Of a stretch of DNA of 64,000 bases, positions 1 to 64,000 are shown one piece after another. This stretch comes from Thiomonas sp. X19 (GTDB lineage Bacteria; Pseudomonadota; Gammaproteobacteria; Burkholderiales; Burkholderiaceae_C). The DNA lies in NCBI RefSeq assembly GCF_900089495.1, contig NZ_LT605203.1:4433944-4497943 (forward strand), read 5' to 3'. How positions within the stretch are numbered: position 1 is the first letter of the stretch; each line of letters begins with the position of its first letter. Both the position numbers and the translations under genes were made by a program. Under the pieces are notes generated by a model. The model made no database searches and was not told the origin of the DNA. It was given only the letters and a program-made list of their open reading frames with translations.

Positions 1-3
1 TTA

Positions 4-1717
4 CCTGAATCCGTGAGCTCGGGCATGCGGAATTTTCATAAGTTGTTGATGCATAATGGTTTATTCGATAAAATGACCCCTTTGTCTTCTCACCCAGCGG
101 GTGAACGTTCCGGGGTATGGCATGGGGTTTGGATTTCGCGTCAAGCAACTCGACTATGACCTGACGCCGGTGGCCGGTCTGGCCCTTGTCGGTCATCACC
201 TCAAGCGCCTCGATCCTCTGTTCAAACGCCTGGATGCCCAGTGGCCTTGCCGCGGCGGACTGCCGCCCAGCACACTGATGCGCAGCTATGTTGGCTTGCT
301 CGCGCAGAGCAAGAGCGACTTCGATGCCATCGAAGGCTTTCGAGGCGATCGTTTCTTCCAGGAGGCGCTGGGTCTGGTGGGTGTGCCGTCCTCGCCCACC
401 CTGCGCCAGCGCCTGGATGCGCAGGCCGCCCTGTGGTTTGACTTCACCTCCCAGGCGATTGAAGCGCTGCTGCGCAAGAGCCAACCGGACTATGGTCTTT
501 TGCCTTGCGGTCATGTGCCGCTGGACATCGACACCTTCGCGATGGACAACTCGGGCACAGCCAAGGATGGGGTGAGCCGCACCTACGCGGGGGTCGATGG
601 CTACTGCCCGCTGGCGGCCTACCTGGGCACGCATGGGTTTTGCCTGGAGTTCGCCCTACGTCCGGGCGCGCAGCACTCGGCTTCGGAGACGACCTACAAC
701 CTCGAGACGGCCGTGCCCATGGCGCAGCGCCTGTCGACCGCAGGCCCCAAGGCGCCGATTCTCGTGCGCATGGATGCGGGGTTTTGCTCGGCCGCCTTGA
801 TGGCCGACATGCAGCGCTGCAACAGGCCAGGACTGCCCCGGGTCGATGTTCTGATCAAGTGGAATCCCCGCAAGACCGATCCTCTGGAGGTCTTGCGACG
901 GCAGGAACTGGAAGGGGGTTTGTTGTGGCAGCATCCGCGCGCAGGCAAGCGCGTGGCGGTTTGGGAGGTGGCCGTGCAGGTCGAAGGCATCGCCCATCGC
1001 CTGCGCCGCATTGTGCGCATCACGGAGCGCACCGTCGATGCCCGTGGCCAGCAGTTTTTGGTCCCCGAGATCATCTTGGAGGGCTGGACGACAAGCTTGC
1101 CCAAGGCCATCAGCGCCGAGGCGATCATCGACCTGTACGCCGGGCACGCTACGCACGAGCAGTTCCATGCGGAATTCAAAACCGACATGGATCTGGAGCG
1201 ACTGCCCTCGGGGAAGTTCGACACGAACGATCTTGTCTGCCAGCTTGCGGCCCTGACGATGAACGTGCTGCGCCTCATGGGGCAGCAAGGGCTGCTGGGG
1301 CCGCATGCACCGGTGCGCCATGCGGCCAGGCGACGGCGTCTGAAGACTGTGATCCAGGAACTTGTCATCCGCGCAGCACGCGTGATCAACCATGGCGGGC
1401 GGCTGTGGTTGGGACTGGGCGCCAACGACAAGGCAGCCCGTGCCTTTTGCGATCTGCATGCGCAGTTCGCCGCCAGCGGCTGAAGACGCAGTCCAAGCTT
1501 TCCCAGCACCCCAAGACGCTGGCCACAAGGGCTCAGCGGGGGAACGGCTGCGCGCAACCCACCCGAAATGACCGATCAAGGGGGCCGATCGTTCGCGCAC
1601 AGCCCCACAGCCCCCTTCGACACGGCGCTCGAACCGTGAACCTGCGGGAAATCGGGAAAATCGGGCCGTCACAATCAGCTTTCAAGTCGATGGATTATCG
1701 GAAGTCACGGATTCAGG
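4..1717 (+). mobile_element. IS1380-family insertion sequence, copy 1 (complete)
   Basis: The ends are the 13-bp perfect inverted repeat CCTGAATCCGTGA (4-16) and its complement (1705-1717), enclosing one transposase gene. No target duplication can be read: only three bases lie left of the element, and the right flank (CAAT) does not obviously match them. A second copy lies in inverted orientation at 35771-37143. It matches the first 1373 bp of this one with no length difference, so the two are recent duplicates able to recombine. Confidence 0.9.
101..1483 (+). CDS. IS1380-family transposase
   Basis: DDE-type transposase of 460 aa, a normal length for the IS1380 family, fully contained between the inverted repeats of copy 1. 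The C-terminal half contains the family-typical YAGHATHEQFHAEFKTDMD stretch, which includes the acidic catalytic glutamate region. The frame opens with GTG at 101; an in-frame ATG at 122 with an upstream GGGG is an alternative start. It has the only complete C-terminus of the two copies, so it is the likely source of transposase for both. Family assignment is by recognition of sequence character, not by a search. Confidence 0.88.
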   Translation: MNVPGYGMGFGFRVKQLDYDLTPVAGLALVGHHLKRLDPLFKRLDAQWPCRGGLPPSTLMRSYVGLLAQSKSDFDAIEGFRGDRFFQEALGLVGVPSSPTLRQRLDAQAALWFDFTSQAIEALLRKSQPDYGLLPCGHVPLDIDTFAMDNSGTAKDGVSRTYAGVDGYCPLAAYLGTHGFCLEFALRPGAQHSASETTYNLETAVPMAQRLSTAGPKAPILVRMDAGFCSAALMADMQRCNRPGLPRVDVLIKWNPRKTDPLEVLRRQELEGGLLWQHPRAGKRVAVWEVAVQVEGIAHRLRRIVRITERTVDARGQQFLVPEIILEGWTTSLPKAISAEAIIDLYAGHATHEQFHAEFKTDMDLERLPSGKFDTNDLVCQLAALTMNVLRLMGQQGLLGPHAPVRHAARRRRLKTVIQELVIRAARVINHGGRLWLGLGANDKAARAFCDLHAQFAASG

Positions 1718-1885
1718 CAATAAAAAGACGCGGAAGTTGATTTGCGGCAAATAGCGAGCGCGCTATTTTCATATCGGCACACATGTTGCGTCTCATTACT
1801 TTAGGACGCGCTGATTTATTCGTCCGCAGTCCACGCCTTGCCCCTGATGCGTTGAACAAGGATGCGATCTGAGAGCGCCGCCGCG

Positions 1886-2189
1886 ATGACCCAAATGACC
1901 TTCACCGATGCCGAGACCGCGTTGCATGGGCGTGTGACCCAGCGCCAGAAGCTTCTGGCCGACATGCAGCGCATCGTGCCGTGGGCGCGACTGGTGGAGG
2001 CCGTCTATCCCAAGAGCGGGCGTCGTGGTCGTCCCCCCATCGGCGCGGAGCGCATGCTGCGGTTTCATCCAACTGTGGTTCGGGCTCAGCGATGAAGGGG
2101 CGGAAGATGCCTTGTACGACAAGCTGGAGCGCACGCCGCAGCGCGTCACGGGCTACTTCCAGGATCGCAGGGTTCGCTATGCGGCTTGA
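1886..2189 (+). pseudogene. IS5-type transposase N-terminal remnant, frameshifted
   Basis: The first 60 or so residues (MTQMTFTDAE... VPWARLVEAVYPKSGRRGRPP) are the conserved N-terminus of IS5-group transposases. After ERMLR the frame is lost. The expected continuation, QLWFGLSDEGAEDALYD, is read in another frame from about 2066, then runs into unrelated sequence and a stop near 2187. The DDE catalytic domain is absent, so this is a dead fragment. It lies directly 3' of IS1380 copy 1 and next to the 3' end of the DUF3079 gene. Confidence 0.72.
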
Positions 2190-2193
2190 TACT

Positions 2194-2385
2194 TCAATGG
2201 GCCGGAGCAATAGTCTCGGCGGCATCCAGACCGAATGCCATCCAGTCGTCACCGAGCAGTTCCACCGGATGCTGGCTTTGCTCGGAGCCGTTGCCGCAAC
2301 GCATGGAGTCTGTCGGGCAATACTTGCTGCAGACCCAGCAGATACGCTCGGGATGCATGGAATGGATCGGAAATTTTTTGCCCAT
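2194..2385 (-). CDS. DUF3079 family protein
   Basis: Small 63-aa protein. It begins MGKKFPIHSMHPERICWVC and continues with SKYCPTDSMRCGNGSEQSQH, a pattern characteristic of the uncharacterised DUF3079 family. Four cysteines (CWVC, YC, RC) suggest a small metal- or redox-active protein, but no function is established. The start is the ATG preceded by GGGGAGCAGG. An FNR/Dnr-type box lies about 67 bp upstream, suggesting induction by low oxygen or nitrogen oxides, in keeping with the hemerythrin and RIC neighbours. The C-terminus ends against IS5 debris and may be slightly altered. Confidence 0.75.
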   Translation of the reverse strand: MGKKFPIHSMHPERICWVCSKYCPTDSMRCGNGSEQSQHPVELLGDDWMAFGLDAAETIAPAH

Positions 2386-2451
2386 GGTGAACCTGCTCCC
2401 CGCTGTTGCGGGCAGCAGCTTGCATGAGACACCGTATCGCGCAACGGTTTT

Positions 2452-2465
2452 TTGACCCCGATCAA
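2452..2465 (-). promoter_or_regulatory. FNR/Dnr-type box
   Basis: TTGACCCCGATCAA differs from the FNR/Dnr consensus TTGAT-N4-ATCAA at one position. It sits between the hemerythrin stop and the DUF3079 start (ATG at 2385), about 67 bp before the latter, a reasonable activator position. Binding is inference. Confidence 0.5.
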
Positions 2466-2513
2466 AAGGAAGAATGCCTGTATGAGCGCTGCCTCTTGCC
2501 CGTGAAGGATGTT

Positions 2514-3053
2514 TCACACCCCGCGCCGCGCTCGCATGGCCTTCCCGATGCCTTGGAGTTGCCCCTCGCTCAAGAGCCGTTTGGCCATGGGGAGGAGTTC
2601 GTTTTCTTCACGCGCGATGTGGCGCGTATGACGAACGATGAATTCGTCCACCGCGGCAGCGTCGAGCGCGCTCGCATCGCCCCGCGTCACGCTCTCCAGT
2701 TGCGGGCGCAACACCTGCCAAACGGCATCGAGTTCACGATGGTCATGGGTCAGTGCCATGGTGATGTCGCGCAGGCACACGGGGTCGGAGCCCGCCATCG
2801 ATTCCAGCAGCGCGGGGAACAGATCTCGTTCTTCATCCGCGTGGTGATCGCGCCCTGCAGTGTCGAAATAGCGCACCACGTTCGCGGCGGCTTGTCTGGC
2901 GTCCACATCGGCTCCATGTTCGGCCAGATGAGCCGGCAGGCGTCGCAGGGTCGAGCATTGTTTTTCGATGCGTCCGTGGCAGGCCGAAAGCATGTCCAGT
3001 GGTGCGTCGAATCCCGCTGCAGCGGATGATCCGGGAAGAAGGCTGATTTCCAT
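2514..3053 (-). CDS. Hemerythrin HHE domain protein
   Basis: A 179-aa four-helix hemerythrin-like protein expected to bind a di-iron centre and to act in O2, NO or iron handling. Putative ligands are visible in order: SACHGRIEKQC (helix 1), GRDHHADEERDLFPALL (helix 2), LTHDHRELDAVW (helix 3) and RHTRHIAREENELLPMA (helix 4). The ATG at 3053 was chosen because GAGG precedes it at good spacing; an upstream in-frame start at 3095 would add 14 unlikely residues. It stands alone on the minus strand, opposite the AhpD-like gene, in a region rich in NO/Fe-S functions. Confidence 0.85.
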   Translation of the reverse strand: MEISLLPGSSAAAGFDAPLDMLSACHGRIEKQCSTLRRLPAHLAEHGADVDARQAAANVVRYFDTAGRDHHADEERDLFPALLESMAGSDPVCLRDITMALTHDHRELDAVWQVLRPQLESVTRGDASALDAAAVDEFIVRHTRHIAREENELLPMAKRLLSEGQLQGIGKAMRARRGV

Positions 3054-3275
3054 GTCGAACCTCGTTGAAAAAACGGCGCTCGCCGGCGCGGGCACTCATC
3101 CATGGCCATGACTTTTCCGCTGTTACCAGCGCAGGTGTTGGTGCACTGCACGCGTACATGCGTGCAAGCCATGGCAGCCTAAGCCATTAAAGAAGTAAAC
3201 ACAATGCATGTTTGACTGCCAGGGTTTTGCAAAACGGACATGATGATGGCCTGTGTGAAATGATGGAGAAACACC

Positions 3276-3629
3276 ATGCCGACGTCCACGGTCTACCCGC
3301 AGCCCGATCACGAATTGACGCAAATGCGCCGAGACCTTGCTCCCGATCAATTCGACGCCTTCCGGCAGTTCAGCAAACAGGCATTCGCCGAGGGCGCGCT
3401 GGATGCGCGAACCAAACAGTTGATCGCTGTGGCTGTTGCCCACGTGACGCAGTGCCCCTATTGCATCCGCGGCCACGCCAGTGCCGCGCGCAAGGCGGGT
3501 GCCAGCCCGCAGCAGATCATGGAAGCGATCTGGGTTGCCGCCGAAATGCGTGCGGGCGCCGTTTATGCACATTCGCTTCTCGCGCTCGATACGATGCGGC
3601 GGGAAGATGCAAAAGCCGATTCGGCGTAG
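3276..3629 (+). CDS. Carboxymuconolactone decarboxylase / AhpD-like protein
   Basis: A 117-aa protein of the AhpD/CMD fold. The active-site motif CPYCIRGH (CxxC with a nearby histidine) sits in the middle, followed by the usual helix with AAEMRAGAVYAHS. Members with this motif are typically alkylhydroperoxidase-like disulfide reductases; the specific substrate is unknown. The ATG at 3276 follows GATGGAG. It probably forms a transcription unit with the DUF488 and glycosylase genes, which follow at short or negative spacing. Confidence 0.85.
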   Translation: MPTSTVYPQPDHELTQMRRDLAPDQFDAFRQFSKQAFAEGALDARTKQLIAVAVAHVTQCPYCIRGHASAARKAGASPQQIMEAIWVAAEMRAGAVYAHSLLALDTMRREDAKADSA

Positions 3630-3674
3630 CCGCGCCCGCGTTCCACAACGACCCATGAAGCGGATCGCTTCATC

Positions 3675-4052
3675 ATGAAAAACATCATGACTGCACATCT
3701 CGCCGTCAAACGCGTTGATGAACCCGTCGACGCAAGCGACGGCTTTCGTGTGCTCGTCGACAGGCTCTGGCCGCGTGGGCTGAGCAAGGACAAGGCTCAC
3801 ATTGATGCCTGGGCCAAAAACCTGGCGCCGAGCGACGCGCTGCGCCATTGGTTCGGCCACGAGCCGGCGAAGTGGGTCGAATTCGAGCAACGCTACGTCG
3901 CGGAACTGCAGACGCATGAAAACGCGCGGCGCGCCTTCGAGGCCGAACTGGTGAGGCATCCGCGCGTCACCCTGCTGTACGCGGCGCATGACGAGCAGCA
4001 CAACAACGCGCTTGCGCTGCAAATACGCCAGCAGCGCAAGCGCGCGGCATGA
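3675..4052 (+). CDS. DUF488 family protein
   Basis: A 125-aa protein with the DUF488 hallmark DRLWPRGLSKDKAHIDAWAK and, downstream, LRHWFGHEPAKWVEF and VTLLYAAHDEQHNNA. The family is widespread and its biochemical role is not established. An internal ATG at 3687 is an alternative start. Its stop overlaps the start of the AlkA-like gene by 4 nt (ATGA), so the two are translationally coupled. Confidence 0.85.
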   Translation: MKNIMTAHLAVKRVDEPVDASDGFRVLVDRLWPRGLSKDKAHIDAWAKNLAPSDALRHWFGHEPAKWVEFEQRYVAELQTHENARRAFEAELVRHPRVTLLYAAHDEQHNNALALQIRQQRKRAA

Positions 4053-4996
4053 AGTTCGAGTTCGAGCTCACGCCCCGTGCGCCGTTCCGGCTGGACCTGA
4101 CCGTCTGGGCTTTGCGCAGGCAGCCCGGCAACCGCATCGACACCTGGGACGGCAAGCGCTACGTGCGCGGCGTGGCGTTGGACGCTTCGGTGTTGCGTAT
4201 CGAAGTCGAGCACCGCGGAGAGCCTGAAACGCCGAGACTCTTCGTCGCCGTCCAGGGTTCGGAAGGCCGGCACGAAGCGGCGCGGGATGTGGTGGCCGAC
4301 ATGCTGCGCCGCGTGCTGGGGCTGGACGTCGATCTCGATGGTTTTTACCGTTTCGCCGCCGGCGACGCCGCGCTCGCGCCACTGGCGACGCGTTTCCGTG
4401 GCGTGAAGCCACCACGTTTTCCCACCTTGTTCGAGGCGCTGGCCAACGCCATCGCCTGCCAACAAGTGAGTCTGGCCAGTGGGATTGCCATGCTCGGCAA
4501 GCTGGCGCTGGCTGTCGCCCCGAACACCAACCTCAACGATGGCGTGCTCGCGTTCCCGCAACCGGGGGCGGTGCTGGCTGCCGGCCCCGAATTCCTGCGC
4601 GACCTGGGCTGGAGCCGACAAAAGACCGATTATCTGCTTGCAGCCGCCGCTGCGATCGAGAATGGCGCGTTGCGTGACGCGCAACTGGCGCAGGCCGACG
4701 ACACGCAAGCGCTGCGGCTGCTGTCGCGGCTGCGCGGCATCAAGCGCTGGAGCGCGCAATACGTGGCCTTGCGCGGGCTCGGGCGCTTGGCTGTGTTTCC
4801 GGTGGACGATGTCGGCGCGCACAAACATCTAGCCTTGTGGCTGGGCTTGCCCGAACGGCTGGATGCGCAGTCCACCCAAGCGCTGGTGACGCGCTGGCAG
4901 CCCTATGCCGGGATGGTGTATTTCCACATCCTGCTCAAGCGGCTCGAAGACGCCGGCCAGCTCGATTCGCAACACGCATGCACAGGAGGAATCTGA
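4049..4996 (+). CDS. DNA-3-methyladenine glycosylase II family protein (AlkA-like)
   Basis: A 315-aa HhH-GPD superfamily DNA glycosylase, expected to excise alkylated bases. An N-terminal AlkA_N-like half is followed by FPTLFEALANAIACQQVSL, typical of the glycosylase domain. The helix-hairpin-helix reads LRGIKRWSAQYVALRGLGR, then FPVDDVGAHKHL, whose aspartate fits the catalytic position. The usual GxGxWTA of the hairpin is GIKRWSA here, a mild deviation. It overlaps the DUF488 gene upstream and ends 2 nt before a broken hemerythrin gene, indicating an operon. Confidence 0.85.
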   Translation: MKFEFELTPRAPFRLDLTVWALRRQPGNRIDTWDGKRYVRGVALDASVLRIEVEHRGEPETPRLFVAVQGSEGRHEAARDVVADMLRRVLGLDVDLDGFYRFAAGDAALAPLATRFRGVKPPRFPTLFEALANAIACQQVSLASGIAMLGKLALAVAPNTNLNDGVLAFPQPGAVLAAGPEFLRDLGWSRQKTDYLLAAAAAIENGALRDAQLAQADDTQALRLLSRLRGIKRWSAQYVALRGLGRLAVFPVDDVGAHKHLALWLGLPERLDAQSTQALVTRWQPYAGMVYFHILLKRLEDAGQLDSQHACTGGI

Positions 4997-4998
4997 AC

Positions 4999-5402
4999 AT
5001 GGCCCGGAATCGGGATGACGATTTGCCCAACCAGCATGTCGCGATGCTGGAGGCGATGCAGCGCATGCGCTCGGGCCTGCTCGCCGGCGACGTAGCCGAG
5101 GCGCGCGCCGCACGCGACGTGCTGCAAGGCCTGCACGCGGCCCACATCGCCATCGAGGAAACTGAGCTGATTCCGAAGCTTCCCGCCAGGCGCGTTGGCA
5201 GGCCAAGGTCTATCTGGCCGAGCATGCCAAGCTGGCGACGATGCTCGGTGAGTGGCACGACGTGTTGGCCCGGCAGCCCGACCGACTCGACCCGCCCAAA
5301 CAGCGTCTGGCGCCGCTCGATGCTTCTCTGCCCTGACAGCACCTGCTCGAACATCATTTCGAGCACGAAGAAAAAGACTCGTTGATCGAAACGCGGCGCT
5401 GA
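4999..5402 (+). pseudogene. Hemerythrin-like gene, frameshifted and with an internal stop
   Basis: The first 60 residues (MARNRDDDLPNQHVAMLEAM... AAHIAIEETELIPKL) look like a hemerythrin-type helical bundle. Near 5190 the frame shifts: the expected continuation, WQAKVYLAEHAKLATMLGEW, is read in another frame. That frame meets an in-frame TGA at about 5336, after which QHLLEHHFEHEEKDSLIETRR continues to a TGA at 5400-5402. Two independent lesions argue for a true pseudogene rather than a single read error. It was the last gene of the AhpD-DUF488-AlkA unit and abuts the converging NsrR-like gene. Confidence 0.75.
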
Positions 5403-5409
5403 GGCACGC

Positions 5410-5850
5410 TCAAGCCGCCGGAAGCGGCACAGCGACGAACTGGCGCAGCGCGGGATTCAGGCAGTCCGCCAGGGTCGTGGCGTTGAGTTCGGCATAGAAC
5501 GCTCGGCGCGCGCGTTCGAGTTTCGGGCGCAAGGCGCAAAAACCGGTGAGCAGGCAGTGGCCGCCATCGTCGCGAAAACACTCGGTCAGCGCGGAATCGT
5601 CTTCCAGCCATTCAAGCGCGTCGCCAAGCCGGATTGCAGTCGCGCATTTGGCCAGCTTCACGCCGCCACCCGCGCCGCGCGTGGTCTGCACATAGCCTCC
5701 GGCAGCGAGGCGTTGCAGCACCTTGATGAGGTGATCGCGCGAAATGTCGAGCTTGGTTGCGAGCTCCGCGCTCGACCAGGTCTCGCGCTCACTGCCGGCC
5801 AGCACGAGCAGGGCGCGCAATCCGAAATCGGAGAAGGATGTCAGTCGCAT
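5410..5850 (-). CDS. nsrR: Rrf2 family transcriptional regulator, NsrR-like
   Basis: A 146-aa Rrf2 protein. The N-terminal winged helix reads MRLTSFSDFGLRALLVLAG... ATKLDISRDHLIKVLQRLAAGGYV, followed by TRGAGGGVKLAK. Three cysteines in ECFRDDGGHCLLTGFC (spacings C-x7-C-x5-C) fit the [Fe-S] cluster loop of NsrR-type NO sensors. It is divergent from the RIC gene, the classic NsrR target, with a palindrome between them. The ATG at 5850 starts the conserved MRLTSFSDF; the open frame extends upstream but without family similarity. NsrR rather than IscR is inferred from the neighbour and the cysteine loop. Confidence 0.83.
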   Translation of the reverse strand: MRLTSFSDFGLRALLVLAGSERETWSSAELATKLDISRDHLIKVLQRLAAGGYVQTTRGAGGGVKLAKCATAIRLGDALEWLEDDSALTECFRDDGGHCLLTGFCALRPKLERARRAFYAELNATTLADCLNPALRQFVAVPLPAA

Positions 5851-5868
5851 AGCGGTGCCTACAAATAA

Positions 5869-5883
5869 GGTATTGCAAATGCC
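5869..5883. promoter_or_regulatory. nsrR: 15-bp palindrome, candidate NsrR operator
   Basis: GGTATTGCAAATGCC is a dyad (GGYATT-N3-AATRCC) located 18 bp upstream of the nsrR-like ATG and about 80 bp before the RIC ATG. The position and half-site character suit an Rrf2-family operator serving both divergent genes. Binding is inferred from context only. Confidence 0.5.
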
Positions 5884-5960
5884 ACTAAAGAATTTTATAG
5901 TGGAATCCATTGTACCTGTTCACACATCAACCCAGATCACCCCGGATCGGAGAACCCGCC

Positions 5961-6650
5961 ATGTCCAGCCCCGACACCCCCGCAACCTCGACCTCGCTAC
6001 TTGCCACGCGCCCCTTGGGTCACCTGGCGCGTGATCTGCCCGGCGCCACCGCCGTGTTTCGGCGCCATCGTCTGGACTTCTGTTGCGGCGGCGAGACGAC
6101 CCTCGAAGCGGCAGCGCGGGCGCAGCAACTCGACATCGCCGCCATCGAGCGCGAGCTTCTCGCCCTGGATGTGCAAGCACCGACCGACGCGCCGCGCGAT
6201 CCCGACGCCTTGATCGACCTCATCGTCAGCCGCTTCCACGACGTGCACCGGCGCGAACTCCCCGAATTGATCGCCCTGGCCACCAAGGTCGAGCGCGTGC
6301 ATGCGAGCCATCCCGACGTTCCCGCCGGCCTGGCCACGCTGCTGCAAAACATGCTCGACGAGTTGCAGGCGCATATGCAAAAGGAAGAGCAGATTCTGTT
6401 TCCGATGATGCGCCGCAACCCCGGCGGCTTCCTCGCGCCGCCGATCGCACGCATGCGCGAAGAACACGACGACCACGGCCGCATGCTGCAGCGCGTGCAG
6501 GAACTCACCCACGAACTGCGACTTCCCGCCGAGGCGTGCAACACCTGGCGCGCGCTGTATGCGGGCCTGGACAAATTCATCGCCGACTTCATGCAGCACG
6601 TCCACACCGAAAACAACATTCTTTTCCCGCAATTCGAAGGCCGGGGCTGA
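5961..6650 (+). CDS. RIC family iron-sulfur cluster repair di-iron protein
   Basis: A 229-aa protein of the YtfE/ScdA/DnrN family, which repairs Fe-S clusters damaged by NO or peroxide. The N-terminal DUF542 domain carries HRLDFCCGG (cysteines near residues 41-42). The hemerythrin-like domain supplies di-iron ligands in VSRFHDVHRRELPEL, HMQKEEQILFPMM, REEHDDHGRML and HVHTENNILFPQF. The ATG at 5961 follows CGGAG; the frame is open upstream but without homology. It is divergent from the NsrR-like repressor and followed by the DUF2249 gene, so NO-inducible expression is likely. Confidence 0.92.
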   Translation: MSSPDTPATSTSLLATRPLGHLARDLPGATAVFRRHRLDFCCGGETTLEAAARAQQLDIAAIERELLALDVQAPTDAPRDPDALIDLIVSRFHDVHRRELPELIALATKVERVHASHPDVPAGLATLLQNMLDELQAHMQKEEQILFPMMRRNPGGFLAPPIARMREEHDDHGRMLQRVQELTHELRLPAEACNTWRALYAGLDKFIADFMQHVHTENNILFPQFEGRG

Positions 6651-6712
6651 AGCCTTCGCGCCCCCCGGACCATCTTTTCCACCGCAAACCACCCCAACCC
6701 AAGGAACCGACC

Positions 6713-6997
6713 ATGGAACCCCTGAATGTCGTCAACCAGCCGCATTCCCACCACCGCGCCGACCGCACCTATCCCTTCGACGCCAGCGGCATCGCCAAGC
6801 GCTTCCGCCACGCGGCGATTTTCGGCGCGCTCGACGCGCTGGAGCCCGGCGAAACCATGGCGTTTTTCAACGACCACGATCCGCTGCCCCTGCTTGCGCA
6901 AATCGAGCAGCATTTCGGCAACAAGGTGCGCATCGAATATGTCAGCCGCTCGCCCGAAGGCGTGCGCATCGACTTCCACGTGCAAGACGGAGCCTGA
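6713..6997 (+). CDS. DUF2249 domain protein
   Basis: A 94-aa DUF2249 protein (small alpha/beta fold, TusA-like in shape). It contains RTYPFDASGIAKRFRHAAIFGALDAL... GETMAFFNDHDPLPLL and ends PEGVRIDFHVQ. The family is repeatedly found beside hemerythrin/RIC, nitrite or NO genes, but its activity is unknown. ATG 6713 lies behind AAGGAACCGACC. It lies 62 bp after RIC on the same strand and converges on the suf operon. Confidence 0.82.
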   Translation: MEPLNVVNQPHSHHRADRTYPFDASGIAKRFRHAAIFGALDALEPGETMAFFNDHDPLPLLAQIEQHFGNKVRIEYVSRSPEGVRIDFHVQDGA

Positions 6998-7014
6998 GCC
7001 GCGGGGCCGATCCC

Positions 7015-7038
7015 GCCAGCGCCACCGCCCGCGCTGGC
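7015..7038. terminator. Hairpin between convergent DUF2249 and suf operon
   Basis: A perfect 8-bp stem GCCAGCGC / GCGCTGGC with an 8-nt loop lies between the ends of the two converging units. There is no U-tract, so it may work only as a weak or Rho-assisted terminator. Confidence 0.4.
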
Positions 7039-7072
7039 GCGGCATCCCGCTTCGCCGCGTCGGGTCACGCGC

Positions 7073-7633
7073 TCACCACAACCCCGCTTGCAGCCGCGCG
7101 CCCTCGCTCATGCGCTCCAGGCTCCAGGGCGGATCCCACACGAGTTCGACGTTGATCTGCTCGATACCCGGAATGCGGCTGAGCTTGTCATGCACTTCCT
7201 GGGTCAGGATGGAACCCATGCCGCAGCCGGGGGCGGTGAGGGTCATGTCGATGTCGACCTTCCAGCCGATGCCGCTTTCGTCGGCCGCTTGCACCTCGCA
7301 ACGGTAGACCAGGCCGAGTTCGACGATGTTGATCGGAATCTCGGGGTCGTAGCAGGTGGCGAGTTGCTCGATCACGGCGTTTTCCGCTTCCTCGCGGGTC
7401 GTCGGCGCCGGAAGCCGTTCCGACTGCGCATCGATCAGGCCGAGGGCGTCGGCGTGCACGCCGTCGATGCGGTACATGCGGCCATCGGACACCACGGTGA
7501 TATGACTGCCCAGGCGTTGGGTGATACGCACTTCAGTGTCTTTGAGCAGCACCCCGGTAGTGCCCAGCGGCACCAAGGTGGCGGGCGTGTCGCGCGTAAG
7601 CGTCAGGGTCTTGCCGACTGGCTCATCGCTCAT
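7073..7633 (-). CDS. sufT: Fe-S cluster assembly protein SufT (MIP18/DUF59 domain)
   Basis: A 186-aa protein with an N-terminal extension followed by a MIP18/DUF59 domain from about residue 80: ATCYDPEIPINIVELGLVY and later DMTLTAPGCGMGSILTQEV. The cysteine in APGCGMG is the conserved functional residue. SufT proteins support maturation of Fe-S proteins alongside SUF. It is the last gene of the operon, its ATG overlapping the sufU stop by 4 nt (coupled translation). ATG 7633 fits this; the frame upstream belongs to sufU in another phase. Confidence 0.9.
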   Translation of the reverse strand: MSDEPVGKTLTLTRDTPATLVPLGTTGVLLKDTEVRITQRLGSHITVVSDGRMYRIDGVHADALGLIDAQSERLPAPTTREEAENAVIEQLATCYDPEIPINIVELGLVYRCEVQAADESGIGWKVDIDMTLTAPGCGMGSILTQEVHDKLSRIPGIEQINVELVWDPPWSLERMSEGARLQAGLW

Positions 7634-8133
7634 GGATGCACACTCGCATCGGTCGGCGCCTCGGTGTTGGCCACCGCTGCGGCCTGGGCCAAGGCATTGC
7701 GCAGGGTGTGCCAGGCCAGCATGGCGCATTTCACCCGTGCGGGAAACTGCTTGACACCTTCGAGCACTTGCAGCTTGCCTAAAGCCTCGGGCTGCGCGGT
7801 TTGGTCTTCGACCAGCACGCCGTGCATGGAGTCGAACAGCGCCAAGGCTTCCTCCACGCGCTTGCCCTTGACCGCCTCGGTCAGCAGCGAGGCCGACGCG
7901 GTGGAAATGGCACAGCCTTCGCCGGTGAAGGCCACGTCTTCGATGCGGCCATCGTCGTCCACCTGCAATTCGAGCTCAATGCGGTCGCCGCACAGCGGGT
8001 TGTCGCCTTGGGCGCTGCGGTTGGGGTGCGGCAAATGGCCGAAATGGCGTGGCCTGCGGTAGTGGTCGAAGATCACGTCCTGATACAGGCCACGCAGATC
8101 GGGCGTGGCGTCGTCGGGGCGGGTTGCGGGCAT
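7630..8133 (-). CDS. sufU: SUF system scaffold / sulfur-transfer protein SufU
   Basis: A 167-aa IscU/NifU-N family protein. Conserved ligands are C48 in NPLCGD, C74 in GEGCAIS and C136 in RVKCAMLAW, the three cysteines expected in SufU, which takes persulfide sulfur from SufS. The frame is open far upstream in shadow; the ATG at 8133 begins MPATRPDDATPDLRGLYQDV, in line with the family. It lies between sufS (14 bp upstream) and sufT (4-nt overlap). Confidence 0.92.
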   Translation of the reverse strand: MPATRPDDATPDLRGLYQDVIFDHYRRPRHFGHLPHPNRSAQGDNPLCGDRIELELQVDDDGRIEDVAFTGEGCAISTASASLLTEAVKGKRVEEALALFDSMHGVLVEDQTAQPEALGKLQVLEGVKQFPARVKCAMLAWHTLRNALAQAAAVANTEAPTDASVHP

Positions 8134-8147
8134 GGCTCGGCCTCGGT

Positions 8148-9394
<1,247 letters not shown>

Positions 9395-9398
<4 letters not shown>

Positions 9399-10714
9399 GC
9401 CGAAACCTCCGAGGCTTCGATCACTAGGCCTTGCCGCGCCGCAAGCCGTGCGCGGACATGCGCGCGCAAGGGCTCCCAGCCGATGTCGGGCAGCGCCGCG
9501 GCAATGAACGCCTGCACCAGCATGGCACGCGCGTCTTGCGGTGCGATGCCGCGCGACAGCAGATAAAAACGAGCCTCGGCGTCAAGCTGGCCGACCGTGG
9601 CGCCGTGGCTGCACAGCACGTCGTCGGCGTCGATCTGCAGTTGCGGACGGGTGTCGGCCTCGGCGCGCGGCGACAGCAGCAGGTTGCGGTTGATCATGCC
9701 GGCGTCGGTTTTCTGCGCGTCCGGGTGCACGTTCACGCGGCCGGTGAACACGCCGTGCGCGGCGGCGTCGAACACGCCGCGCACATGGGTGCGGCTGGTG
9801 CCGCGCGGGTGGCGGTGCTCGATGCCCATGTGCACGTCGCCATGTTGCTCGGCACCGAGCACGCTGGCCCCGCGCAGTTCGGTACGGCAGCCCGGCGCCT
9901 CGTGCTCGACGTGAAGTTCCTGGCGCGACAGTCTCGCCCCCAGGACCAACGCCTGCGCATCGAGGACGCTGCCCTCGCCCTGGGCCACATGCAGTTGCGA
10001 AACGTGCGCGGCGGCGTCGGACTCGTCCTGCAAGCGCACGTGCTCCAGATTCGCCCCGCGCGCCAACTCCGCCCGGGTCACGCTGGTCGCCAGATAAGGC
10101 CCCGCCTGCGCGACGCCGATATGCTGCTCGATCACGCGCGCCGAAGAACCCTGCCCCAAGCGCAGCAGATGGCGCACATGGCTGGCGCCGCCACGCGTTT
10201 GCATCACGATGACGATGACGGGCGCGGCAAGGCATACGCCATCGGCGAGTTCGAGCACCATGCCGTCGCGCGCGAACATGCGGTTGATCGCGTCGAAGGC
10301 GTCGCCGTGCGCGGCGGGTGAAAGCGCTTCACTGGCACGCGTGGGTGGCTGCGCTCCGGGTGCGCCCCACGGCGCGAGTCTCACCCCCGGTGGAACGCCG
10401 TCCAGGTGCGAAAGGGCCACGTCGAAGTGGCCATCGACGAAGGCCAGACGCAGACAGCCGCCGACGAGCAAGGCACCAGCTTCCCGCAGCGCATCGACGG
10501 CGAGCGGCGCGGAAGACATTGTGGTGGAGACATCGAGGGCGTCGAGCAGGCGCAGGCTGGTGTACTTCCAGTCCTCGCAGTGACGCGTCGGCAGGCCGCT
10601 GCGCAGCAATGCCTCAAGGGCGTCGCGACGCGATTGCGCGACGCCGGCGGGCTCGGCCGGAGCGTCGGCGTCGACCGCGTCGAACGCCTGGATGAAAGCT
10701 TCGAGCGCTCCCAT
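9395..10714 (-). CDS. sufD: Fe-S cluster assembly protein SufD
   Basis: A 439-aa protein. The N-terminal part has SGLPTRHCEDWKYTSLRLL, and the C-terminal beta-helix ends with DVLCSHGATVGQLDAEARFYLLSRGI, the SufD signature carrying the conserved histidine. SufD forms the SufBC2D scaffold complex. The ATG at 10714 directly follows the sufC stop; an upstream extension of the frame is a sufC shadow. It sits in the middle of the suf operon. Confidence 0.93.
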
Positions 10715-10716
10715 GC

Positions 10717-11547
<831 letters not shown>

Positions 11548-11571
11548 GTTCGTCCTCCGTTGTCGCGTCGT

Positions 11572-13017
<1,446 letters not shown>

Positions 13018-13052
13018 CGAAACGTCTCCTCGGGCTTGGGGCTGGGTTCGCG

Positions 13053-13733
13053 TCAGGCCGCTTGCGCCGCCGCGGCGCGTGCGAGAACGGACACGCCTGT
13101 CGTCACGCCGGACGCCAGCACCATCTGGCACACATGCTCCAGTCGCTCGACATGCTCGAACGCATCCCAAGGCGAGCGGCCGATGGCCACCACGCCGTGC
13201 CGGTCGAGGCCGACGATATGCGGCGTCAAGCCGAACTGCGGATCGAAAGCTTCGGCGCATGCCACGGCGAGTTCCTCGCTGGTGGCCGGCAGCGCCGCCA
13301 CGTTGCGGCCGACCCGGGTGTAGCGCGTGACTTCCGGGAAAGCCTCGGAGAGTTCGTGCAAATCGAAACCTGCGACCATCGCCGCGACGATGTAGGTGGG
13401 ATGCAGGTGCAACACGGCGCCGTCCCCGGCGCGCTGCATCGCCTGCAAGCGCAGGTGCAAGCCGTATTCGCCTGACGCTCCCGCGGGCGTCAGCCCTTGC
13501 GCGATTTGGGCCGCGCCGACATGCAGCATCTGCGCCGGCTGCAGCCGTGCCTTGACCACGCCGCTTTGCGAAATCCAGAAGCCGTCGCCACGCGCGTCAC
13601 GCACCGAGACGTTGCCGTCGCGGTGCGTGATCCAGCTCTTGGCGTAGGCGGCGTGCATGGTTTCGCAGGCTTGCGCGACCAGCAGATCGTTGCGCTGGGC
13701 GAATTGGGCTTCGAGGAGATGGGCGGTCGTCAT
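13053..13733 (-). CDS. Class II aldolase/adducin family protein
   Basis: A 226-aa protein of the class II aldolase/adducin fold. It has [13 protein letters not shown] near the N-terminus, the metal-site segment [17 protein letters not shown], and [24 protein letters not shown] near the C-terminus. The family includes fuculose- and ribulose-phosphate aldolases, but the substrate here cannot be assigned. It lies only 35 bp upstream of sufB on the same strand, making it the first gene of the suf transcription unit where an Rrf2-type regulator often sits. Confidence 0.8.
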
Positions 13734-13964
13734 GGTGTGGTCGTTGCCGGGCCTTGGGTCGGCAAGGCGCGCAAAGCCGGGCCGGGCTGAACTTAATGTG
13801 GGTCTAAATTTACCACTTCAAGTCCGCAGCGGCCACGCTCCAGAAATACCCATGCCGAAAGTAGTGAAAACGCGAAAACACGTCATCACACGCTACGCTG
13901 AAACGGCGTAGGAGCCATGCTGACCGCAAGGCCTGCGCCAAGCGAGACAGTGGAGGTAGCAGGC

Positions 13965-15497
13965 GTGAACAAGGACGATCTTCCCCCGGGCCCGGATCTG
14001 ACCCAAGGCGTAGCCGCAAGCGAACTCACCGACGGCCGACCGCTGCTTGGTCATATCGGCGGCCAGGCGGTGATGCTGGTGCGCCAAGGCGATGCGGTGC
14101 ATGCGCTGGCCGCCACGTGCACACACTACGGTGGGCCGCTGGCCGAAGGGCTCGTGGCCGACGGCACCGTGCGCTGTCCCTGGCATCACGCCTGTTTCGA
14201 CCTGGCCGGCGGAGCAGTGCGCGCGCCGCCGGCGCTGGCGCCGCTCGATTGCTGGGATGTGAACCGCGAAAACGGCATCGTGCGCGTTGGAGCCAAGCGC
14301 GTACCGCGGGCCCCGCCAAGGCCGCCGCGCAGCCCCGGCAGCGTGGTCATCGCCGGCGGCGGCGCGGCGGGTGAAGCGGCAGCCAGTGCGCTGCGCGAAT
14401 TCGGCTTCGACGGCAGCATCACTCTGCTGGCGGCCGATTCCGCAGCGCCGGTGGATCGGCCCAATCTGTCCAAGGACTATCTCGCCGGCAAGGCTCCCGA
14501 GGACTGGCTTTGGCTGCGCGCAAACGATTACTGGGCGCAACAGCGCATCGACCTGCGCCTGCACAGCCGCGCCACCGAGCTTGACCTGTCGCGGCGCCGC
14601 GTGGGCTGCGCAAATGGTGAGAGCTTCGCATTCGACGCTCTGCTGCTGGCCACCGGGGCCGTCCCGCGGCGGCTAGACATCCCCGGCGCCCGGTTGCCGC
14701 ATGTGTACTTGCTGCGCAGCCTGCACCATTGCCAGGCGATCATTGAAGCAGTGCAAGCCGGCGCAAAAAAAGTGGCGGTGATCGGCGCGAGTTTCATCGG
14801 CCTGGAGGTGGCCGCCGCCTTGCGCGAGCGCGGGGCGCAGGTGCAGGTCATCGCGCCCGAATCCGCGCCGCTGGCGCGGGTGTTCGGGCCGCGACTGGCT
14901 GCCGCCGTCGCCGCCAAGCACCGCGACATGGGAACCCACCTGCACCTGGGGTGCAAACCGGTGGCCATCCACGCCGACACTGTGGAACTCGACGACGGCA
15001 CCCGAGTACCAGCCGACCTGGTGGTGATGGGCGTGGGCGTGCAGCCAGCCGACGAACTGGCGCGCGAAGCGGCGTTGGTGGTCGATCGCGGCATCGTCGT
15101 CGATGCGCGACTGCGAACCAGCGCGCCTGGGGTGTGGGCCGCCGGCGACGTCGCACGCTTCCCCGACCCGTTCGGGGTGGCGGGCGCCGTGCGCATCGAG
15201 CACTGGGCCGTGGCGCAGGCCCAAGGGCGGCTCGTGGCGCGCAATATGCTCGGCTTCGACGAGGCTTACCAGCAAGTGCCGTTTTTCTGGAGTCAGCATG
15301 GCGACATGACTGTGTCCTACGTCGGCCACGCCGAGAGCTGGGACACACTCGACGAATCCGGCGACCCGCAGCGGGGCGACTATCTGTGCCGCTTCATCGC
15401 TGGGGGCCGTGTGCTCGCGGTGGCCAGCGTCGGCCGTGATCTGGATGGTCTGCGCGAGGAACTGGCGATGGAAAAACAACTCGCCGCAGCGGTCTGA
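13965..15497 (+). CDS. Rieske [2Fe-2S] domain-containing NAD(P)/FAD oxidoreductase
   Basis: About 510 aa fusing an N-terminal Rieske domain (ligand motifs CTHYGGPL and CPWHHACF) to an AIF-like pyridine-nucleotide disulfide oxidoreductase: FAD-binding VVIAGGGAAGEAAA, NAD-binding VAVIGASFIGLEVAAAL, and VWAAGDVARFPDP. Such proteins pass electrons from NAD(P)H to a Rieske centre or partner ferredoxin; the substrate is unknown. GTG 13965 was chosen because GGAGG lies 8 nt upstream; an in-frame ATG at 13917 has its GGAG too close. It is divergent from the aldolase-suf operon. Confidence 0.85.
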   Translation: MNKDDLPPGPDLTQGVAASELTDGRPLLGHIGGQAVMLVRQGDAVHALAATCTHYGGPLAEGLVADGTVRCPWHHACFDLAGGAVRAPPALAPLDCWDVNRENGIVRVGAKRVPRAPPRPPRSPGSVVIAGGGAAGEAAASALREFGFDGSITLLAADSAAPVDRPNLSKDYLAGKAPEDWLWLRANDYWAQQRIDLRLHSRATELDLSRRRVGCANGESFAFDALLLATGAVPRRLDIPGARLPHVYLLRSLHHCQAIIEAVQAGAKKVAVIGASFIGLEVAAALRERGAQVQVIAPESAPLARVFGPRLAAAVAAKHRDMGTHLHLGCKPVAIHADTVELDDGTRVPADLVVMGVGVQPADELAREAALVVDRGIVVDARLRTSAPGVWAAGDVARFPDPFGVAGAVRIEHWAVAQAQGRLVARNMLGFDEAYQQVPFFWSQHGDMTVSYVGHAESWDTLDESGDPQRGDYLCRFIAGGRVLAVASVGRDLDGLREELAMEKQLAAAV

Positions 15498-15587
15498 GTG
15501 CGCGCGAACCCACAAAGCGCGCACCCCCAGATGAACTGCAGACACAGGCACGAGACATGATGGTCGCTCTATAGGCGAAGGAAGGCC

Positions 15588-15673
15588 CGTCTCCGGTATC
15601 GTGGATTGCGCACTCTGAGAGTGTGCCGAGCCACATGCGGCGGGTTTCCCCAGCCGCAAACCGTATGGAGACG
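15588..15673 (+). ncRNA. Candidate IS110 bridge RNA region
   Basis: Non-coding DNA just upstream of the IS110 transposase folds well on paper. A closing stem pairs CGTCTCC (15588-15594) with GGAGACG (15667-15673). Inside are hairpins CACTC-TGA-GAGTG (15611-15623) and GCGGCGGG-TTT-CCC-CA-GCCGC (15637-15657). IS110-group elements are known to encode a bridge RNA in this left-end region that specifies donor and target. The true RNA may extend further upstream; guide loops cannot be assigned without the element boundaries. Confidence 0.45.
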
Positions 15674-15677
15674 AGCC

Positions 15678-16793
15678 ATGGACGAGAGTATCAAGTTCTT
15701 CGTTGGTCTGGATGCGCACAAGGACAGCATCGCGGTTGCTGTGTGCGAAGCCGGGCGAGAGCCGAGCCGTTTCGTGGGCACCCTCGGGCCCGACGTGCAG
15801 GGGGTTCTCAAGACGCTGCGCAAGTACGGTCCGGCGCGGCAGGTGAGCGTGGTCTACGAGGCCGGGCCCACCGGCTACGGGCTGCATCGAGAGCTGACTC
15901 GGCGCGGCTATCGCTGCGAGATCATTGCACCCTCGTTGATACCGCGGCGAGCAGGCGAACGAATCAAGACTGATCGGCGCGATTGCGCCCGGCTGGCCGA
16001 GCTGTCGCGCGCCGGCGAGCTCAAGGCCATCTGGGTGCCCGACGAGGCCCACGAAGCGATGCGCAATCTCTGGCGGGCACGCGAGGACGCGGTCAACCTG
16101 CGCCTGAAGGTGCGTCAACAGCTCAAAGCGTTCCTGCTGCGCCAGGACCGCCGCTATGCCGGCAAGACGTCCTGGACCAAGATGCATCAGCGCTGGATCG
16201 CCGATCAGCACTTTGCTCACCCTGCAGATCAGATCGCGCTGACGGAATACCAACTGGCCGTGCAAGCGACCGAGGAGCGAGTGCAGCGGTTGACGGCTGC
16301 GCTGCAGCAGATAGTCCAAGGCTGGCGCTTCGAGCCGGTCGTGGCGGCGCTGCGGGCGCTGCGCGGCATCGACACCGTCAGCGCCATCGGCCTGGTGTGC
16401 GAGGTCGGAGACATCAGCCGCTTCGGCACGGCGCGCCAGCTCATGGGCTACCTTGGACTCGTGCCTTCGGAGCATTCCAGCGGCAACAGTGTGCGGCGCG
16501 GCTCGATCACCAAGACCGGCAATGCTCACGCGCGGCGCTTGCTGACCGAGGCAGCATGGAACTATCGATTCCCGGCACGCATAAGCAACGAGTTGCGTGA
16601 CCGTAGCAAGGCGCTCTCGCCGGGCATCCGCACCCACGCCTGGAAGGCCCAGGTCCGCCTGTGCTCGCGATTTGCGCAACTGTCGAGTCGGGGCGTGCAG
16701 GCCAACAAGGTCTGCGTGGCGGTGGCGCGGGAGTTGGCCGGATTCGTCTGGGCCATTGCACAGCAGGCGGCGCCAACCCCTGAGGCACGATAG
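15678..16793 (+). CDS. IS110-family transposase
   Basis: A 371-aa recombinase. The N-terminal RuvC-like DEDD domain begins FFVGLDAHKDSIAVAVCE and includes VYEAGPTGYGL and KTDRRDCARLAEL. The C-terminal Tnp20 domain has LRGIDTVSAIGLVCEVGDISRF, YLGLVPSEHSSG and the serine-bearing GSITKTGNAHARRLLTEAAW. Length and domain order are normal for an intact IS110 transposase. ATG 15678 begins MDESIKFFVGLD; the frame is open upstream through the non-coding left end. Confidence 0.9.
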   Translation: MDESIKFFVGLDAHKDSIAVAVCEAGREPSRFVGTLGPDVQGVLKTLRKYGPARQVSVVYEAGPTGYGLHRELTRRGYRCEIIAPSLIPRRAGERIKTDRRDCARLAELSRAGELKAIWVPDEAHEAMRNLWRAREDAVNLRLKVRQQLKAFLLRQDRRYAGKTSWTKMHQRWIADQHFAHPADQIALTEYQLAVQATEERVQRLTAALQQIVQGWRFEPVVAALRALRGIDTVSAIGLVCEVGDISRFGTARQLMGYLGLVPSEHSSGNSVRRGSITKTGNAHARRLLTEAAWNYRFPARISNELRDRSKALSPGIRTHAWKAQVRLCSRFAQLSSRGVQANKVCVAVARELAGFVWAIAQQAAPTPEAR

Positions 16794-16892
16794 ATCCAGC
16801 CCAGTGGCACGAGGTGATGCGGCACGATCACGATAGGAAAAACCCTCACCAACACTATCCACAGAACCCTTCGGGGCAACCTGCGCCACTAG

Positions 16893-18494
16893 GAGACTGT
16901 CGGACTTTGCGGTCTTCCGGATGAAGACGCTATCCGAGACAATTGCTGCTGCACAACCGAGAGCCCGAGCCGATGAGCCGCTTCGTCCCTGTTGACCGAG
17001 ACACCGCATATCTGTTGCCACCGTCGGTGGACGAATGGCTGCCCACTGATCACTTGGCGCGCTTCGTGGTCGAAGTCATCGAGCAGCTTGATCTGGGCGA
17101 TCTGGCCCGACAGTACGCAGGCCGGGGCTCGGCGGCGCACCATCCGGCGGTGCTGCTGGGCCTGCTGATCTACGGCTACGCCAACGGCGTGCACTCCAGC
17201 CGCAAGATCGAGCGGGCGACCTACGACTCGGTGGCGTTCCGCTTTGTTGCGGCCAATACCCACCCCGATCACGACACGCTGGCGACGTTCCGCCGCCGCT
17301 TCTTGAAGGAGGTGGAGGCACTGTTCGTGCAGGTGCTGGTTCTGGCGCGCGAGATGAAGCTGCTCAAGCTCGGACACATCGCGCTGGATGGCACCAAGAT
17401 CGACGCCAACGCCAGCAAGCACAAGGCCTTGTCGTGGGCTCATGCCAACAAGATCGAGGCGCAGCTGCGCCAGGAAGTACAAACGCTGCTGGCGCTGGCA
17501 GAGAACAGCGACCGCGCGACGGTACCCGACGGCATGGATGTGCCGGCGGAGATCGCCCTGCGTGCAGATCGCTTGAGCGCAATCGCGCAGGCCAAGGCCA
17601 AGATCGAGCAGCGCGCCAGCGAACGCCATCAGGTCGAGCAGCAGGAGTACGAGGCCAAGACCGCCAAGCGCCAAGCCCAGCGCGAGGCGGGCAAGAAGCC
17701 GCGCGGCAAGGACCCTGAGCCGCCAGAGGCCGGCCCCCGGAGCAGCGATCAGGTCAACCTCACGGATGAAGAGTCGCGCATCATGCCCGTGTCGGGTGGG
17801 GGCTTCGAGCAAAGCTACAACGCACAAGCCGGCGTGGACATCGCGACGATGATGGTGATCACCCAGCATGTGAGCCAGGCATCCAACGACAAGCGCGAAG
17901 TTGTGCCTACGCTGCAGCAGATCCAAGCGTTACCCGCGGTGCTGGGCGAGGTGCACACGCTCATCACGGACAACGGCTTCTTCAGCCAAGCCAACGTGAT
18001 CGCGTGCAACGACGCGGGTATCGAGCCGCTGCTGGCGCTCAAGCGGGAGTCGCATCACACGCCGGTGATGGGGCGCTTTGCACCCGATGTGCCCGAGCCC
18101 CAGACGACGGATCCGCTCGTGCAGATGGCACACCGCCTGGGCACGCAAGCAGGCCGAGCCCTGTACGGCCTGCGCAAGCAGACAGTGGAGCCGGTGTTCG
18201 GCATCATCAAGCAAGTGATGGGTTGGCGCCAGATGAGCATGCGCGGGCTGGCCAAGGCACAAGGCGAATGGAGCTTGGTGACCATGGCTTGGAACATCAA
18301 GCGCATGCACGTCCTGCGAGCCGCGTGAGGGCAATAGTGCGCCCCGACCACGCCAAAACCGAGTCCCCAGGCCGCCCCATGTGCCCTCACAGTGTCTCGC
18401 CAACCATCGAGAGCGTTCGATCAGCGCGCCGCTGTCAAAAAAAACGCGTCGCACTGATCAATCGGATTCGCTCGGGTTCAAGTCCGACAGCCTC
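16893..18494 (+). mobile_element. IS1182-family insertion sequence with CTAG flanks
   Basis: Near-perfect terminal repeats, GAGACTGTCGGACTT (from 16893) and AAGTCCGACAGCCTC (to 18494), differ at one base and enclose one transposase gene. Both ends are flanked by CTAG (16889-16892 and 18495-18498), consistent with a 4-bp palindromic target duplication and an intact, fairly recent insertion. Confidence 0.85.
16973..18328 (+). CDS. IS1182-family transposase
   Basis: A 451-aa DDE transposase. The N-terminal domain reads RFVPVDRDTAYLLPPSVDEW... HPAVLLGLLIYGYANGVHSS. The first catalytic Asp region is HIALDGTKIDANASKHKAL, followed by a long charged coiled region (KAKIEQRASERHQVEQQEYE). The second Asp region is YNAQAGVDIATMMVITQHVS with TLITDNGFFS, and the Glu region is TVEPVFGIIKQVMGWRQ. 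Full length, so probably functional. ATG 16973 begins the conserved MSRFVPVDRDT; the first 10 residues of the longer frame are not conserved. Confidence 0.9.
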   Translation: MSRFVPVDRDTAYLLPPSVDEWLPTDHLARFVVEVIEQLDLGDLARQYAGRGSAAHHPAVLLGLLIYGYANGVHSSRKIERATYDSVAFRFVAANTHPDHDTLATFRRRFLKEVEALFVQVLVLAREMKLLKLGHIALDGTKIDANASKHKALSWAHANKIEAQLRQEVQTLLALAENSDRATVPDGMDVPAEIALRADRLSAIAQAKAKIEQRASERHQVEQQEYEAKTAKRQAQREAGKKPRGKDPEPPEAGPRSSDQVNLTDEESRIMPVSGGGFEQSYNAQAGVDIATMMVITQHVSQASNDKREVVPTLQQIQALPAVLGEVHTLITDNGFFSQANVIACNDAGIEPLLALKRESHHTPVMGRFAPDVPEPQTTDPLVQMAHRLGTQAGRALYGLRKQTVEPVFGIIKQVMGWRQMSMRGLAKAQGEWSLVTMAWNIKRMHVLRAA

Positions 18495-18498
18495 CTAG

Positions 18499-18882
18499 AG
18501 CGAGGCAGCTTCCATGACGGATCGATGCACGGTGGTAATCAACCCACGAATATCAGTCTGATCCATCGTCGCAGCAGCAGACTTGTGCCGCATCACCCCG
18601 TGCCACTGGATCCACATCGAAGCCCTGCGCCTATTGACAAGAGCGACCATATCAGTGTTGGCGAGGATTTCGGGCGTTGCCTCGCGAGCGTCACCACTTC
18701 GAACCCGGCGTTTCCACCCCTGCCAACGCCTCTCTACGCTTACTTTTCTCTGGTGGTTTCGCGAGCGTGCGCGATGTCGCATCTAGGAAAATCAATGGGT
18801 TAGATGGCGGCGGTTGTCCCTGGCAACTTCTGTAGCGGAGGCGACCGACGTCGATCACACGCCACTACACACGGAGGCCGTC
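18499..18882. other. No recognisable gene
   Basis: About 380 bp between the IS1182 right end and the 3' end of the frameshifted DUF5701 gene. Open frames exist on both strands (for example on the minus strand from 18782), but none shows a family motif, a convincing ribosome site or typical composition. I see no repeat or terminator of note. Confidence 0.5.
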
Positions 18883-19543
18883 TCACGCAACCTGCTGCTC
18901 ATCTTCTTTACCCAGTCGGACCACGCCGACACGATTCGCGCAGGACGCCGAGCCCAGCCAGGTGTGCGGATTGCCTGCCCAGCACCAGCCGAGCTTGGGT
19001 CTGGACTCGCTCAGCCAGAGCGCAGGCACCCGCTTGTCGCCGCATCGCGAGGCAAGCATCGAGAAGCAGTGGTTCGGTTGCAGGAAGTCAGGGATAGTGG
19101 GTCAGCAGCGCGATGCCTTCGTGAATCGTCACTGGACTTCGCCCAGCATCGGCGATCAACGCGTAGGCCGCGTCGGGGGTAACGTTTCGGGTCGCGTCGC
19201 CACGGTCGATGTCCCGGAGAAGGTAGGCATCCCCCTCCGGCACGCCTGCTCCGGCAATAGTGGAAAAGTCGTTCAGGGTCTTCGGGTACAGCTTCTCGAT
19301 GGCCTGCTTGCCCTGACGTTTCACCAGATCGAGCATTTGCGCCGACGAAGTCGCGGGCGTGTTGATCACAAGCACGAACGGCACACGCCCCTGCGCAGCA
19401 TCGGGTTCAGGCCTGTCCGGCGGGATCAATTGCCCGAGCGGTGCCAGCGTTTCGTCAAACTGCCTGTCCGTCATACCGAGCATCGCCGGGTAGCGCAGGC
19501 GGATCAGCGTGTCGATTTGTTGCGTGAAGATCGGATGTGGCAT
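18883..19543 (-). pseudogene. DUF5701 family protein, split by a single-base frameshift
   Basis: The upstream frame (151 aa from ATG 19543) reads FVLVINTPATSSAQMLDLV... AYLLRDIDRGDATRNVTPDAAY... PVTIHEGIALLTHYP and then stops. The downstream frame immediately continues FLQPNHCFSMLASRCGDKRV, then ALWLSESRPKLGWCWAGNPH, and ends at the TGA at 18883-18885. Removing one C from the CCC run near 19091-19094 restores a continuous protein of about 219 codons. The function of DUF5701 is unknown. Either a true frameshift or a sequencing error in the C run. Confidence 0.75.
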
Positions 19544-19681
19544 GCATGACTCCGCGGGTTTGAGGGCACGATTGGATTCATTGGCCGGAAACAGAGTTCC
19601 GGGGCAACAGTGCGCTTCGTTTCCGGCAACGTGGACAAGGACTGGCAAGATGCCGCACTATCAGAAGGAAGAGGATCGAAA

Positions 19682-20032
19682 ATGAGTGAGCACCGAATCT
19701 TCAGGATGTCTTTCGCCAGGCTCTATCCGGCCCTTGTCCAGAAAGCCGAGCGCAAAGCGCGCACCCAGGCCGAAGCCGACCGGATCATCTGCTGGCTGAC
19801 CGGCTACACGCCCGAGTCGCTGCACAGGCAAATCGAACGCGAATGCGACGTCGAGACCTTCTTTGCCGAAGCCCCGGCCATGCATCCAAATGCGGCGCTC
19901 ATCCAGGGCGTGGTGTGTGGCGTGCGCGTGGAAACCGTCGAAGACCCGCTGATGAAGAAGATTCGTCAGCTCGACAAGCTGATCGACGAATTGGCCAAGG
20001 GCAAGGCAATGGAGAAGATACTGCGGCAGTGA
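19682..20032 (+). CDS. DUF2200 family protein
   Basis: A 116-aa protein beginning [20 protein letters not shown], then [34 protein letters not shown] and [20 protein letters not shown], the conserved run of DUF2200. The family is found as single small genes, sometimes beside toxin-antitoxin-like or stress genes; its function is unknown. It is divergent from the DUF5701 gene, with a 138-bp intergenic region. Confidence 0.85.
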
Positions 20033-20091
20033 TACAGACAATTGCTTGCACGCAGGCCTTGATCGGCGCTGCATGCCCTCCATGAGCGCCA

Positions 20092-20742
20092 TCACCGGGT
20101 GGATGCGCTTCTCTCGCTGGCTGCATCACCTGACTCATCACCTGTGATGATCAGATCGAATGGTAGGCCCGCCAGGACGTGCTCGAAATAGTGCGCCTCG
20201 GCGTCGATCCATTGCTGCTCCCAAGCGCCGATACCGCCATCCCGGGCTTGCAACCGTCGCAGACGCACGACGTCGTTAAGATTGACGAATACGCGTAGAT
20301 CGACCAGATCAGACAGTTCCGGGCGCGCGCTGTAGACGCCTTCGAGGATGACGACGGGCGCGGGCGCGATCAGCGCTTCGGCGGCGCACAGCGAGCCGTC
20401 GAAGGCATCCCAGTCGAAAGCATGGTGGCGGGCGACCTGACCCTCGTGCAGATTGATGAGCACCTCACGCTGCCGCCGCCAATCGAGGCACGCGCCGACG
20501 CGTTCGGCGGGCGTGTCGTCACGCAGATGCACACCACCGGCGTAAAAGTCGTCACCTTCGATCACCACGGCGTCGAGCAGGCTGGCCAGTCGGCGCGCCA
20601 GCGTAGATTTGCCGACGCCGCTGCAGCCGTCCAGCGCCACGACATACGGACGCTCCTGTTCGCCACGGCGTGCCTGGATGAACGCGGCCAGATCGGTCGC
20701 GTGGCAGAGCCGATCATTGCCCAAGTCGATGCTTGCTCCCAA
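20092..20742 (-). CDS. Uridine kinase-like P-loop protein
   Basis: A 216-aa P-loop kinase resembling uridine/pantothenate kinase-like proteins. It has VVALDGCSGVGKSTLARRLA (Walker A), then VVIEGDDFYAGGVHLRDDTP and VVILEGVYSARPELSDLVDL. The substrate is not certain. No ATG is available at a sensible place; TTG 20742 is preferred because AAGGA lies 6 nt upstream, within the end of the VOC gene. It is therefore tightly coupled to the VOC and AraC genes. Confidence 0.75.
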   Translation of the reverse strand: MGASIDLGNDRLCHATDLAAFIQARRGEQERPYVVALDGCSGVGKSTLARRLASLLDAVVIEGDDFYAGGVHLRDDTPAERVGACLDWRRQREVLINLHEGQVARHHAFDWDAFDGSLCAAEALIAPAPVVILEGVYSARPELSDLVDLRVFVNLNDVVRLRRLQARDGGIGAWEQQWIDAEAHYFEHVLAGLPFDLIITGDESGDAASERSASTR

Positions 20743-20744
20743 TC

Positions 20745-21188
20745 TCAGTCCTTCGACAGCAGCGCCGTGTAGCGCCGCTGCATTTCCTGCGGCTCCACCT
20801 TCTCGATGGCATGGCCGATCAGCCAGCGGTGGCCGAAGGGGTCGCGCACCACGCCGGATCGCTCGCCGTAGAACTGATCCTGCGCCGCCCGCTCCAGCGT
20901 GGCGCCGGCGCTCACCGCCTGTACAATCACCGCGTCGGCGTCGTCGACGTGCAGATGCAGCCGGTGCGAAACCGCGCCGGTGGGCGGTGGACATTCGATG
21001 CCGAACTCCGGAAAAGCCTCGCTGAACATGATCACCGTTCCGCCGAAATCGAGTTCGAGGTGTCCGATGCGACCTTCGGGTTCGACCAGGCGGAACAACT
21101 CGGTCGCGCCGAATGCGCGCTGGTAGAACGTGGCGGCGGCGTCGGCATCCGAGACGCACAGATAGGGGAACACTTCTTCAATCGTCAC
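20745..21188 (-). CDS. VOC family (glyoxalase/PhnB-like) protein
   Basis: A 147-aa single VOC module: VFPYLCVSDADAAATFYQRA, FGATELFRLVEPEGRIGHLE, HLHVDDADAVIVQAVSAGAT and SGVVRDPFGHRWLIG, close to the PhnB/YdeI-like group. The reaction is unknown. GTG 21188 has AGGAG 7 nt upstream; longer ATG-less extensions lie within the AraC gene. It overlaps the AraC stop by 11 nt, so the regulator gene and this gene are co-translated. Confidence 0.8.
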   Translation of the reverse strand: MTIEEVFPYLCVSDADAAATFYQRAFGATELFRLVEPEGRIGHLELDFGGTVIMFSEAFPEFGIECPPPTGAVSHRLHLHVDDADAVIVQAVSAGATLERAAQDQFYGERSGVVRDPFGHRWLIGHAIEKVEPQEMQRRYTALLSKD

Positions 21189-22149
21189 GACCGGACTCCT
21201 GTTGCATGAACCGACTCTCAGCGTACCCATCGAATCGGCGCGCGTCTTGAAGATTTTTGCGGTAGCGCGCACGCGGTTCGTCCACGGGCACCGACACGTG
21301 CAGACCATCGCCGCCCGCCTGGTGCCAGTAGGCCAGCGGCGTGAGACCCGTCAGTTCGACGAACTCGCGCGTCAGGTGCGACTGGTCGCTGAACCCCGCG
21401 TCGGCCGCCACGGCTGCCAGGGGCGTTCCGCCTTCACGCAGCGCCCGCGCCGCTGCGTGAAGGCGCAGTACGCGCAGACAGGCTTTCGGCGCGATGCCCA
21501 CCGACTCGCGGAAACGCTCGATGAACTGGCGATGGCTCATCCCGCTTGCCGCAACCGCCGCGTGGACGCTGGCGAACGTCGGCAAAATCGCCAGCGCAGC
21601 GGCAATGCCGGGATGCAGCGCGTGCACAGGCGGCAGGCGCGCAAGCAGCGCGACTTCGAGAATGTGCAAGCGCGCCTGTGCGGTCGGTGCGAGCACGAGA
21701 CGTTCGTGCAAGTTGTCGGCGTCACTACCCCAGAGTTCGTTCAGGCAGGTATGCCGCCCGGCGAGTTCGTGCGCGGCCACGCCGAAGAGACTGCGCGCTG
21801 CGCCCGACCGCAGAACCGCGCCCACCGACGCGGAAAGCACGGCCGATTCACGGACGTAGAACCGTGTGCGCACACCGCCGATCAGCGCGCCGGTCAAGCG
21901 CTGCGGTGGCTGGGCGGACGAATCCGAGATCCAGAGCGGCTCGGTGCCAAGACGGAACACCAGATGCGTCGCGCCGCTTGGCAGCAAGTGCTCTCGACGG
22001 ATCGCGCTTGTGCACGAGGCATTCGTTGTCGCGCTTGCCCACAGGTAGGCGACGAACGGGCGCAACGCGGCCAGCGGCTGCCGCCGAATGGACGTGGCCG
22101 CTACTTGCGGATTCTCATCGCGTTGCGCGCCGATCATTCCTGCTCCCAT
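21178..22149 (-). CDS. AraC family transcriptional regulator
   Basis: A 323-aa regulator. An N-terminal sensing domain (PFVAYLWASATTNAS... LLPSGATHLVFRLG) is followed by a C-terminal AraC DNA-binding domain from about residue 200: ASGMSHRQFIERFRESVGIA and DAGFSDQSHLTREFVELTGL with TPLAYW. The family has two HTH motifs, both discernible. The start overlaps the methyltransferase stop by 16 nt. It likely controls the small VOC/kinase cluster, but the inducer is unknown. Confidence 0.85.
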   Translation of the reverse strand: MGAGMIGAQRDENPQVAATSIRRQPLAALRPFVAYLWASATTNASCTSAIRREHLLPSGATHLVFRLGTEPLWISDSSAQPPQRLTGALIGGVRTRFYVRESAVLSASVGAVLRSGAARSLFGVAAHELAGRHTCLNELWGSDADNLHERLVLAPTAQARLHILEVALLARLPPVHALHPGIAAALAILPTFASVHAAVAASGMSHRQFIERFRESVGIAPKACLRVLRLHAAARALREGGTPLAAVAADAGFSDQSHLTREFVELTGLTPLAYWHQAGGDGLHVSVPVDEPRARYRKNLQDARRFDGYAESRFMQQESGRDD

Positions 22150-22583
22150 CCCGATGGCGTATCAGCGTCGCGCTTGTACGTCATGCCATCGACGACGAAG
22201 CGACCGCCCGGTGCCAGTGCGGCCGCAACGCGCGGCCACCCACGCGCGCCAGCCTCGGGATGACGGCCGTCGAATGCGCCTACGCGCACCGCGACGATGA
22301 GATCGAACGGCGCTTCGCCGGGTGCCAGCACGAAGTCTTCCGCCGCTACCTGCCGGAAGGCGAGGTGTCCGGCGGCGATCGCTGCGTCCGAGGCCGCCAC
22401 CGCTTGAGCTATCGCACATGCCGAACGGTCGATGCCCAGCACCTGCCCCAGCACCACACGCTCGGCCATGGCCCGTGCGAGCGCCCCCGGGCCGCAGCCG
22501 ATTTCGAGCACACGCATGCCGGGCGCGAGTGGCAGCGTGTCGAGTATGGCCTGCAGGCGCGGGGACAGCATGTTTGCAGACAT
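22134..22583 (-). CDS. Class I SAM-dependent methyltransferase
   Basis: A 149-aa protein, short for the family. Motif I is RVLEIGCGPGALARAMAER, followed by VLGIDRSACAIAQAV (motif II acidic residue), FDLIVAVRVGAF (motif IV area) and a C-terminal LAPGGRFVVDGMTY. The fold core is complete; the substrate is unknown. It overlaps the AraC gene downstream. Confidence 0.8.
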   Translation of the reverse strand: MSANMLSPRLQAILDTLPLAPGMRVLEIGCGPGALARAMAERVVLGQVLGIDRSACAIAQAVAASDAAIAAGHLAFRQVAAEDFVLAPGEAPFDLIVAVRVGAFDGRHPEAGARGWPRVAAALAPGGRFVVDGMTYKRDADTPSGWEQE

Positions 22584-22614
22584 CGGTTCAGCCCCTTGGA
22601 TGCCGGGTCTGCAT

Positions 22615-22878
22615 TCAACCGCCCATCGGTTTAGACATGTGCTGATGCACGATCTTCCAGTCCGAGCCGGATTTGATCAGGCAGAACGCGGCGCGAACCA
22701 TGTCACGAAATGGCTTTCCATTCGATAGGGTGCCACCACACTGCAGGAGGTCATACGCAAACCCAGACTCTACGCTGGCATGGATGACGAGGTCTTCAAG
22801 CTCGAACAGCATCGTCCCCTCGACATCAGGCTGCCATTCGTCCCAACCTGCCCGATACTGGGCGTCGCTCCAGTTCAT
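22615..22878 (-). CDS. SnoaL/NTF2-like protein, probably 5'-truncated
   Basis: An 87-aa segment, MNWSDAQYRAGWDEWQPDVE... CGGTLSNGKPFRDMVRAAFC... DWKIVHQHMSKPMG, matching the C-terminal two-thirds of the NTF2-like ketosteroid-isomerase fold. The usual N-terminal helix region is missing and the reading frame runs back into the MATE gene, whose stop lies 14 bp upstream. It is probably a gene that lost its 5' end by recombination next to the MATE gene. Translation from ATG 22878 is possible but the fold would be incomplete. Confidence 0.6.
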   Translation of the reverse strand: MNWSDAQYRAGWDEWQPDVEGTMLFELEDLVIHASVESGFAYDLLQCGGTLSNGKPFRDMVRAAFCLIKSGSDWKIVHQHMSKPMGG

Positions 22879-22892
22879 CGTCAATATGTGGC

Positions 22893-24308
22893 TCACACCT
22901 TCGCCGCCTTCCACCGCCCGCGCGAGAACAGCCACAGCGTGAACACGCCGACTGCGGTCTCGGAGACGAACACGCCCCAGAACACGCCCGAATGCGCCAT
23001 CCCCAGCGGCAGCGCGAGCGCCCAGGCGAGCGGAATCTGGATCAGCCAGAAGAATACGAGGTTGATCCAGGTCGGCGTCATCGTGTCGCCCGCGCCGTTG
23101 AAGGCCTGCACCGCGACCATCCACCAGCCGTAGACGAAGTAGGAATACGCGAGGATCGAGAGCCATTCGCCGCCGATGGCGATGACGGTGGCGTCATCGG
23201 TGAAGAGGCCGATGATCGCGTCGTGCCAGACGAAGAAGGCGACCGAGACCACGAGCGTGAACGCCATGTTCATCCAGCCGATGCGCCACACCGCCGCCTC
23301 AGCGCGGCCCGGTTCGCCCGCGCCGAGGTTCTGGCCGACGAGCGTTGCGGCGGCGTTGGACATGCCCCAGGCCGGCATCAGGGTGAACATCATCACCCGC
23401 ATGGCGATGGTCGCGCCCGCCACGGCCTCGGTCGAAACGCTGGCGAGGATGCGCATGAGGAAGACCCACGCGGTCATCGCGACGATCATCTGGCCGATGC
23501 CGCCGAGCGAGGTGTGCACGATCTGCGCCAGCGTACCCAGGTCTAGCCGCAGGTGGCGGCGCAGCACGCGCAGGTGCTCACTGCCGCGCGCGAGAATCCA
23601 GAGCTGCATCAGCACGCCCGCGCCGCGCCCGAGATTTGTTGCGATCGCCGCCCCCTCGATGCTCATGGCGGGAATCGGCCCCCAGCCGAAGATGAGCAGG
23701 GGGTCGAGCACGATGTTGAGCGCGTTCGCCACCCACAGCACCCGCATCGCCGCTGCCGCGTCGCCCGCGCCACGGAAGATCGCGTTGATGACGAACAGCA
23801 GCAGGATGACCGCGTTGCCGCCGAGCATCCATTGCGTGTAGCGGTAGCCGTGTTCTATGGCCCAGGCATCCGCGCCCATCAGGCGCAGCAGATCCTGCGC
23901 CCAGACGATGCCGATCACCGCAAAGGGCAGTGACACCGCCACCGCAACAACGACGGCCTGCACTGCCGACAGCGCTGCCTCCTCGCCGCGCTGTTCGCCC
24001 ACGCGCCGCGCGACGATGGCGGTGACCGCCATCGCCAGCCCCATCGCGATCGAGTACAGAAGGAAGAGGTAAGTCTCAGTCAGCCCGACCGTGGCCACCA
24101 CCGACGCACCGAGCTTGGCGACGAAGAAGATGTCGACGACCGCGAAGGTCGATTCGAACACCAGCTCCAGCATCATCGGGATGGCGAGCAGGAACACTGC
24201 GCGCTTCAACGGAATGCGCGTGTAATCGGCGTTGCTGCCGCGCAGCGCGGCGCGCAGATCGGCCCAGAATGAGGGCGTGGCCGCATGCGCCATGCCGGTG
24301 GCGTTCAT
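22893..24308 (-). CDS. MATE family multidrug efflux transporter
   Basis: A 471-aa inner-membrane protein with about 12 hydrophobic segments in the two-bundle MATE arrangement. It has IPMMLELVFESTFAVVDIFF at the start of bundle one, GLAMAVTAIVARRVGEQRGE, and in the second half AWGMSNAAATLVGQNLGAGE. MATE proteins export cationic drugs or metabolites using Na+ or H+. It is transcribed toward the truncated SnoaL gene and separated from the DUF1428 gene by about 60 bp. Confidence 0.92.
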   Translation of the reverse strand: MNATGMAHAATPSFWADLRAALRGSNADYTRIPLKRAVFLLAIPMMLELVFESTFAVVDIFFVAKLGASVVATVGLTETYLFLLYSIAMGLAMAVTAIVARRVGEQRGEEAALSAVQAVVVAVAVSLPFAVIGIVWAQDLLRLMGADAWAIEHGYRYTQWMLGGNAVILLLFVINAIFRGAGDAAAAMRVLWVANALNIVLDPLLIFGWGPIPAMSIEGAAIATNLGRGAGVLMQLWILARGSEHLRVLRRHLRLDLGTLAQIVHTSLGGIGQMIVAMTAWVFLMRILASVSTEAVAGATIAMRVMMFTLMPAWGMSNAAATLVGQNLGAGEPGRAEAAVWRIGWMNMAFTLVVSVAFFVWHDAIIGLFTDDATVIAIGGEWLSILAYSYFVYGWWMVAVQAFNGAGDTMTPTWINLVFFWLIQIPLAWALALPLGMAHSGVFWGVFVSETAVGVFTLWLFSRGRWKAAKV

Positions 24309-24371
24309 GCTGGCATCCCCAGATATCGATGAGCATACGGCAGCCGCCCGACGCGGTGCGAAGCGTGCAGA

Positions 24372-24779
24372 TCAAGCCCCATACGAGCAGTCCAGCATCG
24401 GCAGGAACCCCCCGGCGATCAGGCGCGTGCCATCAAAGACCGGGGGCTGATCGTCGAACTGCATGCGTGGGTCGGCGGTCACCTTGGCCATGCCTTCATC
24501 GCGGCTACGCTTGTCCGGCCACTCGACCCAGGACAGCGCTACGGCTTCATCCGGTTTCGCGCCAGCAGCAGCACGAAAGCTGGGATAACACTCCGACGAC
24601 AGTCGAACCGTCGCCCCGTGATACGTCGCGGCCTCCGGCCCTGCTTCGTCCAACCAGCTCTCGACCACGCGCAGCGCGCCGTGCTCGCGTACCACCTCTG
24701 CTGAGATCTGTGCGAGTGCCTCGTACCGCGCCCGATGGGCGCATGGTACCGGGGTCAGGTAGCAGTCGATGTAGTTCAT
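24372..24779 (-). CDS. DUF1428 family protein (YbaA-like)
   Basis: A 135-aa protein beginning MNYIDCYLTPVPCAHRARYE, with VALSWVEWPDKRSRDEGMAK and a C-terminal FDGTRLIAGGFLPMLD, diagnostic of the DUF1428/YbaA family (ferredoxin-like fold, function unknown). It lies 13 bp downstream of the cupin gene on the same strand. Confidence 0.85.
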   Translation of the reverse strand: MNYIDCYLTPVPCAHRARYEALAQISAEVVREHGALRVVESWLDEAGPEAATYHGATVRLSSECYPSFRAAAGAKPDEAVALSWVEWPDKRSRDEGMAKVTADPRMQFDDQPPVFDGTRLIAGGFLPMLDCSYGA

Positions 24780-24792
24780 GTATTGCCTCTAG

Positions 24793-25269
24793 CTAGCGGT
24801 GGGGCTCGTCATAGGGGTTGCTGGCGGGTTGACCACGAAGATCGAACCAGAGGTCGTCAGGCTCCGAACGATCGCGAAGACAAATCCGGCCGTGATCTGG
24901 ATACGTCATGCGATCTACCTTTGCGCGAGTCCCAACCACCAAGCAACGCGTCGGTGTATCGCTGCGATTGACCAGACAGTGCCCTACAGATTCGCCAGCG
25001 CGAAATGTCGCCGCGTCCCCCGCGTGAAGCACGGTCTCAGTCTCTCCCTCGATCAGCGATACCTCACCTTCAAGCACGAAGACGAGTTCGTCCTCGGCAC
25101 TGTGCCAGTGCTTGAGCGAAGAACGGGAGCCAGGCATCAAGATCTCAATGCACGCCCCAAACTGCGTCAACCCACCGGCTTCGCTGATCCAGTGAGTGCG
25201 TGCTTGGCCGAGAATGTCGTCGGAGAGGCGATCTTCCACGGGGCACTCTTCCAGTCTCCATGCGGGCAT
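24793..25269 (-). CDS. Cupin domain protein
   Basis: A 158-aa cupin. The metal-binding motif 1 is seen in LKHWHSAEDELVFVLEGEVSL and motif 2 in FRAGESVGHCLVNRSDTPTR. Such proteins bind a divalent metal and serve as isomerases, dioxygenases or sensors; this one is unassigned. ATG 25269 has AAGGACA upstream. The frame extends upstream into the end of IS21-A, so those extra residues would be of IS origin. Confidence 0.82.
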   Translation of the reverse strand: MPAWRLEECPVEDRLSDDILGQARTHWISEAGGLTQFGACIEILMPGSRSSLKHWHSAEDELVFVLEGEVSLIEGETETVLHAGDAATFRAGESVGHCLVNRSDTPTRCLVVGTRAKVDRMTYPDHGRICLRDRSEPDDLWFDLRGQPASNPYDEPHR

Positions 25270-25350
25270 CTTGCTGTCCTTGTCGTTACTCTCGTGCCGG
25301 TGCATATTCGAGCGCGACGATGCCGCACGCGAAGGGCGTCGCCTGTTGGC

Positions 25351-25405
25351 GCCGACCGAAAACTGAGCCACTTATGAGGGTAGTGCCGACCCAAAACTGA
25401 GCCAG
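25351..25405 (+). repeat. Terminal direct repeats of IS21-A
   Basis: GCCGACCGAAAACTGAGCCA (25351) and GCCGACCCAAAACTGAGCCA (25385) are direct repeats 34 bp apart, differing at one base, immediately left of istA. Multiple end repeats of this kind are the transposase-binding sites of IS21-family elements. Confidence 0.8.
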
Positions 25406-25460
25406 GTGAACGACCTACTCTGCTGCTTTTTTGAGCAGCAGAGGACCAGGAGTGATCACC

Positions 25461-27005
25461 ATGGACATGATTGGCAGGATCCGGCATTTGCATGCCCGGA
25501 AGAACAAATCGGAGCGCGAGATTGCGCGCATGACAGGGCTCTCGCGCAACACGGTTGCGAAGTGGTTGCACGGCGAGGTGGACGGCCCACCGAAGTACCG
25601 GCGCGGAGAGCAGCCCAACAAGCTCACGGCGTTCCACGACGCGCTCAGGCAAGCGTTGAAGGCCGACGCGCGGCGGCCCAAACACGAGCGGCGCACGGCC
25701 AAAGCGCTGTACGCCGAGATCAGGCGCGCGGGCTATGAGGGTGGCTACACGCGGGTGACCGACTTCATCCGGGCGTGGCGCCAGGGCGAAGGCCAGGGGT
25801 CTGCGGTCAACGCTTTTGTGCCGCTGGCCTTCGAGCTGGGCGAAGCCTTCCAGTTCGACTGGAGCGAGGAAGGCATGGTGATTGGCGGCATCTACTACCG
25901 GGTGCAGGTCTCCCACATGAAGCTGTGCGCCAGTCGGGCCTTCTGGCTGGTGGCCTACCCCAGCCAGGGCCACGAGATGCTGTTCGATGCCCACACCCGG
26001 TCGTTCGCGGCGCTCGGCGGCGTGGCGCGCCGGGGCATCTATGACAACATGAAGACGGCCGTTGACAAGGTCAAGAAAGGCAAGGGACGCATCGTCAACG
26101 AGCGCTTTGCCACCATGTGCGCGCACTACCTGTACGACCCGGACTTCTGCAACGTGGCCAGTGGCTGGGAGAAAGGGGTGGTGGAGAAGAACGTGCAGGA
26201 CAGCCGTCGGCGCATCTGGACCTGCGCGGCCAAGATCAAGTTCGGCAGCTTCAGCGAACTCAACGCCTGGCTGGGCCAGCGCTGCCGCGCGTTGTGGGAC
26301 GAGGTGCGCCACCCCGAGCACACCCAGTTCAGCGTGGCCGAGATGCTCGAACACGAGCGCGCGCACCTCATGCCCATGCCGGTGCCGTTCGATGGCTACG
26401 TCGAGAAACCCGCGCGGGTCTCCAGCACCTGTCTGGTGTCGGTGGCGCGCAACCGCTACTCGGTGCCGTGCGAGCTGTTCGGCAAGCTGGTCAGCACGCG
26501 GCTGTACCCGGCCAGCGTGGTGGTCGTGGCCGACGACAGGATCGTGGCGCGCCACGACCGGCTGAGCAATGCTGGCGAGACCCGGTATGACTGGCAGCAC
26601 TACATCCCGCTGCTGCAGAGGAAGCCCGGCGCACTGAGGAACGGCGCGCCGTTTGCCGACATGCCCGAGCCTCTGCAGCGGCTGCGCAACCCGGGCGGCG
26701 ACCGTGTGATGGCGCAGGTGCTGGCCATCGTGCTCAGTGCCGGGCTGGACGCGGTGCTGGTGGCGGTGGAGTTGGCACTGGAGACCGGGCCGCCGGGCAA
26801 AGTCAGCGTGGAGCATGTGGTCAATGTGCTCGGGCGGTTGAACGCGGTGCCGGTGCCGCCGACGGCGGCCACGCCGTTGCAGGCGTCGACACCGCCGCGG
26901 GCCAACACAGCGCGCTATGACAGCCTGCGTACGGGCGGCGCCGAGCCCGCCACTGCGGACGTCGCCATCGACACCACCGAGGGGGCCGGCCATGACGCAG
27001 CGTGA
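25461..27005 (+). CDS. istA: IS21-family transposase IstA (element A)
   Basis: A 514-aa IS21 transposase. The N-terminal HTH reads KNKSEREIARMTGLSRNTVA. The DDE core has Asp in EAFQFDWSEEGMVIGG, Asp in RGIYDNMKTAVDKVKKGKG and Glu in WEKGVVEKNVQDSRRRIW. The C-terminal Mu-type domain holds VSVARNRYSVPCELFGKLV. ATG 25461 follows AGGAG at 8 nt. Its 3' end overlaps istB by 14 nt, the normal coupling. The protein is intact although its helper istB is destroyed. Confidence 0.92.
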   Translation: MDMIGRIRHLHARKNKSEREIARMTGLSRNTVAKWLHGEVDGPPKYRRGEQPNKLTAFHDALRQALKADARRPKHERRTAKALYAEIRRAGYEGGYTRVTDFIRAWRQGEGQGSAVNAFVPLAFELGEAFQFDWSEEGMVIGGIYYRVQVSHMKLCASRAFWLVAYPSQGHEMLFDAHTRSFAALGGVARRGIYDNMKTAVDKVKKGKGRIVNERFATMCAHYLYDPDFCNVASGWEKGVVEKNVQDSRRRIWTCAAKIKFGSFSELNAWLGQRCRALWDEVRHPEHTQFSVAEMLEHERAHLMPMPVPFDGYVEKPARVSSTCLVSVARNRYSVPCELFGKLVSTRLYPASVVVVADDRIVARHDRLSNAGETRYDWQHYIPLLQRKPGALRNGAPFADMPEPLQRLRNPGGDRVMAQVLAIVLSAGLDAVLVAVELALETGPPGKVSVEHVVNVLGRLNAVPVPPTAATPLQASTPPRANTARYDSLRTGGAEPATADVAIDTTEGAGHDAA

Positions 27006-27327
27006 CGTGACGGTCGAGCTCAAACAGCTGCGCCTGCACGGCATGGCCGGCGCCTGGGCCGATCTGGTCGAGCAAGGCGGCGGCGAGGCAGGCGGTGTGG
27101 GCATCGAGTCCTCACGCTGGCTGATCGAGCATCTGTTGCAGGCCGAAGGCACCGATCGTGCGATGCGCTCGGTCAGTCACCAGATGCACGCGGCGAAGTT
27201 CCCGGTGCACCGCGACATGGCGGGCTTTGACTTCGAGGTCTCGCCGGTGGACCGCAAGCTAGTGGAGACTCTGGCCACCACGGCCTTCACTGAGGAGGCG
27301 CACAACGTGGTGCTGGTGGGCGGGCCC
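26992..27327 (+). pseudogene. istB: istB (element A), 5' part, interrupted at Walker A
   Basis: This is the N-terminus of the IS21 helper ATPase: MTQRDVTVELKQLRLHGMAG... SRWLIEHLLQAEGTDRAMRS... EAHNVVLVGGP. Here it should continue GTGKTHLA, the P-loop. Instead, after the GGP codons, the sequence changes to that of the serine-recombinase element and the frame stops at 27342. The missing P-loop is found at 29922 on the far side of the insert. Confidence 0.88.
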
Positions 27328-27358
27328 GATCACGCGACATGATGCTCACCTCACCACG

Positions 27359-29431
27359 TTATTGAAGTTCAAGAGAAATCTGTCGAGGATCGTCTGGGAG
27401 CGGACGCACGCCAGGCGATGAGACCGATGCGCGGACCTCGGGACGCTGTAAATCGGCGGCCTTGATGGCCCAAGGCGCGCCCTTGCAGGCCTGCGTGGCG
27501 GGAAGTGTAGCGACGCTGATCATGCGCAGCACCGTCATCTTGCTCGTCCCGAGCGCTTCAGCGGCTTGCTCCAGAGTCAACTCACCACGCGCTTCGCGCT
27601 CTCCATTTTGGTAGACCGCAATGTGGTGGTCGCCGCGGAACGAACGCACCCGCATTTCCGTCCAGGTATGCCCTTTGCCAGTCCGGTGGCCGAGACGATT
27701 CAGCAACGAGGCGATGCCAGCGTCACCCAACTGGCGTGCGAGCTGCACGATCAGAACCTGGACCCCAACATCGGTGGTCCAGCGGTGCTGTCCCGTGCGG
27801 TTCTTCACCACGCTCAATTCGGTGTGGTCGCCTCCCTGCCAATGCATGACGAGTTCGATGCGCGCCTCGTCCACGCGCGCCACGATCTCCCTGATCACGC
27901 AGCGCAGGATGCGCTTGCGCACGGCGTTGCTGGCCGAAGGATGGGACCACACCCGCGGCAAGTCGGTGCCCAGGGCCATGAGGTCGTCGCGCTGCTGTGG
28001 CGTCAGGCTCCATTCGGTCACGGTCTGCAGCGTCTTGATCTCCGCCTCGCGCCGGGTAACCTCGGAGAGGCGCTCGTTCCAGCGCCGCTCAAGTTCGGCG
28101 GCCACCAGTCGATTGCCGGGGTCAACGGCGTCGAACTGCCGCTGCGCACGCGCCGCCTCAAAGCGCGCCTGCTCCAACGCGAGTTCGAGCTGGCGCCGCG
28201 TCGCGTGCTCATCGTTGGCATGGTGCTCGATGGCACGCAGTGCGGCCTGCACCCCAAGCGGCAGCAGCACGCTCAGCACTTCGCCGGAGACGGCCTCGTC
28301 CACGCGCAGCGAGCCGAAAGAAATGCATCCAGGCACCGCGCCATGATTGATCGCGGCCCCCTTGCAGTGATAGCGGGCGATGGTGCCGTCGCTGCCGCTG
28401 TAGGCGACGTGCAGCTTGCGACCACAGTGCGCGCATCGCAGCAACCCGGCCAGCAATGCCTCTCCGCGCCGGGGTGCGCCGCGCGCCATGCTGCCGCGCA
28501 TGTTGGTGTTGTCGGCGATCACGCGCTGGTTGTGCTCATAGGTCGGCCAATCAATGTACCCCTCGTGGTGCTCCTGGATCAAGACCTGCCAGTGCTCCTG
28601 GGCACGACGATGGCCGTGCACGACGCGCTTGCGGCCGGCTTCGATCCGGACGCGTGTCTCGGTGCGGCCAAACGCATAGGCGCCGGCATAGACGGGATTG
28701 GTGAGAATCTTGAGCACCGCGTTATAGACCGGCAGACGCCAGATCACGCAGCGCCGGCCGTTCTCGTAGACCGCCGAGGGCAGATCAATGCGCTCTTGTC
28801 GGAACCACAGCAGCGCCTGGCGCACGCTGCCGGCCTGTGCGAATCGACGGAACACGGCCGCGATCGCTTCGCGGATGCGCAGATCGGCGTCGCGTTCAAT
28901 CCGGTCGCCCTCGCTGCGCACATAGCCGATCGCCACCGTCGTGTGCAGATCACCCCGCGCCGCCTTGAGCTTGAGGGCTTCGACGGATCGTTGGCGAAGG
29001 AGGGACAACTCCATCTCCGACATCGTGCCCTTCATGCCCAGCAGCAACCGGTCGTTGACGCTGCGTGGATCATAAATGCCGTCTTCGTCGACGATGAGGC
29101 TGCCCACCAGTGCGCAGAATTCCAGCAGCGTGTGCCAGTCGCGACCGTTGCGTGCCAGGCGCGATGCCTCAATGGACACCACGGCGCCGACCTGGCCGCT
29201 GCAGATCGCCGCCAGCAGTCGCTCAAAGCCTGGCCGTGCGACGCCGCCGGCGGACACACCGAGGTCGTCGTCGATGACCACGACCTCGGTCCAACCGAGC
29301 GCGCGTGCCCGATCGGCCAGGGCGTATTGGCGCCGGCGACTCTCATGGTTGTGGCGCAACTGATCGGCTGTGGACTGGCGCACGTACACGTAGGCGCCAC
29401 GCGCCAAGTGCTCAGGGTTGATCTTGTTCAT
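27359..29431 (-). CDS. Large serine recombinase (recombinase family protein)
   Basis: A 690-aa site-specific recombinase. The N-terminal resolvase domain has the nucleophile serine in AYVYVRQSTADQ (about residue 20), plus VVVIDDDLGVSAGGVARPGF and SRLARNGRDWHTLLEF. It is followed by the recombinase domain (ILTNPVYAGAYAFGRTE), a zinc-ribbon (LLRCAHCGRKLHVAYSG) and a long coiled-coil. A C-terminal HTH (TLEQAAEALGTSKMTVLRMI) with a PWAIKAADL wing resembles an excisionase/MerR-type DNA-binding fold. The start after GGAGG at 29431 is preferred over the longer frame to 29452. It overlaps the 66-aa ORF by 20 nt. Confidence 0.9.
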   Translation of the reverse strand: MNKINPEHLARGAYVYVRQSTADQLRHNHESRRRQYALADRARALGWTEVVVIDDDLGVSAGGVARPGFERLLAAICSGQVGAVVSIEASRLARNGRDWHTLLEFCALVGSLIVDEDGIYDPRSVNDRLLLGMKGTMSEMELSLLRQRSVEALKLKAARGDLHTTVAIGYVRSEGDRIERDADLRIREAIAAVFRRFAQAGSVRQALLWFRQERIDLPSAVYENGRRCVIWRLPVYNAVLKILTNPVYAGAYAFGRTETRVRIEAGRKRVVHGHRRAQEHWQVLIQEHHEGYIDWPTYEHNQRVIADNTNMRGSMARGAPRRGEALLAGLLRCAHCGRKLHVAYSGSDGTIARYHCKGAAINHGAVPGCISFGSLRVDEAVSGEVLSVLLPLGVQAALRAIEHHANDEHATRRQLELALEQARFEAARAQRQFDAVDPGNRLVAAELERRWNERLSEVTRREAEIKTLQTVTEWSLTPQQRDDLMALGTDLPRVWSHPSASNAVRKRILRCVIREIVARVDEARIELVMHWQGGDHTELSVVKNRTGQHRWTTDVGVQVLIVQLARQLGDAGIASLLNRLGHRTGKGHTWTEMRVRSFRGDHHIAVYQNGEREARGELTLEQAAEALGTSKMTVLRMISVATLPATQACKGAPWAIKAADLQRPEVRASVSSPGVRPLPDDPRQISLELQ

Positions 29432-29612
29432 CGTCATCCTCCATGTGTTCAACGACGTCGGACTGACTTGCCACCTGCCACAGGAGTTGGCTCAGCAGTT
29501 CGACGAGGTCGTCGTGACGCTGCTGCAATCGCGTCAGTGGTGCTGGCGCCGTTGCGGCGTCGAACAGGTCGGCTTGCACGAGCGGGATCGCTCGCGGCGG
29601 GGTTGGCTTCAT
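29412..29612 (-). CDS. Small accessory ORF of the serine recombinase element
   Basis: 66 aa: an N-terminal MKPTPPRAIPLVQADLFD, then a helical stretch LTRLQQRHDDLVELLSQLLW and an acidic tail (EHMEDDDEQDQ). GGAGG lies just before the ATG at 29612. Its 3' end overlaps the recombinase start by 20 nt, so it is translationally coupled. No known family is recognised. A role as a helper or regulator of recombination is only a guess from position and size. Confidence 0.6.
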   Translation of the reverse strand: MKPTPPRAIPLVQADLFDAATAPAPLTRLQQRHDDLVELLSQLLWQVASQSDVVEHMEDDDEQDQP

Positions 29613-29883
29613 CGACGCCTCCGTGTGCCTGGGAAATGGTCGATGAACATAGGACTGCGTCGAGTTCGCCTCGCAGCGCAAGCAGGCAGCGCAGCAACAT
29701 CCGCGGAGGCCAGTGCGTGGGCACATCGCCGGCCGCAGGTAGTGTCATCCACTGCGGTAGATGCGCCCTCGTGCCGTCGGGCTGACGGACAATCAGGAAG
29801 TCTTCGGTTCCATGCCTGACTCGGCCGAGCACCTCAACTTCATGACCCGTCCGGGGATGGAACGGATAGTTGATGCGAGCCAG
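29449..29883 (-). CDS. DUF5372-like protein of the serine recombinase element
   Basis: The frame reads INYPFHPRTGHEVEVLGRVR and then HGTEDFLIVRQPDGTRAHLP, followed by QWMTLPAAG. This resembles the short DUF5372 proteins that accompany recombinases in similar elements. Conserved coding extends upstream of the GTG at 29832, but no ATG, GTG or TTG is seen before the element edge; the limit used is an in-frame CTG. Translation may begin at a non-standard codon. The C-terminal third overlaps the 66-aa ORF and is low-complexity. Confidence 0.5.
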   Translation of the reverse strand: MARINYPFHPRTGHEVEVLGRVRHGTEDFLIVRQPDGTRAHLPQWMTLPAAGDVPTHWPPRMLLRCLLALRGELDAVLCSSTISQAHGGVDEANPAASDPARASRPVRRRNGASTTDAIAAASRRPRRTAEPTPVAGGKSVRRR

Positions 29884-29921
29884 CTCGACGAGCTGTTCGC
29901 GGGCAGTATGTGACTGCTTCG

Positions 29922-30106
29922 CCTGGCACTGGAAAGACCCATCTGGCCACGGCCATGGGCGTCTCGGGCATCACCCGGCACGGCAAGCGGGTGCGGTTCT
30001 ACTCCACGGTCGATCTGGTCAACGCACTGGAGCAGGAGAAGGCCCAAGGCAGGGCCGGGCGCATCGCCACCAGCCTGCTGCGCATGGACCTCGTCATCCT
30101 CGACTC
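29922..30106 (+). pseudogene. istB: istB (element A), middle part, P-loop to Walker B
   Basis: Reads P-GTGKTHLATAMGVSGITRHG, KRVRFYSTVDLVNALEQEKA, then GRIATSLLRMDLVILD. This joins in sense to the 5' part of istB at 27327. It should continue with the Walker B acidic residue and the rest of the AAA+ domain, but at 30101-30106 the sequence becomes the RIT terminal repeat and stops in frame (S-C-stop). Confidence 0.88.
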
Positions 30107-30180
30107 ATGTTGAGTCGTTGGTTATGTGGAGTCCGCGACCAACCTCGGAGGGTCATGCACCGCCGCGAACTCCACATAAC
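30101..30180. repeat. RIT left terminal repeat and inner inverted box
   Basis: The outer 31-bp repeat (30101-30131) contains the palindrome GACTCA-TGT-TGAGTC, then GTTGGTTATGTGGAG. Inside, GTTATGTGGAGT (30121-30132) recurs exactly inverted as ACTCCACATAAC (30169-30180), ending 2 bp before the ritC stop. This arrangement suggests a core site plus an arm-like site for the recombinases. Confidence 0.8.
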
Positions 30181-30182
30181 AG

Positions 30183-31208
30183 TCAGAGCCGGCGAAGCCA
30201 ATCCACCAAGTTGACGCCGCCGAGCGCCAGGTTGCCGGCCTTCGGCGGGGCCAGCGCGTCTGGGAACACCTGAAGCAGCGCCTGTCGCTTGAGGTCCAAG
30301 TCAGCGCGCGCATACACCATCGTGGTGTTCAGGCTTGCGTGCCCGAGCCACTGGCTGATGCTGGCGAAGTCGACGCCAGCCTTGAGCAAATGAATCGCAG
30401 TGGTATGGCGGATCGAGTGCGGATGAATCGACTTGCCCGCCAGAGTTGCGGACTTGGACGCTGCATCGGTCAGGTAGCGCTGTAGGAGGTAACGAACGCC
30501 GAATCGCGTGAGCGGTTGGCCGCGTTGGTTGATAAACAGCGGAAGATCGTTCGCGTCCCCCTCGCGTGCCGTACACAGCGGACGTAAAAGGCTGGCGGTG
30601 GTCGCCCAGATTGGGCACACCCGGATCTTGTTTCCCTTGCCAGTCAATCGTACCTGCGCCGGGGCATCCAGACGAACGTCACGCGCCCTAAGGTCAAGGA
30701 TCTCCTGAACGCGTGCACCGGTGTTGAACATCAGCGCGAACAGTGCATAGTCGCGCCGTCCACGATCATCCGACCGATCAATCGCGTTGAGCAATTCGCG
30801 AACCTCATCATGCTCCAGATACTCAATCGGCGCGGTCTTGGCGCCGCGCTTGAAGGGCACAGCCAGCAACTCCTGCAGTGTGCCCATGTGCTGCGGATGC
30901 TCGGTGGCGAGGAACCGTGCCAGGGTATGCAGGGCGGCGAGCCGGGCATTGCGCGTGGCGATGCCGTTACCACGGCGGTCCTCCAGGCTGGACAAGAACT
31001 GAGTGACGCGTTCGGACCGGAGATCGTTGATCTCCAGACGTTCGACTCCGCGTCCGGCGTCCTGCGAGGCGAACCTCAGGAAGAGCACGATGGCGTCGCG
31101 ATAGCTTCGGATCGTATGGGTGCTTATCCCTCGCTGGTTGGGCAGATAGTCCTGGAAGAAGCGCACGAGCGCTCGCCCGAGGTTGTTCTGGTGGAAGGCT
31201 TCCATCAC
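30183..31208 (-). CDS. RIT tyrosine recombinase C
   Basis: A 341-aa tyrosine recombinase. N-terminal SAM-like core-binding domain: QDYLPNQRGISTHTIRSYRD. The catalytic domain has the first Arg in MFNTGARVQEILDLRARDVR, HxxR in IHPHSIRHTTAIHLLKAG, and His/Tyr in WLGHASLNTTMVYARADL. All catalytic residues are present. Its ATG overlaps the ritB stop by 4 nt. In RIT elements three different recombinases act together; which one cleaves which strand is not known. Confidence 0.9.
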   Translation of the reverse strand: MMEAFHQNNLGRALVRFFQDYLPNQRGISTHTIRSYRDAIVLFLRFASQDAGRGVERLEINDLRSERVTQFLSSLEDRRGNGIATRNARLAALHTLARFLATEHPQHMGTLQELLAVPFKRGAKTAPIEYLEHDEVRELLNAIDRSDDRGRRDYALFALMFNTGARVQEILDLRARDVRLDAPAQVRLTGKGNKIRVCPIWATTASLLRPLCTAREGDANDLPLFINQRGQPLTRFGVRYLLQRYLTDAASKSATLAGKSIHPHSIRHTTAIHLLKAGVDFASISQWLGHASLNTTMVYARADLDLKRQALLQVFPDALAPPKAGNLALGGVNLVDWLRRL

Positions 31209-32182
31209 GCCACCCCGCCCGATACCAAGCTGCCGAAGGCGGCCTCGAAGCGATCGCTGGCCGCCTGCGCGAGCTCGGGTATCCAGCGCAGGTAGTACGC
31301 CGTAGACACGATCGAGACGTGGCCCATGTACATCGCGAGCTTGGGCAGGTTCGACTGCACGTCAGCACCCTGGCGGTACCAGCGCAACAGACACTGGACA
31401 GCAAAGCTGTGGCGGAAGTCGTGCACGCGAGGTCGCCGCCCATCCCACCCTCGGACGTTCGCCGACTCGACCAATTCCTGCAACCCGGTGCTCAGGCCGG
31501 TGCCCGTGTAGCCATGGCAATGCCGTGTGCCGTGGCACAGCAAGGGCTGCGTCGGCGCTGACTCGCCCCATTGATGTTGGCGACGTAGGAGGTACACGCG
31601 CAGCTCTGCCCCTGCATCCTTGGATAGCGGCACCCACCGGGACTTGTGGAACTTGGACTCCCGAACACGCAGCACCGCGTCCAATGCGTTGACGTCGCCG
31701 AGTTGAAGGCGAAGCAGCTCACCGCGACGCAGTCCGGCTGTGTACAAGAGCACTGTGGCCAGCCGCAGAACGTCCGGTCGCAACGCCGAGTCCGGGGTCG
31801 GCCTGACCGCCTGCGCTGCGGCCAGCATGCGGCCGACCGCCGCCGGGGCGATGATGACGGGCGCCTTGTGAGGATGCGGCCTCGGGAACCGGTTCGGATC
31901 GGGAACAAAGCATGATGGCTCGCTGCGCTGGCGATACAGGCACCAGTTGCGAGCGATGCGCTGCCGGTTGCGGCGCACATTGCCGGTCAGGCCTTCATGC
32001 AATGCACACCATCGCTCGAACAAGTGGAGAGTCACATCGCGTTCGCCGGTTGCGCAGATAAAGTCGCGCAGCGAATGCAGGATGTTTTCTTCGGCGACGT
32101 AGGCCCGCCCCAACGCCCTCTGGCGTTCCAGATAGTCGGCGATGCTCCGACCAAACGCATTGCTTGATGTTGTTGATGACAT
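31205..32182 (-). CDS. RIT tyrosine recombinase B
   Basis: A 325-aa tyrosine recombinase. It has the first Arg in LLYTAGLRRGELLRLQLGDV, HxxR in RVHDFRHSFAVQCLLRW, and His/Tyr in YMGHVSIVSTAYYLRWIP. The N-terminal domain has SIADYLERQRALGRAYVAEE. It starts 9 bp after the ritA stop and overlaps ritC by 4 nt, so the trio is one coupled translation unit. Confidence 0.9.
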   Translation of the reverse strand: MSSTTSSNAFGRSIADYLERQRALGRAYVAEENILHSLRDFICATGERDVTLHLFERWCALHEGLTGNVRRNRQRIARNWCLYRQRSEPSCFVPDPNRFPRPHPHKAPVIIAPAAVGRMLAAAQAVRPTPDSALRPDVLRLATVLLYTAGLRRGELLRLQLGDVNALDAVLRVRESKFHKSRWVPLSKDAGAELRVYLLRRQHQWGESAPTQPLLCHGTRHCHGYTGTGLSTGLQELVESANVRGWDGRRPRVHDFRHSFAVQCLLRWYRQGADVQSNLPKLAMYMGHVSIVSTAYYLRWIPELAQAASDRFEAAFGSLVSGGVA

Positions 32183-32191
32183 GGCCGCCCC

Positions 32192-33394
32192 CTACACCGC
32201 TTGGGCCTGTGGAACAGGCAATGCCACATCACGCAGCGCGTCCAACTGCAGGCGAAGGTAGACGCATGTGCTCTCCAGGCCGCGATGACCGAGGACGTCG
32301 CCAATGGCCTTGATGCCAACACCTCGTTGCAGCAGACGCATCGCGAAGCTGTGGCGCAAGCAGTACGCCGAGGTTCCCTGCAACGCCAGCCCACTGCGCG
32401 CAGCACGGGTCTGGTAGAGATTGCACACGGCGGTGTGCTTGATCGCGCCTGAGGGGCCGCGAGCCCGCAGAAACAGCTCCGGCCGGGCGCTGCCGGTTCT
32501 GCCGGCCTTCAGATAGCGCTTGATGACGCCCAGGGTCCTATCGGCCAGCGGCAGCAGCAAGACCGATCGAGTCTTGCGCTGCTCGACACGCAGAGTCTTC
32601 GCTTGCCAGTCGATGGCGTCCATGCGAAGCGAGGCGACTTCGCATGGACGCAAGCCGTAGTGCGCCATCAAATATAGGATCGTGTAGTCGCGCCAGCCCG
32701 TTGACTGCTTGCGGTCGATTGAATGCAGCAGTGCCTGCATGGTCGCCCACGGGATCGCTCTTGGCGGTAATTCGCCGCGATACACGCGCGGCGAGTCGAT
32801 GGCATCCAGGCGTACGGTCAACAGGCCCCGCATGTGACAGAACCGAAAAAACGAGCGCAGGCGAGCGACCCATTGCTGCAGGCTCTGGCGGCTGATGCGC
32901 TTGCCGGTTGCGACCACGTGGCGCTCGATCTGCTCTCGCGTCAGATCGCTGACATCCAAACCGGCTGACAGAGTCTCTTCGAGGAAGGCCGCAACCGTCG
33001 AGACGTGTTGCGCCACCGTCGGTGGACTCAACCCGCGAACGGCATTGAGGTGGTCACGATAGGCATCGAGAACCTGGGCATGCGGCCGGGCGTCGGTCTC
33101 CGGCCGCCACCTGCCTTGATCTGCCAGACATCGCGCGAACGCACGCCGTGTGGCGGCGAACAATACTCCGCCCGGTGCGGTAGCGAAGACCCGATCCAAA
33201 TCGGCGCGGGCCAACATTGAAGCCAGAGGTTCGTCCCCCAGTTCCAGAATCTGTCGCAGCCTGCGGACATGGCACTGGACCACATCGTGACGGTAGCCAG
33301 TGTCGGCCAACCATCCCGCGAACAACTCCAACTCATCGCCAAACGGCGACGCAACATAGCGCCGGTGGTACTTCGGGAAGATCTGCTCAAGCAT
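32192..33394 (-). CDS. RIT tyrosine recombinase A
   Basis: A 400-aa tyrosine recombinase, the longest and first of the trio. The catalytic domain has the first Arg in LMAHYGLRPCEVASLRMDAI, HxxR in AYCLRHSFAMRLLQRGVG, and His/Tyr in VLGHRGLESTCVYLRL. The start chosen is the ATG at 33394, behind GGAGG (start MLEQIFPKYHRRY), rather than the longer frame to 33427. It begins about 110 bp inside the right end of the element. Confidence 0.9.
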   Translation of the reverse strand: MLEQIFPKYHRRYVASPFGDELELFAGWLADTGYRHDVVQCHVRRLRQILELGDEPLASMLARADLDRVFATAPGGVLFAATRRAFARCLADQGRWRPETDARPHAQVLDAYRDHLNAVRGLSPPTVAQHVSTVAAFLEETLSAGLDVSDLTREQIERHVVATGKRISRQSLQQWVARLRSFFRFCHMRGLLTVRLDAIDSPRVYRGELPPRAIPWATMQALLHSIDRKQSTGWRDYTILYLMAHYGLRPCEVASLRMDAIDWQAKTLRVEQRKTRSVLLLPLADRTLGVIKRYLKAGRTGSARPELFLRARGPSGAIKHTAVCNLYQTRAARSGLALQGTSAYCLRHSFAMRLLQRGVGIKAIGDVLGHRGLESTCVYLRLQLDALRDVALPVPQAQAV

Positions 33395-33444
33395 GGTGAC
33401 CTCCATGGCCGTCAAAGGGACGGTCAAGGTAGGCCTACACCACG

Positions 33445-33532
33445 GTTATGTTGAGTTCATCGTCACCGTCGGTGAGGCGGGACATGCGTCGCGTCCCGTA
33501 GCTTCACATAACCAACGACTCAACATGAGTCG
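33445..33532. repeat. RIT right terminal repeat and inner inverted box
   Basis: The outer repeat (33502-33532) is the complement of the left one with two mismatches, again containing the GACTCA-TGT-TGAGTC palindrome. An inner box GTTATGTTGAGT (33445-33456) is inverted relative to the ACATAAC of the outer repeat, with more mismatches than on the left. Confidence 0.78.
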
Positions 33533-34032
33533 ATCAGCAGCAGGTCGAGCTTGGCCAGTTGCGTCATGCGGCGCGCGTAGCTGCCGTCGCCGTGGGCGAC
33601 CTGCAGTTCGTCGAACAGGCGCGCGGCGCGCGTGTACAGCACCGCGAAGCCCGAGCGCGCGGCCTGATGCGCCAGGGCGCAGCCCAGCCAAGTCTTGCCG
33701 CAACCGGTGGCGCCGGTGATGAGCAGGTTCTGCGCGTGGCGCAACCAGTCGCCGCCGGCCAGGTTGGCGATGAGATGGCGATCCAGGCCGCGGCTGGCAC
33801 GCCAGTTGATGTCCTCCACGCAGGCGGCGCCGACCTTGAGCTTGGCGGCCTTGAGCAGGCGCTGCATGCGGCGGTCGTCACGCCAGGCGATCTCGCTCTG
33901 CACGAGCAGCGTGAGCCTCTCGTCGAAGCCCAGCGCGGCCGCCGCCGTGCTGCTGGCCTGGTCCGTCAAGGCGTGGACCATGCCGTCCAGGCGCAGCTCG
34001 CGCAGTTGGTTCAGGGTGTGTTCATTCAACAT
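33527..34032 (-). pseudogene. istB: istB (element B), truncated at Walker B
   Basis: The first about 168 aa of an IS21 helper ATPase. The N-terminal domain has MLNEHTLNQLRELRLDGMVH; Walker A is ITGATGCGKTWLGCALAHQA. It then reaches QLAKLDLLLID, where Walker B should read D(E/D)xG, and the RIT repeat begins, giving S-C-stop. It differs strongly from istB of element A, so the two IS21s are distinct subtypes cut at the same codon. Confidence 0.88.
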
Positions 34033-34044
34033 CGTTCCTCTCCG

Positions 34045-35589
34045 TCAGTGGTGGTAGTAATCGGCGCCGCGCACGTTCTCGTGCTCGGGCAAGGCGGTGG
34101 ACGCCGCGGTGGGGGGCGAGGCGTGCTGGCGATCGAGCCCGCTCTTGAGGATCGAGGCCACGCTGCGGTAGGTCGGCGAGCGGATCGCCAGCGCCCTGGT
34201 GCAGGCGGCTTCCAGGCGCGCCGGCGTGTACTCGCGCGCCAGGCGCTGCAGCCCCAGGCAGGCGCGGTAGCCCTGCTCGGGATGCGGGCGGTGCTCGAGC
34301 TGCCAGGTCACGACGCCGGCGGCGGCCACGCCGATGCGCCGCCCCCAGGCGATGAGCTTGGCCGGGGTCCATTCCAGGTGCGCGCGGTGCGACGCTGGCA
34401 TGTGCTCAGGGATGGTGGTGTGGTGGCCGCGGCGGGTGTCCAGGGCATGGCAGGCCACGCGCTGGTTGGCGTGGAAGATCTCCAGCAGCCCGGCGCCCAT
34501 GCGCATCTCGACCGCGCCGCCGACCAGTCGGTGCGGCACGCTGTAGTAATGGCCCTCGAACTCAACGTGATAGTCGACGTTGACCTTGGCCTGCTTCCAA
34601 CTGCCAATCGCATAGCGCGTGGCCGGCAGCGGCGAGAGCGCGGGGGCGTCGAGCGCCAGGAAGGCCTCGCGCCGGCAGCCGGGAAGCTTCTGGAACGGGC
34701 GCAGGTTCAGATCGGCAATGAGTTCGGCGATCGCCGCATTGAGTTCGACCAGGCTGAAGAAGCGGCGGTTGCGCAGCCGCGCCAGAATCCAGCGCTCCAC
34801 CAGCAACACCGCACCCTCGACCTTGGGCTTATCCCTCGGATGTGCCGGGCGCGCGGCCAGCAGCGCGCAGCCGTAATGGTTGGCGAACTCCTCGTAGGTG
34901 CGGTTGGGCAGCGGGTCGTAGTTGTCGGGGTGCTTGATCAGGGCGCGCGCCTGGTCGGGCACGATCAGCCGCGGCACGCCGCCGAAGAACTCCAGCGCCT
35001 GAACCTGAGCGCCGATCCAGTCGGCGGTGGTCTGGCGCGGCGTGGCGCAGGCGTAGGTGTAGCTCGACGCCCCCAGCGTGGCCACGAAGATCTGTGCGGC
35101 GCTGATCTCGCCGGTGGTCGCGTCGATGATCGGCACCGTCTGCCCGGCGTAGTCGACGAACAGCTTCTCGCCGGCCACATGTACCTGGCGCATCGAGCGC
35201 TTGAGGCTCTGGGCCCACTCGCGGTACTTGATGCAAAAGCTCGTGTACTTGTAGGCCAGCGCATTGCCCTGGGCGTACTCCTCCCACAGCAGCAGAAGCG
35301 TCACGCCAGGGCGCTTGATCTCTTGGTGGATGGCGGCGAAATCGGGGGTGAGCTGATAGCTGGCGCGCGGCACCGGCGGGCGAAACAGGCGCCCCTCCAG
35401 TTCGGCGTCGGTCAGCGTCTGGGCCACTGCCCAGTCCACCCCGGCCACGCGGGCCAGCGACACGTACTTGCCCACCACGCTCTTGGACATCTTGAGCGCG
35501 CGGGCCACCTCGCTGTAGGTCAACCCAGCCTGCAGGTGCAGGCGTAATGCCTCTCGGATCTGGCGCATCGTGATTCTTGTTGTGGGCAT
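34045..35589 (-). CDS. istA: IS21-family transposase IstA (element B)
   Basis: A 514-aa transposase. HTH: AGLTYSEVARALKMSKSVVG. The DDE core has Asp in GEKLFVDYAGQTVPIIDATT, the second Asp region in VPRLIVPDQARALIKHPDNY and Glu in HPRDKPKVEGAVLLVERWIL. The C-terminal region VNVDYHVEFEGHYYSVPHRL is the usual Mu-transposase C domain. It resembles element A only at fold level. It ends 12 bp before istB. The coding sequence looks complete, but the partner ATPase is broken. Confidence 0.92.
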   Translation of the reverse strand: MPTTRITMRQIREALRLHLQAGLTYSEVARALKMSKSVVGKYVSLARVAGVDWAVAQTLTDAELEGRLFRPPVPRASYQLTPDFAAIHQEIKRPGVTLLLLWEEYAQGNALAYKYTSFCIKYREWAQSLKRSMRQVHVAGEKLFVDYAGQTVPIIDATTGEISAAQIFVATLGASSYTYACATPRQTTADWIGAQVQALEFFGGVPRLIVPDQARALIKHPDNYDPLPNRTYEEFANHYGCALLAARPAHPRDKPKVEGAVLLVERWILARLRNRRFFSLVELNAAIAELIADLNLRPFQKLPGCRREAFLALDAPALSPLPATRYAIGSWKQAKVNVDYHVEFEGHYYSVPHRLVGGAVEMRMGAGLLEIFHANQRVACHALDTRRGHHTTIPEHMPASHRAHLEWTPAKLIAWGRRIGVAAAGVVTWQLEHRPHPEQGYRACLGLQRLAREYTPARLEAACTRALAIRSPTYRSVASILKSGLDRQHASPPTAASTALPEHENVRGADYYHH

Positions 35590-35653
35590 CGGCGTCGCTC
35601 GAAAAAAGCGACCAGCCTAGGCCCGGTCAAGGGATCACTTGCACGCCCCCGAT

Positions 35654-35768
35654 CGTCCACGATCACGCTGAAACAGCGTCCACGATCAGTCTGAAACGCC
35701 GTCCACGATCACGCTGAAATCGCGTCCACGATCAGCCTGAAATGCCGTCCACGATGGGCTGAAATACG
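35654..35768. repeat. Five tandem 23-bp repeats at the IS21-B terminus
   Basis: CGTCCACGATCA(C/G)(G/T/C)CTGAAA units start at 35654, 35677, 35700, 35723 and 35746, exactly 23 bp apart; the last is degenerate and joins IS1380 sequence. They lie upstream of istA where IS21 elements carry transposase-binding repeats, but five in strict register is more than the two or three commonly described. Confidence 0.85.
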
Positions 35769-35770
35769 CA

Positions 35771-37046
35771 CTGCGCGGATGACAAGTTCCTGGATCACAG
35801 TCTTCAGACGCCGTCGCCTGGCCGCATGGCGCACCGGTGCATGCGGCCCCAGCAGCCCTTGCTGCCCCATGAGGCGCAGCACGTTCATCGTCAGGGCCGC
35901 AAGCTGGCAGACAAGATCGTTCGTGTCGAACTTCCCCGAGGGCAGTCGCTCCAGATCCATGTCGGTTTTGAATTCCGCATGGAACTGCTCGTGCGTAGCG
36001 TGCCCGGCGTACAGGTCGATGATCGCCTCGGCGCTGATGGCCTTGGGCAAGCTTGTCGTCCAGCCCTCCAAGATGATCTCGGGGACCAAAAACTGCTGGC
36101 CACGGGCATCGACGGTGCGCTCCGTGATGCGCACAATGCGGCGCAGGCGATGGGCGATGCCTTCGACCTGCACGGCCACCTCCCAAACCGCCACGCGCTT
36201 GCCTGCGCGCGGATGCTGCCACAACAAACCCCCTTCCAGTTCCTGCCGTCGCAAGACCTCCAGAGGATCGGTCTTGCGGGGATTCCACTTGATCAGAACA
36301 TCGACCCGGGGCAGTCCTGGCCTGTTGCAGCGCTGCATGTCGGCCATCAAGGCGGCCGAGCAAAACCCCGCATCCATGCGCACGAGAATCGGCGCCTTGG
36401 GGCCTGCGGTCGACAGGCGCTGCGCCATGGGCACGGCCGTCTCGAGGTTGTAGGTCGTCTCCGAAGCCGAGTGCTGCGCGCCCGGACGTAGGGCGAACTC
36501 CAGGCAAAACCCATGCGTGCCCAGGTAGGCCGCCAGCGGGCAGTAGCCATCGACCCCCGCGTAGGTGCGGCTCACCCCATCCTTGGCTGTGCCCGAGTTG
36601 TCCATCGCGAAGGTGTCGATGTCCAGCGGCACATGACCGCAAGGCAAAAGACCATAGTCCGGTTGGCTCTTGCGCAGCAGCGCTTCAATCGCCTGGGAGG
36701 TGAAGTCAAACCACAGGGCGGCCTGCGCATCCAGGCGCTGGCGCAGGGTGGGCGAGGACGGCACACCCACCAGACCCAGCGCCTCCTGGAAGAAACGATC
36801 GCCTCGAAAGCCTTCGATGGCATCGAAGTCGCTCTTGCTCTGCGCGAGCAAGCCAACATAGCTGCGCATCAGTGTGCTGGGCGGCAGTCCGCCGCGGCAA
36901 GGCCACTGGGCATCCAGGCGTTTGAACAGAGGATCGAGGCGCTTGAGGTGATGACCGACAAGGGCCAGACCGGCCACCGGCGTCAGGTCATAGTCGAGTT
37001 GCTTGACGCGAAATCCAAACCCCATGCCATACCCCGGAACGTTCAC
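35771..37046 (-). pseudogene. IS1380 transposase, C-terminally truncated
   Basis: Identical to the copy 1 transposase for the first about 425 residues (through VIQELVIRA). It then runs into IS21-B end repeats and picks up about 20 foreign residues before a stop at 35709. It lacks the last about 35 residues of the family protein and one IS end, so it is probably inactive on its own. Confidence 0.85.
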
Positions 37047-37143
37047 CCGCTGGGTGAGAAGACAAAGGGGTCATTTTATCGAATAAACCATTATGCATCA
37101 ACAACTTATGAAAATTCCGCATGCCCGAGCTCACGGATTCAGG
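35771..37143 (-). mobile_element. IS1380-family element, copy 2 (3'-truncated)
   Basis: Exactly 1373 bp, matching positions 4-1376 of copy 1 in inverted orientation, from the intact terminal repeat (37131-37143) to an abrupt junction with IS21-B. The missing 341 bp, including the right terminal repeat, are not elsewhere in the window. Confidence 0.9.
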
Positions 37144-37271
37144 AATCCGATCAACTGTTTCAGTATTCGACAATCGGTAACCAAATACACCGGAAGGGCT
37201 TCCGCATACTCTGGTTTGTATTTTCTGCTGATGGCTTAAATCACTGTGATCAATAAACCCCGAGGAAAGCG

Positions 37272-38507
37272 ATGAAACAACGCCGAGATTTTCTCAAGGC
37301 GGCCGGTGCGGCGGGTGCCGGCCTGACGCTACCAGCCTGGGCCCAGGCGGCCGGTCTGTTCGATATCCCAACCCCCCAGCTCCCGAGCGGTGACGTGGCG
37401 GAATCCGTTCTGCACGCCTTGCCCGGCAAGAGGCCGCTGATCAAGCGCACCTATCGGCCCGCCAATTATGAAACGCCGGTGGAGTATTTCAACGAGGCCC
37501 TGACGCCGAATGATGCCTTTTTCGTGCGCTGGCATCTGGCCGACATACCCCAGGCTCCGGACGAGAACAGCTGGAAACTCAAGATTGGCGGGGATGCCGC
37601 GAATACCCCGGTGGAGTTTTCCATGCAGGATTTGAAAACCCAGTTCGAACAGGTCGAACTGGCCGCGCTGTGCCTGTGTTCGGGCAACCGGCGCGGCTTT
37701 TTCGAGCCCCATGTGCCAGGTGTGGAATGGAGTTACGGCGCCATGGGCAATGCGCGCTGGAAGGGGGTGCGCCTGAAGGACGTGCTGGCCAAGGCTGGAG
37801 TGAAGAAGGAGGCCATCGAAGTGTCCTTGAACGGCGCCGACAAGGGCTCGCTGGACAAGACGCCGGACTTCATCAAGAGCCTGCCGGTATGGAAGGCGCT
37901 GGACGACAACACCATCCTGGCCTGGGAGATGAACGGCCAGCCCCTGCCGGTGTACAACGGCTATCCGCTGCGCCTGGTGGTGCCGGGCTGGACGGCAACT
38001 TACTGGGTCAAGATGATCGATGAAATCCAGGTCGTCTCCAAACCGTGGAGCGGGTTCTGGATGAACCCGGCCTACCGCGTGCCGCTGGGCAAATTCCCGG
38101 CCATCGATCGTTTCGTCTCGCAGGAAAGCCCGGGCGGCAGCAACACCCCGATCACCAGCATCGTGGTCAATTCCCTGTTCACCAACATCCAGCCCGGGGC
38201 GAAGCTGGCCGCCGGACGCACGCACGAGCTCAAGGGCATCGCGTGGGACGACGGCCGCGGCATCGTGCTGGTGGAGGTGTCGGAAGACGGCGGCCGCAGC
38301 TGGCGCGACGCCCGGCTCGGGCAGGACCTGGGCAAATACTCCTGGCGCCAGTTCAGCTATCCCTACACCCCGCGCAAAAAAGGGGCGGCCAGCGTGATGG
38401 CGCGCGCCACCAACGCGGCCGGCAGCACCCAGACCTTCAGCCTGATCTGGAACCCTGCCGGCTACAACCACAACGTGGTGCAGAAGGTCGACCTGCACAT
38501 TGCCTGA
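37272..38507 (+). CDS. sorA: Sulfite:cytochrome c oxidoreductase, molybdopterin subunit
   Basis: A 411-aa sulfite-oxidase family enzyme that oxidises sulfite to sulfate in the periplasm. The N-terminal Tat signal has the twin arginine in QRRDFLKAAGAAGAG. The molybdenum-ligating cysteine is C136 in LCLCSGNRRG. Substrate-site arginines lie in SGNRRGFF and RWKGVRLKDVL; the C-terminal dimerisation domain starts near GAKLAAGRTHELKGIAWDDG. GAGGAAAG precedes the ATG. It is followed 11 bp later by its cytochrome subunit. IS1380 copy 2 ends only 128 bp upstream and may have replaced native control sequence. Confidence 0.92.
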   Translation: MKQRRDFLKAAGAAGAGLTLPAWAQAAGLFDIPTPQLPSGDVAESVLHALPGKRPLIKRTYRPANYETPVEYFNEALTPNDAFFVRWHLADIPQAPDENSWKLKIGGDAANTPVEFSMQDLKTQFEQVELAALCLCSGNRRGFFEPHVPGVEWSYGAMGNARWKGVRLKDVLAKAGVKKEAIEVSLNGADKGSLDKTPDFIKSLPVWKALDDNTILAWEMNGQPLPVYNGYPLRLVVPGWTATYWVKMIDEIQVVSKPWSGFWMNPAYRVPLGKFPAIDRFVSQESPGGSNTPITSIVVNSLFTNIQPGAKLAAGRTHELKGIAWDDGRGIVLVEVSEDGGRSWRDARLGQDLGKYSWRQFSYPYTPRKKGAASVMARATNAAGSTQTFSLIWNPAGYNHNVVQKVDLHIA

Positions 38508-38518
38508 GGAATGAAGCG

Positions 38519-38812
38519 ATGAAACTCCGACACATGATTGCCGTTCCCGGCCTGCTGCTGGCCTGCCTCGGCGCGGCCGCGGCCGACGAATCGCGCGTGC
38601 AACTCGCCCCCGGCGCCGGCAAGGACCTGGTGGCCGCCAATTGCGTGATGTGCCACAGCTTGGACTACATCCGGATGAATTCGCCCTTCCTCGATGAAAA
38701 GGGCTGGACCGCCACGATGAACAAGATGGTCAAAGTCATGGGCGCCCCGATCAAGGAGGAGGACCAGAAAGCCATCATCGCCTATCTGGTGGCGCAGTAC
38801 GGGAAGAAGTGA
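38519..38812 (+). CDS. sorB: Sulfite dehydrogenase cytochrome c subunit
   Basis: A 97-aa c-type cytochrome. A Sec signal (LLLACLGAAAA) precedes one haem site, CVMCH (C42, C45, H46). A later Met-rich stretch, ATMNKMVKVMGAP, could hold the sixth ligand. It accepts electrons from SorA and passes them to the respiratory chain. It lies 11 bp downstream of sorA and is followed by a strong terminator, forming a two-gene operon. Confidence 0.92.
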   Translation: MKLRHMIAVPGLLLACLGAAAADESRVQLAPGAGKDLVAANCVMCHSLDYIRMNSPFLDEKGWTATMNKMVKVMGAPIKEEDQKAIIAYLVAQYGKK

Positions 38813-38910
38813 TCCGCTTCGCGCCGCTCACGCAGCAAACCTGTTGCGCCAATGCAGCTATGGGCGAGCGGGGTTTGCGGTGAGGCGGGCACAGTGCTTC
38901 AATGAAAAGA

Positions 38911-38938
38911 GCCGGTCGAGGACCGGCCCTTTTTTTTA
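38911..38938 (+). terminator. Rho-independent terminator of sorAB
   Basis: GCCGGTC-GAG-GACCGGC stem (7 bp, 3-nt loop) followed by CC and eight T. It is immediately before the next gene (ATG 38945), so it also separates sorAB from the M20 hydrolase. Confidence 0.9.
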
Positions 38939-38944
38939 CTCGCC

Positions 38945-40195
38945 ATGTGGAATCTCACCGGCCCCATCCAGCACATCAGCAACTACCACGCTGAGCTCAC
39001 GCGCGTCCGACGTGACCTGCATGCCCATCCTGAACTCGGTTTCGCGGAGCATCGCACGGCGCAATTCGTCGCGACTGAACTGAGCCGCTATGGCGCGGAC
39101 GAGGTCCACGCCGGCATCGGCCGCACTGGAGTGGTCGGCGTGATCCGGGGGCGCCTGGACGCGAAACCCTGCCCGGATGTACCCGAGGGCGCAGCCGCCG
39201 AGTCCTGCGTGCGCGCCGTCGGCCTGCGGGCCGACATGGACGCCCTGCCCATCAAGGAAGACAACGACTTTCCCTGGCGCTCCAGCAAGGGTGGGGTGAT
39301 GCACGCCTGCGGCCACGACGGCCACACCGCCATGCTGCTGGGCGCGGCCCGCTACCTGGCCGCCACGCGCAACTTCGCCGGCACCGTGCACTGCATCTTC
39401 CAGCCCGGCGAGGAGGGCCTGGGTGGGGCCAAGGCGATGATGGACGACGGCCTGTTCGAGCGCTTCCCGACCGACTGGGTGTTCAGCATGCACAACTGGC
39501 CGGCCTTGCCACCCGGGCGCATTGGCCTCACACCCGGCCCGATGATGGCGGCGGCCGACCGCATCACCATCAAGGTCACCGCCGAAGGCGGGCACGGCGC
39601 GCACCCCTATATGACCATCGACCCGGTGCTGGTGTCGGCCCACATCATCACCGCGGTGCAGAGCATCGTCGCCCGCAACGTCAACCCGCTCGACGAAGCC
39701 GTGGTCAGCATCTGCGCCATGCAGGGCGGCGACCTGTCCGCCATGAGCGTGATTCCGCGCCAGGTCACTCTGGTGGGCACGGTACGCACCTTTCGCGCCG
39801 AGGTGCAGGCGCTGGTGGAAAAGCGCCTCGGCCGCATCGTGCAATCAGTCGCGCAGGCCTTCGGCGCCAGTGCCGAGTTGCACTACGAACGCATCTACCC
39901 CGCCACCATCAACACGCCGCAAGTCGCGCATTACGCCGCCGAAGTGGCCGCCGAGTTGGTGGGCGACGCCGCCGTGGTGCGCGACCTGCCACCCAGCATG
40001 GGCGCCGAAGACTTCGCCTTCATGCTGCAGGCCCGGCCTGGCGCCTACCTGCGGCTGGGCCAGGGCTGCGAGGCCGGCGGCTTCCTGCACACCCCGCGCT
40101 ACGATTTCAACGACGCGGTGCTGCCGCTCGGCGCCGCGCTCTATGCCCGCCTGGCGGAACGGGCCTTGAGCCAGGTGGCGGGGACGATGCTGTGA
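38945..40195 (+). CDS. M20 family amidohydrolase (hippurate hydrolase-like)
   Basis: A 416-aa amidohydrolase of the M20D/HipO/IAA-aminoacid hydrolase group. It has RRDLHAHPELGFAEHRTAQF near the start, the metal-binding GGVMHACGHDGHTAMLLGAA, the EE motif in FQPGEEGLGGAK and HNWPALPPGRIG, and a terminal PSMGAEDFAFML. It cleaves N-acyl or N-aroyl amino acids in the cytoplasm; the substrate is not assigned. The ATG follows the terminator directly without a good ribosome site, so a leaderless or slightly later start is possible. Confidence 0.9.
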   Translation: MWNLTGPIQHISNYHAELTRVRRDLHAHPELGFAEHRTAQFVATELSRYGADEVHAGIGRTGVVGVIRGRLDAKPCPDVPEGAAAESCVRAVGLRADMDALPIKEDNDFPWRSSKGGVMHACGHDGHTAMLLGAARYLAATRNFAGTVHCIFQPGEEGLGGAKAMMDDGLFERFPTDWVFSMHNWPALPPGRIGLTPGPMMAAADRITIKVTAEGGHGAHPYMTIDPVLVSAHIITAVQSIVARNVNPLDEAVVSICAMQGGDLSAMSVIPRQVTLVGTVRTFRAEVQALVEKRLGRIVQSVAQAFGASAELHYERIYPATINTPQVAHYAAEVAAELVGDAAVVRDLPPSMGAEDFAFMLQARPGAYLRLGQGCEAGGFLHTPRYDFNDAVLPLGAALYARLAERALSQVAGTML

Positions 40196-40291
40196 TCATG
40201 CTTGCGGTTCACTGCCACAGCCTCTAGGCTGCGCCGAATCAGTCCGGGGAATTTCCCTGCGGCAAGCTGCACCTGACCCAAAGGAAACACC

Positions 40292-40537
40292 ATGAGCTTG
40301 ATCGGTTTTCTCATCATCGGCATCATCGCCGGCTGGTTGGCAGGAAAAATCACCAAAGGCAGCGGCTTTGGCCTCCTGGGCGACTTGGTGGTCGGCGTCG
40401 TTGGCGCCTTCCTCGGCGGCTTTCTCTTCCGCCTGCTGGGCTTGTTCCCCGGCGGCGGCATCCTCCCCAGCCTCATCGTCGCCACCTTGGGTGCCATCGT
40501 GCTGCTGTTCCTGATCCGGCTGGTCAAGCGCGCCTGA
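40292..40537 (+). CDS. GlsB/YeaQ/YmgE family membrane protein
   Basis: An 81-aa protein with three hydrophobic segments and the glycine-rich pattern GIIAGWLAGKITKGSGFGLL... DLVVGVVGAFLGGFLF... GGGILPSLIVATLGAIVLLF. This is typical of transglycosylase-associated/stress-response membrane proteins. Function unclear; often general stress induced. A strong hairpin follows. Confidence 0.9.
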   Translation: MSLIGFLIIGIIAGWLAGKITKGSGFGLLGDLVVGVVGAFLGGFLFRLLGLFPGGGILPSLIVATLGAIVLLFLIRLVKRA

Positions 40538-40545
40538 ACACCCTT

Positions 40546-40570
40546 GCGGGTGACGGTTCGCGTCACCCGC
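40546..40570. terminator. Hairpin between convergent glsB-like gene and tyrS
   Basis: GCGGGTGACG-GTTCG-CGTCACCCGC: a perfect 10-bp stem, 5-nt loop, followed by AGACCAAAAA. It lies between converging genes and can serve both, though there is no plus-strand T run. Confidence 0.55.
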
Positions 40571-40633
40571 AGACCAAAAACGTCTCACCTTGCCGCAGGC
40601 TGGCAGGCTGCTCAGCTCGCTACCCGGTGTTGT

Positions 40634-41941
40634 TCAGCCCAGCGTCACCCGCGCAAATTTGCGTTTGCCCACCTGCAGCACCACGGTGCCGGCACCAAGT
40701 TTCAGCGCGCGGTCTTCGGCTACGGCACCGTCCACGCGCACGCCGCGCTGCTCGATCATGCGCAGGGCCTCGGCGGTGGAGGGCACCAGCCCGGCCTGTT
40801 TCAGCGCGGCTGGCAGGCTCAGGCCGTCTGCGGGCAGGCTGAGCTGCAATTCGGGAATGTCGTCCGGCACGCCGCCGCGGGCGCGCAACTCGAAGTCGGC
40901 CTGCGCGGCGTCGGCAGCCGCGACGCTGTGGAAGCGGGCGACGATCTCGCGTGCGAGCATCACCTTGGCGTCTTTCGGGTTACGACCGGCGTCCACCTCG
41001 GCCTCGAGCGCGGCGATCTCCTCCAACGGCCGGAACGACAGCAGCTCGAAATAGCGCCACATCAGCACGTCGCTGATGGACAGCAGCTTGGCGAACATGG
41101 TCGCGGGCGGCTCCTGAATGCCGATGTAATTCCCTTTTGACTTGGACATCTTCTCCACGCCGTCCAGCCCCTCCAGCAGCGGCATGGTCAGGATGCATTG
41201 CGGCTCCTGGCCGTATTCCTTTTGCAACTCGCGTCCGACCAGCAGGTTGAACTTCTGGTCGGTGCCGCCGAGTTCCAGATCACTTTTGAGCGCGACCGAG
41301 TCGTAACCCTGCATCAATGGGTAGAGCAGTTCGTGCATGGCGATGGGTATGCCCGCCTTGTGGCGCTGGGTGAAGTCGTCGCGTTCCAGCATCCGCGCCA
41401 GGGTGTACTTGGCGGCGAGGCGAATCATGCCGTCGGCTCCCAGCGGTTCGCTCCACTCGGAGTTGTAGCGAACCTCGGTTTTCTGGGGGTCGAGCACCAG
41501 GCTGGCCTGGGCGTAATAGGTTTCGGCGTTGATCTTGATCTGCTCGATGGTCAGCGGCGGGCGCGTGGCGTTGCGCCCGGACGGGTCGCCGATGCGCGAG
41601 GTGAAATCGCCGATCAGAAAAATGACCGTATGGCCCAGATCTTGCAACTGCCGAAGCTTGTTGAGAACGACGGTGTGGCCGATGTGGATGTCCGGCGCCG
41701 TGGGGTCGAGACCGAGCTTGATGCGCAGCGGCTGACCGGTGGCGGCGCTGCGATTGAGCTTGGCGACCCAGTCGGCTTCCACCAGCAGTTCGGCGCAGCC
41801 GCGTTTGGTCACGGCCAGGGCTTGTCGCACCGCCTGGGCCTGTGCCGGGTTCAAAGGCGGCGCCAGAGATGCGCGAGTGGTGGGGCGGGACGGGGAGGCG
41901 CCCTGTGGGGCGTCAGGTTTGTGAGCAAAGGAATCAGCCAT
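40634..41941 (-). CDS. tyrS: Tyrosyl-tRNA synthetase
   Basis: A 435-aa class I aminoacyl-tRNA synthetase. HIGH motif in [20 protein letters not shown], tyrosine-site segments in [11 protein letters not shown], and KMSKS in [17 protein letters not shown]-terminal S4 RNA-binding domain includes [19 protein letters not shown] 41941 gives a normal length; the longer frame is a shadow. It is divergent from the M23 peptidase genes. Confidence 0.96.
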
Positions 41942-42211
41942 GGACTTATGTGGATTTTCGCGTGAAACGGCTGTTAAACTCGGCGCCGCCCTGCAGCTTG
42001 GCTCTCGTGAGCACACGCAACATCGCGCAGGCCTTGCAGTGTATTGGAGCCGCATCTGGCGGCCTGCTCCACCCGCTGCGGCGGAGAACGGCTTGAACCG
42101 GCAGTCGTCCGGCATCGTCCGCCGTTTCATGGCGCGGTGCGCTCCACCCCCTTCGCCCTGGTTGGCTGATGCCGACCGGTTGTTCCGCCACTCGACATTC
42201 AAGGAGTGCGC

Positions 42212-43690
42212 ATGAGTTTTATCGCGAAAACATCGGCCCAGCTACGCGCTGGCGTGCTTCAGCTGCGTGAAGCGGTCGAAGGTCACCCTGGACGCGTCAC
42301 CGCCGCCGTGGGATCAGTCCTGCTCCTGACCAGCGCCACCGCGTTCGGCCTGGCCGAATACGGCCCCCAGCCCCAGTTGCCGCCCGCCACCACGTTGACC
42401 GTGCCGCTGTCGCTCGACCTCACGCCGCAGGCGCAGGCGCTCGAAGACCAGCCCCAATCGGTTTACGCCACGGCCTATGTCCAGGCTGGCGACACCGTGG
42501 AATCGCTGCTGCGCCGCCTGCAGGTCACGGACCCGGCCCAGCTGCGCCAGCTTGCCGCCAATGCCGAACTGCACGCCCTGCTCGGAGAGCCGGGACATGT
42601 GGTCACGGCCCAGGTGAACAGCCTGGGCGAACTGGTGCGCTTGCAGGCGCGTCTGCCGCAGGTGGCCAAGGCGCTGACGGCGAAGGGCCAATCCCCTGCT
42701 GCCCACAGCGCAAACTTGGCGCCGGCTCAGCCAGCGGAGCAGCCCTGGCGCCTGCTGACGCTGGTGTCGCAGCCGGACGGCGTTTTCCAGAGCGAGGTCA
42801 CGCAACACACCGCGCAGGCGCAGTTGCGCATGGCCACCGGCATGGTCCAGAGCACCCTCTTCGCCGCGGCCGACGCCGCCGACATGCCCGATTCCGTCGC
42901 CACGCAAATGGTGAACCTGTTCGCCGGAGAGGTGAACTTCCGGCGCGACCTGCGCCCGGGCGACCGCTTCACCGTGGCCTACCGCGTGTATGAAGCCCAG
43001 GGGCAGGTGCTGCGCGTGGGGCGCATCGTCTCGGCCGAAATCATCAACCAGGGGCATGTGCATTCCGCCGTGTGGTTCAACCCGCCCGGTCGCCCGCAGG
43101 CCGCCGGTTACTACAACCCCAAGGGGGGCAGTCTGGCGCGCGCTTTTCTGCTGTCGCCACTGCCGTATGACCGCCTGACCTCGCCTTACGGCTGGCGCAT
43201 CAGCCCCATCTTCCACAAGCCGGAATTCCACAAGGGCATCGACCTGGCCATTCCGGTGGGCACGCCGGTGAAAACCATTGCCGACGGCCGCGTGGTCTAC
43301 GCCGGCTGGGGTACGGGCTACGGCAAGTATGTGAAGGTGGTGCATCCCGACGGGTTCGCCACCATCTACTCGCATCTGAGCAAGTTCGAGGTGCATGTGG
43401 GCGAGCAGGTGAAGCAGGGCGAAGTGGTGGCGCTGTCGGGCAACACCGGCTGGTCCACCGGGCCGCACCTCTATTTCCAGTTTTTCGTCAACGGCACCCC
43501 GGTCAATCCGCTGACCATTGCGCATTACTCGCCCAAGGGCACGCCGGTTCCCGCCGCCTTGCGCACCGAATTCTTCGCCCAGACCGCCACACCGCGGCAG
43601 ATGCTGGCCCTGGTTCCCGGGCCTGAGGTGGCCAGCGTGAATGCCTCGGGCACGCCAGGCGCGCGCGGCACCAGCCAGCAACAGGGGTGA
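42212..43690 (+). CDS. M23 family metallopeptidase (first of tandem pair)
   Basis: A 492-aa envelope protein. N-terminal membrane anchor or signal ([20 protein letters not shown]), then an OapA/LysM-like region ([20 protein letters not shown]). The C-terminal LytM domain has the zinc site in [20 protein letters not shown] and, later, [17 protein letters not shown]. The usual HxH motif is HLYF here, whereas the downstream paralogue keeps HLHF; zinc binding may be impaired. AAGGAG precedes ATG 42212. It overlaps or abuts the paralogue. Confidence 0.9.
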
Positions 43691-43695
43691 AGCCG

Positions 43696-45201
43696 ATGAC
43701 TCGCCTGCCGTCCCCGCAGACGTTCCGTGCTCGCTTGCACGCCATGCGCGCGGAACTCGCCCAATCCAGCCGCGCTGCGCGCGATGTCTTGCAGGCCCAT
43801 CCCCGGCGCGTGGCGCTGGCCGTGGGCCTGGCGCTGATGGGCAGCGGCATCGCTGCCTACGCCATCGCTCCCGGCACACCCGACCCGGCGCTCAGCCCGC
43901 AAACCACCCTGACCATCGCCCTGCAGACCGATGCCGCGTCTCAGGCGCAGGCGCTGGACGATCAGCCGGTCGTGCTCTACCGCACGACCCAAGCCAACCG
44001 CAGCGATACGGTGCAGACCCTGCTCAAACGCCTGGGCGTGACCGACCCGGCCACCTTGCGCCAACTCAGCGCCGACAGCCAGATGCGCAGCCTGGTGCTG
44101 AGCAATACCGGCGCCGAAATTTCAGCCCAGGTCGACAGCGCCGGGCAGCTTCGCCAACTGCAGGGCAATCTAGCCTTGGCGCCGCCGCAACGAACAGCGG
44201 CAGACGCGCCGTCTACCAAGGCGTCCCCCAAAGGGGTGCAGGCTGATTCGGCCGCCCCGGCCGACGCCGTTTGGCAGCGGCTGACCCTGTTGCCTTCAGC
44301 CGACGGCTGGTCCAAGACCCTCACGCCGTTGGCCCTGCGGACCCAGACCCGCGTGGCCGCAGGCGAAATACGCGGCACGCTGGCCAGCGCTGCGCAAAGC
44401 GCCGACCTGCCTTCCACCGTGATGGCGCAGCTCGGACGCATCTTTGCCGACCGCCTCAACCTCAAGCGCGATCTGCGTCGCGGCGACCGCTTCGCCGTGG
44501 TCTACGAAATGCTCACGGTGGATGGCCGTCCGGTGCGTACCGGTCGAGTGCTCGCCGCCGAAATCACCAGCCGCGGCAAGAGCGTGCAGGCGCTGTGGTT
44601 CGCACCGCGCGGCGCGCCCGGGCTGGCGTCCTATTACACCCCGCAGGGCCACAGCCTCAACCGCGTGTTCCTCCCCTCGCCCATGCCAGGGGCGAAAATC
44701 ACCTCCCGCTTCGGCATGCGTTTCGACCCCGTGGTCAAGCGCATGCAGCTGCATGAAGGGGTCGATTTTCAAGCCGCCGTCGGCACCCCGGTGCGCACGG
44801 TGGCCGACGGCCGCGTGGTCAAGGCGGGGCAGGAAACGGGCTACGGCAATATCGTGAAAATCGACCATCCCGGTGGTTTCGAGACGGTGTACGCCCACCT
44901 CAGCAAGCTCGATGTGCACGCCGGCCAGCAGGTCACGGCCGGCCAGATCATCGCCAAATCGGGCAACACCGGCTGGTCCACCGGAGCGCATCTGCACTTC
45001 GAATTCCAAGTCAAGGGCCAGGTGGTCGACCCCCTGAAAATGGCGCAATACGTGCCACCCAGCCAGGCTTTGCCGAGTGGCGAGCGCGCCAGCTTCATGG
45101 CCGCCACCGCCTTGCTCAGCACCCAGCTCGCGCAGGCGGCGGGCTCGGGCTCGCGTCTGGCCAGTGCCACGAAACTCGTGCCCTCGACGCAGGCCGACTG
45201 A
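43696..45201 (+). CDS. M23 family metallopeptidase (second of tandem pair)
   Basis: A 501-aa paralogue of the preceding gene with the same layout: an N-terminal hydrophobic segment (VALAVGLALMGSGIAAYAIA), a NRSDTVQTLLKRLGVTDPAT repeat-like region, and a C-terminal LytM domain with LHEGVDFQAAVGTPVRTVAD and the intact HxH in TGWSTGAHLHFEFQVKG. It probably cleaves peptidoglycan cross-links or activates amidases in the periplasm. ATG 43696 is preferred over GTG 43687. anmK follows. Confidence 0.92.
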   Translation: MTRLPSPQTFRARLHAMRAELAQSSRAARDVLQAHPRRVALAVGLALMGSGIAAYAIAPGTPDPALSPQTTLTIALQTDAASQAQALDDQPVVLYRTTQANRSDTVQTLLKRLGVTDPATLRQLSADSQMRSLVLSNTGAEISAQVDSAGQLRQLQGNLALAPPQRTAADAPSTKASPKGVQADSAAPADAVWQRLTLLPSADGWSKTLTPLALRTQTRVAAGEIRGTLASAAQSADLPSTVMAQLGRIFADRLNLKRDLRRGDRFAVVYEMLTVDGRPVRTGRVLAAEITSRGKSVQALWFAPRGAPGLASYYTPQGHSLNRVFLPSPMPGAKITSRFGMRFDPVVKRMQLHEGVDFQAAVGTPVRTVADGRVVKAGQETGYGNIVKIDHPGGFETVYAHLSKLDVHAGQQVTAGQIIAKSGNTGWSTGAHLHFEFQVKGQVVDPLKMAQYVPPSQALPSGERASFMAATALLSTQLAQAAGSGSRLASATKLVPSTQAD

Positions 45202-45283
45202 GCACATTCGGCCGCAGCGCCCGCAACCACCCCAGGGACGCCGCTTGCATGGCCCAGCCCGCGGCTCGCAGCTCACGCAACTC

Positions 45284-46453
45284 ATGCAGTTCACCATTGG
45301 CCTGATGTCGGGTACCTCGCTCGACGGGGTCGATGGCGTGGTGCTGCAACTGCCCAAGGTTGAGGCTGCCCCGGCCGCCCAGGCGGTGCCCGTTCCGCAA
45401 CACGCCGCGCAGGTCGCCGCGTCGCCGCTGCGCGTGCTCGGCCATGCTCACCGCCCTTTCCCAGCGGCCTTGCGCACCGAGCTTGCCGCGCTGAATCAAG
45501 CGGGCGTGGACGAAATCCACCGCACCCATCTTGCCGCCGTCCAGCTCAGCACGCTGTATGCCGAGGTGGTGGCCGACTTGCTGCAGGCCACCGGCCTGCA
45601 GGCGGCGCAGATTGCCGCCATCGGCGCCCACGGCCAGACCGTGCGCCACCGGCCCGACTGCGGCTACACCGTGCAGATCAACGCCCCGGCGCTGCTGGCC
45701 GAGCGCTGCGGCATCGCCGTGGTGGCCGACTTTCGCAGCCGCGACATGGCCGCAGGTGGCCAGGGCGCGCCCTTGGTGCCGGCCTTCCACCGTGCCGTGT
45801 TCTGGCAGCCGGAGGAAGCCCTGGCCGTGCTCAATCTCGGCGGCATCGCCAACCTCACCTTGATCGACACCGAGGGTCACACGACCGGCTTCGACAGCGG
45901 CCCCGCCAACGCCCTGCTCGACGCCTGGGCGCTGCGCCACCTGGGCCTGGACTACGACGCCAACGGCACCTGGGCAGCCGGCGGAGCGGTGTTGCCGGGC
46001 CTGCTGCAGGCCTTGCTGGCCGACGCGCATTTCCAGGCCGCGCCACCGAAAAGCACCGGGCGCGACCATTTCCAGTTGCAATGGCTGGAGCAGGCCATGC
46101 ACGCCGCGCCCATGGCCGAGCACGCCGCCGCGCCACGCGACGTGCAGGCCACGCTGGCCGAACTCACGGCGCAAAGCGCAGCGCAAGCCCTGCACCGTCA
46201 TCTGCCTGCGGCCAAGACCCTGCTGGTGTGTGGCGGCGGCGCCTTCAACGCCGACCTCATGCGCCGGCTGCGCGCCCGGCTTCCTGGGGTCGACGTGCTG
46301 GCGTCTTCCACACGCGGCCTGCCGCCGCAGCAGGTCGAAGCGGCGGCCTTCGCCTGGCTCGCTGCGCAAACCTTGGCCGGGCTGCCGGGTAATGTGCCCG
46401 AGGTCACCGGCGCGCGCGGGTTGCGGGTTCTCGGCGCCATCTACCCGGCCTGA
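45284..46453 (+). CDS. anmK: Anhydro-N-acetylmuramic acid kinase
   Basis: A 389-aa kinase that phosphorylates and opens 1,6-anhydroMurNAc during peptidoglycan recycling. Motifs: GLMSGTSLDGVDGVVLQ at the start, AAIGAHGQTVRHRPD, LNLGGIANLTLIDTEGHTTG, FDSGPANALLDAWALRH and LLVCGGGAFNADLMRRLRAR. ATG 45284 begins MQFTIGLMSGTS; longer frames are shadows of the M23 gene. It is placed after two wall hydrolases, suggesting coupled wall turnover and recycling. Confidence 0.95.
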   Translation: MQFTIGLMSGTSLDGVDGVVLQLPKVEAAPAAQAVPVPQHAAQVAASPLRVLGHAHRPFPAALRTELAALNQAGVDEIHRTHLAAVQLSTLYAEVVADLLQATGLQAAQIAAIGAHGQTVRHRPDCGYTVQINAPALLAERCGIAVVADFRSRDMAAGGQGAPLVPAFHRAVFWQPEEALAVLNLGGIANLTLIDTEGHTTGFDSGPANALLDAWALRHLGLDYDANGTWAAGGAVLPGLLQALLADAHFQAAPPKSTGRDHFQLQWLEQAMHAAPMAEHAAAPRDVQATLAELTAQSAAQALHRHLPAAKTLLVCGGGAFNADLMRRLRARLPGVDVLASSTRGLPPQQVEAAAFAWLAAQTLAGLPGNVPEVTGARGLRVLGAIYPA

Positions 46454-46492
46454 GCGCCAAGCTTTCGCAGCAGCGCAAACACGGCGCCGACG

Positions 46493-46517
46493 AAAAAGCC
46501 GCCCGAAGGCGGCTTTT
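46493..46517. terminator. Bidirectional terminator between anmK and erpA
   Basis: AAAA-AGCCGCC-CGAA-GGCGGCT-TTT: a 7-bp stem with a tetraloop and A/T runs on both sides, located between convergent anmK and erpA. Confidence 0.88.
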
Positions 46518-46552
46518 CAGCGCACAAAGCGCACAAGGAAAAAACTCTGGAC

Positions 46553-46936
46553 TCAGGTCGAGAACGACGAGCCGCAACCGCAGGTGGTGGTCGCGTTGGG
46601 GTTCTTGATGACGAACTGCGCGCCTTCCAAACCTTCCTTGTAGTCGATCTCGGCGCCGGTGAGGTATTGCAGGCTCACCGCATCGATCAGCAGGGTGACG
46701 CCGTTTTTGGCCAATTGCAGATCGTCGTCGTTCACCGCTTCGTCGAAGGTGAAGCCGTACTGGAAGCCGGAGCAGCCGCCGCCCTGCACGAACACGCGCA
46801 GCTTGAGGTCTGCGTTGCCTTCCTCGTCGATCAGTTCCTTGACCTTGGCCGCGGCGCTGTCGGTGAACAGCAGCGGGCTGGGCATCTCGGCCGCAGCGGT
46901 TGAAGGGGCAATGCTGTCTTGCATGACTGCGCTCAT
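46553..46936 (-). CDS. erpA: Iron-sulfur cluster insertion protein ErpA
   Basis: A 127-aa A-type carrier that delivers [4Fe-4S] clusters to targets. Conserved cysteines are C55 in [18 protein letters not shown], and C119 and C121 in [11 protein letters not shown]. Length and motif place it in the ErpA/IscA family; ErpA is favoured by the Burkholderiales context with argC, rpsI and rplM. It complements the SUF operon at 7-13 kb, which contains no SufA. Confidence 0.93.
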
Positions 46937-47026
46937 GGTTTTCTCCTGGATACGTTCTTATTTTAGGCCGCGACTGCCCGAGCCAGCGTGGGTGGTGTGA
47001 AAACCCGCCGCAGGCCTCGGGGCGCT

Positions 47027-48085
47027 TCAGGGCAGAAGCGCGAGTCCATCCAGCCCCGTGGTCTCGGCCAGGCCGAACATCAGGTTCATGTTTTGCACCG
47101 CCTGGCCCGAGGCGCCCTTGGTGAGATTGTCTTGCGTCACCAGCAGCATGGCGGTGTCGGGCGTGGGTTTGTGCACCGCCAGGCGCAACACATTGGCACC
47201 ACGCACGCTGCGGGTATCTGGCGCGCTTCCTGCGGGGAGCACGTCGACGAAGGGCTCGTTCGCGTAAAAGCGCGTGTACAAATCCTGCAAATCGAGCTTT
47301 TGCCCTTCGGGCGTGAGGCGCGCATACAGGGTGCTGTGCATGCCGCGAATCATCGGCACCAGGTGCGGCACGAACAGGCAGTTCAGGCTGGCGTCGGCGT
47401 CGGCCAGGCCGGCGATGCGGCGCAGTTCCTGATTGATTTCCGGCCCGTGGCGATGGCCCTTCACCCCATAGGCCCTGAAATTGTCGGCGGCCTCGGCGAA
47501 CAAGTTGCCCAGTTCCGCCTTGCGCCCAGCGCCCGAGACGCCTGACGCGCAATTGGCGATGAGGTGCGCGCCGTCCACCAGCCCCGCCGTGCGCAACAGC
47601 GGGGCGAAGCCGATCTGCGCCGTGGTGGGGTAGCAACCCGGGTTGGCGACGATGCGCGCCTTGCGGATGGCATCGCGGTTGAGTTCGGGCAGGCCGTAAA
47701 CGGCTTCGGCCAGCAAATCCGGGCAAGCGTGCGGCATGCCGTACCAATGTTCGAACGCGGCGGTGTCACGCAGGCGGAAGTCGGCTGCCAGATCGATGAT
47801 GCGCACCCCGGCGCCCAGCAGGCTGTGCGCCTGGTTCATGGCCACGCCGTGCGGGGTGGCGAAGAACACCAGGTCGCACTGCGCCAGCGGTGCCTCGTCG
47901 GGAGTTGAAAAGCGCAGATCGGTATGGCCGCGCAGGCTGGGGAACATGTCGGCCACGGGCTGGCCGGCTTCCTTGCGCGAGGTGATGGCGAGCAGCTCGG
48001 CTTGCGGGTGGCGCAGCAGCAGGCGCAGCAATTCCACACCCGTGTAGCCCGTGCCGCCAACGATTCCGATCCGCACCGCGCCCAT
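47027..48085 (-). CDS. argC: N-acetyl-gamma-glutamyl-phosphate reductase
   Basis: A 352-aa NADPH enzyme of arginine biosynthesis. N-terminal Rossmann motif [20 protein letters not shown]. The catalytic cysteine is C151 in [16 protein letters not shown] histidine-containing segment, [18 protein letters not shown], and [20 protein letters not shown] also match. A complete, typical ArgC. It lies upstream of erpA on the same strand. Confidence 0.96.
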
Positions 48086-48247
48086 CCCATCACCTCCACA
48101 TGTCGAGGGCTGTCATGGTAATGGGCGGCGGCGGACGCCGCACCGGGCTCAAATCTGTGTGCTGCCAGGTTTGTGGAATTCACTCGGCGCCGGACGATTC
48201 AAGTTCTTGGGTTCGCTCGCGGCCGGAACGAAAACATGGCAAGCATG

Positions 48248-48275
48248 AAAAAGCCCGTCTCATGGACGGGCTTTT
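48248..48275 (-). terminator. Rho-independent terminator of rplM-rpsI
   Basis: AGCCCGTC-TCATG-GACGGGCT stem with T run on the minus strand (AAAAA at 48248-48252 on the plus strand), about 50 bp past the rpsI stop. A T run on the plus strand also follows. Confidence 0.88.
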
Positions 48276-48325
48276 CTGGATCGAGGCGATGAAACTTGGC
48301 GCCTCGATCGTTCCGGGCTTGCTGC

Positions 48326-48718
48326 TTAGCGCTTGGAGAACTGCTTGCGACGACGCGCGCCGTGCAGGCCAACTTTCTTGCGCTCCACCTCGCGGGCGTC
48401 GCGGGTGACGAAACCGGCGTTCGACAGGGCCGACTTGAGCGCCGCGTCGTAGTCGATCAGCGCGCGGGTGATGCCGTGGCGCACCGCGCCGGCCTGGCCG
48501 GACTCGCCGCCACCGCGCACATTCACCTTGATGTCGAACAGCGCTTCGTTTTGCGTCAGCACCAGCGGCTGCTTGACCACCATGATGGAGGTCTGGCGAC
48601 CGAAATACTCTTGCAGCGCCAGGCCGTTCACGGTGATGTTGCCGTTGCCTTTTTTCATGAACACGCGGGCCACAGAACTCTTGCGGCGGCCGGTGCCGTA
48701 ATTCCAATCTCCAATCAT
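48326..48718 (-). CDS. rpsI: 30S ribosomal protein S9
   Basis: A 130-aa protein: [20 protein letters not shown], then [31 protein letters not shown], ending in [17 protein letters not shown], the universal basic SKR tail of S9. It lies 9 bp downstream of rplM, the conserved L13-S9 operon. Confidence 0.98.
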
Positions 48719-48727
48719 GGCCGCTCC

Positions 48728-49156
48728 TTAAAGGTCCAGGCTCTTGGGCTGCTGCGCGGTGTGCGGATGTTCCGCCTCGGCATAGACCTTGAGTTTCTTG
48801 ATCATGGCATAGCCCAGCGGGCCCTTGGGCAGCATGCCCTTGACCGCCAACTGCAGGGCGCGGCCGGGGTGCTTGGCCTGCATGTCCTTGAAGCGAGTGG
48901 CGTAGATGCCGCCGGGGTAACCGGTGTGGCGGTAATAAATCTTGTCTTCCGCTTTGTTGCCGGTGACGCGCAACTTGGCGGTGTTGACGACGATGATGAA
49001 GTCGCCGGTGTCGACGTGAGGCGTATAAATGGGTTTGTGCTTGCCGCGAAGACGACGTGCCACTTCGCTGGCGACACGGCCGAGGACTTTGTCCGTCGCG
49101 TCAATCACAAACCACTCATGCGTCACTTCGGCCGGTTTGGCGCTGAAGGTTTTCAT
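48728..49156 (-). CDS. rplM: 50S ribosomal protein L13
   Basis: A 142-aa protein: [70 protein letters not shown] and [20 protein letters not shown], all diagnostic of L13. ATG 49156 is the family start; a GTG 18 nt upstream would add six residues. It is the first gene of the L13-S9 operon. L13 leader regulation is not evident. Confidence 0.98.
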
Positions 49157-49446
49157 GGATGTGGGTTCATTCACTGGGTTGTGGCGCTTTTGTCCTGCTC
49201 GGATGCTGCGGCAGGCTCTCTCACAGGGTCTTCGGGTTTCTTGGGAACTGATCCATGCTGCACTGGCGGATTCCGGAGAGGGCGGATTCTGCGTGAATTC
49301 TGCGGGTCGTGCGGCATGGCCCTGGGGCCATGGCTCCGGCGGCCGAAAAAACCGGAACTGCGTATTCTAAGCTGGAAACCGCTGCCCAGGGGGGAACTGA
49401 CGCTGGCGTTGCCTGCGCCGGCGGCTGGTCGCTGCCGCAGCGGTAT

Positions 49447-49797
49447 TCAGGTCTTCATGGAGGCAATGCCGTTGCGCGCATCCAGCAGGGCGATGCGCGG
49501 GCGGAAGATACGCGCCGTGGCGTCGTCCAGCGGGCCGTAGGTGCAAATGATGATGAGCAGGTCGCCAATGGCGGCGTGGCGCGCCGCCGAGCCACTCAAT
49601 GATGCGCCCGCTGCCGGCGGCCTCGGCGATGGCGTAGGCGCTCAGGCGTGCGCCGTTGGTCACGTTGTAAATCTCGATCTGCTCGCCGGGGATGATGTCG
49701 CAGGCGTCCAGCAGCGCCTGGTCGATGCCGCAAGAGCCCTTGTCGCGCAGATCGGCCCCGGTGAGTGTGGCGCGGTGAATTTTTTGGCGCGCAACAT
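49447..49797 (-). pseudogene. panD: Aspartate 1-decarboxylase gene with two apparent frameshifts
   Basis: Three pieces in three frames make one PanD: MLRAK from ATG 49797; [20 protein letters not shown] through [20 protein letters not shown] and GSGRIIE; then [20 protein letters not shown] to a TGA at 49447-49449. The GSC self-processing site (pyruvoyl formation) is present in the middle piece. Breaks fall at an A6 run near 49780 and around 49600. As read, no functional beta-alanine-forming enzyme can be made, so either the gene is dead or the sequence has two indel errors. Confidence 0.75.
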
Positions 49798-50028
49798 CAC
49801 CCGGGCGGGAACTGCGGTCGGTGCGGTGGAAAGGAGCATGGCAGAGGGGAAATGGCCGAAGCAGACGGGGCGGAGCAGCGGCAAGCCCCTGAGAAGCGTC
49901 GATTGGCGGAACGGCGACCATCCGAGGACGCCCGCTCGTGCATAGCCCTCGGACTTGCATTCCGCCGTAACAAGCCTATATTTGGTGCATTGCAACATAT
50001 CGAGGCTTCGCATCACCGAAGCGAACGC

Positions 50029-50688
50029 ATGATGCCCATCCATGAGCAGGTCCCTTTGGCGCAACCCGACTTGCCGCCTGATGCCGATGTGCAGGTTCTG
50101 CCGTATTTCAACCAGCAAGGCCAAGCGACGGTTCCCATCCGTGCAATTGGCATGGAGCACTTGGCTGAACTGCGGGCGCATTTCCTGGCGCTGGGAGAGG
50201 ACGATCGCTATCTGCGCTTCGGCTACGCCGCGAGCGACACGCAAATTTGCGCCTACATCGACCGCATCGATTTCGTTCGCGATGAAATCTTCGGCGTCTC
50301 CAGCCGCAAGCTGGAACTGATCGCGGTGGCGCACATTGCCATTTCCTGCGACCCGGCGCGGCCCTCCCAGGCCGAGATCGGCGTGTCGGTGCTGCAAAGC
50401 GGACGTGGCAAGGGCATCGGCACGCGCTTGTTTCAACGCGCGGCGATGTTCGCACGCAACCGCGGCATCGAAACCCTCACCATGCAATGCCTGACGCAGA
50501 ACGCGGCGATGATGCGCATCGCCCGCCGCGCCGGCATGGAGGTGCATGTGGCCGGCAGCGAAACCGAGGCCTGCCTCAAGGTGCCGCACCACAGCGTGTT
50601 CAGTCATCTGGACGAATGGGTGGAAAACGCCACGGGCCAGATCGACTTCGCCATCAAGCTCGGCCTGCATCGCCCGCAGCCGGCTTGA
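50029..50688 (+). CDS. GNAT family N-acetyltransferase
   Basis: A 219-aa acetyltransferase. The acetyl-CoA binding loop is seen in EIGVSVLQSGRGKGIGTRLF (Q/RxxGxG/A) with QRAAMFARNRGIETLTMQCL after it. The core beta strands are ELIAVAHIAISCDPARP. An N-terminal region precedes the conserved ALGEDDRYLRFGYAASDTQI seen in this GNAT group. ATG 50029 (or 50032) is supported by the conserved length; the frame is open upstream opposite panD. Substrate unknown. Confidence 0.85.
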   Translation: MMPIHEQVPLAQPDLPPDADVQVLPYFNQQGQATVPIRAIGMEHLAELRAHFLALGEDDRYLRFGYAASDTQICAYIDRIDFVRDEIFGVSSRKLELIAVAHIAISCDPARPSQAEIGVSVLQSGRGKGIGTRLFQRAAMFARNRGIETLTMQCLTQNAAMMRIARRAGMEVHVAGSETEACLKVPHHSVFSHLDEWVENATGQIDFAIKLGLHRPQPA

Positions 50689-50713
50689 AGCCAGAGCCTC
50701 TTTCAGGGTTGTT

Positions 50714-51202
50714 CTAAAGGGCAATGCCTGCATAGGGCTTGATCTGGGCCAGCACGAAGCTGGACTTCACGTCTTCCACGCTCTCGTGCTTGAGCAGGGT
50801 CTGCAGCACGAAATGGGCGTAATGCTCCATGTCCTGCACATGCACCCGCAGCAGGTAGTCCATCTCCCCGGTCAGCGCCAGGCATTCCACCACCTCGGGC
50901 CAGGTTTCCACCGCGGCACGGAAGCTTTCCAGCGGCGCGCGCTGGCTTTCGGCGCGGTGCTTTTCCAGGCGCACGCTGAGCATGGCGCTCAGATCCAGGC
51001 CCAGCCTGCGCGCATCCACCGCGGCGTGGTAGCCCTGGATGATGCCCGTTTGCTCCATGCGCCTGACGCGGCGCTGCACCGCCGACGCAGACAGCCCGAC
51101 CTGTTCGGCCAACTGCTCCTGCGTCAAACGCGCGTCCCGCTGCAGCAGATTGAGCAGGTTGCGATCGATACGGTCGAGGGTATCCAGGCTGGTGGCTTGC
51201 AT
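50714..51202 (-). CDS. Lrp/AsnC family transcriptional regulator
   Basis: A 162-aa regulator. N-terminal HTH: LDRIDRNLLNLLQRDARLTQ, EQLAEQVGLSASAVQRRVRR. The C-terminal RAM ligand-binding domain has VVECLALTGEMDYLLRVHVQ and VKSSFVLAQIKPYAGIAL. It is divergent from hppD across a 136-bp gap of AT-rich sequence, the usual arrangement for an aromatic-amino-acid-responsive Lrp controlling hppD. It probably controls hppD-pheC-phhA; the ligand (phenylalanine or tyrosine) is inferred. Confidence 0.88.
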   Translation of the reverse strand: MQATSLDTLDRIDRNLLNLLQRDARLTQEQLAEQVGLSASAVQRRVRRMEQTGIIQGYHAAVDARRLGLDLSAMLSVRLEKHRAESQRAPLESFRAAVETWPEVVECLALTGEMDYLLRVHVQDMEHYAHFVLQTLLKHESVEDVKSSFVLAQIKPYAGIAL

Positions 51203-51338
51203 GATGCATGTGTGCTTTGTGGTTAACGCGCAGATTATTCGCGCATATTCGCCAGAATAAGCCAAAGAACGCCAGAAAAATGCGCCTGGGCCAGCTTACA
51301 GTGCATAGCACAAAACAAACGGATTCACGGAGATTCGC

Positions 51339-52442
51339 ATGACCGCTGCGACTGCAAGCAACCCGATGGGTACCGACGGCTTCGAGTTCGTCGAATACAC
51401 CGCGCCCGAGCCCGAAAAGCTAGGCGCGCTGTTCGCCCAACTCGGCTTCAAGGCCATCGCCCGCCACCGGCACAAAAACGTCACGTTGTGGCGCCAGGGC
51501 GGCATCAACTTCATCGTCAACGCCGAGCCTGATTCCTTCGCCCAGCGCTTCGCCCGCTTGCACGGGCCGAGCATCTGCGCCATCGCCTTTCGCGTGGACG
51601 ACGCAGCCGCCGCCTACAAGCGCGCACTGGACCTTGGCGCCTGGGGCTTCGACGCCCACAGCGGGCCGATGGAGTTGAACATCCCGGCCATCAAAGGCAT
51701 CGGCGACAGCGTCATTTACTTCGTCGACCGCTGGCGCGGCAAGGACGGACGCCAGGGCGGCATTGGCGATATTTCCATCTACGACGTGGACTTCGTGCCA
51801 CTGGATGGCGCCTCGGCCGAACACGCTGGCGCGGGGCTGATCGAGATCGATCACCTGACCCACAACGTGCACCGCGGCCGCATGGGCGAATGGGCCGACT
51901 TCTACACGCGCCTGTTCAACTTCCGCGAGATTCGCTACTTCGACATCGAGGGCCGGGTCACCGGCGTGAAAAGCAAGGCCATGACCAGCCCCTGCGGCAA
52001 GATCCGCATCCCCATCAACGAGGAAGGCCAGGAGAAGGCCGGCCAGATCCAGGAGTATCTGGACCTCTATCACGGCGAGGGCATCCAGCACATCGCCCTG
52101 GCCAGCGACGACATCTACGCCACGGTGGAAGGCCTGCGTGCCGCCGGCGTGCAGTTCCTCGACACCCCCGACACCTATTACGAACTGCTCGACAAGCGCC
52201 TGCCCGGCCACGGCGAGCGCGTCGACCGCCTGCGCGCCGACCGCATCCTGCTCGACGGCACCACGCAGCCCGACAAGCGCCTGCTGCTGCAAATCTTCAC
52301 CCAGACCGTGATCGGCCCGATCTTTTTCGAGATCATCCAGCGCAAGGGCGATCAGGGCTTCGGCGAAGGCAACTTCAAGGCCCTGTTCGAGAGCATCGAA
52401 CTCGACCAGATGCGGCGTGGCGTGCTGCCAAGTGCCGCATAA
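51339..52442 (+). CDS. hppD: 4-hydroxyphenylpyruvate dioxygenase
   Basis: A 367-aa Fe(II) dioxygenase making homogentisate in tyrosine breakdown. The N-terminal VOC module ([20 protein letters not shown]) and the C-terminal catalytic module provide iron ligands in [20 protein letters not shown] (His), [20 protein letters not shown] (His) and [20 protein letters not shown] (Glu). C-terminal helix: [18 protein letters not shown]. It begins the hppD-pheC-phhA run, about 45 bp before pheC. No homogentisate dioxygenase is in the window. Confidence 0.95.
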
Positions 52443-52485
52443 TCAATTCGCCAAAACATCAACGGCAAACAACAAGGAGACATGC

Positions 52486-53301
52486 ATGGCGAAGATCGAA
52501 ACCTGGCGGCGCCTTGCCGCCAGGGTGGCGGCCGCCTTGGCTGCTGGACTCGCGTTCACCGCGTTGACAGCCGCCGCTGCCGAACCCAGCTCCACCAGTT
52601 CCACTCTGAGCCGCGTCGAGAAAAGCGGGGTGCTGCGCGTGTGCACCACCGGCGACTATCGCCCTTTTACCGACCTGCAGCCGGATGGAAGCTACGTCGG
52701 CATCGACATCGATCAGGCGCATCTGCTGGCCAAGGCTTTGGGGGTCAAGGTTGATTTCGTCAAGACCACCTGGCCAACACTGATGCAGGATTTCACCGCC
52801 GGCAAATGCGACATCGCGATGGGTGGCATCTCGGTCACCCTGGCGCGGCAGAAAGTGGCGGCCTTCAGCACGCACTACATGGTGGACGGCAAGACGCCGA
52901 TTGCGCGCTGCGCCGACGCGGACAAGTACCAGACCCTGCAGCAGATCGACCAACCCGATGTGCGCGTGATCGTGAATCCGGGTGGAACCAACTTTCAGTT
53001 CGCCAAAGACCATTTGCAGCACGCCGAGGTCATCGTCTATCCGGACAACACCACCATCTTTCAGCAACTCGTCGATGGCAAGGCCGATGTGATGGTGACG
53101 GATGGAACCGAGACCCTGTTGCAACACAAACTGCATCCGCAGTTGTGCCCTGTCAACCCCAACCATCCGCTCACCTATGGCGAGAAGGCCTACCTGATTG
53201 CAGGCAACGATCTTCCCTTTCAGGACTTCGTCGACCAATGGTTGAACCTCGAAATTCGCTCCGGCGAATTCAAAACCGTGGTCGACAAATGGCTCGGCTG
53301 A
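52486..53301 (+). CDS. pheC: Periplasmic cyclohexadienyl dehydratase (PheC-like)
   Basis: A 271-aa secreted protein of the solute-binding-protein fold. Signal peptide (AALAAGLAFTALTAAAAEP), then SGVLRVCTTGDYRPF, DGSYVGIDIDQA and CDIAMGGISVTLARQ, followed by QQIDQPDVRVIVNPGGTN, TIFQQLVDGKADVMVTDG and LHPQLCPVNP. These match the PheC dehydratase pattern, which converts prephenate/arogenate to phenylpyruvate/phenylalanine in the periplasm, better than generic amino-acid-binding proteins, but a transport role is not excluded. AAGGAGA precedes ATG 52486. It is flanked by hppD and phhA. Confidence 0.82.
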   Translation: MAKIETWRRLAARVAAALAAGLAFTALTAAAAEPSSTSSTLSRVEKSGVLRVCTTGDYRPFTDLQPDGSYVGIDIDQAHLLAKALGVKVDFVKTTWPTLMQDFTAGKCDIAMGGISVTLARQKVAAFSTHYMVDGKTPIARCADADKYQTLQQIDQPDVRVIVNPGGTNFQFAKDHLQHAEVIVYPDNTTIFQQLVDGKADVMVTDGTETLLQHKLHPQLCPVNPNHPLTYGEKAYLIAGNDLPFQDFVDQWLNLEIRSGEFKTVVDKWLG

Positions 53302-53315
53302 AGGTGTGAATCAGC

Positions 53316-54278
53316 ATGAAAACCTCGTCAGCGCGTGACCAAGTCGCAGCCGCAGCCACGCCCGTGATCTATGGCGAGGCCAGCATCACGCCGCGGGGCG
53401 ACTATGCCCAGGCCCATGCGGACTACACCTGCGATCAGCACTGGGAGCGCTACACGCCGGCCGAGCATGCGCTGTTCGCGCGGCTTTACGCGCGGCAGAT
53501 GGCGCTGGTGCCTGGACGAGCTTGCGAGGAGTTTTTGCACGCCCTCGGGCATCTGGCCGCGGCCGACGGCATTCCGCGGTTTGCCGACATCACCCTGCGA
53601 CTGCGCGCAGCCACGGGCTGGGAGATCGTGGCGGTTCCCGGGCTGATTCCCGAGCATGCGTTTTTCCGTCTGCTCAGCAGCCGGCGTTTCCCGGTGACGG
53701 TGTGGCTGCGCAAGCCCGAGGAGTTCGACTACATCGTCGAGCCCGACTTGTTTCACGACCTGTTCGGCCATGTGCCGCTGCTGTTCGAGCCGGCCTTCGC
53801 CGACTACATGCAGGCCTTCGGCGCCGGCGGTCTCAAGGCCGAGGGCTTGCACGCCTTGCAATACCTCGCGCGGCTGTATTGGTACACGGTGGAGTTCGGC
53901 CTGATGCGCTCGGCGCAGGGTCTGCGCATTTACGGCGCGGGCATTTTGTCGTCGGGCGGCGAGGTGGAGTACAGCCTGCACAGCCCGAAGCCACGGCGCC
54001 TGCCGTTCGATGTGCCGCGGCTGTTGCGCAGCCGCTATCGCATCGACGACTACCAGGCCACGTATTTCGTCATCGACAGCTTCGCGCAGTTGTTCGACGC
54101 CACCGCGCCGGATTTCACGCCGCTGTACTTGCGGGCCGCGTCCCAGCCCGACATTGCCCCCGGCACGGTGCTGCCGGGCGAGCACGACATCGCGCCGGAT
54201 GCTGGCGCCTCTCAAGGAAGCGAAGGGCCGCTCCCGAGTTTTCTTGACCCCCTCGGGGGGAGTCCGCTTGCGGACTGA
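53316..54278 (+). CDS. phhA: Phenylalanine 4-monooxygenase
   Basis: A 320-aa tetrahydrobiopterin- and iron-dependent hydroxylase that converts phenylalanine to tyrosine. Catalytic segments: VPGLIPEHAFFRLLSSRRFP, the iron histidines in EPDLFHDLFGHVPLLFEPAF, and the Glu in ARLYWYTVEFGLMRSAQGLR. The core ends near PDFTPLYLR; the last about 25 residues (from QGSEGPLPSF) are encoded by an interspersed repeat and look like read-through into it. It is 14 bp after pheC. Confidence 0.94.
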   Translation: MKTSSARDQVAAAATPVIYGEASITPRGDYAQAHADYTCDQHWERYTPAEHALFARLYARQMALVPGRACEEFLHALGHLAAADGIPRFADITLRLRAATGWEIVAVPGLIPEHAFFRLLSSRRFPVTVWLRKPEEFDYIVEPDLFHDLFGHVPLLFEPAFADYMQAFGAGGLKAEGLHALQYLARLYWYTVEFGLMRSAQGLRIYGAGILSSGGEVEYSLHSPKPRRLPFDVPRLLRSRYRIDDYQATYFVIDSFAQLFDATAPDFTPLYLRAASQPDIAPGTVLPGEHDIAPDAGASQGSEGPLPSFLDPLGGSPLAD

Positions 54279-54313
54279 TGGGGGCGCTCTCAAGGAAACG
54301 AAGGGCCGCTCCC
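54211..54313. repeat. Intergenic repeat pair with hairpins at phhA end
   Basis: A 25-bp unit (CTCAAGGAAGCGAAGGGCCG...) at 54211-54235 recurs at 54289-54313 with one mismatch, 78 bp apart. Between them are CCCCC-TC-GGGGG and the perfect hairpin AGTCCGC-TT-GCGGACT (54261-54276). It looks like a mobile or REP-like intergenic element of this genome; it supplies the last codons of phhA and may terminate transcription. Confidence 0.65.
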
Positions 54314-54315
54314 AG

Positions 54316-54625
54316 CCAGTCGGGCCAAGCCTGTTCACGCCAGGGCTGCAGCCAGATGAAGGCGCGCATTTGCAAGCCCGTCTCCACCAGCCAGACACGC
54401 CAGAGGGCCGTGGCGGGGCAAGCTGGCGCCTCGTGGCGGGCATACCGGCCTGCGGCAGGACATTGCAGGCCGCGGTGTGCGGCAGGTAGCCGGCGGCGGC
54501 GGGCAGGCCGAGCGGGACCAGCAGCAGCGCAAGCCCGGGGTGTCCGAACCAAGCCAACACCCCACCAGAACCAGCAGCGCGGCGAGCTGCGCAAGCAGGA
54601 GATCACGCAGCCAGCGGGCGGTCAT
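54316..54625 (-). pseudogene. N-terminal relic of a membrane-anchored alpha/beta hydrolase (lipase-like)
   Basis: The frame from 54625 starts MTARWLRDLLLAQLAALLVL, a membrane anchor. It is continued by ALLLVPLGLPAAAGYLPHT in a second frame and by ALWRVWLVETGLQMRAFIWL with QPWREQAWPDWLG in a third. This order resembles the N-terminal part of lipase-family proteins of Burkholderiales. The catalytic domain is missing and the sequence ends in the repeat next to phhA. A weak but coherent relic. Confidence 0.4.
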
Positions 54626-54705
54626 GGATGGAGGTTCATGCGGGGTTGTGTTGAGTCTGCGCCGGAATTCAAGCGTGCTGCATCGGCCATTTCATCGGCC
54701 ACGGA

Positions 54706-56124
54706 TCAGCGCTTCATCAGCGCCATCAGGCGCGTGAAGGTTTTGCCATACGGCGGGCGGATCAGCGCGGTGCCGGCCAGGCGCGGCTGGCGCAGCACTG
54801 GCTTGAGTTTGCTGAGGGTGTCGAAGCCCCAGCGGCCGTGGTAATGGCCCATGCCGGAATGGCCGACGCCGCCGAAGGGTAGATCGTCCTGCGCCACGTG
54901 CATGAGCACATCGTTCACCGTCACGCCGCCGGCATGGGTGGTGCGCAGGGCGCGGGCGATGCGGCGCTTGTCGCGGTCGAACCAGTAGAGCGCCAGCGGG
55001 CGTGGGCCGGCGTTGACATGGGCGATGGCCTGTTCCACCGTGTCGTAGGGCAACACCGGCAGCCAGGGGCCGAAGATCTCCTCCTGCATCAGCGCGATGT
55101 CGAGCGGCGGGTCGATGAACAGCGTGGGCGCGAGGCGATGCCGCAAGTCCATGCGCTGCGCGCCGTCGAACAGCGCATGCGGCTTGACCCCGGCGGCGCG
55201 CGCTTGCACCAGCAGGCTGGTGAGCCGGCTGTAGTGGCGCAGGTCGACGATGCTGCAGTAGTCCGGGCTGTCGAGGCCTGCGGGGTAGAGGCGGCGTGCC
55301 GCCCTTTCGCAGGCGGCGACGAAGGCGTCCAGCTCGGCGCGCGGCACCAGCACATAGTCGGGCGCAACGCAGGTTTGCCCTGCGTTCACCAGTTTACCGT
55401 AGACGATGCGCTCGGCGGCCAGGGCGAGGTCGCATCCGGGCGCCAGCACCGCGGGCGACTTGCCGCCCAGCTCCAGCGTCACCGGCACCAGATTGGCGCT
55501 GGCTGCGGCCATGACGCGACGGCCGACAGCGGTGGAACCGGTGAACAGCAGGTGGTCGAAGGGCAGGGCGCTGAAGGCCGCGGCCTCGTCGGCACCGCCG
55601 GTGAAGATGGCCAGCTCGGCGGGGTCGAACGCCGCGCGCACCAGGCGCGAGAACTGGACGCCGAAGGCCGGGCTGAATTCGGAGAGCTTGACCATGGCCC
55701 GGTTGCCGGCGGCGAAGGCCGAGGCCAGCGGACCCACGGCCAGGTAGAGCGGGTAGTTCCACGGCACGATGATGCCCACCAGGCCGAGCGGTTGCGGCAG
55801 CACCTGCGCGCGAGCCGGCCAGAACCAGATGGAGGTGGACGCGCGGCGTGGGCGCATCCAGCCCGCACCGTGGCGCAGCGCATGGCGGATGGCTTCGAGC
55901 GAAGGCATGATGTCCAGCACCTGCGTCTCGGCGATGGCGCGGTGGCCGAAGTCGTCGGAGATGGCGTCGCACAGCAAGGCTTCGTGGTCCTGGATCAGGG
56001 CGGCCAGCCGCTTGAGGCGGTCGCGCCGCGCCGACCAGTCGGGATAGGGGTCTGCGCGGCTGGCCGCGTGCAAGTGCTCGTAGGCGGCGCGCAAGTCCGA
56101 GGAGAACAAAGGGGGTCTGTCCAT
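54706..56124 (-). CDS. Coniferyl aldehyde dehydrogenase-like NAD(P) aldehyde dehydrogenase
   Basis: A 472-aa ALDH. Cofactor segment LGLVGIIVPWNYPLYLAVGP, TGSTAVGRRVMAAAS, general base Glu in VTLELGGKSPAVLAPGC, and nucleophile Cys in VNAGQTCVAPDYVLVP. The C-terminal hydrophobic segment and YHGRWGFDTLSKLKPVL are typical of the coniferyl-aldehyde/long-chain group. It oxidises an aromatic or aliphatic aldehyde; the exact substrate is unknown. GGAGGAAGCGGC before ATG 56124 decides the start. It is divergent from the MBL hydrolase gene. Confidence 0.87.
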   Translation of the reverse strand: MDRPPLFSSDLRAAYEHLHAASRADPYPDWSARRDRLKRLAALIQDHEALLCDAISDDFGHRAIAETQVLDIMPSLEAIRHALRHGAGWMRPRRASTSIWFWPARAQVLPQPLGLVGIIVPWNYPLYLAVGPLASAFAAGNRAMVKLSEFSPAFGVQFSRLVRAAFDPAELAIFTGGADEAAAFSALPFDHLLFTGSTAVGRRVMAAASANLVPVTLELGGKSPAVLAPGCDLALAAERIVYGKLVNAGQTCVAPDYVLVPRAELDAFVAACERAARRLYPAGLDSPDYCSIVDLRHYSRLTSLLVQARAAGVKPHALFDGAQRMDLRHRLAPTLFIDPPLDIALMQEEIFGPWLPVLPYDTVEQAIAHVNAGPRPLALYWFDRDKRRIARALRTTHAGGVTVNDVLMHVAQDDLPFGGVGHSGMGHYHGRWGFDTLSKLKPVLRQPRLAGTALIRPPYGKTFTRLMALMKR

Positions 56125-56263
56125 GCCGCTTCCTCCGGTTGCGATCGGCCTTATGCTAAATCCGCCCGAAACCAGCCGCCACCCCGTGTTTGCGGCAAGT
56201 TTGCAGCACCGGGCCGCAGCACGAGTGCCAGCCGCAACCAGCAGCATTGACATTGCCTCCACC

Positions 56264-57259
56264 ATGCCGAGCCAACCCCTGCACACGCTTTCTCTGCCGA
56301 CGTCTTCCCCACCCGGGGCCACGCCTCCCCTGCCGCACTGCATGCGGCTGCTCGAACGCGGCTGGCTGTCGGCCAACAACATCGTGTTCCTTGACGACGA
56401 CCACAGCGCCAGCGTGGTGGACACCGGCTATATGCTGCACGCGGCGCAGACCGTGGCATTGGTGCGGCATGCGCTGGGTGGGCGGCAGCTCGCGCGCATC
56501 GTCAACACCCATCTGCATTCCGACCACTGCGGCGGCAATGCCGCGTTGCAGGCGGCGTTCGGCGGCGCCGCGCACTGCGCCGTCACCGTGCCGGCCGGCG
56601 AACTACAGGCGGTGAACAACTGGGACGAAGACGCGCTCTCCTTTCGCTCCACCGGCCAGCAGGCCGCCGGATTCAGCGCGGCAGCCGGCATGGCGGTGGG
56701 CGACGTGCTGCAGTTGGGCGGCATGTCTTGGCAGGTGCACGCCGCGCCCGGGCACGATCCGCATGCGCTGATGCTGTTCCAGCCGGATGCGCGCCTGCTC
56801 ATCAGCGGTGACGCGCTCTGGGAGCATGGCTTCGGCGTGGTCTTTCCCGAGATGGTGGGCGAGAGCGGCTTCGCGGCAACGCGCAGCACGCTGGACGCCA
56901 TCGCGGCCCTCGCTCCCGCCGCAGTCATCCCCGGCCATGGCGCCGTTTTCACCGACGTGGCCGCAGCATTGGCGCGTGCGCGCTCGCGCCTCGGCGTCTT
57001 CGAGGCCAGCCCCGAGCGCCATGCCCGCCACGGCCTGCGCGTGCTGCTCAAGTTCCAGTTGCTGCAACAGCCCGAAGGCGTGGCCCGCGATGACTTGCGC
57101 GCCTGGTTTTGCGATGCCGAGCTTGTGGCGCGCGCGGCACGCCACTTCTGGCCGAACCTGACCCTGGACGCACTGTTTTCCGAAACCCTGGGCGCGTTGT
57201 TTCTGGCCAGTGCCGCAAGCCGCCGCGATCACCTGGTGTGCAACGCCGATCCGGCCTGA
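56264..57259 (+). CDS. MBL-fold metallo-hydrolase
   Basis: A 331-aa metallo-beta-lactamase-fold protein. Metal motif RIVNTHLHSDHCGGNAALQA (HxHxDH), then VHAAPGHDPHALMLFQ, LLISGDALWEHGFGVVFPEM and AVIPGHGAVFTD. The C-terminal helical domain (LRVLLKFQLLQQPEGVARDD) fits the glyoxalase II/arylsulfatase-like group. Substrate unknown. ATG 56264 is chosen as the nearest start before the conserved domain; the longer frame overlaps the promoter of the divergent dehydrogenase gene. Confidence 0.85.
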   Translation: MPSQPLHTLSLPTSSPPGATPPLPHCMRLLERGWLSANNIVFLDDDHSASVVDTGYMLHAAQTVALVRHALGGRQLARIVNTHLHSDHCGGNAALQAAFGGAAHCAVTVPAGELQAVNNWDEDALSFRSTGQQAAGFSAAAGMAVGDVLQLGGMSWQVHAAPGHDPHALMLFQPDARLLISGDALWEHGFGVVFPEMVGESGFAATRSTLDAIAALAPAAVIPGHGAVFTDVAAALARARSRLGVFEASPERHARHGLRVLLKFQLLQQPEGVARDDLRAWFCDAELVARAARHFWPNLTLDALFSETLGALFLASAASRRDHLVCNADPA

Positions 57260-57261
57260 AT

Positions 57262-57292
57262 CACCAGCGCATCGGATGCTGATGCGCTGGTG
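57262..57292. terminator. Hairpin between convergent genes
   Basis: CACCAGCGCATC-GGATGCT-GATGCGCTGGTG, a perfect 12-bp stem with a 7-nt loop, just after the MBL stop codon and about 40 bp from the Spy-like stop. No T run, so terminator function is inferred from position. Confidence 0.5.
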
Positions 57293-57332
57293 TCGCTGAT
57301 CCAGCGGGTGCCGCTGGTGCCTTGAACCCGGC

Positions 57333-57905
57333 TCACTCGGCATGGCCGGCAAATCCCATCTGCTGTCCGCCCATCATGCCCAGGCGCTGGTTGGCGATGC
57401 TCCTTTGCTCGGGGCTCAGCACGGCGTAGAGATGCTTCAAGGCCTTGGTCATGGCCTCCATGCCGGTCAGGCGTTGCTGCAACAACTGCGTGCGCGCCTG
57501 CATGCGATCGGGGGCGGTTGCGTTCGCCTCCCGCAGCTTGCCGCGCATGGTTTGCATGGCCTCGGCTTGCTGCTTGGCCTGGGTGGCGAAGGCTTGCCAG
57601 GCGGGTTCCTGCGCGGCGGTGATGTTCAGCGCGGCCTTGGTGTCGGCCAGATGGCCGTCCACCATCGCCGCGGTATCACCCCAATGCCTCATGCCTTCGG
57701 CCATGCCGCGCTGACCCATGATGCCCTCGCTCATCATGCCCCCGCCCATCATGCCTCCACCCATCATGGACCCCTGCTCCATGCCGGCGGCGACGCCCGA
57801 CATGCGATATGCGCCCATGCCGCCGGATTGCGCAAAGGCCGTACCGATGGCGGCGGCGGACAAGACGGCGGTGATGCCGACAATGACTTTCTGACTGCGT
57901 TTCAT
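57333..57905 (-). CDS. Spy/CpxP family periplasmic protein with Met-rich segment
   Basis: 190 aa. A signal peptide (VIVGITAVLSAAAIGTAFAQ) is followed by a methionine-rich segment, MMGGGMMGGGMMSEGIM. A helical domain has the LTxxQ-like elements LNITAAQEPAWQAF and LYAVLSPEQRSIANQRLGMM. Relatives are periplasmic chaperones or metal-protective proteins; methionine clusters suggest Cu(I) or Ag(I) binding. It is divergent from the two-component system, which may control it. ATG 57905 matches the signal peptide. Confidence 0.82.
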   Translation of the reverse strand: MKRSQKVIVGITAVLSAAAIGTAFAQSGGMGAYRMSGVAAGMEQGSMMGGGMMGGGMMSEGIMGQRGMAEGMRHWGDTAAMVDGHLADTKAALNITAAQEPAWQAFATQAKQQAEAMQTMRGKLREANATAPDRMQARTQLLQQRLTGMEAMTKALKHLYAVLSPEQRSIANQRLGMMGGQQMGFAGHAE

Positions 57906-58126
57906 GGTGCTGCTCCTGTCTGAATTGAGCGAATGGTCCGCGGGACGATCCCGCCGGGCCAGATGGAAGGAAGTCCTTCGCAACGGTTCCCATTTCAGCC
58001 TCGGCATGTAAGCGCGCCATGTCAACAAAGCACTTTTTTGTATCGCACTGCGCGCAACCCTGGCGTTGACATGCTGCGTTACATTGTTTTTTCCTGAGCA
58101 CCGGGCCCGCCGGCCAAAATCGGCGC

Positions 58127-58849
58127 ATGGAAACCTCCGACCACATCCTGATCGTCGACGACGACGCCGAGATTCGCCGCCTGCTGAGTGCTTATCTGCA
58201 GAAGAACGGCTTGCGCGTGACGGCTGTTGGCGATGGGAAGGCCATGGAGCGCGCGCTGCTGGCCTCCGGCGTCGACCTGATCGTGCTCGACCTGATGCTG
58301 CCCGGCGACGACGGCCTGACCCTGTGCCGCAAGCTGCGCGCCAAGTCGGACATTCCCATCCTGATGCTGACGGCGCGCGGCGAGGAAACCGATCGCATCG
58401 TCGGCCTGGAAATGGGCGCCGACGACTATCTGCCCAAGCCCTTCAGCGCGCGCGAGTTGCTGGCGCGCATCAAGGTCATCCTGCGCCGCGCCCGCAGCCT
58501 GCCGAGCAATCTTCAGCCGGAAGAGGTGCGCCAGGTGCGCTTCGCCGACTGGACCCTCGACACCGCGCATCGCCACCTGATTTCGCCCACCGGCGTGGTG
58601 GTCGCGCTGAGCGGCGCCGAGTACCGGCTGCTGCGGGTTTTTCTGAGCCACCCGAACCGGGTGCTCAACCGTGACCAGTTGGTCGATCTGACGCAGGGCC
58701 GTGAGGCCGACCCGCTCGATCGCAGCATCGACGTGCAGGTCAGCCGCTTGCGCCAGCGCCTGGGCGACGACCCGCGCGACCCCGCCCTGATCAAGACCGT
58801 GCGCGGCGCCGGCTACGTCTTGTCGGCCCCGGTCGAGGGAATGGCTTGA
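58127..58849 (+). CDS. OmpR family response regulator
   Basis: 240 aa. Receiver domain ILIVDDDAEIRRLLSAYLQK with phospho-acceptor D55 in LIVLDLMLPGDDG and conserved lysine in DDYLPKPFSAREL. The C-terminal winged helix contains LSGAEYRLLRVFLSHPNRVL and RSIDVQVSRLRQRLGDDPRD. Its stop overlaps the kinase start (TGATG). The intergenic region shared with the Met-rich Spy-like gene is the obvious target. Confidence 0.93.
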   Translation: METSDHILIVDDDAEIRRLLSAYLQKNGLRVTAVGDGKAMERALLASGVDLIVLDLMLPGDDGLTLCRKLRAKSDIPILMLTARGEETDRIVGLEMGADDYLPKPFSARELLARIKVILRRARSLPSNLQPEEVRQVRFADWTLDTAHRHLISPTGVVVALSGAEYRLLRVFLSHPNRVLNRDQLVDLTQGREADPLDRSIDVQVSRLRQRLGDDPRDPALIKTVRGAGYVLSAPVEGMA

Positions 58850-60303
58850 TGCGCCTGCTGCCGGCGTCGCTGTTCGGGCGGATGATGCTGATCCTGTTCA
58901 GCGGTCTGGTGCTTGCCCAGATCCTGAGCGCCTCGATCAATTTCGCCGAGCGCGATCGCCTGCTGTTGCGCAGCAGCGGCATGCAGTCGGCGCAGCGCAT
59001 CGCCGACATCGTCAAGCTGCTCGATTCCCTCGGCCCGGCCGAGCGGCAGCGCATCATCACCATCCTCAGCGTGCCGCCGCAGGTGGTGAAGCTGGAGGCA
59101 ACGCCGCGGGTGCCGCGTGCCGCGGCGCTGGACAACTCGCATGCCGCCATGTTCTCGGCCGCGCTGCATGCCGCGCTGGGCGATGCGCGGCCGCTGCGGG
59201 TTTTCGTCCGGCAGGTCGCGCCGGGTGCCAGGCCATCCGGGCTCGAGTCCGGCCGCCGGGGCATGATGGGCGAACATGCGGGCATGGCAGCGGCGATGTC
59301 GGCAGCCATGCCGGGCATGCCGGATATGCAGGCCATGAGACCCTTCATGTCATCGGGCTTGATGTTCCTGACCCAGGTGCAACTGCGCGACGGCAGTTGG
59401 GTCGCTTTCGACACCCAGCTGCCGCAAGGCCCGGCCAGCACGCCGTGGCGGCTGCTGCTGACCCTGCTGGTGCTGCTGCTGACGGTGCTCGTCCTGTCGT
59501 ATGCGGCGGTGCGCTGGATGACCCGGCCGCTGGCGGTCCTGGCATCCGCCGCCGATGCCCTGGGCAAGGACATCAACCGGCCGCCGCTGCCCGAGACCGG
59601 GCCGACCGAGGTGAGGCGCGCCGCGCATGCGTTCAACATCATGCAGTCCAGCCTGGTGCGTTTCATTCAGGACCGCACCCGCATTTTCGCCGCCATGTCG
59701 CACGATCTGAAAACGCCCATCACCCGCATGCGCCTGCGCACCGAACTGCTGGAAGACGCCGACTTGCGCCAGCGCTTCGACAAGGATTTGCGCGAGATGG
59801 AATTGATGGTGACGCACACGCTGGATTTCATGCGCGGGTTTGAGCAGCCGCAAGTGGCGCGGCCGATCGACATCACGGCGCTGCTCGAAAGCCTGCAGGC
59901 GGACAACCAGGACATGCACCGCGAGGTGGCCATCGAAGGCCAGGCACTGGCCCCCTACGTCGGCGATCCCGAGCGGCTCAAACGCTGCCTCTCCAACCTG
60001 ATCGACAACGCCATCCTCTACGGCAGGCAGGCGCGCATCACCGTCGAGGACAGCCCCGCGGCCCTCACTCTTCGCATCCGGGACCAGGGGCCGGGCATCG
60101 CGCCAGACGAACTCGGCAAGGTGTTCGAGCCGTTCTACCGGCTCGAAGCATCACGCAGCCGCGAGACCGGCGGCACCGGCCTGGGGCTCGGCATCGCCCG
60201 CAACATCGCGCGCGCAGCCGGTGGCAATGTGACCTTGCGCAACCACCCGGATGGCGGCCTGGAGGCCACGTTGCATCTGCCGCGCAAACCCGGCCTTCCA
60301 TGA
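58849..60303 (+). CDS. Sensor histidine kinase with Met-rich periplasmic domain
   Basis: 484 aa. TM1 near residues 8-28, a periplasmic loop of about 165 residues with MMGEHAGMAAAMSAAMPGMP and DMQAMRPFMSSGLM, then TM2 (LLLTLLVLLLTVLVLSYAAV) and HAMP (RPLAVLASAADALGKDINRP). HisKA: FAAMSHDLKTPITRMR. The ATPase domain has N box NLIDNAILYG, G1 RDQGPGIAPDEL and G2 GGTGLGLGIARNIARAAGG. The Met/His-rich loop implies sensing of a soft metal. Coupled to the response regulator by a TGATG overlap. Confidence 0.92.
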   Translation: MRLLPASLFGRMMLILFSGLVLAQILSASINFAERDRLLLRSSGMQSAQRIADIVKLLDSLGPAERQRIITILSVPPQVVKLEATPRVPRAAALDNSHAAMFSAALHAALGDARPLRVFVRQVAPGARPSGLESGRRGMMGEHAGMAAAMSAAMPGMPDMQAMRPFMSSGLMFLTQVQLRDGSWVAFDTQLPQGPASTPWRLLLTLLVLLLTVLVLSYAAVRWMTRPLAVLASAADALGKDINRPPLPETGPTEVRRAAHAFNIMQSSLVRFIQDRTRIFAAMSHDLKTPITRMRLRTELLEDADLRQRFDKDLREMELMVTHTLDFMRGFEQPQVARPIDITALLESLQADNQDMHREVAIEGQALAPYVGDPERLKRCLSNLIDNAILYGRQARITVEDSPAALTLRIRDQGPGIAPDELGKVFEPFYRLEASRSRETGGTGLGLGIARNIARAAGGNVTLRNHPDGGLEATLHLPRKPGLP

Positions 60304-60397
60304 ACCGCGATGGCGCCCTGTCCGCAGGCCGGTTGATCGAGTTCCCGGCGCCCGGCTGAGCGTGAGCCTGATCATCAGGCTCGAGTCTGCGCCACGG

Positions 60398-60425
60398 AAA
60401 AGAGCCCTGGTGGGCACCAAGGCTC
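60398..60425 (-). terminator. Rho-independent terminator of the OmpA-family gene
   Basis: On the minus strand GAGCC-T-TGGTG-CC-CACCA-G-GGCTC is followed by TTTT, about 70 bp beyond the ompA-like stop. A second palindrome, GAGCCTGATCATCAGGCTC, lies at 60364-60382. Confidence 0.75.
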
Positions 60426-60494
60426 AAAACCAGACGCGCCTTGAAGCCATTGGGCTCGCAGGCGAAACAATCGCGTTAAAAGGTCCGAGGTGGC

Positions 60495-61649
60495 TTACGG
60501 ATTTTGCAATCCCGTAACCTCAACGACGACGCGACGATCTGGTTGTAGGCAGGCGATTAATTGCCTGGTAATTTTATTGCCCACGCACTGATCGGGTTTT
60601 GTTACTGGATCTTCTCCATCCTTGCCCATTGCAGTTATTTTCGCTGCGTCTATGCCGTCAACATCCACGAGATATTTCTTGACGGCTTCGGCACGACGCT
60701 TTGACAACAGCATATTATAATGGTGTGCACCAATCCTGTCAGAATAGCCGGTTACGGAAATATCTGAATATTGCGCTCCTTTCAGTTTTTGTGCGAATTG
60801 ATCAAGTTGCTCTTTGCCTTCGGGCATAAGCTTGGATTGATCGAAACCGAAAAATGAATCAGCCAGAAACGTAACGCGAGTCGGTTTCGGCGCAGGCGCC
60901 ATCACGACTGGGGCTGCCATGATCGGTGTCGGCGCCGGTGTGCTGGCAACTGGCTCTGGCGTCATGACAACTGGTTTTGGTTCAGGCGGCGCTGGTTGTG
61001 ACTCCCGGCCGAAAGGAAAAACCAAGCTGACTGAATAAACATCAACATCACCATGGTTTCCGACTGCATCATTCACGCGGTAACGCTTTGCGTCTGCGCG
61101 CAAAGAAACCCAATCATTGATTTTATATTGAGCGCCCAAGCCGAAATTGTAGCCTCCGCCATTGTTATTGGCAGTCGGTATGGTGTGAACGCTGCCTGTG
61201 CTCGAAAAGCTGTCTTGCGTTCTCGTGTACTGGCCGCCAATGAAGCCGAGAAGAGTCATGCGCGGAGTGATTGGCCAAAGCCCGACGGCATCAAGAGCCA
61301 GCCCTGAAAACTTGGCATTTCCAGATAGTGTTCCCGCAGGATTTGTGTTGGCGTTGTAGCCAAATTCACCAAGATTAAAATAACCGCCTTCTAGTGCGAA
61401 ATAGTGGTTAAAGCGATAGCCCAGGAATAAATTGTATGCCGTATCCCCTTGGCTATTGTTGATTCCATTAACCCCGAAGCCTGACGCTTTAAGGCCTGAA
61501 ATGATGCGCGGGTCATCGATCGATGCCCTGGAGTGGCCAATGCCTCCGATTCCATACAGATTGGGAAGCCCATCCGCGTGAGCCACTTGAAATGCAAGGC
61601 CTTCGAGGCATAACAAACCAGTCAATGCCGTGACTCTCATAAGTCTCAT
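60495..61649 (-). CDS. OmpA family outer membrane protein
   Basis: 384 aa. Signal peptide (LTGLLCLEGLAFQVAHA), an N-terminal eight-strand beta-barrel (GIGGIGHSRASIDDPRI... YNLFLGYRFNHYFALEGGYF), a proline-rich linker (PAPPEPKPVVMTPEPVASTP) and a C-terminal OmpA domain (FFGFDQSKLMPEGKEQLDQF, ISVTGYSDRIGAHHYNMLLS, LSKRRAEAVKKYL, PDRRVVVEV). It links the outer membrane to peptidoglycan. GC is visibly lower than in the neighbouring core genes. A second in-frame ATG nine bases in is an alternative start. Confidence 0.9.
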   Translation of the reverse strand: MRLMRVTALTGLLCLEGLAFQVAHADGLPNLYGIGGIGHSRASIDDPRIISGLKASGFGVNGINNSQGDTAYNLFLGYRFNHYFALEGGYFNLGEFGYNANTNPAGTLSGNAKFSGLALDAVGLWPITPRMTLLGFIGGQYTRTQDSFSSTGSVHTIPTANNNGGGYNFGLGAQYKINDWVSLRADAKRYRVNDAVGNHGDVDVYSVSLVFPFGRESQPAPPEPKPVVMTPEPVASTPAPTPIMAAPVVMAPAPKPTRVTFLADSFFGFDQSKLMPEGKEQLDQFAQKLKGAQYSDISVTGYSDRIGAHHYNMLLSKRRAEAVKKYLVDVDGIDAAKITAMGKDGEDPVTKPDQCVGNKITRQLIACLQPDRRVVVEVTGLQNP

Positions 61650-61694
61650 TTTAATTCCCCAAGAATGATTGATGCGGAGCTTTATTTCTGCTCA

Positions 61695-62618
61695 TCAAGG
61701 AAGCGTGATGGTGGTGTTAACCATGGTCACGGATGCAACCAAACTCAAGGCCCTGCCGATCAAACTTGTCTGGATCGTCGTACCGGCTGTCGAAAATGTG
61801 ATGCCCGAGTTTGAAATGATGGTCCCGGCCATGGCACTTCCGGTCGCAATCGTGGCCGCGCTGCCGACGGCCCAAAAAACATTTTTCGCCTGTGCATTGT
61901 TGATCAACAGGATCTTGGGGGCAAATGTCGGGGATCCAACCGTCAAACTGCTGGCCATCTGGAAAACCCATGTGGCATTATTATTGCCTTGGCCGTCAAG
62001 CGTCAAATTGCCTGCAGTAATCGAGAATGTTCCACCAGCAGCGGTGTAATCACCGGGCGCTAAAGTCAAATTACCAAGTTCACCAGCTCCAGGGCTAGGG
62101 CCTGGCGCCAAGGATTGCAGATAATTATAGGCAGTGCGTGCATCCGATTGTGCTTGGGTCGCGATCGCAAGGGTTTGCGTTGTTCCTGGCGCCGGGGGAC
62201 CGCAATCAATGGTTCCCGTGACCTGTCCTATATTCAGGGGTGTTTCGGTATAGACGGTACCCGTGCTATCGTGGAAACCAGTGATCAGGGTGCATGCGGC
62301 CGTTGTGCCAAGATCGCCAGCAACGATGGTATTAATTCCCTGATTCGTGACTCCAGCCCCACCGCCAAATGCACCGAAAGCTGCAGCGGTTCCAAGTATG
62401 CTTGCTGAAGTGGTTGGAGGGGTCGTATTTGTCGGGGTGGTCGTGTTCGTTGGTGTGGTTGCCCCTGGAGCACCAGCGCCGCCACTCGCGGCAGGTTGAA
62501 CAGATGCACCTAAAATGGGATCTTTCCCCCCGCCTCCGCCACAACCGGAGAGCAGCGTTGCGAATATCACAACGAAAAGCCATCCGGCGAAATTGAAATT
62601 AAAATGAGTCTTAATCAT
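61695..62618 (-). CDS. Ice-binding family (DUF3494) lipoprotein
   Basis: 307 aa. A lipoprotein signal (LFVVIFATLLSGC) and Gly/Thr-Pro-rich linker (TTPTNTTTPTNTTPPTT) lead to a DUF3494 beta-solenoid. It has ILGTAAAFGAFGGGAGVTNQ, TIVAGDLGTT, YNYLQSLAPGPSPGAGELGN, LTLAPGDYTAAGGTFSITAG, ATWVFQMASSLTVG, NNAQAKNVFWAVGSAATIAT and GTIISNSGITFSTAGTTIQT. The fold is shared by ice-binding proteins and related surface adhesins; true ice binding is not shown. It is lower in GC than core genes, next to the OmpA gene with 45 bp between them. Confidence 0.87.
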   Translation of the reverse strand: MIKTHFNFNFAGWLFVVIFATLLSGCGGGGGKDPILGASVQPAASGGAGAPGATTPTNTTTPTNTTPPTTSASILGTAAAFGAFGGGAGVTNQGINTIVAGDLGTTAACTLITGFHDSTGTVYTETPLNIGQVTGTIDCGPPAPGTTQTLAIATQAQSDARTAYNYLQSLAPGPSPGAGELGNLTLAPGDYTAAGGTFSITAGNLTLDGQGNNNATWVFQMASSLTVGSPTFAPKILLINNAQAKNVFWAVGSAATIATGSAMAGTIISNSGITFSTAGTTIQTSLIGRALSLVASVTMVNTTITLP

Positions 62619-63135
62619 CGCTGTCCACCCAATGTGTTTATTGAAATAAGAAAATATTCATTATTTTCGGTCACATTTTAATTCTATTTGGAAAAAAATA
62701 ATCCGTCTGTTCGGTAGAACACATAGCGGATATCGTCAGCTCACAATCATCCAAGCCGCGTTGAGCGCTTTGTCTGCGGCATTTTTGAAACAATAGGCAA
62801 TCGTGTTGAATGACGGCATGATGAACTGGGTCGAGCTTGATTTGCGTGAGTTTTGTGACGCCGAGATGCGTTGCTACACGCAATATGGGCGAGCAAGTCG
62901 CAATGCAAGTGATTCCTGGCTGTCAGTGGACAGTCGGATTTGTCCCACAGCGGCCCGCTGCGAAAAATCCGCGCGGGCTGGTCAGGCAGCTCGCCGCCGT
63001 GGCATCGGCGGGGGATTTTGGCGGCCGCAAACCTGAACCTGGTCTTTGGCGGCCTTGGCACCACTGGGTGGAGCCGATGAAAAGCTCATGTCGCCACAAT
63101 CGGTTGGGTCGAGGCGAGGTCCATGGCGTTGTGGA
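62619..63135. other. No recognisable gene; AT-rich upstream part
   Basis: About 520 bp between the ice-binding lipoprotein start and the CadR-like stop. The first about 100 bp are AT-rich and likely hold the lipoprotein promoter. A plus-strand frame from 62803 (MLNDGMMNWVELDLREF) resembles the start of an IS4/Tn5-type transposase only faintly and decays quickly. I see no RNA gene or repeat. Confidence 0.45.
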
Positions 63136-63588
63136 TTACGCCTGTTGGACAGTCTCTGAAACGGGTTCCGCCTGGCATTCGCAGGGCTCGCCAGCCGCAG
63201 CGTGCTGCAGGTTCTGCAGGATGCCGCATGCGCTCGCCGTCTGGTTGGCCTGGCAGGTCTCGCGCAGTGCGTGCAACAGCCGCTCCAGTTGGCGCAGCGA
63301 CTCGGCCTGATGGTGAATGCGGGCGATCTGCTCGTCAATCAGATGGTTGATGGCGTCGCAAGCCGATTCAGGATGCTCCTGAAAGCTGCGCAACACGCGC
63401 ACATCCGGCAGGCCCATGCCCAGCGAGCGACAGTGGCGAATGAAGTTGAGCTGCACCAGGTGGTCGCTGTTGTAGTTGCGATAGCCGTTGCCCTCGCGGG
63501 CGGGCGCGTCCAGCAAGCCTTCGCGCTCGTAAAAACGCACCGTCTCCACGTCGCAGTGGCCGCGCTGCGCCAACTCGCCGATTCGCAT
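63136..63588 (-). CDS. cadR: Cd(II)/Pb(II)-responsive MerR-family regulator (CadR/PbrR type)
   Basis: A 150-aa MerR protein. N-terminal HTH MRIGELAQRGHCDVETVRFY followed by EREGLLDAPAREGNGYRNYN; dimerisation helix; C-terminal metal-binding loop. Cysteines at C77 (PESACDAINHLID), C112 (LRETCQANQTASACG, also C121) and the tail GEPCEC match the Cd/Pb group. It is divergent from a heavy-metal P-type ATPase gene with a MerR-type promoter between. Confidence 0.9.
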   Translation of the reverse strand: MRIGELAQRGHCDVETVRFYEREGLLDAPAREGNGYRNYNSDHLVQLNFIRHCRSLGMGLPDVRVLRSFQEHPESACDAINHLIDEQIARIHHQAESLRQLERLLHALRETCQANQTASACGILQNLQHAAAGEPCECQAEPVSETVQQA

Positions 63589-63616
63589 GATGCATTCCCC
63601 TGTCGTGTAAAGGCAC

Positions 63617-63647
63617 TTGACCCTGTAGCAGGTACAGGCTGTTCAAT
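63617..63647 (+). promoter_or_regulatory. MerR-type operator-promoter of the P-type ATPase gene
   Basis: -35 TTGACC (63617-63622), a spacer of 19 bp containing the dyad CCTGTA-GCAGG-TACAGG (63622-63638), and a -10-like TTCAAT (63642-63647). Long 19-20 bp spacers with a central dyad are the hallmark of promoters activated by MerR-family metal sensors. Confidence 0.75.
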
Positions 63648-63676
63648 GATCGCACTGTTCACCGAGATCCGCCGCC

Positions 63677-64000
63677 ATGAGCCCGCACGACCCCACCAGC
63701 ACAGCGTTACGCCTGCCTGTTCAAACACCCGAACATGGCCACGCCTGTGGCCACGATCATGGTCACCACCACGGCCCTGAAGCCCATGCCCATGCCGCGG
63801 CCGATCCCTGCTGCGCCCCGGCGACGCAGGCCGACTGCCCCGCGGGGGCGTGCAAAACCAATCCGCCACCCGAAGGGACGAGCCGGGTTCGCTACCGCAT
63901 CGACAAGATGGACTGCCCCACCGAGGAGCGCCTGATCCGCAACAGGCTGGAGGCCTTGCCCGGTGTCGTGCAGCTCGACTTCGACCTCCTGCAACGGGAA
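63677..64000 (+). CDS. Heavy-metal translocating P-type ATPase, N-terminus (runs off window)
   Basis: The 5' 108 codons are visible with no stop. A His/Cys-rich leader (EHGHACGHDHGHHHGPEAHA, then DPCCAP and CPAGACK) is followed by an HMA domain, RIDKMDCPTEERLIRNRLEA, as in ZntA/CadA exporters of Zn, Cd or Pb. The ATPase core lies beyond the window. It is divergent from the CadR-like regulator. The ATG 63677 begins MSPHDPTSTALRL. Confidence 0.85.
   Translation, partial: MSPHDPTSTALRLPVQTPEHGHACGHDHGHHHGPEAHAHAAADPCCAPATQADCPAGACKTNPPPEGTSRVRYRIDKMDCPTEERLIRNRLEALPGVVQLDFDLLQRE

Follow-up and report, generated by a model that had tools for sequence, protein, structure and literature searches.

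The window, the whole stretch of 64,000 nucleotides of Thiomonas sp. X19 DNA that was analysed, was found to carry one RIT element with the 5' half of a different istB gene on each side (Table 1); this arrangement, which had been put forward in an earlier note on this DNA, was confirmed by reading of the junctions and by matches to PF01695. In the element, three tyrosine recombinase genes lie side by side as ritA-ritB-ritC, an order which is kept in relatives and from which alone the names were assigned. Such a row of three genes is shared with RIT elements in general, and the length of the window copy agrees with their approximately 3.4-3.5 kb. Both ends carry the same sequence (the inverted repeat as reported being 45 nt and 84% complementary), in line with the terminal inverted repeats of about 28-34 bp of RITs. 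The ritB and ritC genes overlap by 4 bp, where overlaps of 4-8 bp are typical of RIT reading frames, whereas the ritA stop lies 9 bp ahead of ritB.

Table 1. Features of the RIT element, its ends and the flanking IS21 genes (positions of the window)
Feature	Position	Strand	Basis
istA of IS21-A	25431..27005	+	NF033546 transpos_IS21, 323 bits
istB-A piece 1, up to Walker A (right boundary approximate)	26992..27326	+	PF01695 2-101; intact-copy comparison
Serine-recombinase element in istB-A (boundaries approximate; CDS 27359-29452)	27326..29920	-	Identical stretches at other own-genome istB loci
istB-A piece 2, Walker A to Walker B	29921..30104	+	PF01695 98-160
6-bp spacer CTCGAC, codons L-D, istB-A junction	30099..30104	+	Junction comparison
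RIT element, Y to Y', 3424 bp	30105..33528	-	Ends placed via relatives and their empty sites
RIT end, ritC side, TCATGTTGAGTCGTTGGTTATGTG	30105..30128	+	Junction reading, inverted-repeat search
ritC, 341 aa tyrosine recombinase	30183..31208	-	ORF; XerC/XerD-type matches under those families' cut-offs
ritB, 325 aa tyrosine recombinase	31205..32182	-	ORF; XerC/XerD-type matches under those families' cut-offs
ritA, 411 aa tyrosine recombinase	32192..33427	-	ORF; XerC/XerD-type matches under those families' cut-offs
RIT end, ritA side, TCATGTTGAGTCGTTGGTTATGTG inverted	33505..33528	-	Junction reading, inverted-repeat search
6-bp spacer ATCGAC, codons I-D, istB-B junction	33529..33534	-	Junction comparison
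istB-B 5' half, stops at Walker B	33529..34032	-	NF038214 156 bits; PF01695 62-160
istA of IS21-B	34045..35589	-	NF033546, 272 bits

At the left junction istB-A reads ATG GAC CTC GTC ATC CTC GAC followed by TCA TGT TGA (MDLVILD-S-C-stop), its final base being 30104, and at the right junction istB-B reads, on the minus strand, CTC GAC CTG CTG CTG ATC GAC followed by TCA TGT TGA (LDLLLID-S-C-stop), its final base being 33529. The two insertion sequences are distantly related (23% identity for IstA; 26% over 106 amino acids for the IstB pieces). Both istB halves match PF01695 (IstB_IS21) and both stop at profile position 160, the Walker B aspartate, so the cut codons are homologous and the claim that both genes are cut at the same Walker B codon was borne out. 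The NF038214 score of istB-B falls below the 200-bit cut-off, as expected because only half of the gene is present. It was also observed that istB-A is broken a second time, upstream at Walker A, by a serine-recombinase element of 2.6 kb.

Among 34 related RIT copies examined, 29 of the 33 with a readable end were located at Walker B, the remaining four (L021, L026, L065 and L076) being without a Walker B assignment; these copies are partly non-independent (L009 and L010 represent one target, and several of the istB genes are near-identical), and L006 was counted from its spacer and two more bases only. From the initial 30 loci, L027-L033 were left out of the counts as weak matches (26-51% over parts), as were L024, a distant RIT without assignable ends, and L025, which repeats C. 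necator copies. Eight C. necator loci (L011-L017 and L022) were omitted from the junction set of 42 loci as repeats of L009/L010, and L074 was omitted as being without a readable end. The ends of the distant L067 and L078, and of L021 and L076, were left without target assignment, and the plasmid sample comprised 20 of 45 records.

Profile scans of 27 of the 28 5' junctions gave 24 matches to PF01695 ending at position 160 (L007 slightly below the cut-off) and three to PF13401 ending at position 91. On the 3' side, 13 of 21 were scanned, and 12 start at PF01695 position 159 and one, below the cut-off, at PF13401 position 90; in translation, 20 of the 21 start with [LI]D[DE], while L006 runs out at its contig end. 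With 12 istB matches in the own genome (several of them pieces of one gene), istB is common, and random hits on such genes, the shared codon being a coincidence or an assembly fault, might be envisaged; this is, however, extremely improbable, as each of the 27 scanned 5' junctions stops at the homologous codon of its family, and the same codon recurs in two ATPase families and also in plasmid records submitted as complete sequences. Intact genes, which the earlier note had suggested as a means of defining the empty site, were found for Bradyrhizobium L053 (a copy on the same plasmid, 500 + 250 bp identical) and for C. necator L133 (1500 bp upstream identical), and comparison of the junctions with these empty sites demonstrates, at the level of sequence, the position of the target. 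The existence of empty sites also speaks against the 5' fragments being cargo, with the flanks as part of the element. Both flanks in the window are indeed 5' halves, as cargo would have it, but normal copies have the 5' and 3' halves of the ATPase gene on opposite sides and the 5' flanks span 14 ATPase groups (5' halves of at least 66 aa, n = 27, grouped at 70% amino acid identity), which leaves cargo with a negligible probability.

Related RITs thus very probably insert at the Walker B codons of transposon ATPase genes, to judge from these junctions. The earlier note had extended this to RITs in general and had taken istB as their dedicated landing site. The first proposal holds for the related copies but not for distant RITs, three of which were found inside IstA, one inside an IS66 transposase, one inside a gene read as ParB-like (without a Pfam match) and one at a codon read as the catalytic Tyr of a tyrosine recombinase; istB therefore does not serve all RITs as a landing site. 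The second stands insofar as IstB of many types is used, but AAA_22 ATPases are also hit, in C. necator and Caballeronia.

The normal layout of an insertion is 5'half-[6 bp]-Y-RIT-Y'-[6 bp]-X'X-[6 bp]-3'half, where X'X is a palindrome. X'X adjoins the RIT at 21 ends, every one toward the 3' half and regardless of RIT orientation, whereas the 28 5' junctions are all without it (palindrome scores of 6-10 against at most 4). The inner spacers, 21 in number, conform without exception to [ACT]T[ACGT]GA[CT]. As X'X is always on the 3'-half side, an integrated RIT retains a second, unused core site. In L057, L061, L062 and L063 an IS91-like element or remnant lies in this second core, followed by X'X and an istB 3' half, an arrangement which indicates that the second core serves as an insertion point for another element. 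These four loci and L060 had been considered as off-target junctions, a reading that was rejected in favour of the IS91-like insert; X'X and the 3' half were seen beyond the insert in four of the five; L060, whose insert lies beyond the spacer, was read on its near side. In the window, X'X, which normal relatives have at one end, is absent beside the element and neither istB 3' half adjoins it. Both ends joined to 5' halves, with X'X gone, were seen in two cases only, the window and a Mycetohabitans plasmid (L064).

A chain of events leading to this structure can be proposed. RIT tyrosine recombinases would integrate the element by exchange across the 6-bp spacer, which in transposon AAA+ ATPase genes encodes the hydrophobic residue and Asp of Walker B, directly before the Asp/Glu codon. 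The mobile unit includes X'X, and its putative circle would hold two identical inverted cores, X-[6]-Y; use of one core per insertion would explain insertion in either orientation (the 5' half meets the ritA end in 13 cases and the ritC end in 15, the non-ATPase end of L060 excluded). The second core stays intact at the 3'-half end, as the architecture seen by comparison shows. In the preferred reading, this core subsequently recombined with another istB Walker B site, by which the RIT would have been joined to istB-B, and the reciprocal 3'half-X'X-3'half product would have been lost, as in a deletion. The probability of the whole chain, from target rule through second-core recombination to the window structure, was put at about 0.55. 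Searches for the reciprocal product gave nothing in the Mycetohabitans plasmid, nothing in the own genome when up to 3 mismatches to a single form of the palindrome were allowed, and no exact match in viral contigs to the palindrome with a Walker B tail; the own-genome istB fragments L039 and L043 were ruled out as the missing 3' halves. Eleven palindromes were found in C. necator, 10 with one per RIT and one (L089) without a RIT; the latter was rejected as a reciprocal product, as its other side is an IS, with no second 3' half.

The same final product would be reached under the same target rule, with a difference in the last step only, if two RITs, inserted into istB-A and istB-B in opposite orientations relative to the gene, formed direct repeats and the stretch between them was deleted by homologous recombination of one RIT with the other; the earlier note's proposal of two insertions that later recombined thus also yields the observed structure. 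RITs sit both ways round in their targets, with up to many copies per genome, so direct repeats can arise. Junction A differs from an intact own-genome copy at 4 positions, none of them more than 13 bp from the junction, and at no other position in 1689 aligned bp; this patch is not explained by a simple 6-bp exchange and hints at homologous exchange, and it would fit exchange with another istB::RIT allele. However, only a single RIT, that of the window, was found in the own genome. The C. necator genome has 11 filled copies, 5 in one orientation and 6 in the other, some of them split or incomplete; at 7 of its loci both ends were read, and a 5'-5' arrangement was absent from all of these. Two insertions are considered quite possible, at somewhat less than an even chance.

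The available sections of PMC3414803 mention an overlapping palindrome near RIT ends, not as a defining feature and with its sequence not given; in those sections and the corresponding ones of PMC2864759, insertions in a Tn6049-like transposase gene, IS66 tnpA and radC are mentioned, the ends are said not to fit the usual sites, and a target rule is absent. RitA is stated to have two core-binding domains (PMC8138268, in part), and RIT target specificity and movement are listed as not tested in the available part of PMC10214605. Compared with these accounts, a target of one codon and a double core were observed here, and the window copy is without X'X. The present data provide a one-codon target rule, an empty site, a defined mobile unit and a double-core architecture, and would also explain the variable-looking ends that misfit usual recombinase sites (PMC3414803, in part).

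SE/GInt elements likewise have several tyrosine recombinase-type genes but carry four conserved genes, Tfp/GinC and Srap/GinD among them, whereas the window RIT has only three between its ends. A 6-bp footprint, which SEs carry along from the site they leave to the one they enter, is described for SEs and Tn554-related elements, and no X'X double core is described for SE/GInt, in the available part of PMC10214605. Tn554 has a TnpA/TnpB/TnpC organisation; all three window RIT genes match tyrosine recombinases, which leaves no room for TnpC, and neither a fourth nor a TnpC-like gene is present. Prophages and islands in tRNA genes likewise use a common gene and integrate where its bases are most conserved, whereas RITs hit codons for protein active sites within other mobile elements and break the gene.

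Insertion at Walker B is expected to inactivate the ATPase helpers of IS21 and of transposons related to it, which would amount to parasitism of transposon on transposon. RITs are tentatively viewed, at a little under even odds, as transposon hyperparasites whose attachment sites may be active-site codons, specific to each clade, within recombination genes, and whose permanently armed second core may permit a flip in place, the landing of a third element or, as in the window, the welding of two target genes. A scan of viral contigs gave no RitC matches. In a survey of genomes (own genome included), RITs were detected in 6 of 399 genomes of the family at E 1e-40, and in 2 of 399 of the order and 1 of 398 of the phylum at E 1e-60.

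The related elements compared with the window RIT (a recombinase-in-trio element, carrying the tyrosine recombinase genes ritA, ritB and ritC) were collected by a RitC search of genome contigs (30 loci), plasmid searches by DNA (43 records) and by RitA (45 records), from which 20 regions were retrieved, and RitA searches of genomes (399, 399 and 398 genomes). The search for element ends took in 42 loci; 8 were repeats of the C. necator copies L009 and L010, and an end was readable in 33 of the remaining 34. The Walker B codon was found at an end in 29 of these 33, counted as copies and not as independent events, as L009 and L010 share one target gene and several of the istB genes are near-identical; L006 was included on its spacer and two further bases before the contig end. 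Outside the 29 were L021 and L076 (no target assigned), L065, whose target gene was read as ParB-like and gave no match in a Pfam scan, and L026, apparently cut at the catalytic-Tyr codon in a tyrosine recombinase gene.

A Pfam scan covered 27 of the 28 5' junctions, the last (L010) being a duplicate of L009. IstB_IS21 (PF01695) was identified in 24, all stopping at position 160, the Walker B Asp (L007 slightly below the cut-off), and AAA_22 (PF13401) in three, stopping at position 91. Of the 21 3' sides, 13 were scanned as well; the match begins at PF01695 159 in 12 of them and at PF13401 90 in the other (below the cut-off). On translation, 20 of 21 begin with [LI]D[DE], the exception being L006. 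The 5' and 3' halves overlap by two profile positions, which correspond to the two codons of a 6-bp spacer. Grouping at 70% amino acid identity placed the 27 5' halves that reach 66 amino acids (L007 out, L010 in) in 14 groups.

RIT insertions in transposase genes and radC have been described, with no target rule in the portions of those papers available (PMC3414803, PMC2864759), and RIT target specificity is listed as not tested in the available part of PMC10214605. Within literature searches that did not extend to Ricker 2013, no title or abstract named Walker B or istB as a RIT target, and the Walker B rule may already have been published.

An intact istB, which the earlier note proposed to look for as a way to define the empty site, is present on the Bradyrhizobium plasmid of L053 and is identical to both flanks (500 and 250 bp); the 6-bp spacer occurs once in it, and on both sides of the RIT in the filled copy. 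A like empty site for L055 was found in S. meliloti GR4 (2 mismatches in 500, 3 in 250). In C. necator UYPR2.512 a single ATPase gene is represented by 12 copies of its 5' half, one uninterrupted and 11 reaching a RIT end (the ritA end at 5, the ritC end at 6), some of these RITs being partial or split by other insertions; the empty copy is fully identical to L010 over 1500 bp upstream, and the first downstream mismatch is at 654 bp.

A normal copy reads 5'half-s1-Y ... Y'-s2-X'X-s3-3'half, where s1 to s3 are 6-bp spacers, Y and Y' the inverted RIT ends and X'X a 20-bp palindrome (e.g. TAATGTTGAGCTCAACATTA). Half-position matches were 6 to 10 of 10 at 21 X'X ends and at most 4 at all other ends; X'X was seen at none of the 5' junctions, and every 3' half seen joined to a RIT, at either RIT end, had it in between. 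Because X'X is absent from the empty sites, it is supplied by the RIT. Y'-s2-X' is a core site in its own right, the mirror of that used for insertion. Each of the 21 s2 spacers matches [ACT]T[ACGT]GA[CT], against a chance of 0.006 for a random hexamer at equal base frequencies, which suggests that s2 is probably a footprint left from an earlier Walker B target. RIT orientation in the target is free: the two ways round were counted 13 and 15 times (without the non-ATPase end of L060), and L054 and L055 lie in opposite orientation within closely similar istB genes. At G1151:C9:246324 of C. necator UYPR2.512 (L089), X'X with one mismatch is joined to the 3' half of a different ATPase gene with no RIT; its other side was read as cut by an IS630-type transposase element.

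IstA is the target cut by three RITs of more distant relationship (L068, L070 and L077). In these the palindrome lies beside the 5' half, and rve matches, below the cut-off, end at the cut or within two residues; the residue cut is presumably the second catalytic Asp. In L069 an IS66 transposase is cut between PF03050 136 and 137. These cases point to other conserved-codon targets outside the group of the window RIT, with one to three examples each. The earlier note's claim that RITs insert at istB Walker B codons in general holds for most of the related copies; it is too wide in view of these distant RITs and too narrow in view of the three AAA_22 junctions.

In five RITs (L057, L060-L063) an IS91-like element or remnant abuts one end of the RIT at an edge of the spacer of the second core (Y'-s2-X'), giving a three-layer nest of IS21, RIT and IS91-like element; the second core is a place where another element inserts. 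In L060 and L062 the annotation at this point is site-specific integrase and IS91 family transposase, and the IS91-like element of L057, L061 and L063 was identified through a DNA match. The insert separates the spacer from the RIT in L057, L062 and L063, whereas L060 keeps the spacer beside the RIT; L061 has lost part of the RIT arm. In four of the five, those followed past the insert (L057 and L061-L063), its far side shows X'X and then the 3' half of an istB (L144-L147). Mesorhizobium AR07 carries the same istB 3' side both with and without the IS91-like insert.

The window RIT and its flanking helper ATPase genes, istB-A of IS21-A and istB-B of IS21-B
Feature	Position	Strand	Remark
RIT	30105-33528	minus (ritA, ritB, ritC)	only RIT within the window
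istB-A	left of RIT	plus	5' half
istB-B	right of RIT	minus	5' half

The earlier reading of both window flanks as 5' halves cut at a homologous codon was confirmed, as istB-A and istB-B both stop at PF01695 160; the RIT end that each enters is the same, so that both junctions read Asp-Ser-Cys-stop. The two IS21 elements are distantly related (IstA 23% identical; IstB pieces 26% over 106 amino acids), and a DNA search of the own genome found no second copy of the window RIT. Beside istA of IS21-B, at 35654-35768, a 23-bp unit occurs in four tandem copies (consensus about CGTCCACGATCA.CTGAAA), which we take to be probably terminal repeats of IS21-B.

X'X is absent from the window RIT and from L064, a Mycetohabitans plasmid case with two 5' halves as well, for which intact counterparts of both flanks exist (99.5% and 97%), the 20 bp next to the junction being free of mismatches. 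Two 5' halves would arise if the second core of an integrated RIT recombined with another Walker B site, or if two opposite RIT insertions recombined homologously; the product is identical, and searches of the own genome gave no reciprocal product. Over 1689 bp, junction A differs from an intact own-genome istB (L037) by four mismatches only, at 30092-30101 and none more than 13 bp from the RIT; three of the four equal another istB allele, L121, in the alignment. A 6-bp exchange does not explain this patch, a hint that homologous exchange was involved on at least one occasion. Core recombination is slightly preferred to the homologous route, by a small margin, because the core is present in normal copies and another element inserts there.

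A 2.6 kb large-serine-recombinase element lies within the Walker A codons of istB-A (approximately 27326-29920). It also occurs at the Walker A codons of a different own-genome istB (loci compared: G000:C3:2229997, L037; G000:C3:2164378-2167676, L044/L040), the compared 1.5 kb stretches being identical. In Paraburkholderia sabiae (L063) one istB carries a recombinase with 61% identity across 589 aa at Walker A and a RIT at Walker B.
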